A stretch of 64,000 nucleotides of DNA from Cantharellus purpuraceus (taxonomy: Eukaryota > Basidiomycota > Agaricomycetes > Cantharellales > Hydnaceae), in assembly GCA_025174535.1 (NCBI GenBank), contig JALBUN010000007.1, forward strand, positions 372,001 to 436,000, read 5' to 3'. Below, piece after piece: positions 1-64,000 of this stretch. Both the position numbers and the translations under genes were made by a program. Positions within the stretch are counted from its first letter, which is position 1. Every line of letters starts with the position of its first letter. The notes below the pieces were generated by a model that saw only the letters and a program-made list of their open reading frames with translations, ran no database searches and was not told the DNA's origin.

Positions 1-655
1 ACCTCCCCATTTTTCCAGAGACTTCACTGTATTAAGTTTACCAGTGTAGACGACCTGTGAGGACACCATCGGAATTTGGGTTTAGTCGGCCCCTGGATAG
101 GCTCCCCAAAGGCCGGGTTGTTCTCATGATTGAATACTGGATGATACGTATCGTGAATGATCTAGATACCTAGCAGACAGGGAGTCGTAAGTTTATTCAC
201 AGAGTGACCAGGAAGCAGCCTCAAATACTCTAGCAATTTGTAGTGCAATTTGAAAGCAGACAGCAAGTGCTTTCTGTTGAGTTGTTCTATTGAACTTATT
301 GACGGCCTCGGCTCTTTTTACCATACACTCAAGCAAGGCGCGCATTGTGTAAGGGTGGTAGGGACAAATGCCTCGCATCCTAGACCGATAGTACAAAGAA
401 AAATACAAAATTACAAACGGCTTCTACGTATCAGATAACATTCCCATTGTCCTTCCCTAACGCTATGAAAAACTCAAAGGTGATAGTACTGATTCACGGC
501 GATGCACCATATGGTCGATTGACCGACTATCATTTCAGCACGTGACTGACACCCCTTTGTCCCGTGCTCCCCTTGTTCTTCCAGACCATATAAACCCATC
601 AAGAACGCCAAAGCTCCATTGTCAAATCTCCCGTCCAGGTAGCACATTCTCTATC
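1..655. other. left-edge intergenic sequence
   Basis: I see no supportable gene here. The open frames are short, overlap on both strands and resemble no family I know. The stretch lies beyond the 3' end of the zinc-finger-like gene that begins at 2658 and is read leftwards, so part of it may be its 3' UTR. Confidence 0.5.
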
Positions 656-2658
656 TCAGTACCCGTGCCATATTCTAGAGACGGCCTCTTCATATGCACT
701 GGCAAACTCGTCCGAGATGCTAAATATCTCCATGTTAGCGTGAGCCCATCTATTCGCCTCGAGTCTGGACATGACAAACCCCTTGTGTTGCTTGGGGTTC
801 GCCATGTGACGGCTAAGGCTGTCTTCGCGCGCGAATTCGGCACCGGGCTTTCCTTTATCCACGCAAGTCTCCAGTGGACAAATGCCCAGATATCTCTCCG
901 CAGCCAATTTCCTTGCCGTGGAATTGATGATCGTTGCTTTAGACATGGCCAATGTTTTGGCACGAATATGACGGAGCTCCTTCATTGCATGACAGGTGAA
1001 CCAGTGTCTTGCCGCGTTCCTGTTGCTCACCGATGCCATATTCCTCTCGCATGCCTTTCCGTCGGGGCCTACATAGCTGCATTTATCACCGGTTAGAATA
1101 ATATCTAACGGTGTACTAGAATGCGGCGGGATAGAAGGCGGCGGGATATAATGCGACAGGGTGGTAGTCGATGTCGCGGTTGTCTGGTGGCTTGTGATGC
1201 CGGCGGGTGATCTGTCCAGCTGGTTTAAAGCAACTGTACCGGCACGTGGCTCAGTTATGGAGTGCCACGCTGTGTCACTGTCGTGACTATGGTTGTTTAA
1301 GCCGCTGGGGTCTGTTCCGTATGGTCTGTAAAATCCAATCAGTAAAACTAGCGTACATGAACAACACAATGCACTCACTGGTTCAGGACCCCAGCTAAGA
1401 TGGTTGTTGTTTCCCCCCATCCCTGGTTTGTAACGACCATCTGCCCTCCTGAATGTATTGTTTCTTCATAATGGTAACAGCCACTTAAAGGTAGTGGCCG
1501 TTGCACATGATGGTTAAGGTGGGAATTAAGACTTTCTATTTGATGATCGTGGGGCGCTACATCTCCTGCGACAAACGGACCGGGATGTATGGGTGGTAGA
1601 GAGACGTGATGCAAGTTGTCATCTGACGGGTATGCATAACTTGGAATTCACAAAGTCAGCATAACCGTATATGTAAACACACAAAATGATGCTCACTTGT
1701 ACGAATCCTCCTCAGAAAGCTGTGGGTGTGCGAGCCCTGCCTCCCAGTGGGGCTCCATAGGTATCCCACCTCCTGCGACAGATAGACGCGGTATAGAGAT
1801 ATGATTCAAATTATCGTCTGATGGGTAAGCATTACTTGAAATTTACAAAGTCAGCATAACCGTATATGTAAACACACGAAATGTTGCTCACTTGTACGAA
1901 TTCTCCTCGAAAAGCTGTGGGTATACGAGCCCTGCCTCCCAGTGGGGCTCCATTGGTATTCTACTGCTGCCTAACCTTATGTCGGAGGGAGGAATAGTCG
2001 ACGACATAGTAGACGGAATGGTCCACAGGGCAGTCTGGGGGGTGGTCGGTGAGATGGTCGGTGAGATGGTCAATGGAAGTTGCAGGTGAGGGGGCGCAGC
2101 CATGAGCTGGGTTTGGTCAAATAGTTGGTTTGAGTTTCGCGACCTTTCAAGAGCCGTGGTTTCCAGTGATACTCTTGTGTTTGCCGACATTGGTTTAAAA
2201 CATTGGCTACACTGCGGATTTGAGCATGTAGCTTCCAGAGAATACAACGGGTCTTGCAACACGTCAGGCGGCTGCGGGAAAGCTGTAAACCAAAGATGAG
2301 AATGCTGCTCGTTGTATGAGATCCTCGACTCACTTGACAAGTCAAATTGATCGAGCTGGTGCGACACAGCAGGCGGCTGCGGGAAAGCTATAAACCAAAG
2401 ATGAGAATGCTGCTCGTTGTATGAGATCCTCGACTCACTTGACAAGTCAAATTGATCGAGCTGGAGCGAGTGGGAATAATTGTAGTTGCTGGAGCTCACG
2501 CGACTGCCATCTAGGCCGGCCATGGAGATTGAAGGGGCCCCGTCGGGAGGGTTGGCGTACGAGGACCATAGATGATCAAGGTCTGTGGCGCTGGTAGACG
2601 CGTCCAATGCGTCCCAAGGCACGTCAGACTCTTCAAAGCTGGGAGTGAACTGAGGCAT
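656..2658 (-). CDS. C2H2-like zinc-finger regulator with duplicated exons
   Basis: Minus-strand gene with at least three introns. The start at 2658 (MPQFTPSF) is preferred; an in-frame ATG lies at 2694. Exon 1 encodes an acidic Ser/Pro-rich region. Introns follow at 1835-1893 (GTGAGC...TTTCAAG), at about 1640-1700 (a near copy) and in the 1320-1385 region (GTGAGT...TTTTACAG); all phases join correctly. The last exon carries two Cys/His clusters: CSYVGPDGKAC followed by H and C-H, then CPLETC followed by SLSRHM and QHKGF. This resembles degenerate C2H2 fingers of fungal transcription regulators, so a nuclear DNA-binding role is inferred. Two internal tandem duplications (listed separately) lengthen the N-terminal half. 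The reading frame is open throughout, so the gene looks intact. Its exact family and targets are unknown. Confidence 0.6.
1564..1960. repeat. about 195-bp exon+intron tandem duplication
   Basis: Two imperfect copies, roughly 1564-1765 and 1771-1960. The word GTCAGCATAACCGTATATG begins at 1655 and again at 1850, an offset of 195; near the left ends the offset is 207 because of indels. Each copy contains one complete intron and the following exon of the zinc-finger-like gene, so the protein gains a module beginning with YPSDDNL and ending in SYK. Splice sites are conserved in both copies. Confidence 0.85.
2265..2463. repeat. 105-bp in-frame tandem repeat
   Basis: Two nearly identical copies with a period of 105 bp (35 codons): CAGGCGGCTGCGGG starts at 2265 and at 2370. 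They lie within the first exon of the zinc-finger-like gene. On the coding strand each copy contains a stop-free 51-nt stretch starting GTGAGTCG and ending TTTATAG or TTTACAG. It may therefore be an intron (3n long) duplicated with its exon rather than coding sequence. Confidence 0.9.
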
Positions 2659-3886
2659 GATGAACACACAAAGTGCTGGGAGTAGGTCAGACAAGAAAAG
2701 GTGAGGGGGAAGTGACTTGGTGAAAGTCAGCCAATTCCCCCCCTCTTATATGCTCTGACAAAGGCTTGGTCTAGGTGCCCGAGAGGTGCCACACCATGAG
2801 GAATACAAAGCCTGCGTGTTCCCCTGCCTCCCGAAATAGGGAAAATGACTTCGACCCCCTTCTGATGTCGGAACAAAGCTCTTTGTTCCAGTGGCACGGA
2901 ACGATAGTTATGGCCCTCTCGTGAATGCATTCAATGCTTGGAGCTCTTCTAGACCAAGATTCGCACCCGAACATGTGGCGGTTTTTTTCTTTTGTTCCAG
3001 CGGGGATTCACAATCGCGATACATCTTCACAGATTAGCACGCGGTGTTCCTGAACCAGGAAGAGATGCTCATTCCCTGTGAAATATATAGCCGCTCAATA
3101 GGTGTTCTGTTGTGGTTCCAACATTCCGTAATTGAATGGGACTTAGTGTGGATATCAGACAGTTGAATAGAGTGCTCTTACTGCTTCTAGGGGATGTCAG
3201 TTCTTTGGCTGAGAAGAGTGGAGACCGTTTCGATGTTGCCTAGAGTCCATATCTACTCGAACGGCGGCTGACCGGCAAATACGTGACTGGTTCAGGGTCT
3301 TCAAGCGGACCTCTCGATATCACGTCTGCACGAGTCCAGTGCCCCGTACAGGAGTGTCTACAAAGCCCCGAGTGCTGGCATATGAGTGCCTACGAGAGAG
3401 AAATTTGGATAATGTCTTTTGATAGCATCCAGGCCCACTACCATGACGTCGTGATTTTAAGACTGTTCCCGGAACTCCAGGATAGGCTTATCAAACCCAC
3501 AGAGTGCCCATGAGATGTGGCCAAGGGAGGTCCTCGGTTAGCTACTTTGCTTACCATGTATAGTTAACCAGGTTGTGACTTGAGGCCAACTTACCTCAAG
3601 GAGCGGAACAGTTTATTCCCACGGAGTGTGACTTTCCGTATACAGTTAGTCTATAATTGTCAACATTGGCCCACAAGCACTCTCCGCGATATATTGCATA
3701 TCGAGATTATTCGCATAGTAAGGTAAGCGTAGCGTCTTGGCGACGTTTAACCTTAATGCTTAAGTAATTCTAATGCTCAACTCTTGCTTCTGACCCATAG
3801 GTTTAGCCTAAGCTTTTGTTCTATCCTAAGCCTCCAATTGTGGCGTTGGATTACTAAACAGTGGGTGAACCACAACGACATCTAGT
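2659..3886. other. intergenic, divergent promoters
   Basis: This region separates the leftward zinc-finger-like gene from the rightward eIF2D gene and should hold both promoters. A 76-codon open frame at 3283-3513 contains CPVQEC and QAHYH, faintly like the neighbouring finger motif. It may be a gene remnant, but I cannot support it as a gene. Nothing else is recognisable. Confidence 0.4.
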
Positions 3887-6072
3887 ATGGCCTTCAAGAA
3901 ACCATTCCATGATATTAAAACATCTGGTGGGACATGTGCTCGGACACTGTTTATATCATATTCTCATCGACGGTTTTAGCACCTTTGAGGAGTTCAGATC
4001 GTAGGAAGCTCAAGCAGCGCATCGTCCAAACCTTTTCTATCGAGCCAGAGACTGGCGATGTTCTGGTTCCAGAGTCTCTCTTATCCTTGAAATTCAACAC
4101 TCATCTAGACGAGCCGGGTGTCAGTCGCTATCTGTATGGATCTACTATACATATTCTGAACCTATCTAGGTTGCATACCTTTCGCCCGAAGGCGATCCAC
4201 TGTGGTTCACTCTTGGAAAGGCTTCAAATGATTTGATTCCTACCGGTGCGTTTCTACAGCAAACTATTCATAGACGAAATATTCAGGAGCCTCGCTGCTG
4301 AAAAAGTATATACACTTTGGAAACATCCTACATTATTACCAGTTCTATCCACGCCTCATGCTGTAATTCCGGTCCTCATGGGTGGTGCTGATCTGATGAT
4401 CCCTGGAGGTACGTTATACATGCCCTTATGACCGCTCAAGGGTCACCAATCAATGTCAGAAAGTCGTTCAACATCCTCCACATCTTCGTAGAACTGATCT
4501 CGTAGCTATCACTCGTCATGTTGGAGATCTTAATGCACTCACGGCACCATCGGCTGTTGGCCGGATGGCGGTGGACGCAGAGGAGCTCAAGCAGGGCGCG
4601 AAGGGTAAAGCAGTCCATGTTCTACATACGTTTGGAGACAGTCTTTGGGAAATGGGTTGCAAATGTGATCCTCCAGAATCCTTTGAGGCGTCTCCTGTCC
4701 CCAGCTCTGTAGATGAGGCCAATAAACTGAGTGAGGCAGGGCCTTCCACTGAATCCCCAGATCCAGAGCGGGCCAACGACGACTGTCCTTCAATGGCCCC
4801 CGAAGGGACTTCTCAGCGGGAAGATACGCCTCCAGCTTCTTCACCAGAAATAACTCCTCAAGGTTGGCATGCTTTATCGACGAGCCATTCACTACTGATG
4901 ATTGATTGAGCTTCCAGAGATCACCACAATTCTCCGAAAAAGTACCATTCAAGCCATTAACTCCCAACTATCAAAGCTTCCACCTTCCGCATTCCCAATT
5001 TCGTCTTCCACTCTATACTCGACTTATATACTTCCTTCCCGCCCGCTATCGTCGCAAGCGGCACGCATCCCGGTTGACATCAAACACTCTAATTACAAAA
5101 ACTTGACAGCCTTCCTGAAGTCCATTGAGAAGGATGGTCTTCTTCGACTTAAAGAGTTCAAAGGGGATCTTAATGTACTCGGAGTGAATGCGTCACATCC
5201 CGAGATACTATCCCACGTCCCGTATCAGACCGTAGGAGACAAGGAGAAGCGGGAGGAAAAGAAAGCCGAACGAGAAAAGATTGACCGAGAAAAAGTCAAA
5301 GAAATGATGGTGCGAGAACTTTGGAAACCGCATGTGCAGAGTATTCAATTTTTTGAGGCAATCGGAAAGAGGTGCGTCCTTGCTTCAAAGGTCATCTCTA
5401 GGCGTTCTGACTTGTTCTAGTTTGAAGGATCTGTACTCACTTGCCGATCTTCGGACGATCATCAATGAGTACACGGCCTCCCATTCTTTGGCAAATACTC
5501 GGGAGCAGCAGTATATACACCCAGACGAGCTTCTGCTATCTGTACTCGTGACACCAAAATCCGATGAGACACTTCAATACTTAAAACGGGATGAGGCCGT
5601 CAAGCGGTTGTCTGAGCGCATGCAAAATTGGCATGAAGTAGTGGTCGATAGTAAAGACCCTGTAATTCGGTGCGTTCAGTTGTGGTTTCTCCCTCAACGT
5701 AGAAGTATAACCACACCTCCTGGATATTCAGGAAGGGACAGTTGAAGCCTATCTCTGTCGTGGTCAAAGTAAGACAAGGGCGAAAGGCGTCGACTCTGAT
5801 CACAGGTTGCGAGCCCTTCTTCATCGCCCCCGAGTTCCTGAGTGAGGAACTAAAACGAATTTGTGCGACCTCTACTTCCGGTGCGTACATTCATTACAAG
5901 TATCCTGGTCAGTACTAATTGCGTGGCAGTTTCGCCTCTGTCAGGTAAGAGTAATGCGATGGAGGTGCTCGTACAAGGAAAGCAAATAAAGGCGGTGACT
6001 GAATTCCTGGTTGCGCAAGGAGTGCCAAAAGCGTGGATTGAAGCAGTTGATCTCTCTGAGAAAAAGAAATAG
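3887..6072 (+). CDS. TMA64: translation initiation factor eIF2D (Tma64/ligatin)
   Basis: Nine exons can be read, with introns after KTS, EPG, PT, PG, ITPQ, IGK, VIR and ATS; all boundaries are GT-AG. The start at 3887 (MAFKKPFHD) matches the family N-terminus and is followed by the conserved SSDRRKLKQR. A DUF1947/PUA-like domain follows (TVYTLWK, GADLMIPG, AVGRMA), then a winged-helix segment (ITTILRKS) and an SWIB-like part (VNASHPEIL). The C-terminal SUI1/eIF1-like domain starts near LKPISVVVKVRQGRK and ends with VPKAWIEAVD. Total length is near 580 residues, as in the family. eIF2D binds the 40S subunit and takes part in tRNA delivery and ribosome recycling in the cytosol. It is convergent with DIM1; the stop codons are 86 bp apart, so the 3' UTRs probably overlap. 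Confidence 0.9.
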
Positions 6073-6158
6073 GTACGAGTAGTTTTCGGTATTAGAACAT
6101 AAATGTTTGGAGGTAACATATCCAAGTAGGTACAAGGCATAGAATACTCATGATGATC

Positions 6159-7467
<1,309 letters not shown>

Positions 7468-7992
7468 CTCGAGGTTATAGACGCCCACTTTAACCCACAG
7501 ACTCGGCTACCTAGCCAAGTTTTCCTTGTGCCTAAGCTTCTGCGGTTTGACAACTACTCTAAAGCACTGTTGTCATTACCGGGGCAACTCTACTATATAA
7601 AGGGCTGCAAAAAACCAACCGCCCCTTCAATAACTTAGTACACCAATCTAGGCACCAGGGACTAAGAGTTACAGAAAGACTATAGTACAGTGGCTAGGCT
7701 GTTGCTAAGGCTGGGAGCTTACGTCTACAAAGATCATGCTAGATTTCATCAAGACATGCCATCAGAACTGTAGGTATAACTTATGATCACTTGCATTTTG
7801 AAGATGCTCGGTTCATTTCCATAAACTCTATTGATTACATCGTAATGGAGCAGTTCGCACAGGGCCGTAGGGTCCCTTCATGGTCCTAACTAGTGTTACA
7901 TCTAACCGTACACCCAGCTTAAGCTGTTTCTCGGTGGAGCGCGCTGTCCAGCATCACGCGATGGGTGGCAAACCAGTAATCCTAAGATGACC
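7468..7992. other. intergenic between DIM1 and the next upstream gene
   Basis: About 525 bp between two minus-strand genes. It should hold the DIM1 promoter and the 3' UTR of the coiled-coil gene. The sequence TACTATATAAAG near 7590 is a possible TATA-like box on the plus strand only. No open frame of note was seen. Confidence 0.4.
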
Positions 7993-9428
7993 TTATCGAC
8001 CATCTCTCATGTCCTGCTCGGGCCCTGATGTGCTCAGCTCATCGTCCTGTCGGTGTCCAGAAGGCAGAATGTCCATGCTCTGTTCTCCTGGCCCTAATAT
8101 TACGCTCATGGGCCACACACCTGAGCCACTGGCAGGCATGGAGGTCCCAACCGGCTCTGTCGATGGATTTGTATTCAAATCGCCATCCAGACTCGGCTTC
8201 TTGCAGCTTCCACCACCAATGAAGCTTCCGCTTTCACTACTGACGCGCCGTCCGTACTTCCGTGTGATTAGGGGTGCCTCAGAGGGGGATGGAATGCGCA
8301 GAGTTTGTGATGGGGACGGCAGCGATCCATCCAGTGATATTGGCATTTCTGCCTGGGTATGCGACTGTTGGCGAGGAAGCGCAAGATCATCCCCTGGTAC
8401 TTGACTCAAAGAATCACCAGACATGGCCAAGCTGTCATGCCGTTGATCGCCTTCCAATGTCGCTTCAATGCGTGTCTTAACATCTGGTGAAGGTGATGGA
8501 GGCGACAGAGGCGACAGAGGTGGGGGGATACCGATCATGCGTCGCAGCTCATAGTTCTCATATTCGAGTCTTACGAGCTCAGACTCGCGTTCCAGGGCCC
8601 AGTCGTCCATTGCTGCACCTTCCATGTATTCATCTGCATCACGTGCCTCATTAGCTAACTAAAACTAGTGAGTTAGAACTGCCATACGGAAGTGCGAGGA
8701 AGAGATGTAAAGGAAGAGACGTACCTCCTCAGGAGCTTCGCCGCCGCACACTCTCAGAGCGGTACGTAAGAGGTGGGACATACGTGCCAGGGTGTGGGAG
8801 CATGCCGTTGAGGCAAGTAGGTCTGACGACAAAAAGGATGTTTCTCGAGATAGTAACAAGGACTCGTAGTGACGCGTCATTGAGAGTTCATGCTGCTGTG
8901 ATGCGTGCTGTGTGTTGGGTTTATAAGATTGTGACAGTGATGTCAGAGTAAACAACACGGACAGCGTGAGTACGGAACTTGCTCATGACAGTCTCCAGTG
9001 TTTGCTCGTATTCCTTGAGCAGAACGGCTAGCTGTTTATTGTCGTTCTGAAGTTCAAAATTCTGTTGAATAAACGCAGCGTTCATTCGTTCCAGTTCGGA
9101 CTCATAAGCCTCTGTGGGACAGATGTTATAAGAGAACCACGAACTTCACCGTCCTACCTTGGGTCATGTGCATATTGAACCTGAATCAAATGAGAGAGAG
9201 AGAAATTACATTGAAGAAATAGACATACCTTCTTAAGGCAAACCCAGTTTCCTGATGAGACGCTGTTGACTGTACCAACAAGTGAGCTTTCACCAACAAA
9301 GTGGACGCTATGCATACTTTGATAGAGCCGGCTTGAGCCTGGAGGGACGCGGTTAGTGCTCGGTTCTGAGCGAGCTGGTCCCAAAGCTCTGCGACTAATC
9401 GCCATAGTTGAAACAAGTCGTTTTCCAT
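7993..9428 (-). CDS. SIKE/FGFR1OP2-family coiled-coil protein (STRIPAK-type)
   Basis: Minus-strand gene with several small exons. Joined in phase they give an N-terminal [17 protein letters not shown] segment, then [15 protein letters not shown], a long coiled coil ([33 protein letters not shown]), a helical region ([11 protein letters not shown]) and a second coil ([21 protein letters not shown]). The remainder is a Pro/Ser-rich disordered tail to the stop at 7993. The [13 protein letters not shown] and [13 protein letters not shown] blocks match the SIKE/FGFR1OP2 family, which supplies the small coiled-coil subunit of STRIPAK phosphatase-kinase complexes (SCI1-like in filamentous fungi). 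A role in hyphal fusion or sexual development is inference. Predicted donors are GTATGC, GTATGT, GTAGGA, GTACTC and GTACGT. It is transcribed away from the PHD gene, from a start only 80 bp away. Confidence 0.75.
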
Positions 9429-9508
9429 GAGGACGTGCAGGAAGGTTAGTATTAGTCAGCACGGCTGCCACGGCGGCCTCATGCCTTCTTGTAAGGACCA
9501 CGTTAACC
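9429..9508. promoter_or_regulatory. 80-bp bidirectional intergenic region
   Basis: The start codons of the coiled-coil gene (9428, minus) and the PHD gene (9509, plus) are divergent and 80 bp apart, so both promoters must sit here or inside the opposing 5' ends. The PHD start has a strong context (ACCATGG). No TATA box is evident. Confidence 0.6.
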
Positions 9509-11454
9509 ATGGTGGGAAGGATACCGTGTAGCGTCTGCAACCAGCAGAGCTCATCTCCCAATAACTTCTTGCTCATATGTGCTTGTGGGGTGGTTTGTCA
9601 CCACAGTATGTCCACTATTTGCCTCTTAATGAGATCGATGCAAATATTGTGTAGGATGTCTGGAGCCTCCAATGGCCCACTCTACCCTCCTTGCCATGAT
9701 TGACGCATTTAACCGCGGCGTGCACGAGAAATCTATCCGATCTTGGCGTTGTGGGGCATGTATGGGTACGGAAAACAAGCTGGTGAAACCAGTCTCTGCA
9801 CGTCTTCCTACGCGCGGTAATAACGTGGCACGATACCTTCCAACTGACGAGATTCACGCAAGACAAACGGCGAAGAATGTCGCGGACAATCAACGCGAAC
9901 ATGGATGGCACGAGCACGTTGCACCACGAGGCCCTTTGCATCTTAAACCGCAAATGGGTACTTCCACAGAGGTATGGCCTCCAGTTCGACACAAAATGAA
10001 GTGGCAGGTTTCTACGATGATGAAAGGGTCACATGGAGCATCTATGGATCCAAAAGTGAAAGTTGCGCAAAGTGGAGCGGTAGGGAGTCTGCATTTAAAG
10101 GTGGGATTTTTCGCCTTTTGAGTTTCTGTTTGACTAACTATTCCGATAGCCTTCTCTCAGGTCTAATTTGAACACCAGCCTCCCTTCTCACAAAAAATCC
10201 CAACGCGATCACTGGCATCCGGGCAACTTATTTACCACTGCAAGTACTCGAACAGAAAATGACGTCAAGAATGTCTTCAATGACCCCCTTTTTTTGACTC
10301 AAGCTGGCGCAGTTTCCTCAAGTGTGCGTCGTGCAAATTATAAGTTTTGTCCTCGTTTGTTTACCCCTGCCTCCGTCTTTCAGGCGACTCAGTCATCCTT
10401 CCCTGTCCCCCGCTCCGCTCCAAAAGATTTACTCAACTTGTCACCATTACCAACCGCACCTAGAAAGCCTATAAGACTCAATGGTCCCATGACTCATCCC
10501 ATACATTGCAAGGAAGCAAATATTACACCTTCTACACCGATCCCTCCAATTTCGAGACCTCCTCTCATCGACCTCCAGAAAGTCGTGAAAAGAAAACGAA
10601 CCGCCGTATTGCGGAAGGCCTCTACCACTGAATCTGCTGGGGAGGGACCCTCCCATAAACGAAGACGGCTAGAACCGATTAACAATGGGAAGGGTGACCT
10701 GCAAACGACAAATGGGCAGCTGGACATAGTGACGCCGAACCCGAAAGACATTGTCGATGCTCCAGAGGACAGACATGTGATGCCCGTCGACATTGCATTG
10801 CCACCTAATGCTGCGAGAGACGAGCATCCACATGAATGTCTCCCGAGTAATGGGGAGATACTTAATGTGCAAATATGTCGAGCTGCGGAGAGGTCAAAAC
10901 AACATTTGTCTATTCCAGGCGCTGAAACAATGCATACTGATGTAGACCATCATACCGGCGATGCGATTAAGCCAATCACTCAACCCGTTTCTCCTGCCAC
11001 ATCTCACAGATCAGTTGATGCAGCCTCATGCGATGATTCTCTATCCCTATCAAACAAACCTATCATTTCCCTTCTTGCTGCTCCGTCACCGTCGAGAGAG
11101 CTCTCCGCTATCCGTAACCAGATTCCTCCTGAATTGCAACCGCAGCCTCCCCCGCTGACACCACGGTCTCTGTCGCCGCCTCGTCAAACTGTTGCTAAGA
11201 ACGTTTTGGATAATGTGGTGGCGCGTGTGCAACAGCAAGCTCGTCAACATGACCAACGTCGACCTTCAAAGACGCTGAAATCGGACGTCAGGATCCCCCG
11301 GCTAGCGAGGTGGTTCAAAGATGTGGGTCCAAAGCTTATCACCGCCACTCGTGGGGACCGCAAAAGATGGAAGAAGCCAACTGCCAAAGCATTGATGGTT
11401 GGAATAGGCGATGAGTGGACATTGATTGGTGCGCAGATCTGGGCGACACGGTGA
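9509..11454 (+). CDS. PHD-finger protein with long disordered tail
   Basis: Three exons (9509-9605, 9655-10100, 10150-11454) joined by two 49-nt introns give about 615 residues. The N-terminus is a PHD zinc finger: Cys7/Cys10, Cys24/Cys26, His31/Cys34 and the final W-R-C-G-A-C. The first intron splits it between the His pair and Cys34, so no single open frame shows the whole finger. The rest is low-complexity, Pro/Ser-rich and basic, with a patch KRRRLEP. It ends in a better ordered segment, ARWFKDVGPKL...RKRWKKPTAKALM...DEWTLIGAQIW, that may be a conserved C-terminal motif. PHD fingers usually read histone H3 tails, so a chromatin role in the nucleus is likely. I do not recognise the specific orthologue. 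Confidence 0.75.
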
Positions 11455-12373
11455 CTTCTATGTATCGTTGATTTGAATTCATGTTCATTGTATTGGTGAC
11501 TTGTAATGTTATTTATTCGATTCTGTATGAGAGCATGGTTTGCCGGACGTACGTTTGAGAGTGATATATAGTTTTCTCCTGTTTACCGTAGTGCTTTTGC
11601 ACCTGACGGTTGGTGCAGCAATACAGTATTTGTGTAGCAGCCGTATTAGTCCCCGACTCTCTGGGAAACCTACTTGTCGCTACACACATTCCCTAAACCA
11701 AACCCACCAAGCCGCCTGGAGAGGACATCTAACCCATAACAACCATCATACACTGTGGTGGCTGGCCTGTTGCCTCAAACAACATTGACACCACTTTCAG
11801 GAAATGCACCCCAAAACATCAGACCTATTGCTGCACTACAATCATGGTGCCATTGTCATCAAGTGGTGGGGTGTGCATGGGGTGGAAACCCCGGCCTGAC
11901 CACTAGTATAGGACACACGACTACAGAAATTCAAAAATGTGAGGCAGTAAAGTGCGTGAGTGAAGCTAGTATTGGCGTGGCAGCGTATTGCTTGCCACAG
12001 GGTACATATATTCAATATTGGGCAGTTCCCTTGGATACACCGGGTGAAATATCTGTATCACCGTCAATATTATACGCACCGTACCGGTCAATTTCCACCA
12101 ATCAACACCTAGGAAAGATAAATACAAAACCCTCCTTCGGAGAGTCGGCGACTTGCAATGGTGCACGTCACAGCCGTCGTCACACGGACTCTTAGTTTGC
12201 CAGCCACCATCTTGTGCTATACTATACCAGGCTGAGCTTTCTGCGCTCATATACTCTAAGTTTCTCATAACCTAATTACTATATCTCCTCTCTCACTGTT
12301 GTGATCCCAACCCTACACCTTGGCCAATAGTTTCATCGACAACCACCTCTGGCCTCTTTCGTGCACTCCTTCG
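11455..12373. other. intergenic with unsupported ORFs
   Basis: Plus and minus frames of 100-146 codons overlap here (for example 11755-12195) but show no domain, no sensible intron structure and no codon signature of a gene. I treat the stretch as the 3' UTR of the PHD gene plus the promoter of the next gene. Confidence 0.4.
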
Positions 12374-14347
12374 ATGTCTAGAGCCAGCTTCCATGATATT
12401 ATTTGGACAACCGAAACTCCAGTAGCTTTCTCTAACGCAGACTCCAAGCAGAAGATTCTCCCAAGGCCTACTGCTTCTTCTCCAGACCTTTCCTTCAGCT
12501 TCGCTGCCACAGCGCAACCTTTTCCCAACCTCGGCCTCTCTAATGCTTCTACGCCGTTACTAGGTTTCAGAACTGTGCAGCCGTCCTCACTGAGACTGCG
12601 TAGATACTTCTCTGATCTAGCATGGCCAAAGAAAGACTCAGTGCCCATATCTGCTGAGTTTCATGACGGCATCATGAGAGACCTTCGTGATCGATCCAGA
12701 ACAGATGTCCTGTCCCCTCAATCTCTCTCCTGGGTCCAAAGGACGATCCGGCATCAGAGATGTCGCTCACAAGGGTCACTGCTAATTGAGGAGTCGCAAG
12801 ACTCTTGGATAGCCCGCCGCAAAGAGGTTTCTCCCATCCTTTGCGATGCACACCAAAAGCGCAAACATGATGGGAGGGACGTAACAACAACTGAGGCACG
12901 ACCTCTATGCCCTTCTAAAAGCGCCACTGACTTGAGAATTTAGATCAGAAGAGATTTGAGTTATGTTCCCACCGCACTCAACTCTCGCTCCGTAGGGGCG
13001 TTTCCTGTGTGTATAGGAAGGACTCGGAGGGCATTCGATCCAATCTATAGTCGCTTGGAAGTTGGGGTCTACAAGAGAGACAAGTGCTATGAAACAGATT
13101 ACTTAGAGTCTCGTGATGAGGCTGCGCATGAACAGTATGGTCCAGATATGCCTTGCGTAGAAGCCAGATTTCAAGAGGATAATTCCAGGTCACGGATTAT
13201 TGAAGGTTTACCGTTTGGTACTGATCGGGTTTACTTGTTGTTTCGCCCCACCCCAAGGCTCTGCGCCTCCGAGGTTCCCTGGGGACCTTTCATTTGTGGT
13301 GAAAGGACATCTGCCCTCAAGGATGATCATTGCAACCCGCTCCCTTCTTTGCGCCCCGTCTCTATCGTGGTTTCTCATATACCTGTCTACTCTGGAAAGA
13401 CCACGTCGTGGGACACTGACATAGATGCTACAGTCAGCCAGTCGCTCACTGCTTCCAAGTCTACAAGTGGCATTCCATTCCGAAAGTCACTCATAGGTCG
13501 GGCAAGCTCCTCCTTCGTGGCAAAGCATTGTGATCCCAGCTACATTGCGAATGGCTGGGGGAACCAGAGACCACATAGACCTGTCATCCATGCCCGCTCA
13601 ATGGGATGTCTCAGAAGTACTGAGAGAGACGAAATTATGCTTGGCCCTGCATCAATGCTTCGAGTTGTCTTCCCATTGCCGGAACACCCAGTCTCTGACG
13701 TCCAGACATCTGATCAGTCTCGGAGCGAGGTGCTGCTTCCCACGTCCAAACGCCCAGAGCCAATCAACGTCCAGAAGGCTAACGCACCCTTCCCCTTCTA
13801 CTCAAAGGAGATCCCAGAGCGTCAGGTCTCTTTGGCCTTATCTCCTTGGAGATGTTCGTATAGTAAAGTGGCGAAAACCACTCAGGGACGACCTGCCTCT
13901 CCCACAGTAACCGATGCCAAAACAGCTGCTTCCTTGCTTTCCCGAACCTGCACAGATACGTTCAATAGAGAGGTTGACTTACTTCCACCCACGCCGAGCA
14001 GTGCAGCATCAATGTGGTCTCAGGATTCTGCCCCAAATTCGGCAATATTTTGGAATGCGAATGCACGGGAATACAGCTCGAATGAGGAAGACTGCGACAA
14101 CGAGGATGCGCTTGAGCTTGAGATTGCGCAGATGCTGAAAGATCCGGCGACGTTCGGGTTGTTGACGACACGCGATCACTCTTCCCAGGATGGCGGGGAT
14201 GATGAGCTTCCAGGAGGCTCAATGTCAGGTGGGAGTAATTACAGTGGTATGCATAAGAGGGGATCTGACAGTGGTGGAGCAGGGACACTTTGTGGTGGTG
14301 GCCATCTGGGCGAAGGCGAGGCTTGTGAGGGAGTGTTGACTCCATAG
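12374..14347 (+). CDS. Ser-rich disordered hypothetical protein
   Basis: Two long open stretches lie in the same frame, separated only by a TAG at 12941-12943. The TAG is the last triplet of a good 63-nt intron (GTAACA...CACTGACTTGAGAATTTAG) with a CTGAC branch site 17 nt from its end. I therefore join them, giving about 636 residues from the first ATG (MSRASFHDIIW). The protein is Ser/Pro-rich and largely disordered. It contains an acidic stretch near the end (NEEDCDNEDALELEIAQML) followed by a Gly-rich tail. No catalytic domain, signal peptide or membrane segment is visible. It may be a regulatory or scaffold protein; no function can be assigned. The alternative reading is a nonsense-interrupted pseudogene. 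Confidence 0.55.
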
Positions 14348-14546
14348 TATATCTGACATTTGACGAGCTGTCGTGTTGTTTCTTCTCGATAATGTTGCCT
14401 CGCACCCTGTCTCTCTAGCTTGTAGTTTGGCTCAACGCAATTGACTCATACTCTGTGGACTGGGGACATGAAGCGTGACAGAAATCAATGGATATCCAAG
14501 GCTATTACTCCTATAATTAACACGGACAAAACACATCATGAATGCG

Positions 14547-15140
14547 TTACCCAGCACCCAAGGTCACGGGAAAGTTGATGGCACAAATGTCCTTTCCTTC
14601 TGAAATTCGTAAGATCTCTGAGTTGAGTGGTAAAGGTGTATGGCGCCACCCAGTATAAACATTATTGTGTGAAAGACGTGACTCACTTTGGGTACCATCG
14701 AGGACCGTTATATTACTGCCGTTCGCGCGAGATCTCAAATTGGCCAAATCGATATATCTGATAGTCGCAGATAGCCTCACTGTAAATCAAACTCTAGATA
14801 GGTCTGGAGGGTGGTTATAGGATTCTCTGTAAAGATTGATTCTGAAAACAACCTGAGATGCTGGTAGAGACGTCCGGCATTATGCATTATGTCGGTGAAC
14901 ATGCTTACTCCTCGTCCCAATGGTTGGCATGGCATCTCGAATTCCCTTTAGGATTTCCATTCCAAATTCGAATTCGGCCGCGACTGAGCGCTTGAGCGCT
15001 ACCACAATATTACGACTACAGAGAGAGTTGCCGAAAGCCTGAGAGTACATGTGCGAGAATACCAACGCGGGCATATCCGAGGGCATCATAATCATGATGC
15101 TGAGATTTTTGGGCTCACTTTCTTTGAAAGCCGTGCTCAA
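14547..15140 (-). CDS. possible spliced hypothetical gene
   Basis: Two minus-strand open stretches (about 14880-15140 and 14547-14780) carry plausible splice signals. These are a donor GTAAGC after MPTIGTR and an intron GTGAGTC...ATTTCAG that joins DGTQ to KGKDICAINFPV in phase. No ATG start is certain, the connection between the two parts is unresolved, and I recognise no domain. It may be a partial or decayed gene. Confidence 0.25.
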
Positions 15141-15730
15141 GACAAGGCAGCATAAAGAGCTCTACTCTGATCTATGCAATGCATATCTCCCGTGAGTGCA
15201 GATCAGCATCTATCCGACATTTCAAAAAAGATCAGTCGTCCTGCTTTCGCCTGGCTTCACAAGCGCTCCTTAGTTCTATTTCCCTCTTTTCGCGTCTAAT
15301 ATAAGATACAAACCCATGTGCACGATCTTGGTTCTCAGAGGAATTTTTTCCTCTGATCCCGATCTGGGCGCAAGTCGACGTTCTCCGAACATGATAAAAC
15401 ACATGCACACACGCACACACGCGGTAATGCCAAACCTATCGGCCAGAATAAATCTGCTACCTTTATTCATGCTTTTTCAAATCGGCAGACCCTTGCTTTA
15501 CGCCAGAAAATCCGGCATTAAGCTACAAACCACGCTAACGCTGCTCTCGTTGAGCCGGAAAATCGGTTTAGAATATATAGAATTTTTACGATCAACTTTG
15601 GTTTTTTTTTAATAGAAATAAAAATCTACATAGTGACCCTGGTGTATCTCAACATGCGTCAGCGTCGCAATGCTTCCACACGTTCCAGTTTGCACTCTTA
15701 CTTGGTGGCGTTATTACCTTACACCAAATG

Positions 15731-15765
15731 ACACACATACACACACATCCTCCTCCTCCTCCTCA
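15731..15765. repeat. compound CA / TCC microsatellite
   Basis: Alternating ACACACATAC-type repeats pass directly into five TCC units followed by TCAC. It is a simple-sequence tract in a gene-poor stretch with no visible gene context. Confidence 0.8.
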
Positions 15766-16612
15766 CGGTCACCTTCTATCTTCCCACGTCTTCTAGTGAA
15801 CAATTAATACCGCAACCACCCGATGTCGTCACCAGACAAATTTTTTTTATAGCTTATTTAGGTGTGGGTTGACTGGAACCTGCATTCCGAAACTGGCTTA
15901 GTTAGGGAGTACAGAGCCTGAGATTTACAAGACCGTGATGATATAGGTAGGTACCGGCCGAGGGCCTTAAAACTCTAAAGGCCGCGGGCACGGACATGTG
16001 TGCAAGAGCACGGATATAAGAGTTGACTCGATTGACTTGGCCTTCCTGCTTTCGGCGACCGGGTATACATATGCACCAATGGAGAGGCCACCACAGGTTA
16101 CAGTAAGAGTTTCTTCCCACTCGCAATATCCGATCATTGTCTGCCCCGGGCCCCTGAGATCTCGTTGGAGAGATATGCGCTTCAAACGGTGTTTAGTATA
16201 TAGATTGATCGAGAGCTCGTATCAGACAGGGAAAGTGCAACGTACATTTAATTGGGTGATCTTTATCATTGCAATGATTGCCATGTATATTGCTGTATAT
16301 GTACATAGCGCCACGAGAGCGCGCGCTTGATCAAGGAATTTCATCAATTGAGGATGGATGGGGATGGATAGAGTCGACAGGATCCCATGGAGATGGACGA
16401 GAAGGAGAAGCATCCCTGGTAACTCTCTCAGAAATACTAATGAAAGTGCCGTCAAGGCGTGCCGGGCTGTTCATAGAGTCCGCCGCTGGCTCACTCAGGC
16501 TCTGCATGCGGGGAGTCCCGTTCAAAAACTTTCTCAAATTGGAACAATAGCCTGAATATGCCGTATATAGCCACCACAGTATATAATAGTACTAATTACG
16601 CCCACCATGACC

Positions 16613-16717
16613 GTGAGGCCATGAAGCTCAGCTGTGCACCGAGGAACTCCTAGGCTTTACGGCCTAGGGGCATCGGTGCGTGTATATGGGGTACGAAGTT
16701 CGAGCCCTGGCACTCAC
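16613..16717 (+). other. tRNA-like / SINE-like structured element
   Basis: Nested perfect stems GCACCGA/TCGGTGC and CCTAGGC/GCCTAGG enclose a TTTACG loop. They are followed by GTTCGAGCCC, close to the Pol III B box (GGTTCGANTCC), and preceded by AAGCTCAGCTG, close to an A box. GTGAG at the left end could pair with CTCAC at the right end. The T-stem does not pair properly, so this is not a normal tRNA. A tRNA-derived SINE fragment or tRNA pseudogene is the best guess. Confidence 0.3.
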
Positions 16718-18194
16718 TTTGTGCTGACCTGTCATGTCCTGTCATTATTGTCCTGTCAATTGCGCATTGATGCGATCTTGACCCGTTTCCTCTTGTTTCT
16801 GTGCTTTCTAGTGGGTGCCCGTATTCCGTTTGTGCAAGCAGCCAGACTGTCCGCGGCTGTTCTTGTCCCACTCGCTTCCGTGTCCTCACTGGAGGTTACG
16901 TGTGCGAAGGACCTGATAAAAGCTGAGAGACGGTATGTGGTATGCACTTTTGCACACCGCATCTCGCACACCCCCCACACGCCACACGCTGGCAGGCTCA
17001 GAAATATTTTTTTCATACCGCCACTATATCACGCCTCACCATCCGCGACGGCATGCCGTTCGCAGGGCTCTCCGCACCCGCCCACAATTGACCCAAAATG
17101 CTGCCGGGTTGCTTGCTCGCTCGATAGCTCAGGTCACCCCAGTGCGTCCATGTACAGATACCAGAGCTGATGACCTTGCGCGCGCGGCAGGGGGCTCTGG
17201 ACCTGACGCGGCGAATGATCAACAACCCGACAGCAGGGCAGTCTATGGTGGTGTAGTGGGTGAGTGATTTTATGAGTTTGAGGCAGGAGATGGGGGTCGA
17301 AGAGGCAGCTGGGAGGAGGGTAAATGATCATCATATGACGCTGGCAGCACTGGGCGGACGAGCTGACGTTAAGTGCATTGGTTGGTGGGGAAATATGGGG
17401 TACAGACGTACTTTGGGGCGGCCCCGACGTGCAGATGCAGACCCCCAACGCATCGCATGTTTAGCATGTGTCTATAGATAAAGCATCACACACCGATCTG
17501 CCGTTTTCACGCACATTCTATATCCCAGCCCCATCCCTAATCCCCCCAAAGAAATGAGTAAAATGGGGAAACAGTCTACAAAAAAAAAAGTGGAAAGCTA
17601 CCCGGCATAGCATCAAAGACCTCACGACTCGTACACTCAACATCATGGGCGAAGGAAGCTTCAAGTCACCTCATGTTCCTAGTTGATCGAGCTCTCATTG
17701 TTTGACACCCAACAACAGACTGCCCTAAATTCCTTCATTGCCTCGAGCGGTACCATATCTGAAGTTGTAGAATGAGTATGGTAAGCCTAAATTTCGAGCC
17801 AATCTTTAATGCTGCACCACATGCATGTAGTAAACACGATGACAGTGAGCGACGTTGTACGCTTGATGCACGGTGTGCGGTGTTCCATTCCACGGGCGAA
17901 TTCCAGATTTTGTTGATTATGGGGGTTCCCGCTGTGAGATCGCTATTGAGTTGTATCTTTAGGCAAGATCCTTGAAGATTTGGCCGTGGGTTACTGGATC
18001 AGATTTGACAAGATCCAACTGTTCCCTTGTCGAGACGCCAGATATCTCTAGATCCTTGGGGCCTCGGAGGAGTGAACTAGGAGATAGAATCGTGCGCGCG
18101 CTTGACGGCAGGGTGCATCGATGATATCGATGATAGCTAAAGATGTAAGTAACCGGTTGTCTGTCTTCTTCTTGGTACGGCAGTTTTCTCTGCC

Positions 18195-18635
18195 TTACCT
18201 CCCGAGACAATCGCCGAACTCGGAATCGGAATTGAATGTGGGAGTGTTTTGTAAGTGCTCTCGGCGTCGTGCGAATTTGAAGCCATAGCCTGGCCTAATG
18301 TACGTCAGCACTGAGTTAATGACACATAAAAAACTATGGTTCTCATACATGGGTCTGACGAAACGTGGTCCTTTAGACAACATCTGAGCAGAAAGCAAAT
18401 GAAGAAATTTCGTAGACATATATTTGGGTGGAAGAATCGGGCACAAGTTCTCCGAAGCAACATTTCGCCCTAGAACAATGTAATTGTCTATGAAGCCGTG
18501 GGTGAATATGATACTGAGAATATGAAGCTCACCACATGTGGCGAGCTTCATAGCAATCACCAGTGTACGGTTGTTCAGCTTGTCAAGCGCTTTCTGAGAT
18601 GCTTGGAACGTGAAGATGTCCATAAACTTGCACAC
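18195..18635 (-). CDS. unassigned ORF, possibly a spliced gene fragment
   Basis: A 146-codon minus frame without a recognisable domain. A GTGAGC...GTTCTAG intron can be drawn near 18470-18535, joining KLATCG to RNVASENL and PILPPKYMSTKFLHLLSAQ in phase. This suggests it may belong to a longer, perhaps decayed gene extending upstream. The function is unknown. Confidence 0.25.
   Translation of the reverse strand: MCKFMDIFTFQASQKALDKLNNRTLVIAMKLATCGELHILSIIFTHGFIDNYIVLGRNVASENLCPILPPKYMSTKFLHLLSAQMLSKGPRFVRPMYENHSFLCVINSVLTYIRPGYGFKFARRREHLQNTPTFNSDSEFGDCLGR
18522..18551. repeat. 30-bp near-perfect palindrome
   Basis: Arms ATGAAGCTC and GAGCTTCAT surround the self-complementary core CCACATGTGG. 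One A/C mismatch pair lies between each arm and the core. It can form a long hairpin in either strand. Confidence 0.9.
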
Positions 18636-21286
18636 AATATGTCAGGTTTTCGCTCGTTTGCTTTAGAATCTAGAAGTCATACTACCCGGATTTTTCCACG
18701 TTCGAGTTCTACCATGCGATGGCGCGGGAAAAGTTGGACGTGCCCGAATGATGCGAGGATCTATTAGTATCAGGGGTAAGAATCATGGTGTCACAAGTGT
18801 ACTGGAACACCTTACCGACTATTGAAGCTTGGCAGTCTTTGAATACAAACTACATCAAATGTGCACCATTTCCTCGCAGACTGGATACACTCCTTGCTGA
18901 TCCTTTCTGTCTGAGCGCTCGCCACGAAAAATAGCACGCACAATTGACCGCCGAGTCCTTGCTGGATTAATACAAAGCCATACGGACAGAGTTCCTCTCA
19001 CTGTGGCTCTAATTATCCCTATGCGATTCAACATACCTATTCCTACTCATACCCGAAGTTCAGTTGGTTCGCTATCTGTTTGATTCTCTTGTCCGTCGCA
19101 ATGACAACCGTTTACGGCGCCGATCAATAGTTGCGCCATAGCCAGATCCGTGGAACCAGCTCAACTTATCCATGCCGTGGATAACACAGGTCAGGTTTTT
19201 GAATTTCTAGATAGTTCGAGCTGGATCAAAGCCATCAGCAGTACTCCACCACCAATCCTGGAACGAATGCCCTGACAGACTCAGTGAGTCCTTATGGAAG
19301 GATGCGTGATTGTCCTCATTCACAGAAGAAGCAACTCTTGCACTGTCAGAGTATGGGAGGATGAGAATTTGTTTGATGTGACATGTGAAAGATATACCAA
19401 TAGTCGCACTGGCGTCTGCGACAGCGGTCGTCATTTAAATAGCGAGCTTAGCTTGGGCTCCCGCCTAGTGTTATAACCTTGACTACTTAGTGACCTAGGA
19501 TGACATGCTTCAATAAAGAGAGCTACAATTGATATGACATCCTTACGGGAACTTCTATGCCGAATTCTCCATTATGAAAGGGGCTGTCAGATCGCGAGCA
19601 TCAACAACACGTTGAGACAGAGAGGCACGATTCATATTGCGGTGCGACATCGCGTAAAGGTAAGGGGAGCACTAGAGAACATAGAACCGTGTATAAATCT
19701 CACCAATCATCAAGAACTCTGTAGTATAGGAACTTACGCACGTCGAATTTCCGAAGATGTGAATCATCTCCTTTGCACCTTCGTCCGTACCACAAGCGTG
19801 GTAAACGGGTTTGTTGACATGATATCCCTCCAAGACACTGCAAAAGGACTAGTGCGTTTTGCGACTTCTAGTATGACGTCGGCGATATATGCACAATGGG
19901 AATAGGTTTCCCACGAAACCCTATACAGCAAGAACGGATCACTTACGAGCTTGCCATGAACCTGTTGAACGCGTAATAGCCTTCTCATATTCGACAACAG
20001 AATCCGTGGTACTGTCTGGTAAGATGAATTCTAACCGCTGGGGCGTCTGTGCCTGAATAGCAGCCTCATACTACAGGGGTCTTTCGGGCCCGCTCATGGA
20101 GTATAGCATCTTGAATACCATATTTTAATCTAAATGGCAACTTTCAAAGCACATTCCGAGTCGCACACAAAGACGTATGTGATACATCTCACTAATGCTG
20201 TGAACTCGCCTCCGTTCATTCAGGCTTATTTGTCAGGAATTCAACGCACAATGACGGGTTGACTTACAGTCGACGGCTGCCAGGAAGAGAAAGTGATGAT
20301 CAATTTTCTCGTCTCCAGAATTTGGTAGACAGTTCGTGGGAGTGGTTGCACAGCAGCCTCATGCCGCGGTCATGAACCCATACAGTACTTCGCTGGCTCT
20401 CTAGTATTTACGCGTAACTTTAAACAAGCGCGTCGCGTTCACATGCCTGTCAGCTCAGAGTGCGCGGAGTTGTAAAGCCATCATCACAACTTTCATCACG
20501 CTCATTGGGTGAGTAAGCATCATTGTCAAGACTCTGCCTGGCATGTCCTATTGACTTCGTCAAACTCAAAAATAACACCGAAAGGCAAGGACCTTGGCAC
20601 TCGAGTTACTGTCAAAACAGATATCCCATGTCGACCAAGCTTCCATATATGAACAGCATAGTCTCTAGTGGGGGAACCATAAATTTCGAACATATTATAT
20701 ATCGGAAACAGTAGAGCGGATGTCCATAGTCGGTGGTATGATAGCCTTGGAATTGTTAGGCCTCAGATTTCATGTTCCTGATCAAATCAGACATTACGAA
20801 ATGTTGCTACTGTCAGGCATTCGTCTCTCCAGGGCTTGCAATAGCAATAATGTGATTTAGCAGTGGAAAGTCTCCAGGTCAAATCAAGGGTGGAGGTGGT
20901 AACAGTTGTGATTTCAATAATCGAAGGGTATGGCGGGATGTGCCAATATGCCAATGAAAATTTGCATTTATATAAACTGCATGCATCCCTGTCAATTTCG
21001 GTGGGAAGGCTACAACTTGACCAACCATCGCGGTTTGGTTGCCACGGTGGCTCTTTAAAGATGTAGTTTGGGAGGAGCAGAAAAGCGGAAGAATAAGCCG
21101 AGCTACGCACCTGACCTTACCAGAAGACACGGGCAATAAGCCATTCAATCATATAGCACATTTGACGAACTTGATCCACCCCCTGGTATAGCAATTGCCC
21201 GCGAGTCCAAAACCTAAGACAATTAATGCATCAAAAGACGACCATCATCTCCATATCAATGGCTACAAATTCCAAAAATTGAAGTT

Positions 21287-21458
21287 GCGTTCAGGCCGCC
21301 TGATAATGTTATCACATACTATGAATGCTACTGCCTGCCAATGATAGCTTGACCTCTTATTTCGTCATTCCTGCTACCTATGGCCTCAGAAACGCGGTGT
21401 AGACAACACTGGGGCCAACACGCATTCCGTTCGGGGATATGAAGCATTGTATATTACA
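21287..21458. repeat. dispersed repeat, copy 1
   Basis: Shares long blocks with 23411-23584 in the same orientation, for example CCAATGATAGCTTGACCTC, TTATTTCGTCATTCC, GGCCTCAGAAACGCGGT and GGGGCCAACACGCATTCCG. Similarity fades at both ends, and the copies lie about 2.12 kb apart. Confidence 0.85.
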
Positions 21459-23410
21459 AGCCAAGCTGTACCGGCATGGGCGAGAACGCGTACGTTGTCA
21501 CTCCGGCCACTGCGAGCTTTATGTTGTCTAAACATTTTCTTTTCCTTTGTACGTCTTGGTTCCGGAAAACAGTGGATCTCAAAGGGAGCCCCCCAACAAA
21601 CAAGGGGAAGTCATTATATTAAACTAAGAACAGTGCTACAAAGTGCTATGGGGCCAGCCTCAGACCCTTCTGCATGTGCAGTTGTCCCTGCGGAGGATGA
21701 AATATTAATCACATACTGTATTGCTTCGTGTACCGGAGACCCGTTTGTGGACATTCCAGACATTGCTATATTCGTACCGCCCACCGAACCTAGAGGTGTA
21801 TAGCGTCCCTGCGCACTGGCGTACTGAATGATAGAGAGCGTAGCGAGCGACACGGTGCTCATCTTGGAGACATCCATGCGTCTGCGAATATTGAGTGTGA
21901 TGCAACTCATCATGGAAACCTGTAACAATTTTGCTCTCGCTATTTATCTCGCAACATCGATTTCGTTAAAGGGTAAAGCTGATGCATGATTCACTGAAAG
22001 GGCTTACTGTCCGCCTTTATTTCTAATCTCAACCTGATTGAACATAAATTCATTCAGAGGCGCGTGTACTATGTTTGAATACTGTCGACGACGCACAGGG
22101 GCTTTCGCAATCACCACAGTATCATACGCAAGGGGGAGCCATGCGCAAATAAATCCCCAGTTCCTACTATAGAAGACGGAATCGTTTCAATACATATAGC
22201 ATCGATGGGGGCATCACCAACACTTCTTCGCTGAAGACCATAGTACAACCTGTGGTGTAATCAGTAACTGCGGGATATAAGAAACTAAGTCAATCACTGT
22301 GGAGTTCTCATAGGTGTGGAGCGGCTGGAGAGAGGTATTATTGTGCCCAAAAATCAAAACCTTGACAACTCACGTTTCCCTGAAGTTATCATACATTGAC
22401 ACCGAAGTAGGCGCAGCAAAGTGCCGCCATGACTGTCAAGACAACATCATTCCCATGATAAACTGCAGTGACGCTACAATTCAAGAGTTAAGTCAGTCAT
22501 ATTAAAGACAATAGGCAGACCGCATCGGACACTCATTATTAGAAAAGAAATTGCTGGTCCTAAATACCCCATAATACCCTCAAATCTTACAAATCTTTTA
22601 CATCTGCATGCTTGTATCAACAAACAAACAAGACGCTTAAAACCATCATGTTACAAACATCTGTTAAGGCGAGGTCAAAGACGTCAAGAGATGGAAGGGG
22701 AAATATAACCTACTTCAGGCGTCCACACAGAAGACTTGTATGTTATGGTAGATGTGGACATGAAGAGTATGGGGGAAGGAGGATTACCACGCACCGTTGG
22801 TACTGGCAACAAATCCAAGTGGGGTCACGTATCGCTTCTAACCGAAAGAGAATTAAACACTTGGTGAATAGGGAACCTCATCACGCCAAGAATCCTGAGC
22901 ATACGATCATAAAAAGACAAGCCACTACCATATCATAAAAGTGAGCGAAAGAAACATTATGTTTCTAGCAATACCAAATACATTTCTGCCTTGTTAGATG
23001 TATCGAACTTAGAGCTATGGTCAAGACAATAACTGCTGATAGTCTACTTGATCGTACAACAATATTGCATAACTCGCAAATCCACATTCGCTGCTCTGAT
23101 CTCCAGATCATACTCATTGCAGTACTCACATTTGTTGCACGTCTGGAAAATTTATTTATATTGTGCAGAAAGACCATGAGACGCACGGTCCGATCAAGAG
23201 TGCTGCAGATTCGAAATCAACCACCGGCGTCATTTGTACTAAATAAAGCAGTTTTCAATTACAACTTGCAAGGAAGATTGATCAGAAAGTTTCTGTAAGG
23301 TAAGGACAAAGTGCCGGGATTCAGCAGGAGAGGGCGCTGCGCTATGGGAGCTCTCGGGGGTATATAACTTGGGGGTTTCTAAGAGTGCTCACTACCTGTC
23401 GACGAAAAAC

Positions 23411-23584
23411 CGAAGTTGAGGCTGCCTGATAATACCATATATGCATGTTACCACTGCCTTCCAATGATAGCTTGACCTCTTATTTCGTCATTCCCCTACA
23501 TATGGCCTCAGAAACGCGGTCCAGACTACAATGGGGCCAACACGCATTCCGTTCGGGCTGGGATGTGAAGCATTGCATATTAAG
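23411..23584. repeat. dispersed repeat, copy 2
   Basis: Second copy of the element at 21287-21458, differing by small indels and substitutions. No terminal inverted repeats or target-site duplication was found by eye. It may be a non-autonomous element or part of an older segmental duplication. Confidence 0.85.
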
Positions 23585-25189
23585 CGAATATTGGTCTGCA
23601 TCATATCTTGTCCGGGGCCCAAATCGTCTTGAGAAATGTTCTACACTTCCATAAAGTGAAAAGAATCTCTGCGCCTGTTTACCATTATACCACTGGTCTG
23701 GCTATGATGGTTGCAACCTGTTCTCTTTCCCCTGCGTCATATAATGTGAGGATTAGGTTAGTGTTTCATCATACGACCCACAGCCTCTGCAGGTTACCAC
23801 CGTACTCTTGTAAGGTCAACAACATCATGCAAAAAAATAATTTCACAGAGCTGCATCTTCCTAATGATGAAACAAGCGTGGCCACCTAGGCGGTACCTGC
23901 ATACCTGGCAACTAAGACCGGGATCGTATAAAGGACAGCATCCATTTCATCACCATGACAGTGGTATACTTACTCGCTAGATTGACGCAAATGCTTGTTG
24001 AGGATAAGAGCCGATGGGGCCGACACAATCTCGTTAGTTTAGCTTACATCCTGCTTAGTAATGGATATGGTAGTTTCTCTCCTACTGCGTACCCCAAAAA
24101 CCCCAACAATGCTTTCGCCCAGCTCTTCAAGAATTTGTGGATATGCATACCGGTCAATGAGCTGCACAGAAGTGAGAAAATCATTCCTACCAGATACTTG
24201 CGATCGCTTCACTCCAAGTCGCCGACAAATGGTAAGTATACGGTGCTTCGCCTGCCAAACGTCGGCCAAGGGTTCCCGAGCATAAAAAGTAACCGGAAGT
24301 CATGTATCTATCTGTGTCCATGCACTATCGGCCACCCGTTCTTCGTAGTCAATCTATTCTTATTCAATTGGAAATCTGTACGGGCATCCACCAATGGTTC
24401 TCCCCGAGGTCTCGGCACAACGAAACGGCGGGAGAACCAGTCGGCGTTGGCCACCTCACCGCCAACTCCCAGCGACGTCAGCCTAAGGCAAGCACCCGAC
24501 TTGGTCATCCGAGTGGTCGAAAGTATACGCATGATGCTTCCGTTATATTGGGATTCTACCTAACGAAATAGTATACTAAGTACGGCCACGAACGAAGAGA
24601 TTATAGACAAGCGCTGGGAGCGCGAGTATTTTCCCAGAGTTGTTTTAAACCACAACTGAGACTGATATTGTACAGATCTCAACACGTTAGTTCCTGATGA
24701 AAAGAATGCGGAAACCATGTGTCCGCCTGTCTTCACAATTAATTTCTTAATCTTGGAAATTTATACAGGCATCGATGGTCCTCCTTGATATCTTGTACAC
24801 AACAAGGGAAACTAACGAGCGGGTCAATCGAGCGCCGGAAATCCTTTGGTCGGATCCTCATACGGAGACCAACAGTGCACATCGCTGTAGTCTAGCAGCA
24901 CTTGACAGTCTGTCTGGCAAACACCGGGCTCTCTTGAGAACTTCCATTAATGTGATGTGATAGTTTGCTATTATCATGCCTAGAGCTTCCAACCCATTTG
25001 CCAGTAAATGAGAATACTACTCAATGACAGTATATAGGTACAGCCATGTGGACTTTACTCTTATATAGGATTCAACGACATGAAAAAGTAATCAGGAAGT
25101 GTAATGTTCGGTAGAGTCATATCAGACGTCCATGGATATTCCTGACATCAAGCGTGATTTCATATTAAGCTATGATGCACGTCTGGCCA

Positions 25190-26150
25190 CTAGTAAACTG
25201 CGTTGCGCCTCCACTTGTGCCAGAACGGACGTCTCTTCCCGGTGGGTGTTATAGTGGTCACCTTTCCAGGCGTGATACGATGATCACGACGCCTGCCAAA
25301 GCAGACAGTACATCCTGCAAAGAGAAGAAGAATGAAAGTGGCGAGGGTAATCCAGAAGCCTAACAGGATATCGTCATTAAACCGATATGAAAACAATGTG
25401 TACAAGGGAGACACACACCAGGGCCGGCATTGGTGTTGGTCTTTGGGCCGCGGAGATTGTGCATCTCATGTTTAGTGAGAGCGAACAGAGCGATATCGAT
25501 TGCAAATGCGATAAGCGTGACGAGAGCTGCGAGGAACGAGACGAGTGATGCAACACTGTCCCAAGGATAAGGAAGAATTCAGAAAGAAAGGAGTACAGAC
25601 GAGTGCGTACAGCATGACGGTAAGGTGGGTAGAGAAAGAGAGGAGCAGAGCGACAAAGATTACGCCCGTCGCTGTTTCCAAAGGTAAGTCGTGTGAAGAT
25701 AGAAGAAACGGGAAACTGACCAACGGGGTGAACTACTAGTCCCTTTGTCCAGCTAGAATGAATATTTGCGACCTGGCCATTCTGAGGTCCTGCGACACCT
25801 GTGGACGCGCTTAATAACTTATCGCATGAAGAATCATCCGACTCACCAACAGAATATCCATGACCCGTGTGCTCACATGTCCTGTCGCCCGTCGTAGCGC
25901 TATCAACGCAGAATGCCCATATTCCCAACTACGCTCGCAATTCTGCAAGCTGCATACTTCAAAGGACATTAACACGCACCTTGAGTTCAGAAATAGGTTC
26001 CTGTAGTTGAACAACATTGTTTTTCCCCGTGAAATGCACGCGGACAATGTCCAATGTGTCCAGGAAAGGGAGTGACACGGATACGAGGAACTGCAGCACA
26101 AAGGTTGCGAATAAGATTACGATACCGAACGTACAGAGTGAGCGAGCCAT
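25190..26150 (-). CDS. PalI/SUR7-family four-pass membrane protein
   Basis: Six exons on the minus strand, all GT-AG (donors GTGCGT, GTGAGT, GTCAGT, GTACGC, GTGTGT), encode about 230 residues. The start MARSLCTFG leads into a first hydrophobic segment (IVILFATFVLQFLVSV). An outside loop carries the family signature GIWAFC...C...GHGYSV. Three further membrane segments follow (GVIFVALLLSF, VASLVSFLAALVTLIAFAI, FWITLATFILLLFAG), then a short basic cytoplasmic tail (GRRRDHR, KRRPFWHKWRR). The SUR7/PalI (Rim9) family includes eisosome components and the ambient-pH sensor partner PalI. The layout fits the family but does not separate these two roles. The protein should sit in the plasma membrane. 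Confidence 0.85.
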
Positions 26151-26851
26151 CGTGGATTGTGTGTAAGATCAGGGGCGGAGAGACGGAACGCGGTGTGACG
26201 AAAAGTGAAACATTCTTTTGAGGCAAGGAGGTGGTGCGCCGACGTGACATATTGTGTGACGTGACGTAATTGTCTGGTGACTGTAAGGCTAATGACGTTA
26301 TATTACTCGTCGCACAACAGGCTCCACACGGGAAATGGAATATCTGTTCGGAAACAAATCCATACTCGTGACCGTCAACAAGCCGAATTTGTCGAAGTGC
26401 ATGGCCGTGACAAAGCTCGAGTCAATATGCTGCTGCCTCTACTGCCAAAGTCAACAACTTACAAGACATTGCAAGCTCTCCAGTGGCAACAGTGAAACAT
26501 GCATCAACGCCATCAAGACACTGCACCATTCAACTAGAAAGAGACTCAAACACCAAACAAGCGAATGAGACCAAGGCCGTAAATATCTCATACCAAGATG
26601 ATGCCAGGTATGGGAGCAGAGTGTGCTTGCAAAGACTTGGGGTGCTTCGCTGGATGGTTCTTGAAGAAGCTAGGCCTGTGAACAATAATGATTCAAAGCA
26701 GATCCTTTGATGGATATTTGATTGAGTGGAGATGGATTATACAAGTTAGGAGACTCGAATGAGAACTAAATACCATCCCCAAGCATTAGTAATGAGGAGA
26801 AAGTATGCTGCAACGTGCCTCTGTTCCTCCCATCCCCTCTGTAAAGCAAAT
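26151..26851. other. intergenic
   Basis: Lies between the starts of the leftward PalI/SUR7 gene and the 3' end of INH1. The short plus frames at 26277-26710 have no domain features. No gene is supported. Confidence 0.4.
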
Positions 26852-27350
26852 TTATTTCTTTCCCTCTTTGTCTTTCAGGGGGCTCCCATTCTTCTCCAAC
26901 TCATCCTGGGACACATAGGTGCATGGATAAGTACCGGAGCTCAACTGTGCAATGGGCGTTAACACGTACAACTTTCTTCGCCATCGCTTGAAGCTGTTAC
27001 AAGATGGGACACAAGAAATGTCAATGTCTACATGAGGTAGGCAAGCTGGAGGCAAACCTGTTCGCGTAGCTTCTTCAGCTCTTCCTTTTCCTTTTCACGT
27101 GCATATTGGTCTGCAAATTGCGTCTCCTGTCAATCCGGTCCCAGCACGAGCCAGTGTTTGTTGAACTGACCCTCATGTGCCTTTTCCTTCTTGCTGCAGC
27201 CAGCGTCAGCTCGCAATTGCAACTTCAGCAAGATTGCATATAATCTAACCTGAAGCCTTGGGACTGTGCGACAGTCCCAGGGAAGTCTGCATACGCTCTT
27301 CTTGAGAGTACAGCGAGGGTTGGAACACGAGCAAGACGGGTTGTAAGCAT
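26852..27350 (-). CDS. INH1: mitochondrial F1Fo-ATPase inhibitor (IF1/INH1)
   Basis: A short gene in five exons that encodes about 84 residues. It begins MLTTRLARVPTLAVLSRRAYA, an Arg-rich amphipathic mitochondrial presequence. The core KKEKAHEDQYAREKEKEELKK is the IF1 inhibitory helix, followed by a coiled coil (LREQLQAMAKKVDELEK) and a Lys-rich end. Introns have donors GTTAGA, GTCAGT, GTTTGC and GTACGT; one exon is only about 23 nt. The protein blocks ATP hydrolysis by F1 when the membrane potential collapses. It is divergent from ATP14, another subunit gene of the same complex, with 60 bp between start codons. Confidence 0.88.
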
Positions 27351-27410
27351 GGTCGCTGTCGATATGTCGTGACTGTGACCGTCACAGACTATACGAACCC
27401 ACACCCTGCC
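27351..27410. promoter_or_regulatory. 60-bp INH1/ATP14 bidirectional promoter with palindrome
   Basis: Start codons of INH1 (27350, minus) and ATP14 (27411, plus) point away from each other across 60 bp. At 27373-27387 lies a perfect inverted repeat, CTGTGAC-C-GTCACAG, close to the middle of the interval. Such symmetry suits a dimeric transcription factor acting on both genes. This role is inferred. Confidence 0.6.
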
Positions 27411-27951
27411 ATGGCATCTATGCTGCTCAGACAGTCGAGAGTTGCTGTGAGTCTACCGGAGTTAGGCTTTATTATACTCATTTTTCGATATTTTCTAGGC
27501 TCGAGGTGCCACCTGCCAGCTTTCGCGACCGATAACGACAACGTCCGTCCTTCGCAAAGGTAAACCTTCTGTCTGTAGACAACCACAAACCCACCCCAAT
27601 TCTCTTCAGACCTTGTCCAGGAGTTGTACCTACGTGAGATCAAGGCGTACAAGCCCCCTCCGGCGGTGCGTTTCTCTGCTGCCTCACCCCAGGACTCTGT
27701 CCAACTGTTGCATCTAGGCAAAAGACGCGCACGTCGGCGCAGTGAAAACATTCAGCAATCCCACTCCTCCTCAGCCACCCTCGCTTCCTTCCGACTTTGC
27801 ATCCGAGCTTGCGAGTTACGATGCCGCTGAGCCTGGTGCACCAGCTACTCCCGCTTCCCAAGGCTCAACGACAGGTGAGCCCGCTGGTGGGGCACGCGAA
27901 TTCCTTGCATTTTTGGAGCAGGATTTTCCCAAAGTAGAAGCACACCATTAG
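27411..27951 (+). CDS. ATP14: mitochondrial ATP synthase subunit h (Atp14)
   Basis: Four exons with introns GTGAGT...TTCTAG, GTAAAC...CTTCAG and GTGCGT...CATCTAG give about 128 residues. The presequence MASMLLRQSRVAARG is followed by the family signature DLVQELYLREIKAYKPPP. The middle part has AKDAHVGAVKTFSNP and LPSDFASELASYDAAEP, and the C-terminus FLAFLEQDFPK. Subunit h is part of the peripheral stalk of the fungal F1Fo-ATP synthase in the mitochondrial inner membrane. The head-to-head neighbour encodes the inhibitor of the same enzyme. Confidence 0.9.
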
Positions 27952-28462
27952 AGTGGCCCTTGTTTCTAGACGACATGGTGCAATTGATATATTTCACGGT
28001 TCGCCGCAAATAACGTATGATGAGATGAGGCCCAGAACATTGAGAGACCTCGCTTTCAAGTTTGGAAATATCTGCATTCCATCCCAAGATATTGTTTATT
28101 ACGTATTAAAGATTATCCACCGTTCTTGTCATTAGGGCCGGGACCATGACTAACAGACCGACAACTACGTGTCACGAGATGGTGCTTGCTGGCGGATTGT
28201 TAGGTCCATTCCTAAAACTCTACTGAGCCAGCTGGCGCGTCTGCCTTGTGATGGTAATTGGACCCACAAGGTACCTGGTAGGAACCATCTGCTAGGCTAT
28301 TTTTGCTTCCGCGGCGTGGCGTCCGCAGATCCTGCGAAATATTCTCGACCATGTACGTGCACCGGTGCCAGGTACCATCGTTAAGTATGTTAAGATGTCT
28401 ACTTCTCGTCCCTTGCGAGTTGACCGTGTCGGTTCCACCCACGACGACATCCTACTCTCCCA
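27952..28462. other. intergenic, mucin gene upstream region
   Basis: About 510 bp between ATP14 and the start of the mucin gene. It should hold the ATP14 3' UTR and the mucin promoter. No gene is seen. Confidence 0.4.
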
Positions 28463-31400
28463 ATGCTGGGGCTCACGGTCATTCTAATCCTTGTCTCCAT
28501 CGTTTGCGGCATCTTCGATCCTTCTCGCGCTCTTGTTAACGGCAATAGCTTAGACACCAATGGGGGTATGTGTATGGCTTTTGGTATTTCATATTATCTT
28601 ATTCCTGGATTGTCCAGATCAAGTCACCCATCGTAGTTTTCTCAGTGGCGAGTCTCTGTTACTCCCTGGCGTGTCAGCAACCGGCCCCTTGTCAGGCTCT
28701 TCAGGTATGCCTGATGTCTTCGCTGTTATGCCTTACTGAGTGTGCACAGAAGACGGCTCTCTTCAAAGCAATGACCTTTCGACCCCTGTCGACTCGTCGT
28801 CTGACTCTTCCCACCTCCGGTTGGGATTCTCAGGACCTTTGAACGACCACTCAATCAATGTCCAAAGAGCTAGGAGCCTTGACCTCAATCCCTCGGGCTC
28901 CTCATCCCCAAGCACGAAAGATACTCAGAGTAGTGTCTCTGATCCGTCACCTGGGACCGGATCCCAGTCCAGTCTCGACACGAAGAGCAGTGCCAATCTC
29001 CTGTCAACCGCGTCTGGGACATCACCTTCTGACCTCCCGGTCCTATCTAACCTTAAAAATATCGTTAATCCATCGAGCGCTTCCACGGATACCAGTATTG
29101 GTGCCATCTCGTCGCCACAGATATCCTCCTCCTTTGTACTTTCAAGTGCCGCTGGTTCGTCAAGCGTCCTTTCTTCGGCGCTACTTGCATTCCCCAGTTT
29201 TTCAGTTCCAGCGACTTTCTCAACTGTAGGCCAAGCTTTAGGCTCAGTACCTTCCTCCAGTTTTTCCCAGTCCTCGAGTATCTTATCCACAAGGATCCTC
29301 GAATCATCTAGCACCGCCAGCGCTCTCGGTTTCAGTGGTGCTGGGTTATTGGGGACGTCCCCTAGCACCTCGATGCCATCCTTTTCTTCATCGCCAACTT
29401 CATCCGGTGATGGAACAGCCACAAATTCAGTTGAGGCTTCCGAATCTGCTAGTCAGTCCACGCCTGCGGCTTCTCCAAATTCGACCTCCGACGTGGTACC
29501 AACTGCAACCAGTGCTCCCCCGACTGTCGTATCGCTTCCACCTCCGTCGTCCACATCCTTTGTTCCTAGCAGCGTCGCTAGTAGCGGGGGTAACTCCGGA
29601 GCTTCTTCGTCGTTCAATTCGACTTCGGACGTAGTACTGACTATTACTAGTGCTCCTCCGGTATTACAGTCGCTTCCACCTCCGACGTTCACATCTTCTG
29701 TCCCAAGCAGCATCGCCAGTGGTGGAAGTAACTCCACGTCATTAGACCCCTCATCTCCAACTTCTACTTCGTACGTATTACCTACTATAACCAGTGCCCC
29801 TCCAGTTCTACAGTCGCTTCCACTTCCGACGCTCCCATCTTCGGTCCCTAGCAGCATCGCCAGTGGCGGGGGTAACTCCACTTCCTTGGATCCCTCACTT
29901 CCAACTTCGATTTCGGACGTATTGCCGACTGTTACTAGTGCTCTCCCGATTCTACAGTCGCTTCCACCTCCGACGTTCCCCTCTTCAGTACCTAGCGGCG
30001 TCGCCAGTGGCGAGGGCAACTCCACTCCCTTGGATCCCTCACTTCCAACTTCGATTTCAGACGTATTGCCGACTATTACTAGTGCTCTCCCGATTCTACA
30101 GTCGCTTCCACCTCCGACGTTCCCATCTTCTGTCCCTAGCAGCGTCGCCAGTGGCGGGGGTAACTCCACTTCCTTGGATCCCTCACTTCCAACTTCGATT
30201 TCGGACGTATTGCCGACTATCATTAGTGCTCCTCCGGTCCTACAGTCGCTTCCACCTCCGACGTTCCCATCTTCTGTCCCTAGCAGCGTCGCCAGTGGTG
30301 GAGGTAATTCCACTTCCTTGGATCCCTCATTTCCAACTTCGATTTCGGACATATTGCCGACTATTACTAGTGCTCTCCCGGTCCTACAGTCGCTTCCACC
30401 TCCGACGTTCCCCTCTTCTGTTCCTAGCAGCGTCTCCAGTGGTGGAGGTAACTCCACGTCATCGAATATTTCATCAACTTTGAGTTCAGACGCAGTGCCG
30501 ACCATTACTAGTGCTCCTCCGATTCTACAGTCGCTTCCACCTCCGACGTTCCCATCCTCCGCCCCTAGTAGTGGGGGAATTTCCAGTTTATCAGATCCAA
30601 TACCACCAAGTTCTTCCGGTAGTCAAGGAGTATCGGACCTCCCAACTTCAACTGCAGCGCCTGGTTCCTCCACTTCCCCATTACCAGCTCCAAGTCCTCC
30701 TGAAACACCGACGACAAATGACAATCCGAATACAAGCACGGGAAATCCAAGTAGCAGTGTGGATACAGGAACTACCCCCGGGCCAACTGCCAGCCAGGCG
30801 GTCCCCACGATAGCGCCTAGTACTAGCGGCCCTACCGTCAGCCCAGTGGCGTCTCCGTCTTTGGTCAATACTCCTAACGCTCCTCCCTCAAATACACCTC
30901 CCCATGTCATGTCTTCTATCCAACCCAGCTTTGTAGTCACCAATACAAGTCCCCAGAGCTCCTTCACCAGTATGCAGCAGGCTCCTGCTCCGGGGACACC
31001 GTCAATGGCAAGCACTAGATTAAGTAACACGAATACGATAGACGTCCTGAACACGGCAACGAGTGCGGAGGAATTCTCGACGGCGGCTACGATTCCTAGT
31101 ATTATACTGTTCCCAACCTCTCTGTTCCCACCGATGATCACCCTAACTTCCCCGACCCCACCAGAGGCATCTCCGAGTCCGCCGTCTCTCAATGTACTCA
31201 GCGTCACGGGCACAAATCCACAATTCTCTTACATCACTGCATCAGATCTTCTAACCACAGTACCGCCGACCACAAGCGTCTCTGATACACTAGGAGATCC
31301 CGACGCGGCGCCAACCACTTCTACGTTGTCAAGCTCGTCTGTGCCTAGCATTCCTGCAACTCTCCCGAGACGCATTTTCTCGCCTAATTCAGTGGACCCA

Positions 31401-32288
31401 AACACAGACGCGGCTCAGCTGAAGGACAAGACGCTTATTAGCATCTTGTTTCAAAATAGTTTGAACTGGAACTTCATCAATAGGAGTGATCAGACTGTCG
31501 GGCAACTTTTTGCCTTCATGCCACAAGTAATCGCTAACGCCCTAGCCATCGATCGTGAGTCATGGCATATAAAGTACTAGATGCAAAGGGCTTACCATTT
31601 GTTCAATTTTGAAGCTTCGACCGTGATGACATACGCGCTGCAGCTACAAGTTCCATTGGGGTGGAATGGGGACGTGAACACCCTTGGCACGACATATATG
31701 GCCTACATACCTCAGAATGAGGTAGATCCACTAGCGTTGATGATTCGTACCCCGACCAGCGGGTTCTATAATCAGGCTGGAGTCGCTGGACAGATAGCAA
31801 ATTCTGTTGTGTCGTCATCCCCACTCACAGCAGGGTCACTGGATGTTGTTCCCGGCGTCATAACGCCTTCGAACAAGGGCAATTCGGCAAAGAGGAGGCG
31901 AATGGATACTATCATTGGTGTCTGCGCTACTGCAGTCGGCGTCTCCTTAATTGTTGCCATCTGGTGGGCCACACGGTACACGCGACGTAAAATGCAAGCG
32001 AAACACCGTCGCTTGAAGGACCTCAGCGATCCGAACTGGAGCGGGGGAGTATACGGAACCCATAATGACGATCGGAGGACGAGCTTTTTCTACGCCCATG
32101 ATCAGCTTCAGGCCGGATATTGCGCTGTACCCCCACCAACTGTCCCGCAGGTCCCACCGCCAGGCTCCATCGGGGCGAACGCCATGCAGCAGAGAACGAG
32201 AGCTCAAGCGCAGCCACGACGCCGACCTCGTATGCGGCAGGTGTCAATATCAGCTCCCGTGTTGCAATTTAGCAGCGTCGAGTACTGA
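28463..32288 (+). CDS. MSB2: Msb2-like signalling mucin
   Basis: Four exons (28463-28565, 28618-28704, 28750-31554, 31615-32288) give about 1,222 residues. A signal peptide (MLGLTVILILVSIVCG) opens the protein. A very long Ser/Thr/Pro-rich mucin region follows, including 48-residue repeats. Near the membrane lies a conserved globular part (LFQNSLNWNFINRSDQTVGQ, ALQLQVPLGW, TLGTTYMAYIP, IRTPTSGFYNQ) resembling the Hkr1-Msb2 homology region, where cleavage occurs in known sensors. One membrane segment (IIGVCATAVGVSLIVAIWWA) precedes a short basic cytoplasmic tail. Msb2 proteins sense surface and osmotic cues and feed MAP kinase pathways, including those for host penetration in fungal pathogens. 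The large frames on the other strand are by-products of the repeat. Confidence 0.8.
29480..30560 (+). repeat. 48-residue (144-bp) mucin repeats, about 7.5 copies
   Basis: Units begin VPSSVASGGGNSTSLDPS and end LQSLPPPTFPSS. About seven full copies and partial end copies are arranged head to tail without interruption. Inner copies are most alike, and the outer ones have diverged. The period is divisible by three, so copy number can vary without a frameshift. Confidence 0.9.
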
Positions 32289-35200
32289 TGCTCTCAATTC
32301 TCAAATTCGTTTATTCTCGGGGACCCAGCAGTCTCGAAAATTTATTAGAGGTGCACATTGCCCATCCATTCCTTCCATTTAGTTTCATCTTCATTATCAT
32401 TGACCTGACCTTTACTGGCTAGGGACTCATCGTCACTCACCAACATGCATAGCACATCGCAGTGTTCACCTCGCTCTGGATCCTGTATCTTTATATGTTC
32501 CACCAATCATGTTCTTTCATTCGGACTTTCTATGATTTGGGTTAACAATGGAAGCCTTTAACCACTTAAAAATTGTCTAGGGTCGCCCTTCTGGAGTGCC
32601 ATAGAGATCATCTATAGCCAAGAGCGTTGCTCAATTAGATACGCGGGATGATCAGGCGTGCATGGCACACATCTACATCATTTTTTTTCAAGGCACATAG
32701 ACAGTCCTACATCCATTCCACTCGTTCCTTTCGCATACAGTACACAAATCGACCATTTTCAATAGACCGTACGCATATGCCACAGTTATCTTTGTTGAAC
32801 CTGATGTGATCCGCACTTGGTGCCCTGAGCTCTCAAGATCTCATCCAATATGATCATGCAGTCAGCGCATCTGTCACAATGGTACCCCATATTTTGACAG
32901 GATATTTAGGAGTTGGCCTCGAACGGCCCGTCCTGAGATTCGAGACGGACAGCTTGGTAAGTACTCTTTCACATGCGGCTTGCAAGCTTCCTAATTGGAT
33001 GTTGGAAACTTGTGATCTAGACCGTTCATCCGCAATGCCTCGAAAGGAACCTAGGCCATAACACCAATAGATCTTGGCGGGTGTTCCGGCACACCAAGCG
33101 CTTCATTAGATGGGAAGTATTTCTCGGACATAAAGGTCCAAGTCTAGAAGCTTTTGATGTGTGTTGCCACTGGCAGTGACATATAGAGATGCACTTAGTA
33201 AGTGCGACTCTGATCATGCTTCCGATGTTCATAATGCTTCAAAGTCTCTCGCACGGATGTTAACACGATCACGATTAGCCTAGCTGAGAAATGTTCAGGC
33301 CTGTCGCAGTAATTATTCCTCCCATCACTCTCATCGGGCGCCTGTTCTTGAGCCATGGCGGAGCTCGAATCAGCTGTCTAGAACGTCCACAAGTAACTAG
33401 CACTCCTTAACGTGTCAACCGCGCGGAAGTGCTCGGGTATGTTTTCAATATGGAAGGTACATCCAGCCTTAGCGGCATCGGGACATCAAGAATGTTACTA
33501 GTAGAAGCCTGGGCACTAATGCACTGATGCCGTAATATTGCACCACCAGGAGATCTTTCACTCTTAGAATGAGGTGCCTTCCTGGACCATCTTATGAATC
33601 GCGATCCCCAACAACCGGAGACGACGTGTAATACGATAGGGCAGTTGCCATCGTCAAACGGACTAACCAGCCCAAATATGGCTCCGAAAGGGATTTGGTC
33701 ACTCTACACTTCCTAGAGAGAATCTTTGTAGTTCGCATCTCATGCTCATACTTCCGCTTACCAATTGGCGTTGAAGTGATAATTCGAGGATCTTAACGCG
33801 AAGCTTGCTTTGATCATGACCAACGTCTCTTCGCCGGCACTGGGTTGTTATTCAGCAAGAGACCTCTAGTGGCGTTTGTGTCCTACAGTGGAACGCTCTA
33901 TATGCTACCCTGATTGCTAATAGTATCAAGCACTAAATATTTCTACCCTCTGTTGTATAAAGAGCCCAAGATGTCTCGGAGTATCCCGCCCCCCAACAGC
34001 CTTTGGACAAGGTTGACTCTTGATCACAAGAGAAACTTTATTAGGTCGCTAATTCTCTGCGTTTGTCTGTCTCCTCGGAGGCAAGAGTGTGCTGAACTCT
34101 GACGAAAGTTGCTTCAGGTCGTTTTACTGTAAGTGACAAACAAGTTATATTTACGCCAGTCCTTTTACGGATTTGGAGGTTTGCTCTCAACTTCGTACAG
34201 ATTGGTGTTCTCCCAGGCGATAACACAGGAACTGATCGACCAGGTGCCCTGGTCAGGACTTTCGAGAACGCCGCCATGATATTACGAATCTTGCTTGTTT
34301 GGTGTTGGCCCCATTGGCTGCCTTACGGTTGCAGGGTGTTGCTATTGTTGGAGTCTTCCCAAACTTTTGGAGGAGCTCTCGACTTTGATTCGTACATTAT
34401 GGTGATGATCTGCCCAATATGTGTGTGTGTGGCACTGTGTGCAGACTCGAACTGGAAAGCGACTGGAGACATGGCAATGCTTGACAATTTTCCCACTCCT
34501 CATTTCAAGAGTGTAGCCGGCCTATCTAGAGTTCAGTCCAATGTGATGCCGGCTCCGACACTAAAGCCAAAGGTGGAGAGGGCGGTGATATCGTCGAGTA
34601 CCTCGGCAGTGAGAGTGGGCAAGCATACGGTTCATTCCACAACACCTCACCACCTCAGTTGGAATCAATAACTTCTCCAATGAGATTGTGTTCAATTATA
34701 TCCACTAAACTGATGTATTGGCCGAAGGACTAAAATGCGATTCCCAGCCCTTAAAGTAAAGAAGTGGACTCTGGAGAGAATCAGAATGTCACTGTGCGTT
34801 GGAGAGACTAATTCTGCTGCTAATTCTACATGCAGGTATTTTGAGAACCAACCTCACAACTGACGGGAACAATACAGTCTGTACTGTTGGCACATCTACG
34901 GATCATCATGATGGTATGTATTCTGTAATTTGTATCAGTTCCCAGTTACACTCCAAACTGTTCCTTTTGATGATCACAGAGAAATGTCGTTCTTACCGAA
35001 GTCATCTGGAATGACAAGCTCATCATCGTCAGATCTTGAAATGGAATTAATTTTATCGCCTGTCATCTAACTTCGGGTTGCACAACATGGTTTATTTTGA
35101 GTCACAAACACGCCGCATTAGATGGATGTTCACGAAGCTTGTACCCTTCCAGCTTCAGAATTGTTCGTTCTCTTCTATAAACCATACTTGAATGGCCATG

Positions 35201-35397
35201 TCCAAGATGATACTAGAGCGTGTACGACCAGTCACCATGCCGTTGTCCTCATACGTGTGCCCACGTATCTTCAGTCTGACATTGTGGCTATGCTCATGTA
35301 CAACATGCGTGCGAAATGTATGCTAGTGATGAGTAGGATAATGCAAAATAGAAGCATGAGCGCTAAATGAATAAACAACTTCCCGAGATCCTTGACG
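32289..35397. other. 3.1-kb stretch without a supportable gene
   Basis: Short frames occur on both strands, the longest being 34276-34671 on plus. None carries a domain, and possible splice sites do not build a convincing protein. A translated block just upstream (RIWRFALNFVQIGVLPGDNTG, near 34170-34235) could be an exon of a membrane protein, but I cannot connect it. Confidence 0.35.
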
Positions 35398-38300
35398 CTA
35401 CGAGAAGAAATATGGGCTATTTTTGATGGTGCTGACCTCGAAATCTCCCTTCTTCGGCAGTGGCGGAATCAGATCCACCAGGTTCACAAACCGACCACTC
35501 ATGCCGTCCAAATCATCCCGGACGACCTTGATATTAAACTCATTGCTGAGATGGTTCCTGGGCACCTTTGCCGCAGCTTCGATGTCCGCTTCTAGATCCG
35601 AATCTTCTTCCTCTGCCGCCATTTCACTCCGTACCTGTTCCTCAACCTCCTTCGGCACGGCCACGGTACTACCCGCTGCCCGAAGTTTCTCAATCAGCTT
35701 GCCATGGAACAATGATCGCACCGGCAGCTTATAGGCCGCATAACGCGATCGGAACTGATCGAGAGAGAACGCTGTAAGCAAGATTACTAACAAAGGTAGC
35801 ACAGTATTCACCTCAGCCTCCAATCGCTGTAGGACGTCGCTTGAATGTAGCTCAACGAACGTATCGCGGATATATCTCGACATCTGGTCGATGGTTGACG
35901 CGTGGGTCCAGTACGAATCGTGCACCGCTGCAAAAGTCACTCCTGCTGTCTGACAAGGAGTAAGCACATATCCAGTGGTATCAATCAATGCCGACTCACT
36001 CGGCACTCAAGAGCAGTCAACATCATGTGCGTAGCATCGAGACTGTGAACAAAATTGGGAGGAAATGCTGATGATTGCTTGCCAGCATTGACTGTAATTT
36101 GCGTCAAGCCATCTAACTTTCCGATTTCATAAGAATCACACACCTTCCGATGGCGCGTTTGGGTCAGAGATGAATACGGACTGGATTTTGGTCATGATCT
36201 GCACACTCGATTAGCGCCGTGGTAAACTAGACACAATGAACATGTACTGCCTTACCTGCCGTCGTTTTACTTTTCGGTATGGTTGCACAATGGGGAGGCC
36301 TAATGCCGTTGTCCAAATAACACTAGTCATCTGCTCCTTCTCGATGCGATTGGGTGCAATCTTCTTAGGTGATCGTCCCGGAGTTCTGGTGGGTCGTCCA
36401 GTGCCTACTGCATCCTTTAGACGCTCTTGGGGTATCGACTTGGCTATGAGCCTAGCGCTCAGCGTAAACCAATTTTGAATCGCCTTGGCACCGTTAAACA
36501 GATCGCCAATAGCTGTAAGGGTCTATTGCAACTTGTCAGACGATGAACAGTAATGAGAAAAGACTACCCGACTTGTTTGGCAACATATGATGAGACCTTG
36601 AACCTCACTGCCGGTGAGATGTCCGTCTTTTCACGTAGTTGCCGCTCTATCTGGTCACGAGCACCGACGAATGTTACTCCATACACGGTTGTCATAACCT
36701 ATGCGTCCAAATATTTCTCAAGGAGGAACACGAGGATAATGGGATGATACATACTGTCTGCTTGACCACCTTTCGAGTGATTTTTCCCTGCACTATCTTG
36801 GCCTCCTCAACGCCCTTTGCAACGTCTCTGGCGATTGCTTCATCCAGCATATTCGCCACAAACGTGTATACATCTGATGGACGATCTGTTACAGCCAAGT
36901 TAACCTGGGCGGCTCCTTGCGTGTCACCACCGAGTGCCGCGTAGTGTTGTAATCCATTACAGGTCCCATCTTGGTGCACCGGAAGCGTAGATTCGAACTT
37001 GAGAGGGTCCGGGGATTCGAGCGCCGCACGTAACTCAATGCACGTGGCAAGGCATTGCCAGGGGTCATCAGCTTTTGTCCACCATTGTCGACCCTGTTAG
37101 AAGATGCCATAATTAATGCAACGCATTGTATCCAGCAGGTATGATAGTTACTTCGAGGGGTCTCTCGGCTGAGTCGTATACATCGTCCAGATGCGTCATG
37201 GCGAATTCCGCACGCTCAGTGAAGCTTGCCTTGTCAAAGCCGTACAAGTTTGAGAGATGAATCTTGAGCCAGAGTAAACCGGATTCGCCTAGGGGTTTCG
37301 AGTCTCCAAACTTGAGCAACCCTCGACTGAGATCATCTCCAATATGGTTGAGATGAGGCGGGACAGGATACGCTCGGCCTCGGAAGTCCATGTTATGTGG
37401 GAAATAGAATGTCTCTCCAATGAACTATATGGCAATTAAAAGTCGCTTCTCGAGGCTGGCAAAAAAAACTTGACGGCTTACTGCACGCGCAATCTCCATC
37501 TTGTAGTTCACACTACATCGTTCCGAGTGACAGTTGGCCTTGGCATACGCCCATTCTTTAACATGTTGCATATGTATGCTCTTAGCCCTGGCGTTTGACT
37601 CATAATCAGGTGGAGGCACGGGTTCAGGTTGTTCATATGCAGTAGGCGGTATCTTGAGAAAGCGCTCGCCAGAATTCCATACTTGTAAAACGACGTCAAA
37701 AATCTCTTTGTTGATTCGCCAAGGTGTCGACCCAAGAACATCAAGCCCAGCGTAGATGAGCTCGAGTTTACCTTGTTCTGAAGCTTGCCGGAGATAGACA
37801 AATTGTTCAATGGCGTCTTTGTACCGCATGGCATTGGCTAAGAGATCCATAATCAGCGACTCGAGCCAAACCTAATGAATAAGAAATGAAATTACTTTTT
37901 GTCGTTAGATATCCACCATCTTCGACGCCGATCCATGGTCGTGGCTTGGTTAGCATGGGCAATTGACGCGGGTGGATGGTCTCGCGGACGGAATCACGGG
38001 ACAAGCGCTGTGCTACTGCAGGGTTAAGTTTGATTACGCCTAGCTTGTGGCCTCGAAGGTACTCATAAGCGTGAACAAACGCTGGCTGATGCTCGGAACT
38101 ATTCAGGACAAGAAGGGATCATAATATGTCGGACGTCAATCATGAGAAACCTCTAAGACGGGCGGCTTTGGTCTCACTCACTAGTTTTTTCCAGTTCTTC
38201 GGTCGACCGTATGTCGCTCAATAGTCGCCACGTCCATCAGGCAGTCAACCAGGAAGCTGCCAACCTTAAGTCGTATTTGGTATGTCCATGGCGCTCGAAA

Positions 38301-40130
38301 TTGTTCAGCATTTTCTAACTCCTGCCTCGCTGCAATTCGCCGTTCATGCAACGTTTCGTAGCTCATATCGGAGAAATACGATGAGCGTGGCACGGAACCA
38401 GGATTGTAGGAAGGGGTAGGAATGCCATACCGCCGCGACATTTCTGCCTTGTACTCGTCCTCGACAGCACGACCTACGGTAAGTAGAGCTCTGGCAATCT
38501 TCATTCCATCATCAATACCCCCTGTCCCATGTAGGTTCATAAGCTCGAGGATGACAATCAGTGATAGTTTCTCTGGCTTGAGTAGAGAGATAAAAGACCC
38601 TAGGTGTATATATGGCCCACGGCCAGACACGCTTGGGGCTAGATAATCATCAATACTTAAAATGATATGTTGGTAGAAATGCTTTACGATGTCGTGCCTC
38701 CTCTTGCACAAGAACGCTAATGTCGTCCTCGAGTCGCTTAGAGAGCTTTTGATGCCAATCCCACATGAGCGCACGAAGCGGTTTTCCTCCCAAAGTCGAG
38801 GAACGCTGTAGCTTTTCCAGTGTCTCGTGCTCGTGTCGAAGACGTTCGACGGCAACATCATACACGGATTGTTCCAGGAGCTGTTGACGCGCCCAGAGAT
38901 CGTCACCAAGGGCTTTGTGTGTTGCGCTAAGTTTGCTGAGGCTAGAACGTAGTTGACGGAGATTATAGGGCACCTCATAGACCTCCTCCTTTGCGTCACC
39001 TACCGGAGGGACCTCTCTTGCGGTTCCGTCGGCATCGAAGTGAACTTCAGTTTGGACTTGTCCTCGAGGCTTGTGGAAGATGAGTTTTTACATGGAGATG
39101 ATAGCAGATAGAGTATAAACTCACTCTGAGACGCACGACGGGTTTGACTTGAGGGACATCTTTGAGGTGGTCTGGTGCTTGAATAACATCTACCTCCTCA
39201 ACAGCCTGGCTGAACTCATGAACAAGCTTGGGGTAACCCATGGCCGCCACTGTTCTAGAAATCAATCGCAAGAGCTCGTCTTGTTCCTGTTCATTTTCAG
39301 CTACCACTCCACAGGCAGGCACCAGCGAAACGAGAGGGATGTCACGCGCCATAGCCATACGCAATAAGTCTACGGGAGACCGACAAGGGATATTGACAGG
39401 CATAGGCGGATCAGCGGCTGGGTCGTGTCTAAGCGCAACTTTTCAGTGAGGTTAGCAAAGCGTGTAATATTCCTGCTGACCGTTTCCATAGTAGCGTCAT
39501 AATGGCATATGTCTCAGCATTGGGTACGGCGTTCTCATCACCTGCTTCCATTCTGTTAAAAAGCAGCCAGGCTTCCTGTATCCACTCTTCCCTGTGTTGT
39601 TCATGCTTTGCGGCCATTGTGCCATATGCCTGGAGAAAACTGTTAAAGATGGGAATCTTCAACAAAGACGCCCCGCGGCCCTGGATGCGCATTGACTCAA
39701 ACACGTCTCTAGCCCGTGGAATGTCATAACACTCATTTAGACAAGTGTCTACAATGGCGAGCAGATCCTGGGAGCGAGAGTCCGGGAAAAAGAGGTCGTT
39801 GAGCTGATTGGGGGATGAATCATCTGGAAGAGGGGTAGGAATGATTGTAAGAGGGGCTCTGTTACGAAGAAATGCGTTCAGATGCCCAGATGCTAATGGA
39901 AATGGCTCTTGGGGTGCCGCAGGAACAAATAGCGGAGGTATGTTGTGAATGGGCGTGCTTTGCGTGGCAGTTGCAGGTGCCTCGGCCCTTTTTGTGGCAG
40001 AAGAATAACGACGCCTAGCTAGTAATCGGTCGTGGTCAGTACGATTGGTCGTGCGGCGAACGTAGGGAGAAGCGGATGGCAAAGTCACGTCAAGACAGCG
40101 TGCAGTGACTTTGCGTGTCGAACCGAGCAT
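35398..40130 (-). CDS. RPO41: mitochondrial DNA-directed RNA polymerase
   Basis: A long multi-exon minus-strand gene. The N-terminus ([15 protein letters not shown]...RRYSSATKR) is a mitochondrial presequence. A PPR-like region follows ([32 protein letters not shown]). The single-subunit T7-like polymerase core shows [20 protein letters not shown], the motif A aspartate in [16 protein letters not shown], motif B around [14 protein letters not shown] (split by an intron near 36740), and motif C in [11 protein letters not shown]. The C-terminal thumb/palm end is followed by an acidic insert ([14 protein letters not shown]) and the closing FFS. It transcribes the mitochondrial genome and primes its replication. 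All diagnostic motifs are intact. Exon joins between the core blocks were not all traced, so internal boundaries remain approximate. Confidence 0.92.
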
Positions 40131-41210
40131 TTTGGGTGCCCAAATCCAGATCCAGCAAAGGCTGGAGTTGCACCCTCTTCGTCTTGAGCGAACTCAGGTG
40201 TGTAGACCAAAATTTTCTATCGGTGATCACGTGACAGTAGGAATCGTACTTTCCTGACTAATCGCCTCCTACCTCACCCTGTAAAGTTGTCGCCGTCCTT
40301 GAGAGTGCTGGGCCCCAGCGCTGAAACTTCATTAGCCCACGTATGTTGTGCCAGCCCACCTACTCCTCGTTCATTAAGGCTCTACAAGTACCATGCTCTT
40401 ACTCGATCACCCGGATGAGCACTCGACTCGGGGAATGAGATCTATGGGAGGAAGCCGACCCTGGAGCCCACAGAAGAAGAATAGTCCTTGAAGGTCATAT
40501 TTGAGCTCTGTATCATGGTCGCACTGAACGACGTAACTTTTGCTCCTGGTGCATCATGAGACATCAACTGCAAGTCTCATATGCTGTGCTCCTTTGGGAT
40601 TCCAATGCTCCTAATGGTACCTACTCTCTGGAAGGTGGGCAAGTGCGAAACCTCTGGAACTGTGGTCCCCCGAGTTGTGTCTTGTAATCTACGTTTAGAA
40701 CTATGTACTCGAGACGCCTGAGCTGTTTTTGGTTATACCAGACTCTGGCAGGCTAAAATCCCTGACTTTTGATGCCCACTTCCATTGGTCCGCGATGATC
40801 CCTTTCGATCCCTTGGTATTCCTACAACGCGTCTGTGACTTGCTCAGATCGACTAAAATTACGTATTGAGCTCGATGTGAACCCGTTCAGGCTATTGCGC
40901 GACTCGATTTTAAACTAGATCTTTAATCAAGCGGTCCTGGAAGCCAACCCATCGAAAATCGATGTTAACGAGGCATCGGTTAAACTGCTTGTGTAGGAAT
41001 TGACGGGTTTGGTGTGTTAGGCTCGAAGGCTACCGGTGTCGTACCCCGCGGGGCCTCGTCTATTAGGCTCTCTCCACAGCTAACCAGAAATCAAGGGACT
41101 CTTGACTTCCTCACTAGTCACTCTTTGATGTCTGTGAGAGGGTATAAATGACACCAACAGACCCGTCGGCAGATCAGCTCTTTTATCCCCCACTTGCTTC
41201 ACTTGATAGT
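40131..41210. other. intergenic, divergent promoters
   Basis: About 1.1 kb between the starts of RPO41 (minus) and the LysM gene (plus). No open frame of substance was seen. GGGTATAAATGA at 41141-41152 is a TATA box about 65 bp upstream of the LysM start codon. Confidence 0.5.
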
Positions 41211-41828
41211 ATGAGCTCTTCGATCAGACTTGTTGTATATGCCATCTTGGTGACTTGTAGGAGGTGGCCATTGCTCTTTGTTTGTGTCACACTCAGCCTT
41301 CTTGTTTTCTAGCGGTCCTTGCCCAAGTGCCAGGATGTGCACGCAACTACACTGTCAAGCTCGGTGACACATGCAATTCCATATGTACCAACGAGAATGT
41401 CTCTACGTACGTTCACAGCATTCCTTCTCATATTCTCATGACTTACTCCCCAATGACAGGTTCCAGCTTGCACACGTCAACCCGATAATCAATTCTCCAT
41501 GCGACAATCTTGTTCCAGGAGAGGTATGTGATGTGTGGAAATACGCCTCGCCTCCTTATAACCCCTCTTCCAGCCTCTCTGTCTTGGAGTAATCGGTCAG
41601 GACTGCAGAGTAACTACTGTTGTGCGCGCTGGCGATTTCTGCTCGACAATTGCCAACAATGCAGGCATCACGACCTCGACCCTCCTGGCGAACAATCCAA
41701 ACGTCAATCCCACCTGTGATAATATAATCGTTGGAGAGGTATGTGTGATAGGACGCCTCTGCCCTTCTAATAGCTTGCTTCAGGTCCTATGCACTGCAAA
41801 CCAAGTCTTCGAGTACTCCAAGAAATAG
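41211..41828 (+). CDS. secreted protein with two LysM domains
   Basis: Five small exons with introns GTAGGA...TTCTAG, GTACGT...TGACAG, GTATGT...TTCCAG and GTATGT...CTTCAG give about 140 residues. A signal peptide (MSSSIRLVVYAILVTSVLAQ) is followed by two LysM modules. The first has YTVKLGDTCNSIC, LAHVNP and CDNLVPGE. The second has VVRAGDFCSTIA, LLANNPNVNPTCDNIIVGEV. LysM modules bind chitin oligomers. Small two-LysM proteins are known fungal effectors that mask chitin from plant immunity, including one described in Rhizoctonia solani. Whether this one does so is inference. A TATA box precedes the gene. No other domain is present. Confidence 0.85.
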
Positions 41829-42089
41829 AACAGTCATGTGAAAGTGTAACGAGGGATGTTTCTTTCATATGTATTCGTTCATAGTGATCAACTCCAAAAG
41901 AATTATGCAAAGTTTCCCCTCGTGCGCAAGCCTAAGCTTATTCCAGTGACAGGTGTGACACCGCGTATCGCCATTCGCGACGCCTAGTCACGTGTCATTT
42001 AGAAGCTCTGATGGCTGTGACTTGTTACTGACGGGTCCCAGATGGCCGTGACGTGACCCTATTGCTCTGATCCTGTGTCTACAACTGAT

Positions 42090-43724
42090 ATGGGAGAAAG
42101 TGAACAGCAGGTAGTTTCGTACGACAAGGATATGACCCCTCAATCCATCGTTGATGCGTTAGAGAGTCCCTCCAGGCGTTCTTCAGGGCGCCCTGGTAGT
42201 TTTGAGAGGACATTTAGTCCATCCCATCAGAAGACGCGTAATAACTTGGTCGACGCCCTTATATTGTCTGTCGACAATTCAGAAAGGCCGCCTGGTAGGT
42301 TTCAATCGACACAGCGCTCTTGCAACGAGCTGACAAGTCGAACAGCCACAACATTGCTGACATCAAGTTTGGCTCCTGCCACAAGCTCTTCCTGGTTATC
42401 TCACCTGTTTGATAAAGAAACCCTTGAAAAAGTGCATCGTATCTTGTATCCATCTTTCACTATGCTGACCCTGTTCCATCAAGCTCTTTGCAGCGGAAGA
42501 TTTAGGTGACTTTTTTTATTGATCAGTTGCATATGACATGTACGAAATGAATACTTTGCGGACAGGAAACTTTATCATTGTGCGTAAGACTGGTGAGAAG
42601 GAATGGGAGAGTATGCCCATCTATGCTCGCATAGGTTTGAGAGGTCACCCAGTATCTTCTTGCTATATTTGAAACATGCACGACTAGGGATGCATATATT
42701 GTTCCACGGGCCGGCTGCCATCAGATTCGTGACGTGGGGTTGGATACGCAAGGTGCTGAAAGAACAGTCAATCAGACGTAAGCTTGCTCGCGCTCGTCCT
42801 CCGGCTCTAACGAAAAGTTCACTTCTAGAGGGGAAGATCTATGATTCAACAGACCCAGAGATCGTCCTTCCTCAAATCCACAGTTTTATTAAAACGTATT
42901 CCATCGATACCACGGAGCTCCTAGAGTCTGATTTGAACAAATATCCGGTATGAGCAAACGTCATGACGACAATCCGCATGTTAACCCCCCCCCCCACAGA
43001 CCTTTAACTCTTTCTTCAGCCGCCGTCTTAAGCCTAATGCACGCCCAGCTGCATCACCCAACGATCCTACTATCATTAGCTCAGCAGCAGATTCTCGTCT
43101 ATCGGTTTTCAACACAGTGGAAGATGCCAAAAAGCTCTGGTGAGCCCCTCGTGGAGTCCATGAAAAAAACGCACAAAATAACCGCTATTGTGTAGGATCA
43201 AAGGCAAACATTTTACCATCCCTAATCTCCTGCAAGACGCCGAGTTAACAGCGTCCTTGGGTGAAACGCCGTGCCTCGCCGTGTGGCGTCTTGCGCCGCA
43301 AGATTATCATAGGTTCCATTCCCCCGTCTCCGCAACAATTAAATCCATAAAGCACTTGCCTGGAGAATATTATACCGTCAACCCACAGGCAATTAACGAA
43401 GACTTGGATGTCTTTACGGCGAATACCCGTTCAGTTGTAGTGATGGATGCAAGGTTGTCCGCAGATTCAAACGTCACGATTCCCGTAGCATTTGTAGCTG
43501 TAGGTGCCCTGCTAGTTGGTAGCATCTCATGGGAGAAGAAAGCTGGTGAAGAGATACTACGAGGGGAGAACTTTGGCGCATTCGCTTACGGCGGGTCGAC
43601 GGTGATTGCTGTCTTCCCAAAACGTGCTAACATCAAGTGGGATGAGGATCTCTTGCAGGCGAGCAACGCGGAAACTGAGGTACTGGTTAGGGCCGGAGAG
43701 AGGATCGCAGTTACTGAGAAGTGA
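42090..43724 (+). CDS. PSD: phosphatidylserine decarboxylase
   Basis: Six exons give about 450 residues. The first ATG (42090) opens a Ser-rich N-terminus. The core shows LFAAEDLGNFIIVRKTG, ARIGMHILFHG, then FNSFFSRRLKPNARP, FTIPNLLQD, the hydrophobic block DYHRFHSPVSA, and the C-terminal FAYGGSTVIAVFP. GGST is the self-cleavage site where the serine becomes the pyruvoyl group. The enzyme converts phosphatidylserine to phosphatidylethanolamine. A presequence is not obvious, so a PSD2/3-type endomembrane enzyme is as likely as a mitochondrial one. The intron before the SFFSRRLKP exon ends in an 11-nt poly-C tract (42985-42995). Confidence 0.88.
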
Positions 43725-44013
43725 AACACCGGAAACCATCGAGATCATAAATTATGGTGTCTCGCATCCTGCATGTATCTTGGATCTTGAAATATTGATG
43801 ATACCAGACCAAGTATACTGGCTTTGCAGCACGCTTTGGATCAAAGCTACAGGTGTAGCTGTCATTGGACATTGATGGCCCGTGAAGAACAAGGAACTGA
43901 CGTTCTTCAGCCATGTGCAATGATGCATGTCACGTACGCAACAATGCAACATGAGCGGACTTCTATGGATACTTGCATACATAAAACTTTTGGGAGTGAA
44001 CCCGTGTCGTCAT

Positions 44014-45479
44014 TTACGCTGTCCCTGTGGTGCGGAACAACTTCATCACGAACTCGTATGTGCTAAACTGAATACCTCCAGCAAGCTTTAAAAAATGTGA
44101 ATATATGGTTCGGGAAGTTTCCAGGAGAAGTGACTTACTACAAGGCGAACCAATCGTGGAGTTGTTCCTGCCCAAAAACGGGTGATCCCATCTTCTGTCA
44201 AGATCCTGTATGCGCAATGGAATGAATTGCGGTAATTCGTTCGCGCTTCCAACGATTGCATGCGGGTCTTAATAACGCTAACGGGGACAGACGTTACATG
44301 AGGCTTTGCTGTAAGAAACTAATCATGACTGTTTACTCGAAAGGCATGGATGCGTAAGTTGTAATCAGTCCTGCGACTGCGCCAATGCCGAAAGTGACGG
44401 TGCTGGAGAGCCGCTTGTCAGGCTGATCTCCTTGGATGAACTGCTTCAAAGCTTCAAAGACATGAACGTAAGCCCAAAACTCGACGCTAGGACCTCCCGG
44501 GAAACATACATTGGTAGCTTGTGAATCGTACCGCGCTGTTGGTTCCCTGCTTCATAATTACGGGGAACAGTCCTCGATAAACCCCTCTGAATCCTTCATG
44601 TTTGATGATTTGCCCTGTCCCATGGATCAAACCTTTGTACTGAGGGTCAGGCCTTCTAGCATCTTGTACCATCTTTGTCCTATAAAATATCATTAATTCT
44701 TAGAGAGCGCAGATCGATTGCGAGTCTCACTTTATAGTCTCTGAAGGAGTCACAGCTATGATCGCCTGTATATATGGTCAGTGGTCCACCTGTTATACTG
44801 TGATTGGATATGACCTCGCAAGTTCCAGCACCAAGCCCCGCTGGGAAAGGAGATCAATTGTCTGAGAGCACAATATCGTAGACAGCTTGAATACCTAAAA
44901 CGTTCCTCCCTGGCGTCAATTTCCCCTAAACAAATTTCTAGCGATGATTGGCAGCGTCACTGGAAACAGTTATACCTTGTCATCGGCCAAAAGGTGTTTG
45001 ATGTGGTCGTACGTAGAGAACCTGGTGGTACAATGGCTGAGTGATATGTTTTACGATCGTGAACTGTGCGAAGGACCTGACTGCCGACTTCGCTCCATTG
45101 CCAATGATTAATGCACTTGCACCCGAATACAATCCAAAAAACCCTTTCGTTCTAAGCGTGTTCTAGAAGGTGGGCAGAGCTATACCGAGCTGAATATCAT
45201 ATAACAAAACTATGCGCACCCTAATGACCGCTATAGGTCCTTCAGTGGTTCCTCCAAACTGCGACCTTGTCTTCACAAAATCTGATGCTAATCACGACTC
45301 AAATGTAAGTTGCCATTGAAAAGGTACATGTCACCTTACGATAAGTTATGAGACTGTACGCTCCTGTCACGTCAATTCGTCATTGGATGATCAGTGGGCA
45401 CATAAACTAACGCTTCAACTGCTCCTGCACTTGCGCCTGCCACCAGGGAGTGCAAGGGCTTCTCCTTTTTGTTAGCCAT
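44014..45479 (-). CDS. CTP1: mitochondrial citrate/tricarboxylate carrier, copy a
   Basis: A minus-strand gene of about ten small exons encodes a complete mitochondrial carrier of roughly 290 residues. It starts MANKKEKPLHSLVAGASAG. Three carrier repeats are visible through their signatures PSDFVKTRSQF, TPSETIKTKM and MPFDVIKTRMQSLEAR, with GVYRGLFPVIMKQGTNSAVRF and GLYSGASALIIGNGAKSAVRF between them. These match the fungal Ctp1/SLC25A1 family, which exchanges citrate for malate across the inner membrane and supplies cytosolic acetyl-CoA. Intron 1 interrupts codon 23 in phase 2 (GAA GC|GTTAGT at 45411). The frame is open throughout. A paralogue lies 1.5 kb away in the opposite orientation. 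Confidence 0.88.
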
Positions 45480-45882
45480 GAAAAAACCGCCAAGCTAGTT
45501 CAACAGTCTGCGAGATCTAGAGAAAGGCGTAGCTGCGCAAAAACTGCTAAAGATGACAAGGACAGGAAATATGACCGTGAGAGCTAGATGGGACTACTGG
45601 ATGATCACGAGAACGCACATCAACCATGAGGGGAAGCCAGGTCCAGTCGATTACAAGCGGGTCAGTCACGTGTTGTCGGGCACATACGGTGCTTAGTAAG
45701 CGCGCAAGTCTGTCCGTAACTGCCCTTTCATTCTGTGCTGTAATGGGTAATACACTCAGTGTCAAGCTACGGGTAAATACCTCTCCCGCGTTATTCCCGA
45801 ATACTCTGACCTAATGATCAGTATCGCCCCAAATGAAGAAGATCTGTCGTTGATTTGACTTACTGCTGTCCAATCGCTGTTC

Positions 45883-46857
45883 TCATTTGATCTCACGATC
45901 AGACTCGCGAATGGATGCCGCGAGTTGTTCCGCCGTAGGTTGTTCCGGAACAGCATCAACTTGAAGATGTCGTTCAGATCGAAGGAATGCGGCTGTGGTT
46001 GAGCCGATTGCTCCTAACTTAGCTGTCAATTTGACGTCCTGAGGAAAATCGGGAGAAGAGGCCTGTGAAAACCGGAAGTACTGGCGGAGACAGGGCAATG
46101 CAAAGTCCGAGGACGAGGGCGCGAAAAAAACCAGCCACGCCAACTTGTCCCTACCATCAACTGAATGTGAAGAACCTTAGCTATAGCTTGACACACCCCA
46201 CTAAATCGCACCGTTGGCAATCTCCCTAGCAATGCCTGAAATCCTTTCCTCTAAGTCATTGGCCGCTCTCGTCTCATACACCATTAATTCATCAACACCC
46301 ACGCTATTCTCTGACATAATGCGACGAAAGGTATCCTTATTCTTATCTCCTGTCAGATAAAACAGTTTGCCGCCAGTGCGCCTCGACGGTAGATCGTCCA
46401 AGACGAATTGTGCGAGCGATTCACTACTTCCTGCCTGAGTTGCACCGCGTATGAGAGATTCTGAGAACATAGAGGTGTACAACGCGGTCATTCGCGTAAG
46501 AGAACGTCTGGTCGATTCTCCAACAACGTAGAAAGGTGTTCCTGACCAATCCCCTGAAAGAAACTCAGAAAACTGATAGTTGATGTCCAGCGACGAGCTA
46601 CCTGGATCGGGTACTCTGCTTAAAGCTTGGACCCAAGCATCTGCTGCCCTGCTGCTAGTTATGACCACACCAACGAAACCCGATCCTTGATTGGGACCGA
46701 AACGAACGACGTCCTCCAGCACCTGTTCATTGGTAAAGACGGAATCCAGCACCTCAACAAAGTAGGGTGTGTACCCAGCAGCCTCTAGCTTCTGAACATA
46801 TGCGTCAGTAGTCAGAACGCGAGGAGGAGATTTCAGCAAGATTACTGCACGTGACAT
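45883..46857 (-). CDS. HEM4: uroporphyrinogen-III synthase
   Basis: Two exons (about 300 residues). The start MSRAVILLKSPPR at 46857 opens the HEM4 fold. GVVITSSRAADAWVQAL and FYVVGESTRRSL belong to domain 1 and the linker, and KLFYLTGDKNKDTFRRIM with ELMVYET to domain 2. Exon 2 continues WLVFFAPSSSDFAL and KLGAIGSTTAAFLR, ending near AASIRESD. The joining intron starts at GTGCGA just before an in-frame TAG. The enzyme closes hydroxymethylbilane with D-ring inversion in cytosolic haem synthesis. It lies between two citrate-carrier paralogues, and its start is 151 bp from that of copy b on the other strand. Confidence 0.88.
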
Positions 46858-47008
46858 AAGTTATCTAGAGCCTCGGCTATTTCCGCTACGGTTGGCTAGT
46901 TTCTTACAGTCACCTATAGGCCCGTGTCTGTAAACATTACCCTCAACACCTCGCCTGTTTCTGCTGCATCAACCTTTCAGCGCTTTTCTAGCGCGTAAAT
47001 CGATCGGT

Positions 47009-48369
47009 ATGTCTGCAAATAAGAGGGAAAAGCCGATGCACTCGTTACTAGCAGGATCCACAGCTGGGGCGGTCGAAGGTGAGCAGTGATTATCAACATC
47101 AACGACAACGTCTGTCCTGACGCTTATCCTTGAAGCGTGAGTCTATGTGCTATATAAATGAGTTTCCCGTAACATCCAGGCACAGGTTTGTTAATTATCC
47201 TTTTGATTTCATAAAAACACGCGCGCAGTTTGAAGGAAAGGTGGGAGTTGACGTGGCCTTCGTTTGTCTGAAGCGTCTTCTTATGTTGCGTGCCTAAAGC
47301 GCGAAGGTCCGATCGCCATTGTGCGTGATACAGTCCGATCGAGGGGGATTACTGGTCTCTACTCTGGATGCACTGCTCTGGTACAACCAGCTAAAACACA
47401 TGCTAGAAATTCATTGCTCATGGAAAATTAGATTGTGGGGAATGCTGCCAAAGCAGGGGTTAGATTTCTTACTTATGATTACTTCAAGCATATGTTGGCT
47501 GATAACCAGGTAAGAGCATTGTCTTTTCTGTTTCAAGGTATCTACACACAATGACTTGAGGGCAAAGTGACCGCTCCTAGAAGTCTTGTCGGTATGTATT
47601 AATACCAACTGTTATCATCACATTGTACACATACTTGCTTTTCTCATAGCTGGGCTTGGTGCTGGCATGGCGGAAGCAGTTATCGCTGTTACTCCAAGTG
47701 AAACAATCAAGTTAGTCATTCGATAAAAACTACTCCTTTTATCTGACTCATATTTAAGAACAAAACTTATCGACGACTCAAAACGAGCTGTGCCACAGTA
47801 CAAAGGCTTAATTCATGGCACAACCCAAATCATCAAGTCCGAGGGGATTTTAGGGATATATCGTGGATTGTTCCCAGTGGTTGGTTATACTTCTACCCAC
47901 ATCTGAAGGATATGCACTCAGGGTTTTGCAGATGATGCGTCAAGGCGCTAATAGCGCAGTCCGATTCTCTACATATTCATCTCTCAAAGCATTCGTTCAA
48001 GGAAACGCACGCCGTGGCCAACAACTACCCGGATCCATCACTTTTGCTGTCGGAGCAACGGCGGGTCTCGTCACAACATATGTCACGATGCCATTGGATG
48101 TGATCAAAACGCGAATGCAGTCTTTAGAAGCCCGAAAGAAGTATCACAACTCTTTCCATTGTGCATATAAAACCTATACCGAGGAAGGGTTACTTCGATT
48201 CTGGGCAGGGACGACACCCAGGTTAATGAGGCTAGTAGTAAGTCTAACATTCCAGAATTCGCCTTCGATTTACAATACTCACGATCAAATACCAATAATG
48301 CAGTTAAGTGGTGGCATTACCTTTTCCGTATATGAGAATGTAATGAGGCTGATCGATGGTAAAGAATGA
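47009..48369 (+). CDS. CTP1: mitochondrial citrate/tricarboxylate carrier, copy b
   Basis: Plus-strand paralogue of the carrier at 44014-45479. It starts MSANKREKPMHSLLAGSTAG and has the three signatures YPFDFIKTRAQF, TPSETIKTKL and MPLDVIKTRMQSLEAR, plus GVRFLTYDYFKHML and MMRQGANSAVRFSTYS. Exons are small and phases agree to the stop at 48369. One point is unusual: between exon 1 (47009-47078) and exon 3 (47186-47240) the frame holds only if a single-nucleotide exon (C at 47136) lies between two introns of 57 and 49 nt. Copy a has GC continuous at this codon. If that exon is not spliced in, the gene would be frameshifted. A later intron (about 47881-47931) separates YRGLFPV from MMRQGAN. 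Confidence 0.82.
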
Positions 48370-48819
48370 GACGGATGTACAAGATTCGCCGTTTCTTTAT
48401 CCAAATTATTATGAGACAACGATAGAAGTTTATCAAAGGCCATGGACAAGGTCGGTTGGTACGGATTGGTTTATCCCCACCCCTGACGAGCTCTGAGTCG
48501 TCAATAAAGCTGTTTTTCAACAGTTCCGTAGGTTTACTGTGTCCCCCTTAACCTCTTACATTCAATATTTCCAGCAAGGGAAGGTTTTGCGCAAACTCCA
48601 TTAAAAATTAACTAATGGTGGAATTTCACTGCAGGAAGCAACTCAATACATATTGGATCAACTTTCCAACCTATTCCGTCAGTAGGACCTTAAATCCTCA
48701 CCGAGAACTGATGCCCTGTAACTTTCGCCGAATTCCGTAGTGCTTTGCCTACCTTATCGTGTCATCACGATCCTTGAACTGTTGGCGGAACTCTGTTGTG
48801 TGTCGTCGTGTGGCCGAAG

Positions 48820-49125
48820 ATGTCTCTCAAGTCTAGATCAGTGAGCTTCAAGTCAGATATTATTACTCTACACACAGAGAGACTTGATTGCGACTCCACT
48901 ATGAAATTGCACGACAATCAGCTCCTTTTGCAGCCAATACTCGGTCGACAGGTCTCCTTCCAAAGGTATCTTGATCCCGACTTGCTGGCTAGTAGGAGAT
49001 TTATGGAGCTTGGTGGCGATTTGTTCTCGCAAGATCCTCTAGGAGAATCTACGCGTTATTTCTTGCCAAAGGGACTAAGTCCGGCAATAGGCTTCGCTGG
49101 AACGTCTGGAGAGTGTCAGAGCTAG
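48820..49125 (+). CDS. small hypothetical ORF
   Basis: A single frame of about 100 codons from the ATG at 48820 (MSLKSRSVSFKS). It contains LLLQPILGRQVSFQRYLDPDLLASRRFMELGGDL-type segments, which look protein-like, but I recognise no family, and introns cannot be excluded. It lies between carrier copy b and RTT106. Confidence 0.3.
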   Translation: MSLKSRSVSFKSDIITLHTERLDCDSTMKLHDNQLLLQPILGRQVSFQRYLDPDLLASRRFMELGGDLFSQDPLGESTRYFLPKGLSPAIGFAGTSGECQS

Positions 49126-49585
49126 AATCGTGCGATCACTACCATATGTAGATGTACACCGCAAGTCATGGACGACTGATTCACGTAATTTGATTTACCA
49201 CCTTCCAAAATGAGTTAAGTGAAAGTCAAGTACAATTTCTGTTGGAATCCAACAAAAATAGGGGCCCCATTTTCTTGCAGCGGGTTGCGAGTACATTTGT
49301 AGACCGTGACCTGGTGAAAGAAAATGTGCGCTTTCAAAGGCAAACGCTTCGATTGCAGGGGTATGAATATTGAACGCTTTCGAGCTTGAAACAAGCATTC
49401 TAGTTTACCTTCTACACCTTCTAGAAGCGCGTATTATTCAGAAAGGCATACCTTTTCAGTCGCACCCTTATTGTGTACCGGCAGCGGAGAGGGCCAGATA
49501 CATGGTCTCAGTCGCGCTCGCCCGCGTTGTCGACGCGAAGACAGCTCCACCTTTCATACCTATACTCTCGTCAACCCCTGCGTCC

Positions 49586-51070
49586 ATGTCCTGCGAATCA
49601 TCGCATTTCGATGCAATCTACGCGCTATTGCCAACTTCCTTGAAATCTGCTATCGATGACTTGCTATCAAGAGCCACTCGCGAAAGTACTGTGCGACACA
49701 CTCTCGATCAGCTAGTACGATTCTCTTTGAGCATGGACTCTGGTGATGATGAACTGGATTCGCGAGAAGAATGGAATACACAGAGGCAGAAGGTCCAAAA
49801 GGCTCTTTCAAGCTTGTCCTCAGGAGCTGGGAAAGGGAAGAAGCGAGATCGAGAAGAGGATGTGCAAAAAACGTCCCACTATGATCCGAAGGCTAAGAAA
49901 TTGAAGACGGGTCCTGAGACCGTCGAAGGCGCAGACGATCCAATATTTACCCTGCACGCTGTATCAGCGTCGGCTCCCATCAGGAAAAAGGTTCATATCA
50001 CAATACATAAAAATACAATACGCTTCGCGAATGCTACATCTGGGGTACAGGAAGCTCCTATCCCACTCACCTCTCTGGCTCGGGCCTTCTGCATTTCCAC
50101 ACCCGGAAAGAGCAAACCGCACTGGACGGTCATCTTACTTACGGATGTTGAACAGAATCAGATAATTTTTGGCGTAGAGGCAGTCCCTTCTTCATTGACC
50201 ACGACGACACACCCAGCTTCTCCTGAAAATCATCCAAAAGGTACCCAAGCAAAGCCGTCCTTGACACAGTTTCTATCGCATCTTCCCTCTCGTGTTGTCT
50301 CACAGGAGCCATCCACCTCCCATTTTCGGTCTGCAGCAGGCGAACCATTCTTAGACGCGTACCTACGCGCTAAAGACGGGCATTTGCTATTTTTCAAGGA
50401 CGGCATCCTTTTCGGAGAAAAGAAGCCATGTATGTGGATTGCAATTGAGAAGATCGACAGTGTCAGGTCTCTGTCAGCAACTGGACGGACATTCTCGTTG
50501 TATGTGAGACGTGTGGCGGAAACCACAAAAGACGATCAGGAAGGGGATCAGGAGGGAGAGGCGGGAGAAGAAACCGAGTTTTCGATGATCGATGGCAAGA
50601 ACCAAGATTCAGTCGCGCGATGGGTCCAAGAGAACCGGCACCGATTCGGGGTTTCCCCCCGAGGTCCAACAACCGTCCTACAGAACGGGACAGAGGTGGA
50701 CGAGCTTGAAGATACACCAGAAAAGAAGGCGGACGAAGGCTCTGACGTGGACGACTCTGACTTTGAAAGTGAATCAGAATCCGATGGTGGCTCTGCAACC
50801 TCAGACTCTTCGAATGGTGACAGTCCGGAGGAAGAGGAGGGGGACGAGCAGTCAGGAAGTGATGGGGAAGGGGAGGGGGAGGAGGAAGAAGAAGGGCCAC
50901 TTGATCCATCGAAACACCCTCTTCTTCGTGAAGGTGCGATGCCCAGAATGTCTAAGCAAACACTAAATACCGTCGTGGGCATGGTTGAAGAGGATTTGAT
51001 GGTCTGCCCTACGCCCAAGGGAGCTCAGGACGCCGATGATGGCGAAGATGTAGACGAGTTGGAAGACTGA
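49586..51070 (+). CDS. RTT106: histone chaperone Rtt106
   Basis: One long exon. The first ATG with a family-like N-terminus is 49586 (MSCESSHFDAIYALLP); an upstream ATG at 49502 is possible. A helical dimerisation-like part (LPTSLKSAIDDLLSR...LDQLVRFSL) is followed by a basic linker. Tandem PH-like domains come next, of the Rtt106/Pob3 middle type (FTLHAVSASAPIRKKVHITI, LTSLARAFCISTPGKSKPHW, then DGHLLFFKDGILFGEKKPCM and FSLYVRR). A run of acidic residues (EEEEGDEQ, EGEEEEE) forms the tail, ending DDGEDVDELED. Rtt106 binds H3-H4, with preference for H3K56ac, and works in replication-coupled and silent chromatin assembly in the nucleus. The length (about 494 residues) and the tail fit fungal orthologues. 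Confidence 0.85.
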   Translation: MSCESSHFDAIYALLPTSLKSAIDDLLSRATRESTVRHTLDQLVRFSLSMDSGDDELDSREEWNTQRQKVQKALSSLSSGAGKGKKRDREEDVQKTSHYDPKAKKLKTGPETVEGADDPIFTLHAVSASAPIRKKVHITIHKNTIRFANATSGVQEAPIPLTSLARAFCISTPGKSKPHWTVILLTDVEQNQIIFGVEAVPSSLTTTTHPASPENHPKGTQAKPSLTQFLSHLPSRVVSQEPSTSHFRSAAGEPFLDAYLRAKDGHLLFFKDGILFGEKKPCMWIAIEKIDSVRSLSATGRTFSLYVRRVAETTKDDQEGDQEGEAGEETEFSMIDGKNQDSVARWVQENRHRFGVSPRGPTTVLQNGTEVDELEDTPEKKADEGSDVDDSDFESESESDGGSATSDSSNGDSPEEEEGDEQSGSDGEGEGEEEEEGPLDPSKHPLLREGAMPRMSKQTLNTVVGMVEEDLMVCPTPKGAQDADDGEDVDELED

Positions 51071-51407
51071 CCTGGAAGTTCCTTACATGCTGCGATATGC
51101 TTGAAAGCTCTCTGTGGCTGGCCCAAATATTGTAAATCTAGCTCTGGCATATGCGCTGGGAACCCGCTATGAGGCATAACGTTGACAGAAATGTGCACGG
51201 TGGAACATCATTTCCGTACGCAGAGATGAGATTCACATGAATTGCGGTCCGAAGACGCAGCAATCCCATGCTTTCGCCAATCGCCGGCTATCAATAGCTA
51301 GACTGGTCGCAGTCAACAAGTTCTCTGCCAAGGCAGAATATTGCTTGATCAACTGCAAAGACTCTTCCACGCCGGATGGGTAGGAGATTTTCTCTCAGGA
51401 TCACAAA

Positions 51408-52016
51408 ATGGCGGTGCTGTGTCAATCAGCCACACTGTCTGCGGCGGAGCTGGAATCTGTCCAACATGGTCTGCCATTCATTAATACATGCGAGAGCTTC
51501 TTAGAATTTCAAGTAGCTTTACCAGCTGCCTCTTCCCCTATGTCCACGGGGCTACCCAATGCATTCTCTCCTTCATTTGATGATTTATCCTCCATCGCAG
51601 AGACTGTTCATACCTTTTCAACCACCTCGACCCACTGGGGGCCTGGAGCACTAACTGGGAAAGCTCTCAAGGCATTTGGCGGGACGAGCCTTGACTTTCT
51701 CTGTCGAGTGTTAATCCGTAGGAGATTGGCGGTGATCAGACAGACTCTAGAAAAGAGTCCTAGTGCCTTAACGAATCCATCTTCTGCTAAAGAATGGCGA
51801 CAAAGAGATGCAATTTATACCAATCTAGACGAACTCTGTCTGTAAGCTTCCGAACTCGGTGTAAAATTCATGTGTCATGTCCTGAAGTTGGGTCCCTTGC
51901 TGGTCAGGGGAGATTACCCAATACCACTACGCATAGCGGCCGCGCATTTGCTTAGAGATATTGTCTCGCTCATTAGTCGTTTTTTAGCCGAGGAATCATT
52001 TGACGGCGAGTATTAA
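51408..52016 (+). CDS. hypothetical helical protein
   Basis: Two exons: ATG at 51408 to a GTAAGC donor near 51843, then from about 51910 to TAA at 52014-52016. In phase this adds LGDYPIPLRIAAAHLLRD...FLAEESFDGEY. The product of about 180 residues is mostly helical (ALTGKALKAFGGTSLDFLCRVLIRRRLAVIRQTLEKS). I do not recognise it. It sits between RTT106 and the G-alpha gene, and the next open exon begins within about 100 bp, so a fusion or read-through with it cannot be excluded. Confidence 0.5.
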
Positions 52017-52397
52017 CCTTTGGTACTATCTTGAATGTTTCATCAAGTTGCTCCCTGCCAGATTTTCAAAGTTCTCCCAACCCTAGGCAGTTGACAGCGC
52101 TGTTCTCCGCACCAATGCATACCCAGTGGGCATCACTTCTATCTCACATTCAACATCACTATCCATATCTGTTATCGGGACACGGCCCTTCCATCAGCAT
52201 CAATAAATGGACTTCGGGACCACTCACTCAGGAACCAGTTGAGGGTATGCCCACAAATCTATGACAGTAACACCATTTGACCAGATAACGTAGTGGAACT
52301 GATAGGGATTTCAGATGGAGAGAATTCTGAAAACTCGGTTTACCTGGTGAATTCTTCTACAGTGTCTGAATCTCGTAATCCTACACGCATAGCTATC

Positions 52398-53888
52398 ATG
52401 ATGACAGTGGAAGTGACACAGTCTCAGCATGTTCAGGACGATCCTAAGATGTCGAAAGCTTTGGCGATGGCCTTCCGGGCCCAGCTATCAAAAGCCATAA
52501 ATTCTCGACACCAACAAGGTCGAAATTCCAGACAAACAATTACCACTGAAGCCCAGGACAAGGATGGACCAACAGAATATAAAATGGGACCTTCTAGCGT
52601 TGACCAAGAGCCCAAAGTGCTAGTACTTGGAGCGGGTGGCGCAGGCAAATCAACATTACTAGAACAACAGTCACGAGCATTTCCGGGAAAACCAGGGCTG
52701 TACACCCACCAGGTCCCTGCAGAGGTCATAATCAACAACACAATAGCCTCGATGAAGAGCCTGCTTCTAAGCATTCCGCTGTCTGAACTGCATCACTCCT
52801 CGTTGCTGGCTAAACGTTACATACTGGAACTTCCGTTACCCGGCTACACAGTGGAGAGTTTCTCTCCTAAGCAACTTAATGTGGTCGGGTGTATGATCCG
52901 CTCTTTATGGCAGGATCCGGCACTACGCAAAGCTGCACAGACACAAAGGGCTTTGCTAAACGATGATTTATTCGTTGCGCCTGATTCCCTAGAGTAGTAC
53001 GTTCGTACATACCGGCTGAAGCCTACTTCACTAATTGTTATTTCTTCTAGCTTTGGTGATTCTGTGGATAGAATCTTCACTCCGAATTACAAGCCTACCC
53101 TTCATGACGCCTTCCGTTCTCGAGTTCGCACTATTGGCGTACACGAGACAGTGGTCACATCTAATACTTACCCGATGCGCTTTATCGATACCGGAGGTGA
53201 ACCTTCTGAACGTAGGAAATGGCTACACCATTTCGAGAACGTCACTGCGGTATTATTTGTGGTTGCGTTATCCGACTACAATAGATCCTTCTGTGATATG
53301 GGGTCTTCTAGCGTGGTATGTCCCTATCTGCATTAAAACCATGTGTTGTCACTGAGACTCCACCAGAATCGGATGGATGATTCTCTCAAACTATTCGATT
53401 CTATAGTGAACTCGCCTCATTTTGAGAGTTCATTGATCGTGGGTGCTACTCTTACATGATTTTCGTCTCATGGATGACGTGATCGACCATACAAGATCCT
53501 CATATTCAACAAAGGGGATGTTTTCGCGAAGGAGTTGGATATTTCATCTTTGGACCAGTGGATGCCTGATTACACAGGGAAGACTTACGATGATGCATGC
53601 CAATATATCGAGTCTCGCTTTATCAATCTCATCAATGACAAAAGCAGAGCGGTTCGTATCCAATACACGACAGCTATTGATGAGAAGACTATGATGGGTA
53701 CGTGTTTCAGATCGGTACCTGGATGACAGCATCAACTCTCATAACGATGGGTAGCCAGATCCATCATCATTCGAGACGAAATTACGCGGCATCACCAGCA
53801 ACAGCAGCTGGGGACGTATACGAGCTGTGTGTCCAGTAGTGGAGATACGCATCTTCCTGCCGTCATCTCTCAACCAAGCCCGGAGTAG
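52398..53888 (+). CDS. divergent heterotrimeric G-protein alpha subunit
   Basis: Five exons with introns GTAGTA...TTCTAG, GTATGT...CACCAG, GTGGGT...ACAAG and GTACGT...GGGTAG. The G-alpha fold is recognisable: P-loop KVLVLGAGGAGKST, switch I SRVRTIGVHET, switch II FIDTGGEPSERRKWLHHFENVTAVLFVVALSDYN, the guanine-specifying FNKGDVF, and a TTAI motif in place of TCAT. Key changes are P-loop Glu-Ser to Gly-Ala and the catalytic Gln to Glu (DTGGE). The switch I Arg and Thr are kept. The C-terminus has an extended QQQ-rich, Ser-rich tail. Such divergent G-alphas are common in Agaricomycetes. The start is uncertain: 52398 is the first internal ATG, but an upstream exon (from 52112) joins in phase via GTATGC...TTGACCAG. 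Confidence 0.75.
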
Positions 53889-54485
53889 CATGGCTTACTA
53901 TATAGGAACTGCATCGCTAGTCGAATACAACACATTCAAATTCCAACCGCTTGAAAAGAGTTTCAAGTGTCGAAAAGAGCTTGTTCAAACATCAACACAC
54001 ATGGATGTCTTCATATCTTCGACACTCCACGCTACGCTTTTGAAGCTCGAAGCCCACGGATCCTGTTCAACTCAACTTCCAGACCTAGTCACATTATCGC
54101 TTGCAATGATGCCTTTGTTTTCCTTTCCAAGTAGTATCCACCCAAGATGCATGGTTGAACAGAACTGATATTGCTACATTTAACGAAGAAATAGAGTGCA
54201 TTAAAGTTGATGTATACATGGACTACATCCGACTTGTTATCCATCACTGTATAGTCGACATTTATGCACATTGTTGTGTTGCACGTGCAGAGCATCGTTT
54301 GGTCTCTTTGATGCCTGAATGCATTATATTCAGCTAGTATTTCTTTGGATTAGGGAGACAAAACAAACCCGTGATGGTGTACTTACGTTGTGCCATCAAA
54401 ACAATGCCGTGCTATAGTCGATCGCCGCTGCTGGGGCTGCTAGAATGAGCGCGTTTCTTAGGATGTGTAAAGAGGGAGAAAAGGA
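53889..54485. other. intergenic with duplicated sequence
   Basis: No gene is supported. From about 54060 the sequence resembles 55960-56260, including TGTATAGTCGACA and GGTCTCTTTGATGCCTGAATG. It therefore forms the left flank of the duplicated secreted-protein array. Confidence 0.5.
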
Positions 54486-54871
54486 CTAAATACCAATGGC
54501 GCGCCTTGTCATGGATGGGCTTTTACTCGGCTCAGCGAGCACCTTTGCTGGAAGCAATTGAGTCAGCTGTTTGGATGGAAAGAGAAAGGATATCCTCCAT
54601 CGCGAGGGCGACGGAGGATGAACCTACGTTTGCTCTTCACACTGTTGTTCGCAGGATCCTCAACAAAATCGTTAAACGTCCCTCCTTCGCTGGGAACGGT
54701 CAAGTCACCGAGCGATATGACAGACTGTGTTGGGGATGGCAAGGGTGCCACAGGTGCGGTGACGAACACAGTTGTTGCGGCCGCCGTCGCCACTTGGGGG
54801 AAAGGAGCTGCCAGGGAAGGGAGTGCGAGGGAAAGGGCGACGGTAAGAGAATAGAACAAGAGAGACACCAT
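54486..54871 (-). CDS. small secreted protein, array copy A
   Basis: Start at 54871. Exon 1 (54628-54871) encodes a signal peptide, MVSLLFYSLTVALSLALPSL-AAPFPQ. A Thr/Val/Pro-rich stretch follows (TTVFVTAPVAPLPSPTQ), then VISLGDLTVPSEGGTFNDFV and NNSVKSK. An 80-nt intron (54548-54627, GTAGGT...TTCCAG) leads to a short exon ending in SPSMTRRAIGI. If unspliced, the frame ends at 54563. The mature protein would be about 80 residues with no Cys. The dibasic site before the last residues could be a Kex2 cut. I do not recognise the family. Two paralogues lie at 56.5 and 59.6 kb. An effector or cell-wall role is only a guess. Confidence 0.7.
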
Positions 54872-56323
54872 GGTGAATTGATCGTCGAGAACTGGATTGT
54901 TAAAAGAGAAAGAGGATAATCAAATAGAAATGACGGCCAGCGACGATTGAAGACAGGAGGGGTTTGAGAGACTACTTCCTTGCGAGGCTCGCTCTATATG
55001 CTATATGCCGCATCGTCTGCTTATGTATTGCTGGACTGGCTCAGTTGCATCGGATGGCATATAGGTCGTTAGATAGTATTCAGAGGCGAATGTTCCTGGA
55101 TTGCCGACATCATCCTTCATCGGCAGTAACACTGGTGATCCACATCGATTTAGACCAGAAAATTGAGTCTATAGGTAGAGCGCTAGGGAACTTAAGAAGA
55201 CTATTATGGAGTTCGCAGTGAATAAGACGCTGCTGAGCATCTACTCTTTGTACATACCTTGCACCACTCACTGCTGAAGGTAGCATCACCATGGGAAGCC
55301 GCAGGAGTATCTCCAAGGGCTCACGAAAGATCTTCTCGAGGCAGTCGGGCTTCGAAAATCATCATGAGACGCAACTGGGCCTATCGACCAACACATTCCG
55401 ACATCCTGATATCAAGATGATCAGGAAAAGAACAAGATAGCGATTTAGCACTCAGCACTGACGACTGTGGCACAGATAGGCAACGAACATGGCAGAAGCG
55501 GTGTTCTGTTGCATGCCAGCACAGCCGCGTCCGGGCGACAACAGTACAATTGTCCGACAGGCGCTAGCTATCTGGAAACGTCCCGAGAAGTCATACTTAC
55601 AAGCTGTACGCTCTATGGCTAGTTCCCGCGACGCCGCAATTCTTACCCGCAAAGGTAGGGGCTGAAGACTGCTAGCAGAGCATGTCGTGCCAGGATGCTG
55701 CATCATCTAGAAAAATCAGAGCCATTGATACGCGGAAGCTGATTTAATCCTTTTAATTTAATCCGACCTCTTATTCTCTCATTCTTTGTGGTATAGAGCT
55801 CCCGAATAGGCACTCACAGCTGTGCATAGGGCTTATTACACTAGAATCCCATTTACTAACCTACTGAAATTGCTGATGTCCAGTGAAGGAGTCCTAGTTT
55901 ATCCCGCCTCAAATATGACAGTTTCAATTACCTGTCTATGGAACACAGTGACAGTGACTTTTGATTGGGAACTTGCAATGACGGCTTGGTAACATCCTGT
56001 TCCAAAATGCCCGGTTGAACAGCCTTCATAAAAACGAAGAAAGAGATTGCATCAGAGTAGATGTGTACATGAACTACACCCGACTCGTTATCCACCACTG
56101 TATAGTCGACAGTTATACCAATCGTTGTTGCACCTGCTTTTGGTCTCTTGATGCCTGAATGCTATATTCAGAGGGTATTTCTTTGGATTATAAAGACAAA
56201 ACAAACCCGCGATGGTGTACTTATGTTGTGCGATCAAAAAAGTGACGTGGTGCAGTCCACCACCGCCTGTCCGGCTACTATTATGAACGCGTTTCTTAGG
56301 GTACGTAAAGAGGGAGGGAGAAA
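54872..56323. other. spacer A-B of the array
   Basis: Holds the copy A promoter and sequence related to the corresponding part beyond copy C. The short frames (for example 55452-55706 on minus) are not supported as genes. Confidence 0.45.
54980..55005 (-). promoter_or_regulatory. conserved core promoter box of copy A
   Basis: On the minus strand a TATATAG box followed by AGCGAGCC lies about 120 bp upstream of the copy A start. The same box sits at the same distance before copies B (about 56815-56830) and C (about 59935-59955). The shared block AGCGACGATTG lies nearer each gene. It is probably the TATA region of all three. Confidence 0.55.
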
Positions 56324-56400
56324 CTAAATACCAATAGCGCGCCTTTTCATGGATGGGCTTTTACTCGGCTCGGGGAGTATATTTGTTGGATCCAATTGAG

Positions 56401-56706
56401 TCAATTGGAAGGGGAAAGAAAAAGGATTCCTCTATCTTCCCCGTGATGGGAGATGATGAACTTACGTTTGCACTTCACACTATTTTCAGGATGCGCAACA
56501 AAGTCGTTAAATGTCCCTCCCTCGCTGGGAACGGTCAAGTCACCGAGCGATATGACAGACTGTGTTGGGGATGGCAAGGGTGCCACAGGTGCGGTGACGA
56601 ACACAGTTGTTGCGGCCGCCGTCGCCACTTGGGGGAAAGGAGCTGCCAGGGAAGGGAGTGCGAGGGAAAGGGCGACGGTAAGGGAATAGAACAAGAGAGA
56701 CACCAT
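56401..56706 (-). CDS. small secreted protein, array copy B (acceptor lost)
   Basis: Start at 56706; the N-terminal half is nearly identical to copy A (same signal peptide and GDLTVPSEGGTFNDFV). The donor is a good GTAAGT after SVKCK, but the acceptor that reads CCAG in copy A and CTAG in copy C reads CCAA here (base 56386). The usual last exon therefore cannot be joined in frame by the same site. The unspliced frame ends at 56401 with a different C-terminus of about 20 residues. The gene may make a changed protein or be on the way to becoming a pseudogene. The promoter box is conserved. Confidence 0.6.
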   Translation of the reverse strand: MVSLLFYSLTVALSLALPSLAAPFPQVATAAATTVFVTAPVAPLPSPTQSVISLGDLTVPSEGGTFNDFVAHPENSVKCKRKFIISHHGEDRGILFLSPSN

Positions 56707-58400
56707 GGTGAATTGATTGTCGAGAACTGGGTTGTTAAAAGAGAGGATAATCGGATGGAACTGACGACCAGCGACGATTGAGAACAAGTGGTTTTTGGGA
56801 GACCACTTTCTTGCAAGGCTCGCTCTATAGACGATACATCGCATCACCTGCTTGTGTACCCATTGCTGAACTGGCTCAGTTGCATTGACACAGCTCCACG
56901 GTAGCATATACGTCTTCAAATGGTATTACGGATTAGGAAAATGGCGCTACAAGTCGCCAACAACATCCCTCATCGGTGGTGACAATGATGTTCTATAGAA
57001 GGCTGAACTTCTAGAGTAAGCGCCAGAGGTCAGGGAACTTGAAGAAGACACTGTCACGGAGTTCGCGGGTGGAACAAGAAACAGCGTGGCTTCTGTACAT
57101 TCATACTAATCAGCGCTCAAGCACTCACTAGCGCATGGGCCCGAAGCCACAGCAGTTCTTATCTCCAAGAGTCCACGGAAGTGCCCTCAAAGCAGTGAGG
57201 CCGCGCCAAAATCATATGGGGCATTCATATGAAGTGTACGTCGTCAGAACCAGCAACAGGAACCCAACAGCATGCACTGAACACAATGAATCAAACTAGT
57301 AGCGCTTCGAAGAACATCATATAACATATTCAAGGCACGAAAGAAGGTCAGGAAATGTGACAGCATCACTGGGGGCCTGTGAGGTGATGGACAACCAGGG
57401 TGAAATTCATAACTGAAGCGGTTGAGTTGAGTCCGGTGCGCGTCGTCGGGCGCTGGTTACATCCGGAATTACTTGAAGATTTATAATCCGTACGTTGTGG
57501 ATCTAGTCTATTGTCACTCGCGTTAGCTGAAGCGTTCAGTGCCACACACATCCCTTCCTTCAGTCACGATCAGACTTGTACTATGGGAGCTTGGTTTGAG
57601 ATTACGGTGATGAACGGTGCCCGTATTTGGCACATTGTTTACATCGACGCGCCTATTCCATCCTACTTATTTGCCATCACATAGGAACTGAAGGAAGGAC
57701 AGCCATAATGATACACCAACATGGCGACAACCGTCTTCTGCTCTGATAAACACTGTCCATCATGGATACCCAACATGACTCCTCCAAGTCCTTGGTGTTC
57801 CGCTGGCGAATTATTGGAGATGAGGTGTGTTTGATGATACTTGGGCTCTCGAGCCCAACTCGACAGTTGGACCCAGACCAAGAGATCAGGAAGCAGGAGC
57901 TGGTGGTGAGCAGATACTCCAGTATCCTCGCGACTAGGATATACAGTGTTGGTCGACAGAGGAGATTGTGGTCTGGTGACTGGCACGGCCGTTTACTCGT
58001 CAGACCCGTCTTACGACGTCCAGATTATGTGATATGCTGTGCAAAGCTCTGATGTGTCAATGAATTCGCTCGGCGATCAGGGACATAATTAAGTTGATGA
58101 CGACTCTATGATTCTTCTCCTAGAACGTGCCCATCTTCGCAGCGTTTAGTTGACTTGCTGATGCTATGGAAACGTCAATCTCGACTTTGGTTTGATAATT
58201 CAATCCATGGAGATCTGCTGTTCGCATCACAGCACGTTGGAATAATGTCGCATGACTACATTGTGAGTTTGAATCCGAAGGAATTTAAGCATTGGTGATG
58301 ATGACGATCAAGTTGCTAGGTGAAAGGTATCAAGAAAATCGAACAAAGTGGATTTCCTAAGAGGCGTACCTGCCCCCTGCACGGTGCAAGTGACATTACC
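56707..58400. other. spacer B with remnants
   Basis: About 1.7 kb related in blocks to 59820-61700 (for example GGTTTGAGATTACG, GAACGGTGCCC, CTTACGACGTCCAG, GACGACTCTATGAT-like words). The frames at 57663-57986 and 57762-58052 overlap on opposite strands and lack domains. No gene is supported. Confidence 0.45.
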
Positions 58401-58429
58401 ATGGCATCGACGCAAGCTCACCTGAGTAT

Positions 58430-59160
58430 AAACATGCGTAGGGTCAACATCCCTTACGAGTCACCCAATCCTAACATGATTTATGCGCCTTATGTCGTCT
58501 CTCAAATTCCAGCCACTGGGACTCAGTCGATCCATCAACTCCCATTTTGAAATCATTGTCTTTATACCGTCCCAGTCTAGACCCGCCCCTCGCCATCATC
58601 AAAGTGGTTGTTTTCTTCATTTGGGTCCACCTCACGACATTCTTTCTATAATGGTCGTCTTCACTACCCACGACTTGACTCTACTGAGAGTTCGGGGACA
58701 ACGACATTCCTGTGCTCATCCCATCTGATCCATGACGATACGTTCCCACCAACTACACGATGCACGTCTTGGGGGCACGTGGTGCGATATGGTGGTGACC
58801 CGACACATTGATTTTGCGGAACATGATCTTGAAGGTTGCTTTCTGTGCTCATGCCCATACAACTGTCTCAGAGGGTCGGGGTGTCTACTTGAACAATTAC
58901 AGTGGTGTTGACGCTATGTAGGCTCACCACATTCCCAATGGCGTCGTAAATTTTGAGGTACACGAAGTTATCGCACCTAAGATTATGGGTATGATATTGA
59001 GTGTCCTAGCCTTGTTGCCCCTACGCATGTCCTAACTTGATAACAAACAATAAGGTCACCTATAACTGACGTGGATGCTCGTATTCTGCACGAAGGCAAC
59101 TGTGGCATTTATGATCTCCGTATTGTACGTGTTTGTGGACCGGATCAGGTGGCCAGGTCT
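58430..59160 (+). pseudogene. decayed alpha/beta-hydrolase copy
   Basis: Closely similar to 62985-63745, from AGGGTCAACATCCCTTACG and the block CCATCATCAAAGTGG, through TGCGATATGGTGGTGACCCGACA, to the part with ATAACTGACGT. It lacks the N-terminal membrane part. It has a stop right after YGGDPTH, another at the GVDAM* position, a changed core and several indels. It cannot make the full enzyme. It lies directly upstream of secreted-protein copy C. Confidence 0.75.
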
Positions 59161-59423
59161 TTTATTTCTCGCCCATTGAATTCTCCCCTACCTGCTTAAA
59201 TCAACCGTGTTGTTGCATGCGCAGGGCATCCTCGATCTCTTTGATGCCTGAATGCAATCCATTATATACAAGTGGTACTTTTTTGGATCAGAAAGACAAG
59301 ACACACCTGCAAGGGTGTGCTTAGGATGTGCTCTCAAAACTGTGTCGTGTTAACCTCCAATTCCGGGAACTGTACTAATAGTAGGATCGTGTTTCAGAAA
59401 ATGTGTAAGAGGGAGAGGACGAA

Positions 59424-59819
59424 TTACCCACAGCCAGCAACGCGCTTCTGCATGGATGGACGTTTACTCGGCTCGGGGAGTATATTTGCTAGAAACTTGT
59501 GAATCAGCTGTTTGGATGGGAAGAGAAAAGGACTCCTTCGTCTCCCTGGATCGTGATAGAGGGTGATGAACATACGTTTGCTCTTCACACTATTGTTTAC
59601 AGGATGCGCAACAAAGTCGTTAAACGTCCCTCCCTCGCCGGGTATGGTCAAGTCACCGAGCGATATGACAGACTGTGTTGGGGATGGCAAGGGTGCCACA
59701 GGTGCGGTGACGAACACAGTTGTTGCGGCCGCCGTCACTACTTGGGGGAAAGGAGCCGCCAGGGAAGGGAGTGCGAGGGAAAGGGTGACGGTAAGGAGAT
59801 GGAACGAGAGAGAGATCAT
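59424..59819 (-). CDS. small secreted protein, array copy C
   Basis: Start at 59819 (MISLSFHLLTVTLSLALPSL, signal peptide). The body matches copies A and B (TTVFVTAPVAPLPSPTQ, GDLTIPGEGGTFNDFV). The predicted intron 59489-59575 (GTATGT...TTTCTAG, 87 nt) is a multiple of three without a stop, so spliced and retained forms both stay open to the stop at 59424. The spliced form ends SKRPSMQKRVAGCG. A dibasic QKR near the end echoes the TRR of copy A. It is more diverged from A and B than they are from each other. Function unknown. Confidence 0.7.
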   Translation of the reverse strand: MISLSFHLLTVTLSLALPSLAAPFPQVVTAAATTVFVTAPVAPLPSPTQSVISLGDLTIPGEGGTFNDFVAHPVNNSVKSKRMFITLYHDPGRRRSPFLFPSKQLIHKFLANILPEPSKRPSMQKRVAGCG

Positions 59820-62237
59820 GGGGAACTGATTGTCGAGAACAGAATTATTAAAAGACAAAGAGGATAATCGGATGGAAATGACGACCAGCGACGATTGAGA
59901 ACAAGAAAAAGAAATTTTTGGGAGACCACTCTCCCGCAAGGCTCCCTCTATATAATATATATCTCATTGCCTGCGTATGTCGCCTGCTTATATGCCCATT
60001 ACTAGACTGGTTCAGTTGCATCAACACAAGTCAACAATAACATATTTATAGGACTACGAATCACCGACATCACTCTCCCTCTGCAGGAACACTGATGATT
60101 CGATATCCGAAATAAGATCGAATCACTAAGGAACTTGAAGAAGAGGATGCTATCACGAAGTTTGTGAGTAGGACACTAGCAGCTGATTATGGGTGTCAAG
60201 ACAGTGAGTCGACCTGATGCGTGGGGCGTCAGACCCAGCGGCAGGAACACAATAGCATGCATGCACTGTTTGAACACAATGGATTAAGGCAGTAGGACTT
60301 CGAAACAAGACTCAAAAGGACCCGTCGACCAACACATTCAGGAGTCAAGACAAAGTGCACGAAATATAATTAGGAAAAGAATGCGACGACATTCAGCACT
60401 GGCGGTCTGTGATATGGGGACTAGAGTGTAACATGGCAGGAGCGGAGATCTGTTGCTTCGTCGGGCGCTAGTCATATCCATGTGAAGATCTACCAATATC
60501 ACGAACATTGTTCATAATCATTAGCCTGGGTGGAACCAGTCCACCCGGCAACGCATTGGCCGAAGTGTTTAGTACAACGTACAACTCTTCTTTCAGTCAT
60601 GCCGATGCAGTGGTAAAATTGTATAGCGAGTGCTTGGTTTGAGATTACGAAGGAAGCTCTGAACGGTGCCCAGAATTGCCTGGTGGGATTCATTCGCACA
60701 CATGGAAGACGCACTTTTCTCGTCCTTCTACTGATTATGCCGTGACACACGAGCTTGAAAGAAGGACGACTTTGATCACATAACGACAACCGTGTCCCTT
60801 GATGGCGTTTGGACAGCAACTATCTTCTATTCAGAAGAGCTGATGTCTATCGTGATAAAAGGATAGCTCTAGACTCAAACTGATGAGAGAGTTTCGTTAA
60901 CAGGCTATGAGAAGTGAGGTCGGTAGTACTAGTGAGGGCCAACAGAAGATTGGACACGGACCAAGAAGCAGGGAAACAGAAGCTGGTGGCGAATAGATGT
61001 AGATATCGATAGACAGGAGCTTGATGGTCCATATAGACGGAAGCTATAGTCTTATATACAACATGACTTGTAGTAAGAGTTCTTCGAGAGAAGTAAGGCC
61101 CTTTTCGCCTTTTTATTCTGTTGTCTCAGCTAAACCTTAGTTAGACCCGGTTGTACCTTTGAAGTGACGCACATCATCCTAGCAATGCTAAGGCCGAATT
61201 ACCGTCTACTCAATAGTAAACAGCCCATCGTCTCCAGTAACCATTGCGCTTCAGGATTGACTAGAATAATACATTGCTGGTCGACACAAGTGGTCGTGGT
61301 CCAGTGAATAGACAGCTATTTGCTCGTCATGGCAGACTCGCTTACGACGTCCAGGTTGCGTGATGTGCTGGCTCTCATACATCAACGAATTCACTCGGCG
61401 ACCACGGGTTTAGGTGGAATGGTGATGACTCTATGATCCCCTGCTCCTGGATTTGGAGCATTATTCGATGAGAAAGTATGGGAACATCGACCTCGGCTTG
61501 AATTGCTTTGACATTTGCATCACTTGGCACGCTGAGAAAACGGTCAGCATCTTTGTGCTTGTGGTCTGAATCTGGACCGGAGTCGAGCATAGAAGCCGAT
61601 AACGATTGCTGGGTGGAGACAATCAAGAAAACTGAACGAAGTGGATTGGTTACCTGAGTGGCGTAATCTGTCGTTAGAGTTTGTCCCCCACAAGTGACAT
61701 GTCATCAGCAGCTGTGTCCATCGTGAAGTTCTTCATCTTCCAAGAATGAGCATGTTTCATGACCGGACCCCCTATGCTGGCAACAAGTCGGATGATGAAT
61801 CAGAAGCAATGGACTGTCATAGAAGTCGCCGAGCACGAATGAGGGTAGAACGTCCCTGAGCTCAGTGGTGGTCTCTCCTCAACTGTACCGCCGTGTTAGT
61901 CCAATCACGTGATCCCTGGCTGTCGAATTCTATTTTGACTTCCATGTTGCCTGTAGCGCTTGTGACGCGCCAATAGCCTTTCTTGCTCCTCTTTCTGCGA
62001 CTGTCTCCATTCATACTATTTGGGGGATACGTTCGGACGGTAGGAGTTAGGCTCCGGTACTGCAAATCAAGGAACAATTGACGGCGTTGTGTTCCCCCTA
62101 TTGCTGTAAACTTCCTTGGAGCAAGCCATTCCACGCAGTCGGACGATACTGCTTTTGAACTGCCTAGCATACACACCCTAGGGGTGCTACGTGTCGCATT
62201 TTTATAAAGTGAGAAACTAATAGGCTGCAGCGACAAG
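59820..62237. other. spacer C
   Basis: Promoter of copy C followed by sequence related to spacer B. The minus frames at 60847-61032, 61375-61626 and 61862-62410 have no domain. The last overlaps the start of the hydrolase gene on the other strand, so I leave it out. Confidence 0.45.
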
Positions 62238-64000
62238 ATGAGCCGTGCTACCGCGTCAGACACTGAACTGGAAAGTACCACGCTCCCTTCCCATGCTGGA
62301 TCGATACACTCTCTCTTGAGGTGCTCCACCATTTCTCGTCCTCTGTCTCTCCACCTCGAACCCGCCGCTGCAAAGATGGAGCCGACGATGGACTCGATAG
62401 ACACGGCCAAATGCGACGCTTGTGATCATCACACCTCTCCCATTAACTTGCTTCGTATACGTCTTGCCACTGTCAGCGTATCGGTTATCATAGCATTTGG
62501 GATCTGTAGCGTGCCTGTGCTCTTGGTGTTCTGTTTTGGTGAGAGACGTGGAAACCTGTATTGACGGGCCAATACTTCATCTCCTGAATTGTAGTTCCAA
62601 TCGTCGTGATATTTGCACTTCCCGCTCTTTCCCTGCTCCTCCTCAGTACGCCCGACTCTCCATGCTACTTGATCTTGTCCATTGACCTTGTTGTAATTAT
62701 ACGACTCAGCCCTCGCTCTGCTGATCCCTCAAGTCGCTTACCTTGTGCTTGCGCAAACGGACGCGCCGCCCCATGCGTCCTCGCCTTTTCTTGCATCCAG
62801 CCTCACCCGATGTTTCAAGATCGACCGTGCTGTCCTCAGGTGGCTCAAAGAAGGCTCGAATCTTGGCTGGCGGGTTTTTCGTGATTGGACGAAAAGAAAG
62901 TACTATGGTCAAATGAGCGAAGTGACGTACGCTGTCGCATTTGCCTTAATCGTGTGTAAGCTAATCCAGCTATCAACATATGTAGGGTCAATATCCCTTA
63001 CGGATCACCGAATCCCAACATGAAACTTGACATTTATGTGCCTTTTGACATGTCTCATCCAAATTCCAGCCACTGTGCCTCGGTCGCTCCATCAGCTCCT
63101 ACTATGTACCCCATCTTAGTCTTTATTCCATCCCAGACGCGTCCCTTCCCATCATCAAAGTGGCTGTTTTCTTCTTTGGGTTCGAACCTCGCAACGGTTC
63201 TTTCTGTTATGGTCGTCATTCCTGACTTGACACCATATCCCGAAGGTCGGTACGTATATAGAGTTTGGAGATTTTCCTCACCCATCTCATTCAGGACGCA
63301 TACACTCACAAATACATGATGCACGTCTTGTGTTGCGATACGTCGAGGATCACGCTGCGCGATATGGTGGTGACCCGACGCAGATTTACTTTGCGGGCCA
63401 TGGTCTTGGCGGGTTGATTTCTTTGCTCTTGCCCATACAACAAGCAGTTGCAGAGAGTCGGGATGACTACTTGAGAGATTACAGTGGTATTGACGCTGCA
63501 GATTTTCACCACATCCCCAACGGTGTCGCGAACCTCAAGGTATACGCTGGAGAGATTGCTGTGCCCAAGATAAAAGGCCTGATATTGCGAGTCATCGTCT
63601 CTTTAGCATCGTTGTCCCAAAGCCGGACCTGACTTGAACAATTAGGTTTGCCCCTATAACTGACGTAGATGCTCATATACTGCACGAGGGCGACCGTGGT
63701 ATTCATCACCTCAGCATTGTACGACGGGTGTGTGGACCTGGTCAAGTGGCTAGCTATTTTCACTCCGTGCGTGTCATCCGCAGTCTCACGCTGCGTATCG
63801 TATTAAATACATGCTGGTTCAATTCACGACACAGCCGGCGCATCTGTTGTACGCCTCTAGAAGTATCCTCGACGTGGACAAGCTACCTTCCAAGGTCCTC
63901 TTTGTGCACGGGTGAGTTTAGCACAATCGCGAAACTGCGCTTTGATTCAAAGTTGTTGGTTTCTAATTTATTTACTCGTTAGCGGTTTGGACGAAACCGT
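62238..64000 (+). CDS. membrane-anchored alpha/beta-hydrolase-like protein (partial)
   Basis: Starts at 62238 and runs off the window. The N-terminal part carries two hydrophobic segments (SVIIAFGICSVPVLLVFCF and VVIFALPALSLLLL) joined by an intron GTGAGA...TTGTAG. The catalytic part has VNIPYGSPNPNMKLDIYVP, PILVFIPSQTRPFPSSKWLF, AARYGGDPTQIYFAGHGLGG, PITDVDAHILHEGD and KVLFVHGGLDET. The layout resembles prenylcysteine methylesterase/formamidase-like alpha/beta-hydrolases. At the nucleophile elbow, however, Gly stands where the Ser of GHSxG is expected. Introns include a possible GC-AG one (63587-63645), one of 56 nt ending about 63783, and 63912-63982. A non-catalytic member or an unusual subfamily are both possible. 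Confidence 0.6.

Follow-up and report, generated by a model that had tools for sequence, protein, structure and literature searches.

One-nucleotide exons are very rare, as a sequence-only reading of the present DNA had remarked, though published examples exist from plants and from a single family of fungal genes. By the accessible text of the papers concerned, such an exon was described in APC11 of Arabidopsis (PMC4674806), further examples were reported in the plant APC11 and VPS55 families (PMC8831610), a placozoan mitochondrial case is on record (PMC5436844), and the P450 gene CYP621A of Fusarium was described as the second such instance and as the first for any fungal gene (PMC12940212). 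No basidiomycete one-nucleotide exon was found in the titles and abstracts among the literature matches listed. Our study points to one in a mitochondrial carrier gene of Cantharellus purpuraceus, here called copy b. We estimate a probability of roughly 0.87 that copy b works and that the C at position 47136 is kept between two removed GT-AG introns, of which the downstream one (I2) would be the older and the upstream one (I1) most likely gained. Although exons of this kind are already known, the lineage and the gene are new, as is the prediction that an old intron coexists with an extra one a single base away. If the reading is true, copy b would be, among the literature matches listed, the first basidiomycete gene and the first carrier gene with a one-nucleotide exon.

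The closest described system is that of CYP621A. According to the part of that paper that is accessible, both are nuclear fungal genes in which one base lies between two GT-AG introns and is needed for the phase and for a conserved motif, and gene models were reported to be wrong there too (PMC12940212). The Fusarium gene differs in belonging to another phylum and protein family (PMC12940212), and its base is documented by sequencing reads and conserved across many species, whereas that of copy b is predicted from DNA. Its origin was also proposed to be the loss of a base, whereas copy a, the paralogue of copy b, speaks for an additional intron next to an old one. The accessible text on APC11 and VPS55 likewise describes one-base exons that annotation had missed, as well as a VPS55 paralogue that has none; these exons are from plants and were experimentally confirmed, while that of copy b is predicted (PMC4674806, PMC8831610). 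In VPS55 one copy lost the exon through intron retention, and copy a shows otherwise.

Two further intron arrangements invite comparison, again as far as the accessible portions of the sources go. Stwintrons resemble the copy b pair in having two packed introns, an expected successive removal and a new donor by an old one (PMC5639578, PMC7138796). However, the internal intron of a stwintron breaks up a splice element belonging to the external one, whereas in copy b one exonic base separates the two. Because the I2 donor GTGAGT is whole and no splice element is interrupted, the pair in copy b is not a stwintron as these papers describe it. In near intron pairs, too, the old intron position and the new one are separated by a few bases (PMC2891723). 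The same paper, in its accessible text, considers the coexistence of such close introns within one gene very unlikely (PMC2891723), whereas both introns are predicted in copy b, one base apart.

The gene lies in the window, the 64,000-nucleotide stretch of DNA that was analysed, which is part of contig C7; the genome comprises 50 contigs and 40.15 Mb in total. It was modelled with a purpose-written spliced aligner, which allows GT-AG introns and exons of any length, using protein P0001 as the query. The whole coding region extends over positions 47009-48369 of the plus strand and contains ten exons, one of them of 1 nt, and nine introns. Joining the exons yields 289 residues with a stop at 48369, and both the spliced alignment and the translation give a full-length frame without any further defect. 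Three Mito_carr stretches were detected with the Pfam profile PF00153 (232.4 bits against a cut-off of 22.3). Each repeat of a mitochondrial carrier is expected to contain a P-x-[DE]-x-x-[KR] motif, and the translation of copy b can be read directly to contain PFDFIK, PSETIK and PLDVIK, one per repeat. Copy b is a predicted mitochondrial carrier of the citrate/tricarboxylate type, a name taken from annotated homologues, and its two nearest relatives among the protein matches listed are 87 and 85 % identical; the best match with a named source comes from Ramaria rubella. An Rfam scan of positions 44000-48500 returned no match at the gathering threshold, and no DNA related to copy b was found among prokaryote and viral contigs.

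At the junction in question, all on the plus strand, exon 1 (47009-47078) was placed by spliced alignment to P0001; it encodes M...GAVE plus one G and ends in GTCGAAG. I1 follows (47079-47135; 57 nt, phase 1, GTGAGC...CTGAC...CTTGAAG), which was assigned by site scores and position comparison and does not occur in copy a. The predicted one-nucleotide exon at 47136, placed by splice enumeration and spliced alignment, is a C that forms the middle base of an alanine codon, GCG. I2 (47137-47185; 49 nt, phase 2, GTGAGT...GTAAC...CACAG) is common to copy a and was defined by alignment, site scores and position comparison, and the exon after it (47186-47240, FVNYPFDFIKTRAQFEGK), found by spliced alignment, begins GTTTGTTAATTAT. 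The sequence and coordinates proposed earlier for exon 1, both introns and the C at 47136 were accurate throughout.

Copy a lies on the minus strand at 44014-45479 and has twelve exons encoding 289 residues, based upon spliced alignment and Pfam; 188 of 287 aligned residues are identical between the two copies. As had been claimed, GAAGC is uninterrupted in copy a, and the intron that comes next has phase 2 and falls in the same codon, and at the same phase, as 47137-47185. This first intron, the counterpart of I2, was placed by spliced alignment at 45354-45411 of the minus strand (58 nt, phase 2, GTTAGTTTATGTGC...GTACAG), and the same alignment gave a second exon of 14 nt, TCTCATAACTTATC, at 45340-45353 of the minus strand between introns of 58 and 52 nt. 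An exonic LVYVPTD at the start of the first intron was considered and rejected, as no GT-AG continuation was found and the aligner gives the 14-nt exon, VEALITYPSDFVKTR. Five intron positions, with their phase, are common to copies a and b; they include 47137-47185 and exclude 47079-47135.

The need for the one-base exon was examined by enumerating one-step and two-step splices with GT or GC donors and introns of at least 38 nt, which gave 46 distinct open products. Joining 47078 directly to 47186 (predicted mRNA GTCGAAGGTTTGTT) breaks the frame, as had been claimed, with a stop after 32 codons. Keeping the C, by contrast, reads GTC GAA G/C/G TTT GTT, or V E A F V, with slashes at the junctions (predicted mRNA GTCGAAGCGTTTGTTAAT), and the resulting VEAFVNYP is the sole exact family sequence among the 46 open products. 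Its summed site score of 24.8 bits is tied for the top among them. Only three of the 46 keep the family length, and the other two score 4.0 and 3.6 bits and have altered residues. Counting against the exact model, a product that uses an upstream acceptor at 47179 also scores 24.8 bits and adds HR, with the one-base exon retained. The enumeration and 144 homologues together indicate that C47136 is required for the reading frame and for the conserved protein.

Splice-site strength was judged against a yardstick of 53 homology-defined introns: 18 belong to copies a and b, I1 and I2 being left out, and the remaining 35 to genes for actin, Hsp70, beta-tubulin and EF-1alpha in the same genome. The 35 were drawn from 42 housekeeping-gene introns, seven with poor flanking alignment (four in L047 and three in L048) having been removed by eye. 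A de novo gene finder trained on 237 kb of contig C7 was rejected as a source, as it gave few genes and the wrong strand at the carriers, and homology-defined introns were used instead. Two observations on the housekeeping genes stand apart from the carrier locus. Hsp70-like sequences at G000:C8:86532-87527 and G000:C29:5751-6746 have identical scores, each with a second piece that also scores identically, and these twin places either arose by recent duplication or stem from a haplotype duplicated in the assembly. The alignment divides the beta-tubulin gene L050 (G000:C5:658950-661250) into 15 exons; internal exons as small as 16 and 21 nt are among them, and exons of very small size are thus nothing exceptional in this genome.

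Measured against this yardstick, the I1 donor is at least as strong as those of 52 of the 53 local introns and the I2 donor at least as strong as those of 31, while the I2 acceptor equals or exceeds 16. The I1 acceptor is weak (at least as strong as 3 of 53 only), which counts against the one-base model. A branch-like CTGAC lies 15 nt before the end of I1 and passes a cut-off met by 31 of 53 introns; the branch-like GTAAC 13 nt before the end of I2 falls below that cut-off, which also counts against the model. The lengths of 57 and 49 nt are ordinary, the local median being 55, and a length of 100-107 nt is exceeded by one of the 53 local introns.

These measures bear directly upon a simpler reading in which a single intron, either 47086-47185 with a GTGATT donor or 47083-47185 with a GC donor, would give VEGEQFVNYP or VEGEFVNYP. 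Both products are open in frame without any one-base exon (predicted mRNA for the GTGATT donor, GAGCAGTTTGTT), and for the homologues shown the aligner chooses this solution at an intron cost of 15 or 20. However, the products add two residues or one directly ahead of the first signature motif, and none of the 144 homologues has an insertion there. The GTGATT donor is at least as strong as one of the 53 local donors and the GC donor as none, a much stronger donor is present 7 or 4 bases further upstream, and the single intron would have a length that only one of the 53 exceeds. We consider this reading very improbable; the transcript sequence at odds with it is GTCGAAGCGTTTG.

The aligner's preference was examined by flat-cost spliced alignment of 143 homologues (the partial P0123 was omitted), in which donor strength is ignored save for a fixed GC penalty. 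The one-base model was favoured by 141 of 143 at an intron cost of 10 and by 0 of 143 at 15 or 20. As the outcome hinges on the cost chosen, protein similarity alone is no arbiter of the one-base model; its main weight is the site strength and the lack of insertions in homologues.

The likelihood of such a junction arising by chance was estimated by holding the outer splice sites fixed and dinucleotide-shuffling the interior 60,000 times, with no branch motif required. Of the 60,000 shuffles, 3 contained an AG-N-GT junction whose site scores were as high or higher and whose two introns each measured 45-70 nt, N being C in all three; under loose cut-offs a one-base junction arose in 929 of 60,000, 259 of them with C. 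This result weighs upon the suggestion that a one-base sequencing or assembly error lies near the junction and that a single 107-nt intron is spliced. The junction was read from the assembly sequence, which leaves room for such an error. Nevertheless, the error would leave as coincidences both the AG-C-GT junction (3/60,000) and an anomaly at the same point in Ramaria rubella, described below, and the 107-nt intron would be longer than 52 of the 53 local introns, so that we find the suggestion scarcely credible.

The homologue set consisted of 144 different proteins from three protein searches, two of whose lists were the best 120 of 1108 and of 1389. Among the matches listed, 143 of 144 have the same length around the VEA site and none of the 144 has an insertion there; the EA position reads EA in 142, EG in one and SR in one. 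The sole misfit in length is P0002, the orthologue of copy b in R. rubella, a basidiomycete of the order Gomphales, which reads AGA-SR-FVNYP, with SR replacing VEA. The SR is probably an error of the gene model, and might be explained by a gene finder unable to make a one-base exon. As R. rubella with the older intron only should easily yield VEA, the misfit suggests, from the protein P0002, that its copy b orthologue has the same two-intron arrangement. The query P0001 reads AGAVEAFVNYP and has a full frame of 292 residues on a contig of at most 1120 nt; so short a contig holding a whole frame is probably cDNA. P0124, the R. rubella counterpart of copy a, and P0002 are both on a contig of 916,366 nt, so the pair is probably linked in that species too. 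If the one-base exon is real, a probable error in a public protein (P0002) would be explained, and gene finders can fail at such sites.

Identity to the R. rubella proteins is 95 % for copy a (P0124) and 85 % for copy b (P0002). This lower conservation of copy b would fit a decaying gene, in which the odd junction is damage and no one-base exon works. The frame of copy b is full and free of other defects, however, with three Mito_carr repeats, and an orthologue has been retained in R. rubella and in P0001. Furthermore, of the 287 codons compared between copies a and b, 81 differ at codon position 1, 50 at position 2 and 188 at position 3; changes gathered mostly at third positions are the pattern of selected coding sequence. 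We regard decay as highly unlikely.

With copy b taken as a working gene with a one-base exon, the paralogue supplies a partial history, in which one older intron is shared and one extra intron is not. Since I2 is common to both copies and I1 is absent from copy a, the extra intron was most likely acquired one base upstream of the old one, as had been proposed, and the shared position and phase of I2 fit this. A gain of I1 in copy b would be more economical than a loss in copy a, two genes being compared, and is the most likely course. TTGAAGC plus the first 14 bases of I2 agree with the paralogue's true exon-intron junction at 19 of 21 positions, a score reached by 0 of 2000 shuffles, although splice consensus partly helps the match and the test is suggestive only. 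The match suggests that the stretch around the lone C resembles the old junction and not cryptic intron sequence. The first 16 bases of I2 and of copy a intron 1 agree at 12, compared to 7 to 9 of 16 in the other four shared introns.

The 19/21 match also bears upon a rival account of the origin alone, in which a base disappeared from the exon and the frame was restored through use of a one-base junction already present within a longer intron. This account requires no intron gain and is the scenario proposed for Fusarium CYP621A in the accessible text of that paper (PMC12940212). The resemblance to the paralogue junction (0/2000 shuffles) argues against it, although suggestively only, and we hold a base-loss origin to be unlikely.

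As for the gain of I1, some 57 bp may have been inserted or duplicated next to the old junction, leaving a short repeat. The sequence-only reading had proposed a tandem duplication of the junction, which our comparisons did not bear out: the shared 3′ ends amount only to GAAG (TCGAAG in exon 1, TTGAAG in I1), and I1 has no significant similarity to its surroundings. As many as 1836 of 2000 shuffles did as well for I1 against exon 1, 432 of 2000 against exon 2 and 688 of 2000 against I2; the comparison with copy a intron 1 was borderline (105/2000). GAAG at both ends of I1 (TCGAAG and TTGAAG) could be a target-site duplication, half of it consisting of the obligatory AG. Four shared bases, two of them obligatory, fit an insertion or duplication and fall short of proving it. 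An introner origin was rejected, as I1 matched only itself in the genome in a DNA search with E up to 10 and in searches with two 22-base patterns at up to 3 mismatches.

The removal of both GT-AG introns from copy b, with C47136 retained, would give VEAFV. The acceptor AG of I1 (47134-47135) is too near the I2 donor (from 47137) for joint binding, so sequential removal is probable, and each short intron would be defined on its own. Exon 1 and I1 both end in GAAG, so the bases before the I2 donor are unchanged by the removal of I1. Direct removal of 47079-47185 would drop the C, with the frame shift and early stop described above.

One paper reportedly deals with a single-nucleotide intron shift. 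We suggest tentatively, at somewhat below even odds, that this locus is a living intermediate of such a shift, in which the gained and the old intron coexist. If so, a normal gene would remain after either intron was lost, its intron position differing by one base, and near intron pairs could arise through gain and then loss, with a one-base-exon stage between; a similar gain one or two bases further downstream would give a stwintron. If the reading is true, the coexistence of introns one base apart, and with it an explanation of intron sliding, could be tested at a single locus, whereas the matter is usually argued by comparison only.

Two neighbouring open frames were also observed. A match to HEM4 (uroporphyrinogen-III synthase) lies in an open frame at 46201-46860 of the minus strand, in divergent orientation to copy b, the two starts being about 150 bp apart, and an open frame of 567 residues at 49367-51070 contains an Rtt106-like middle domain of the histone-chaperone type.
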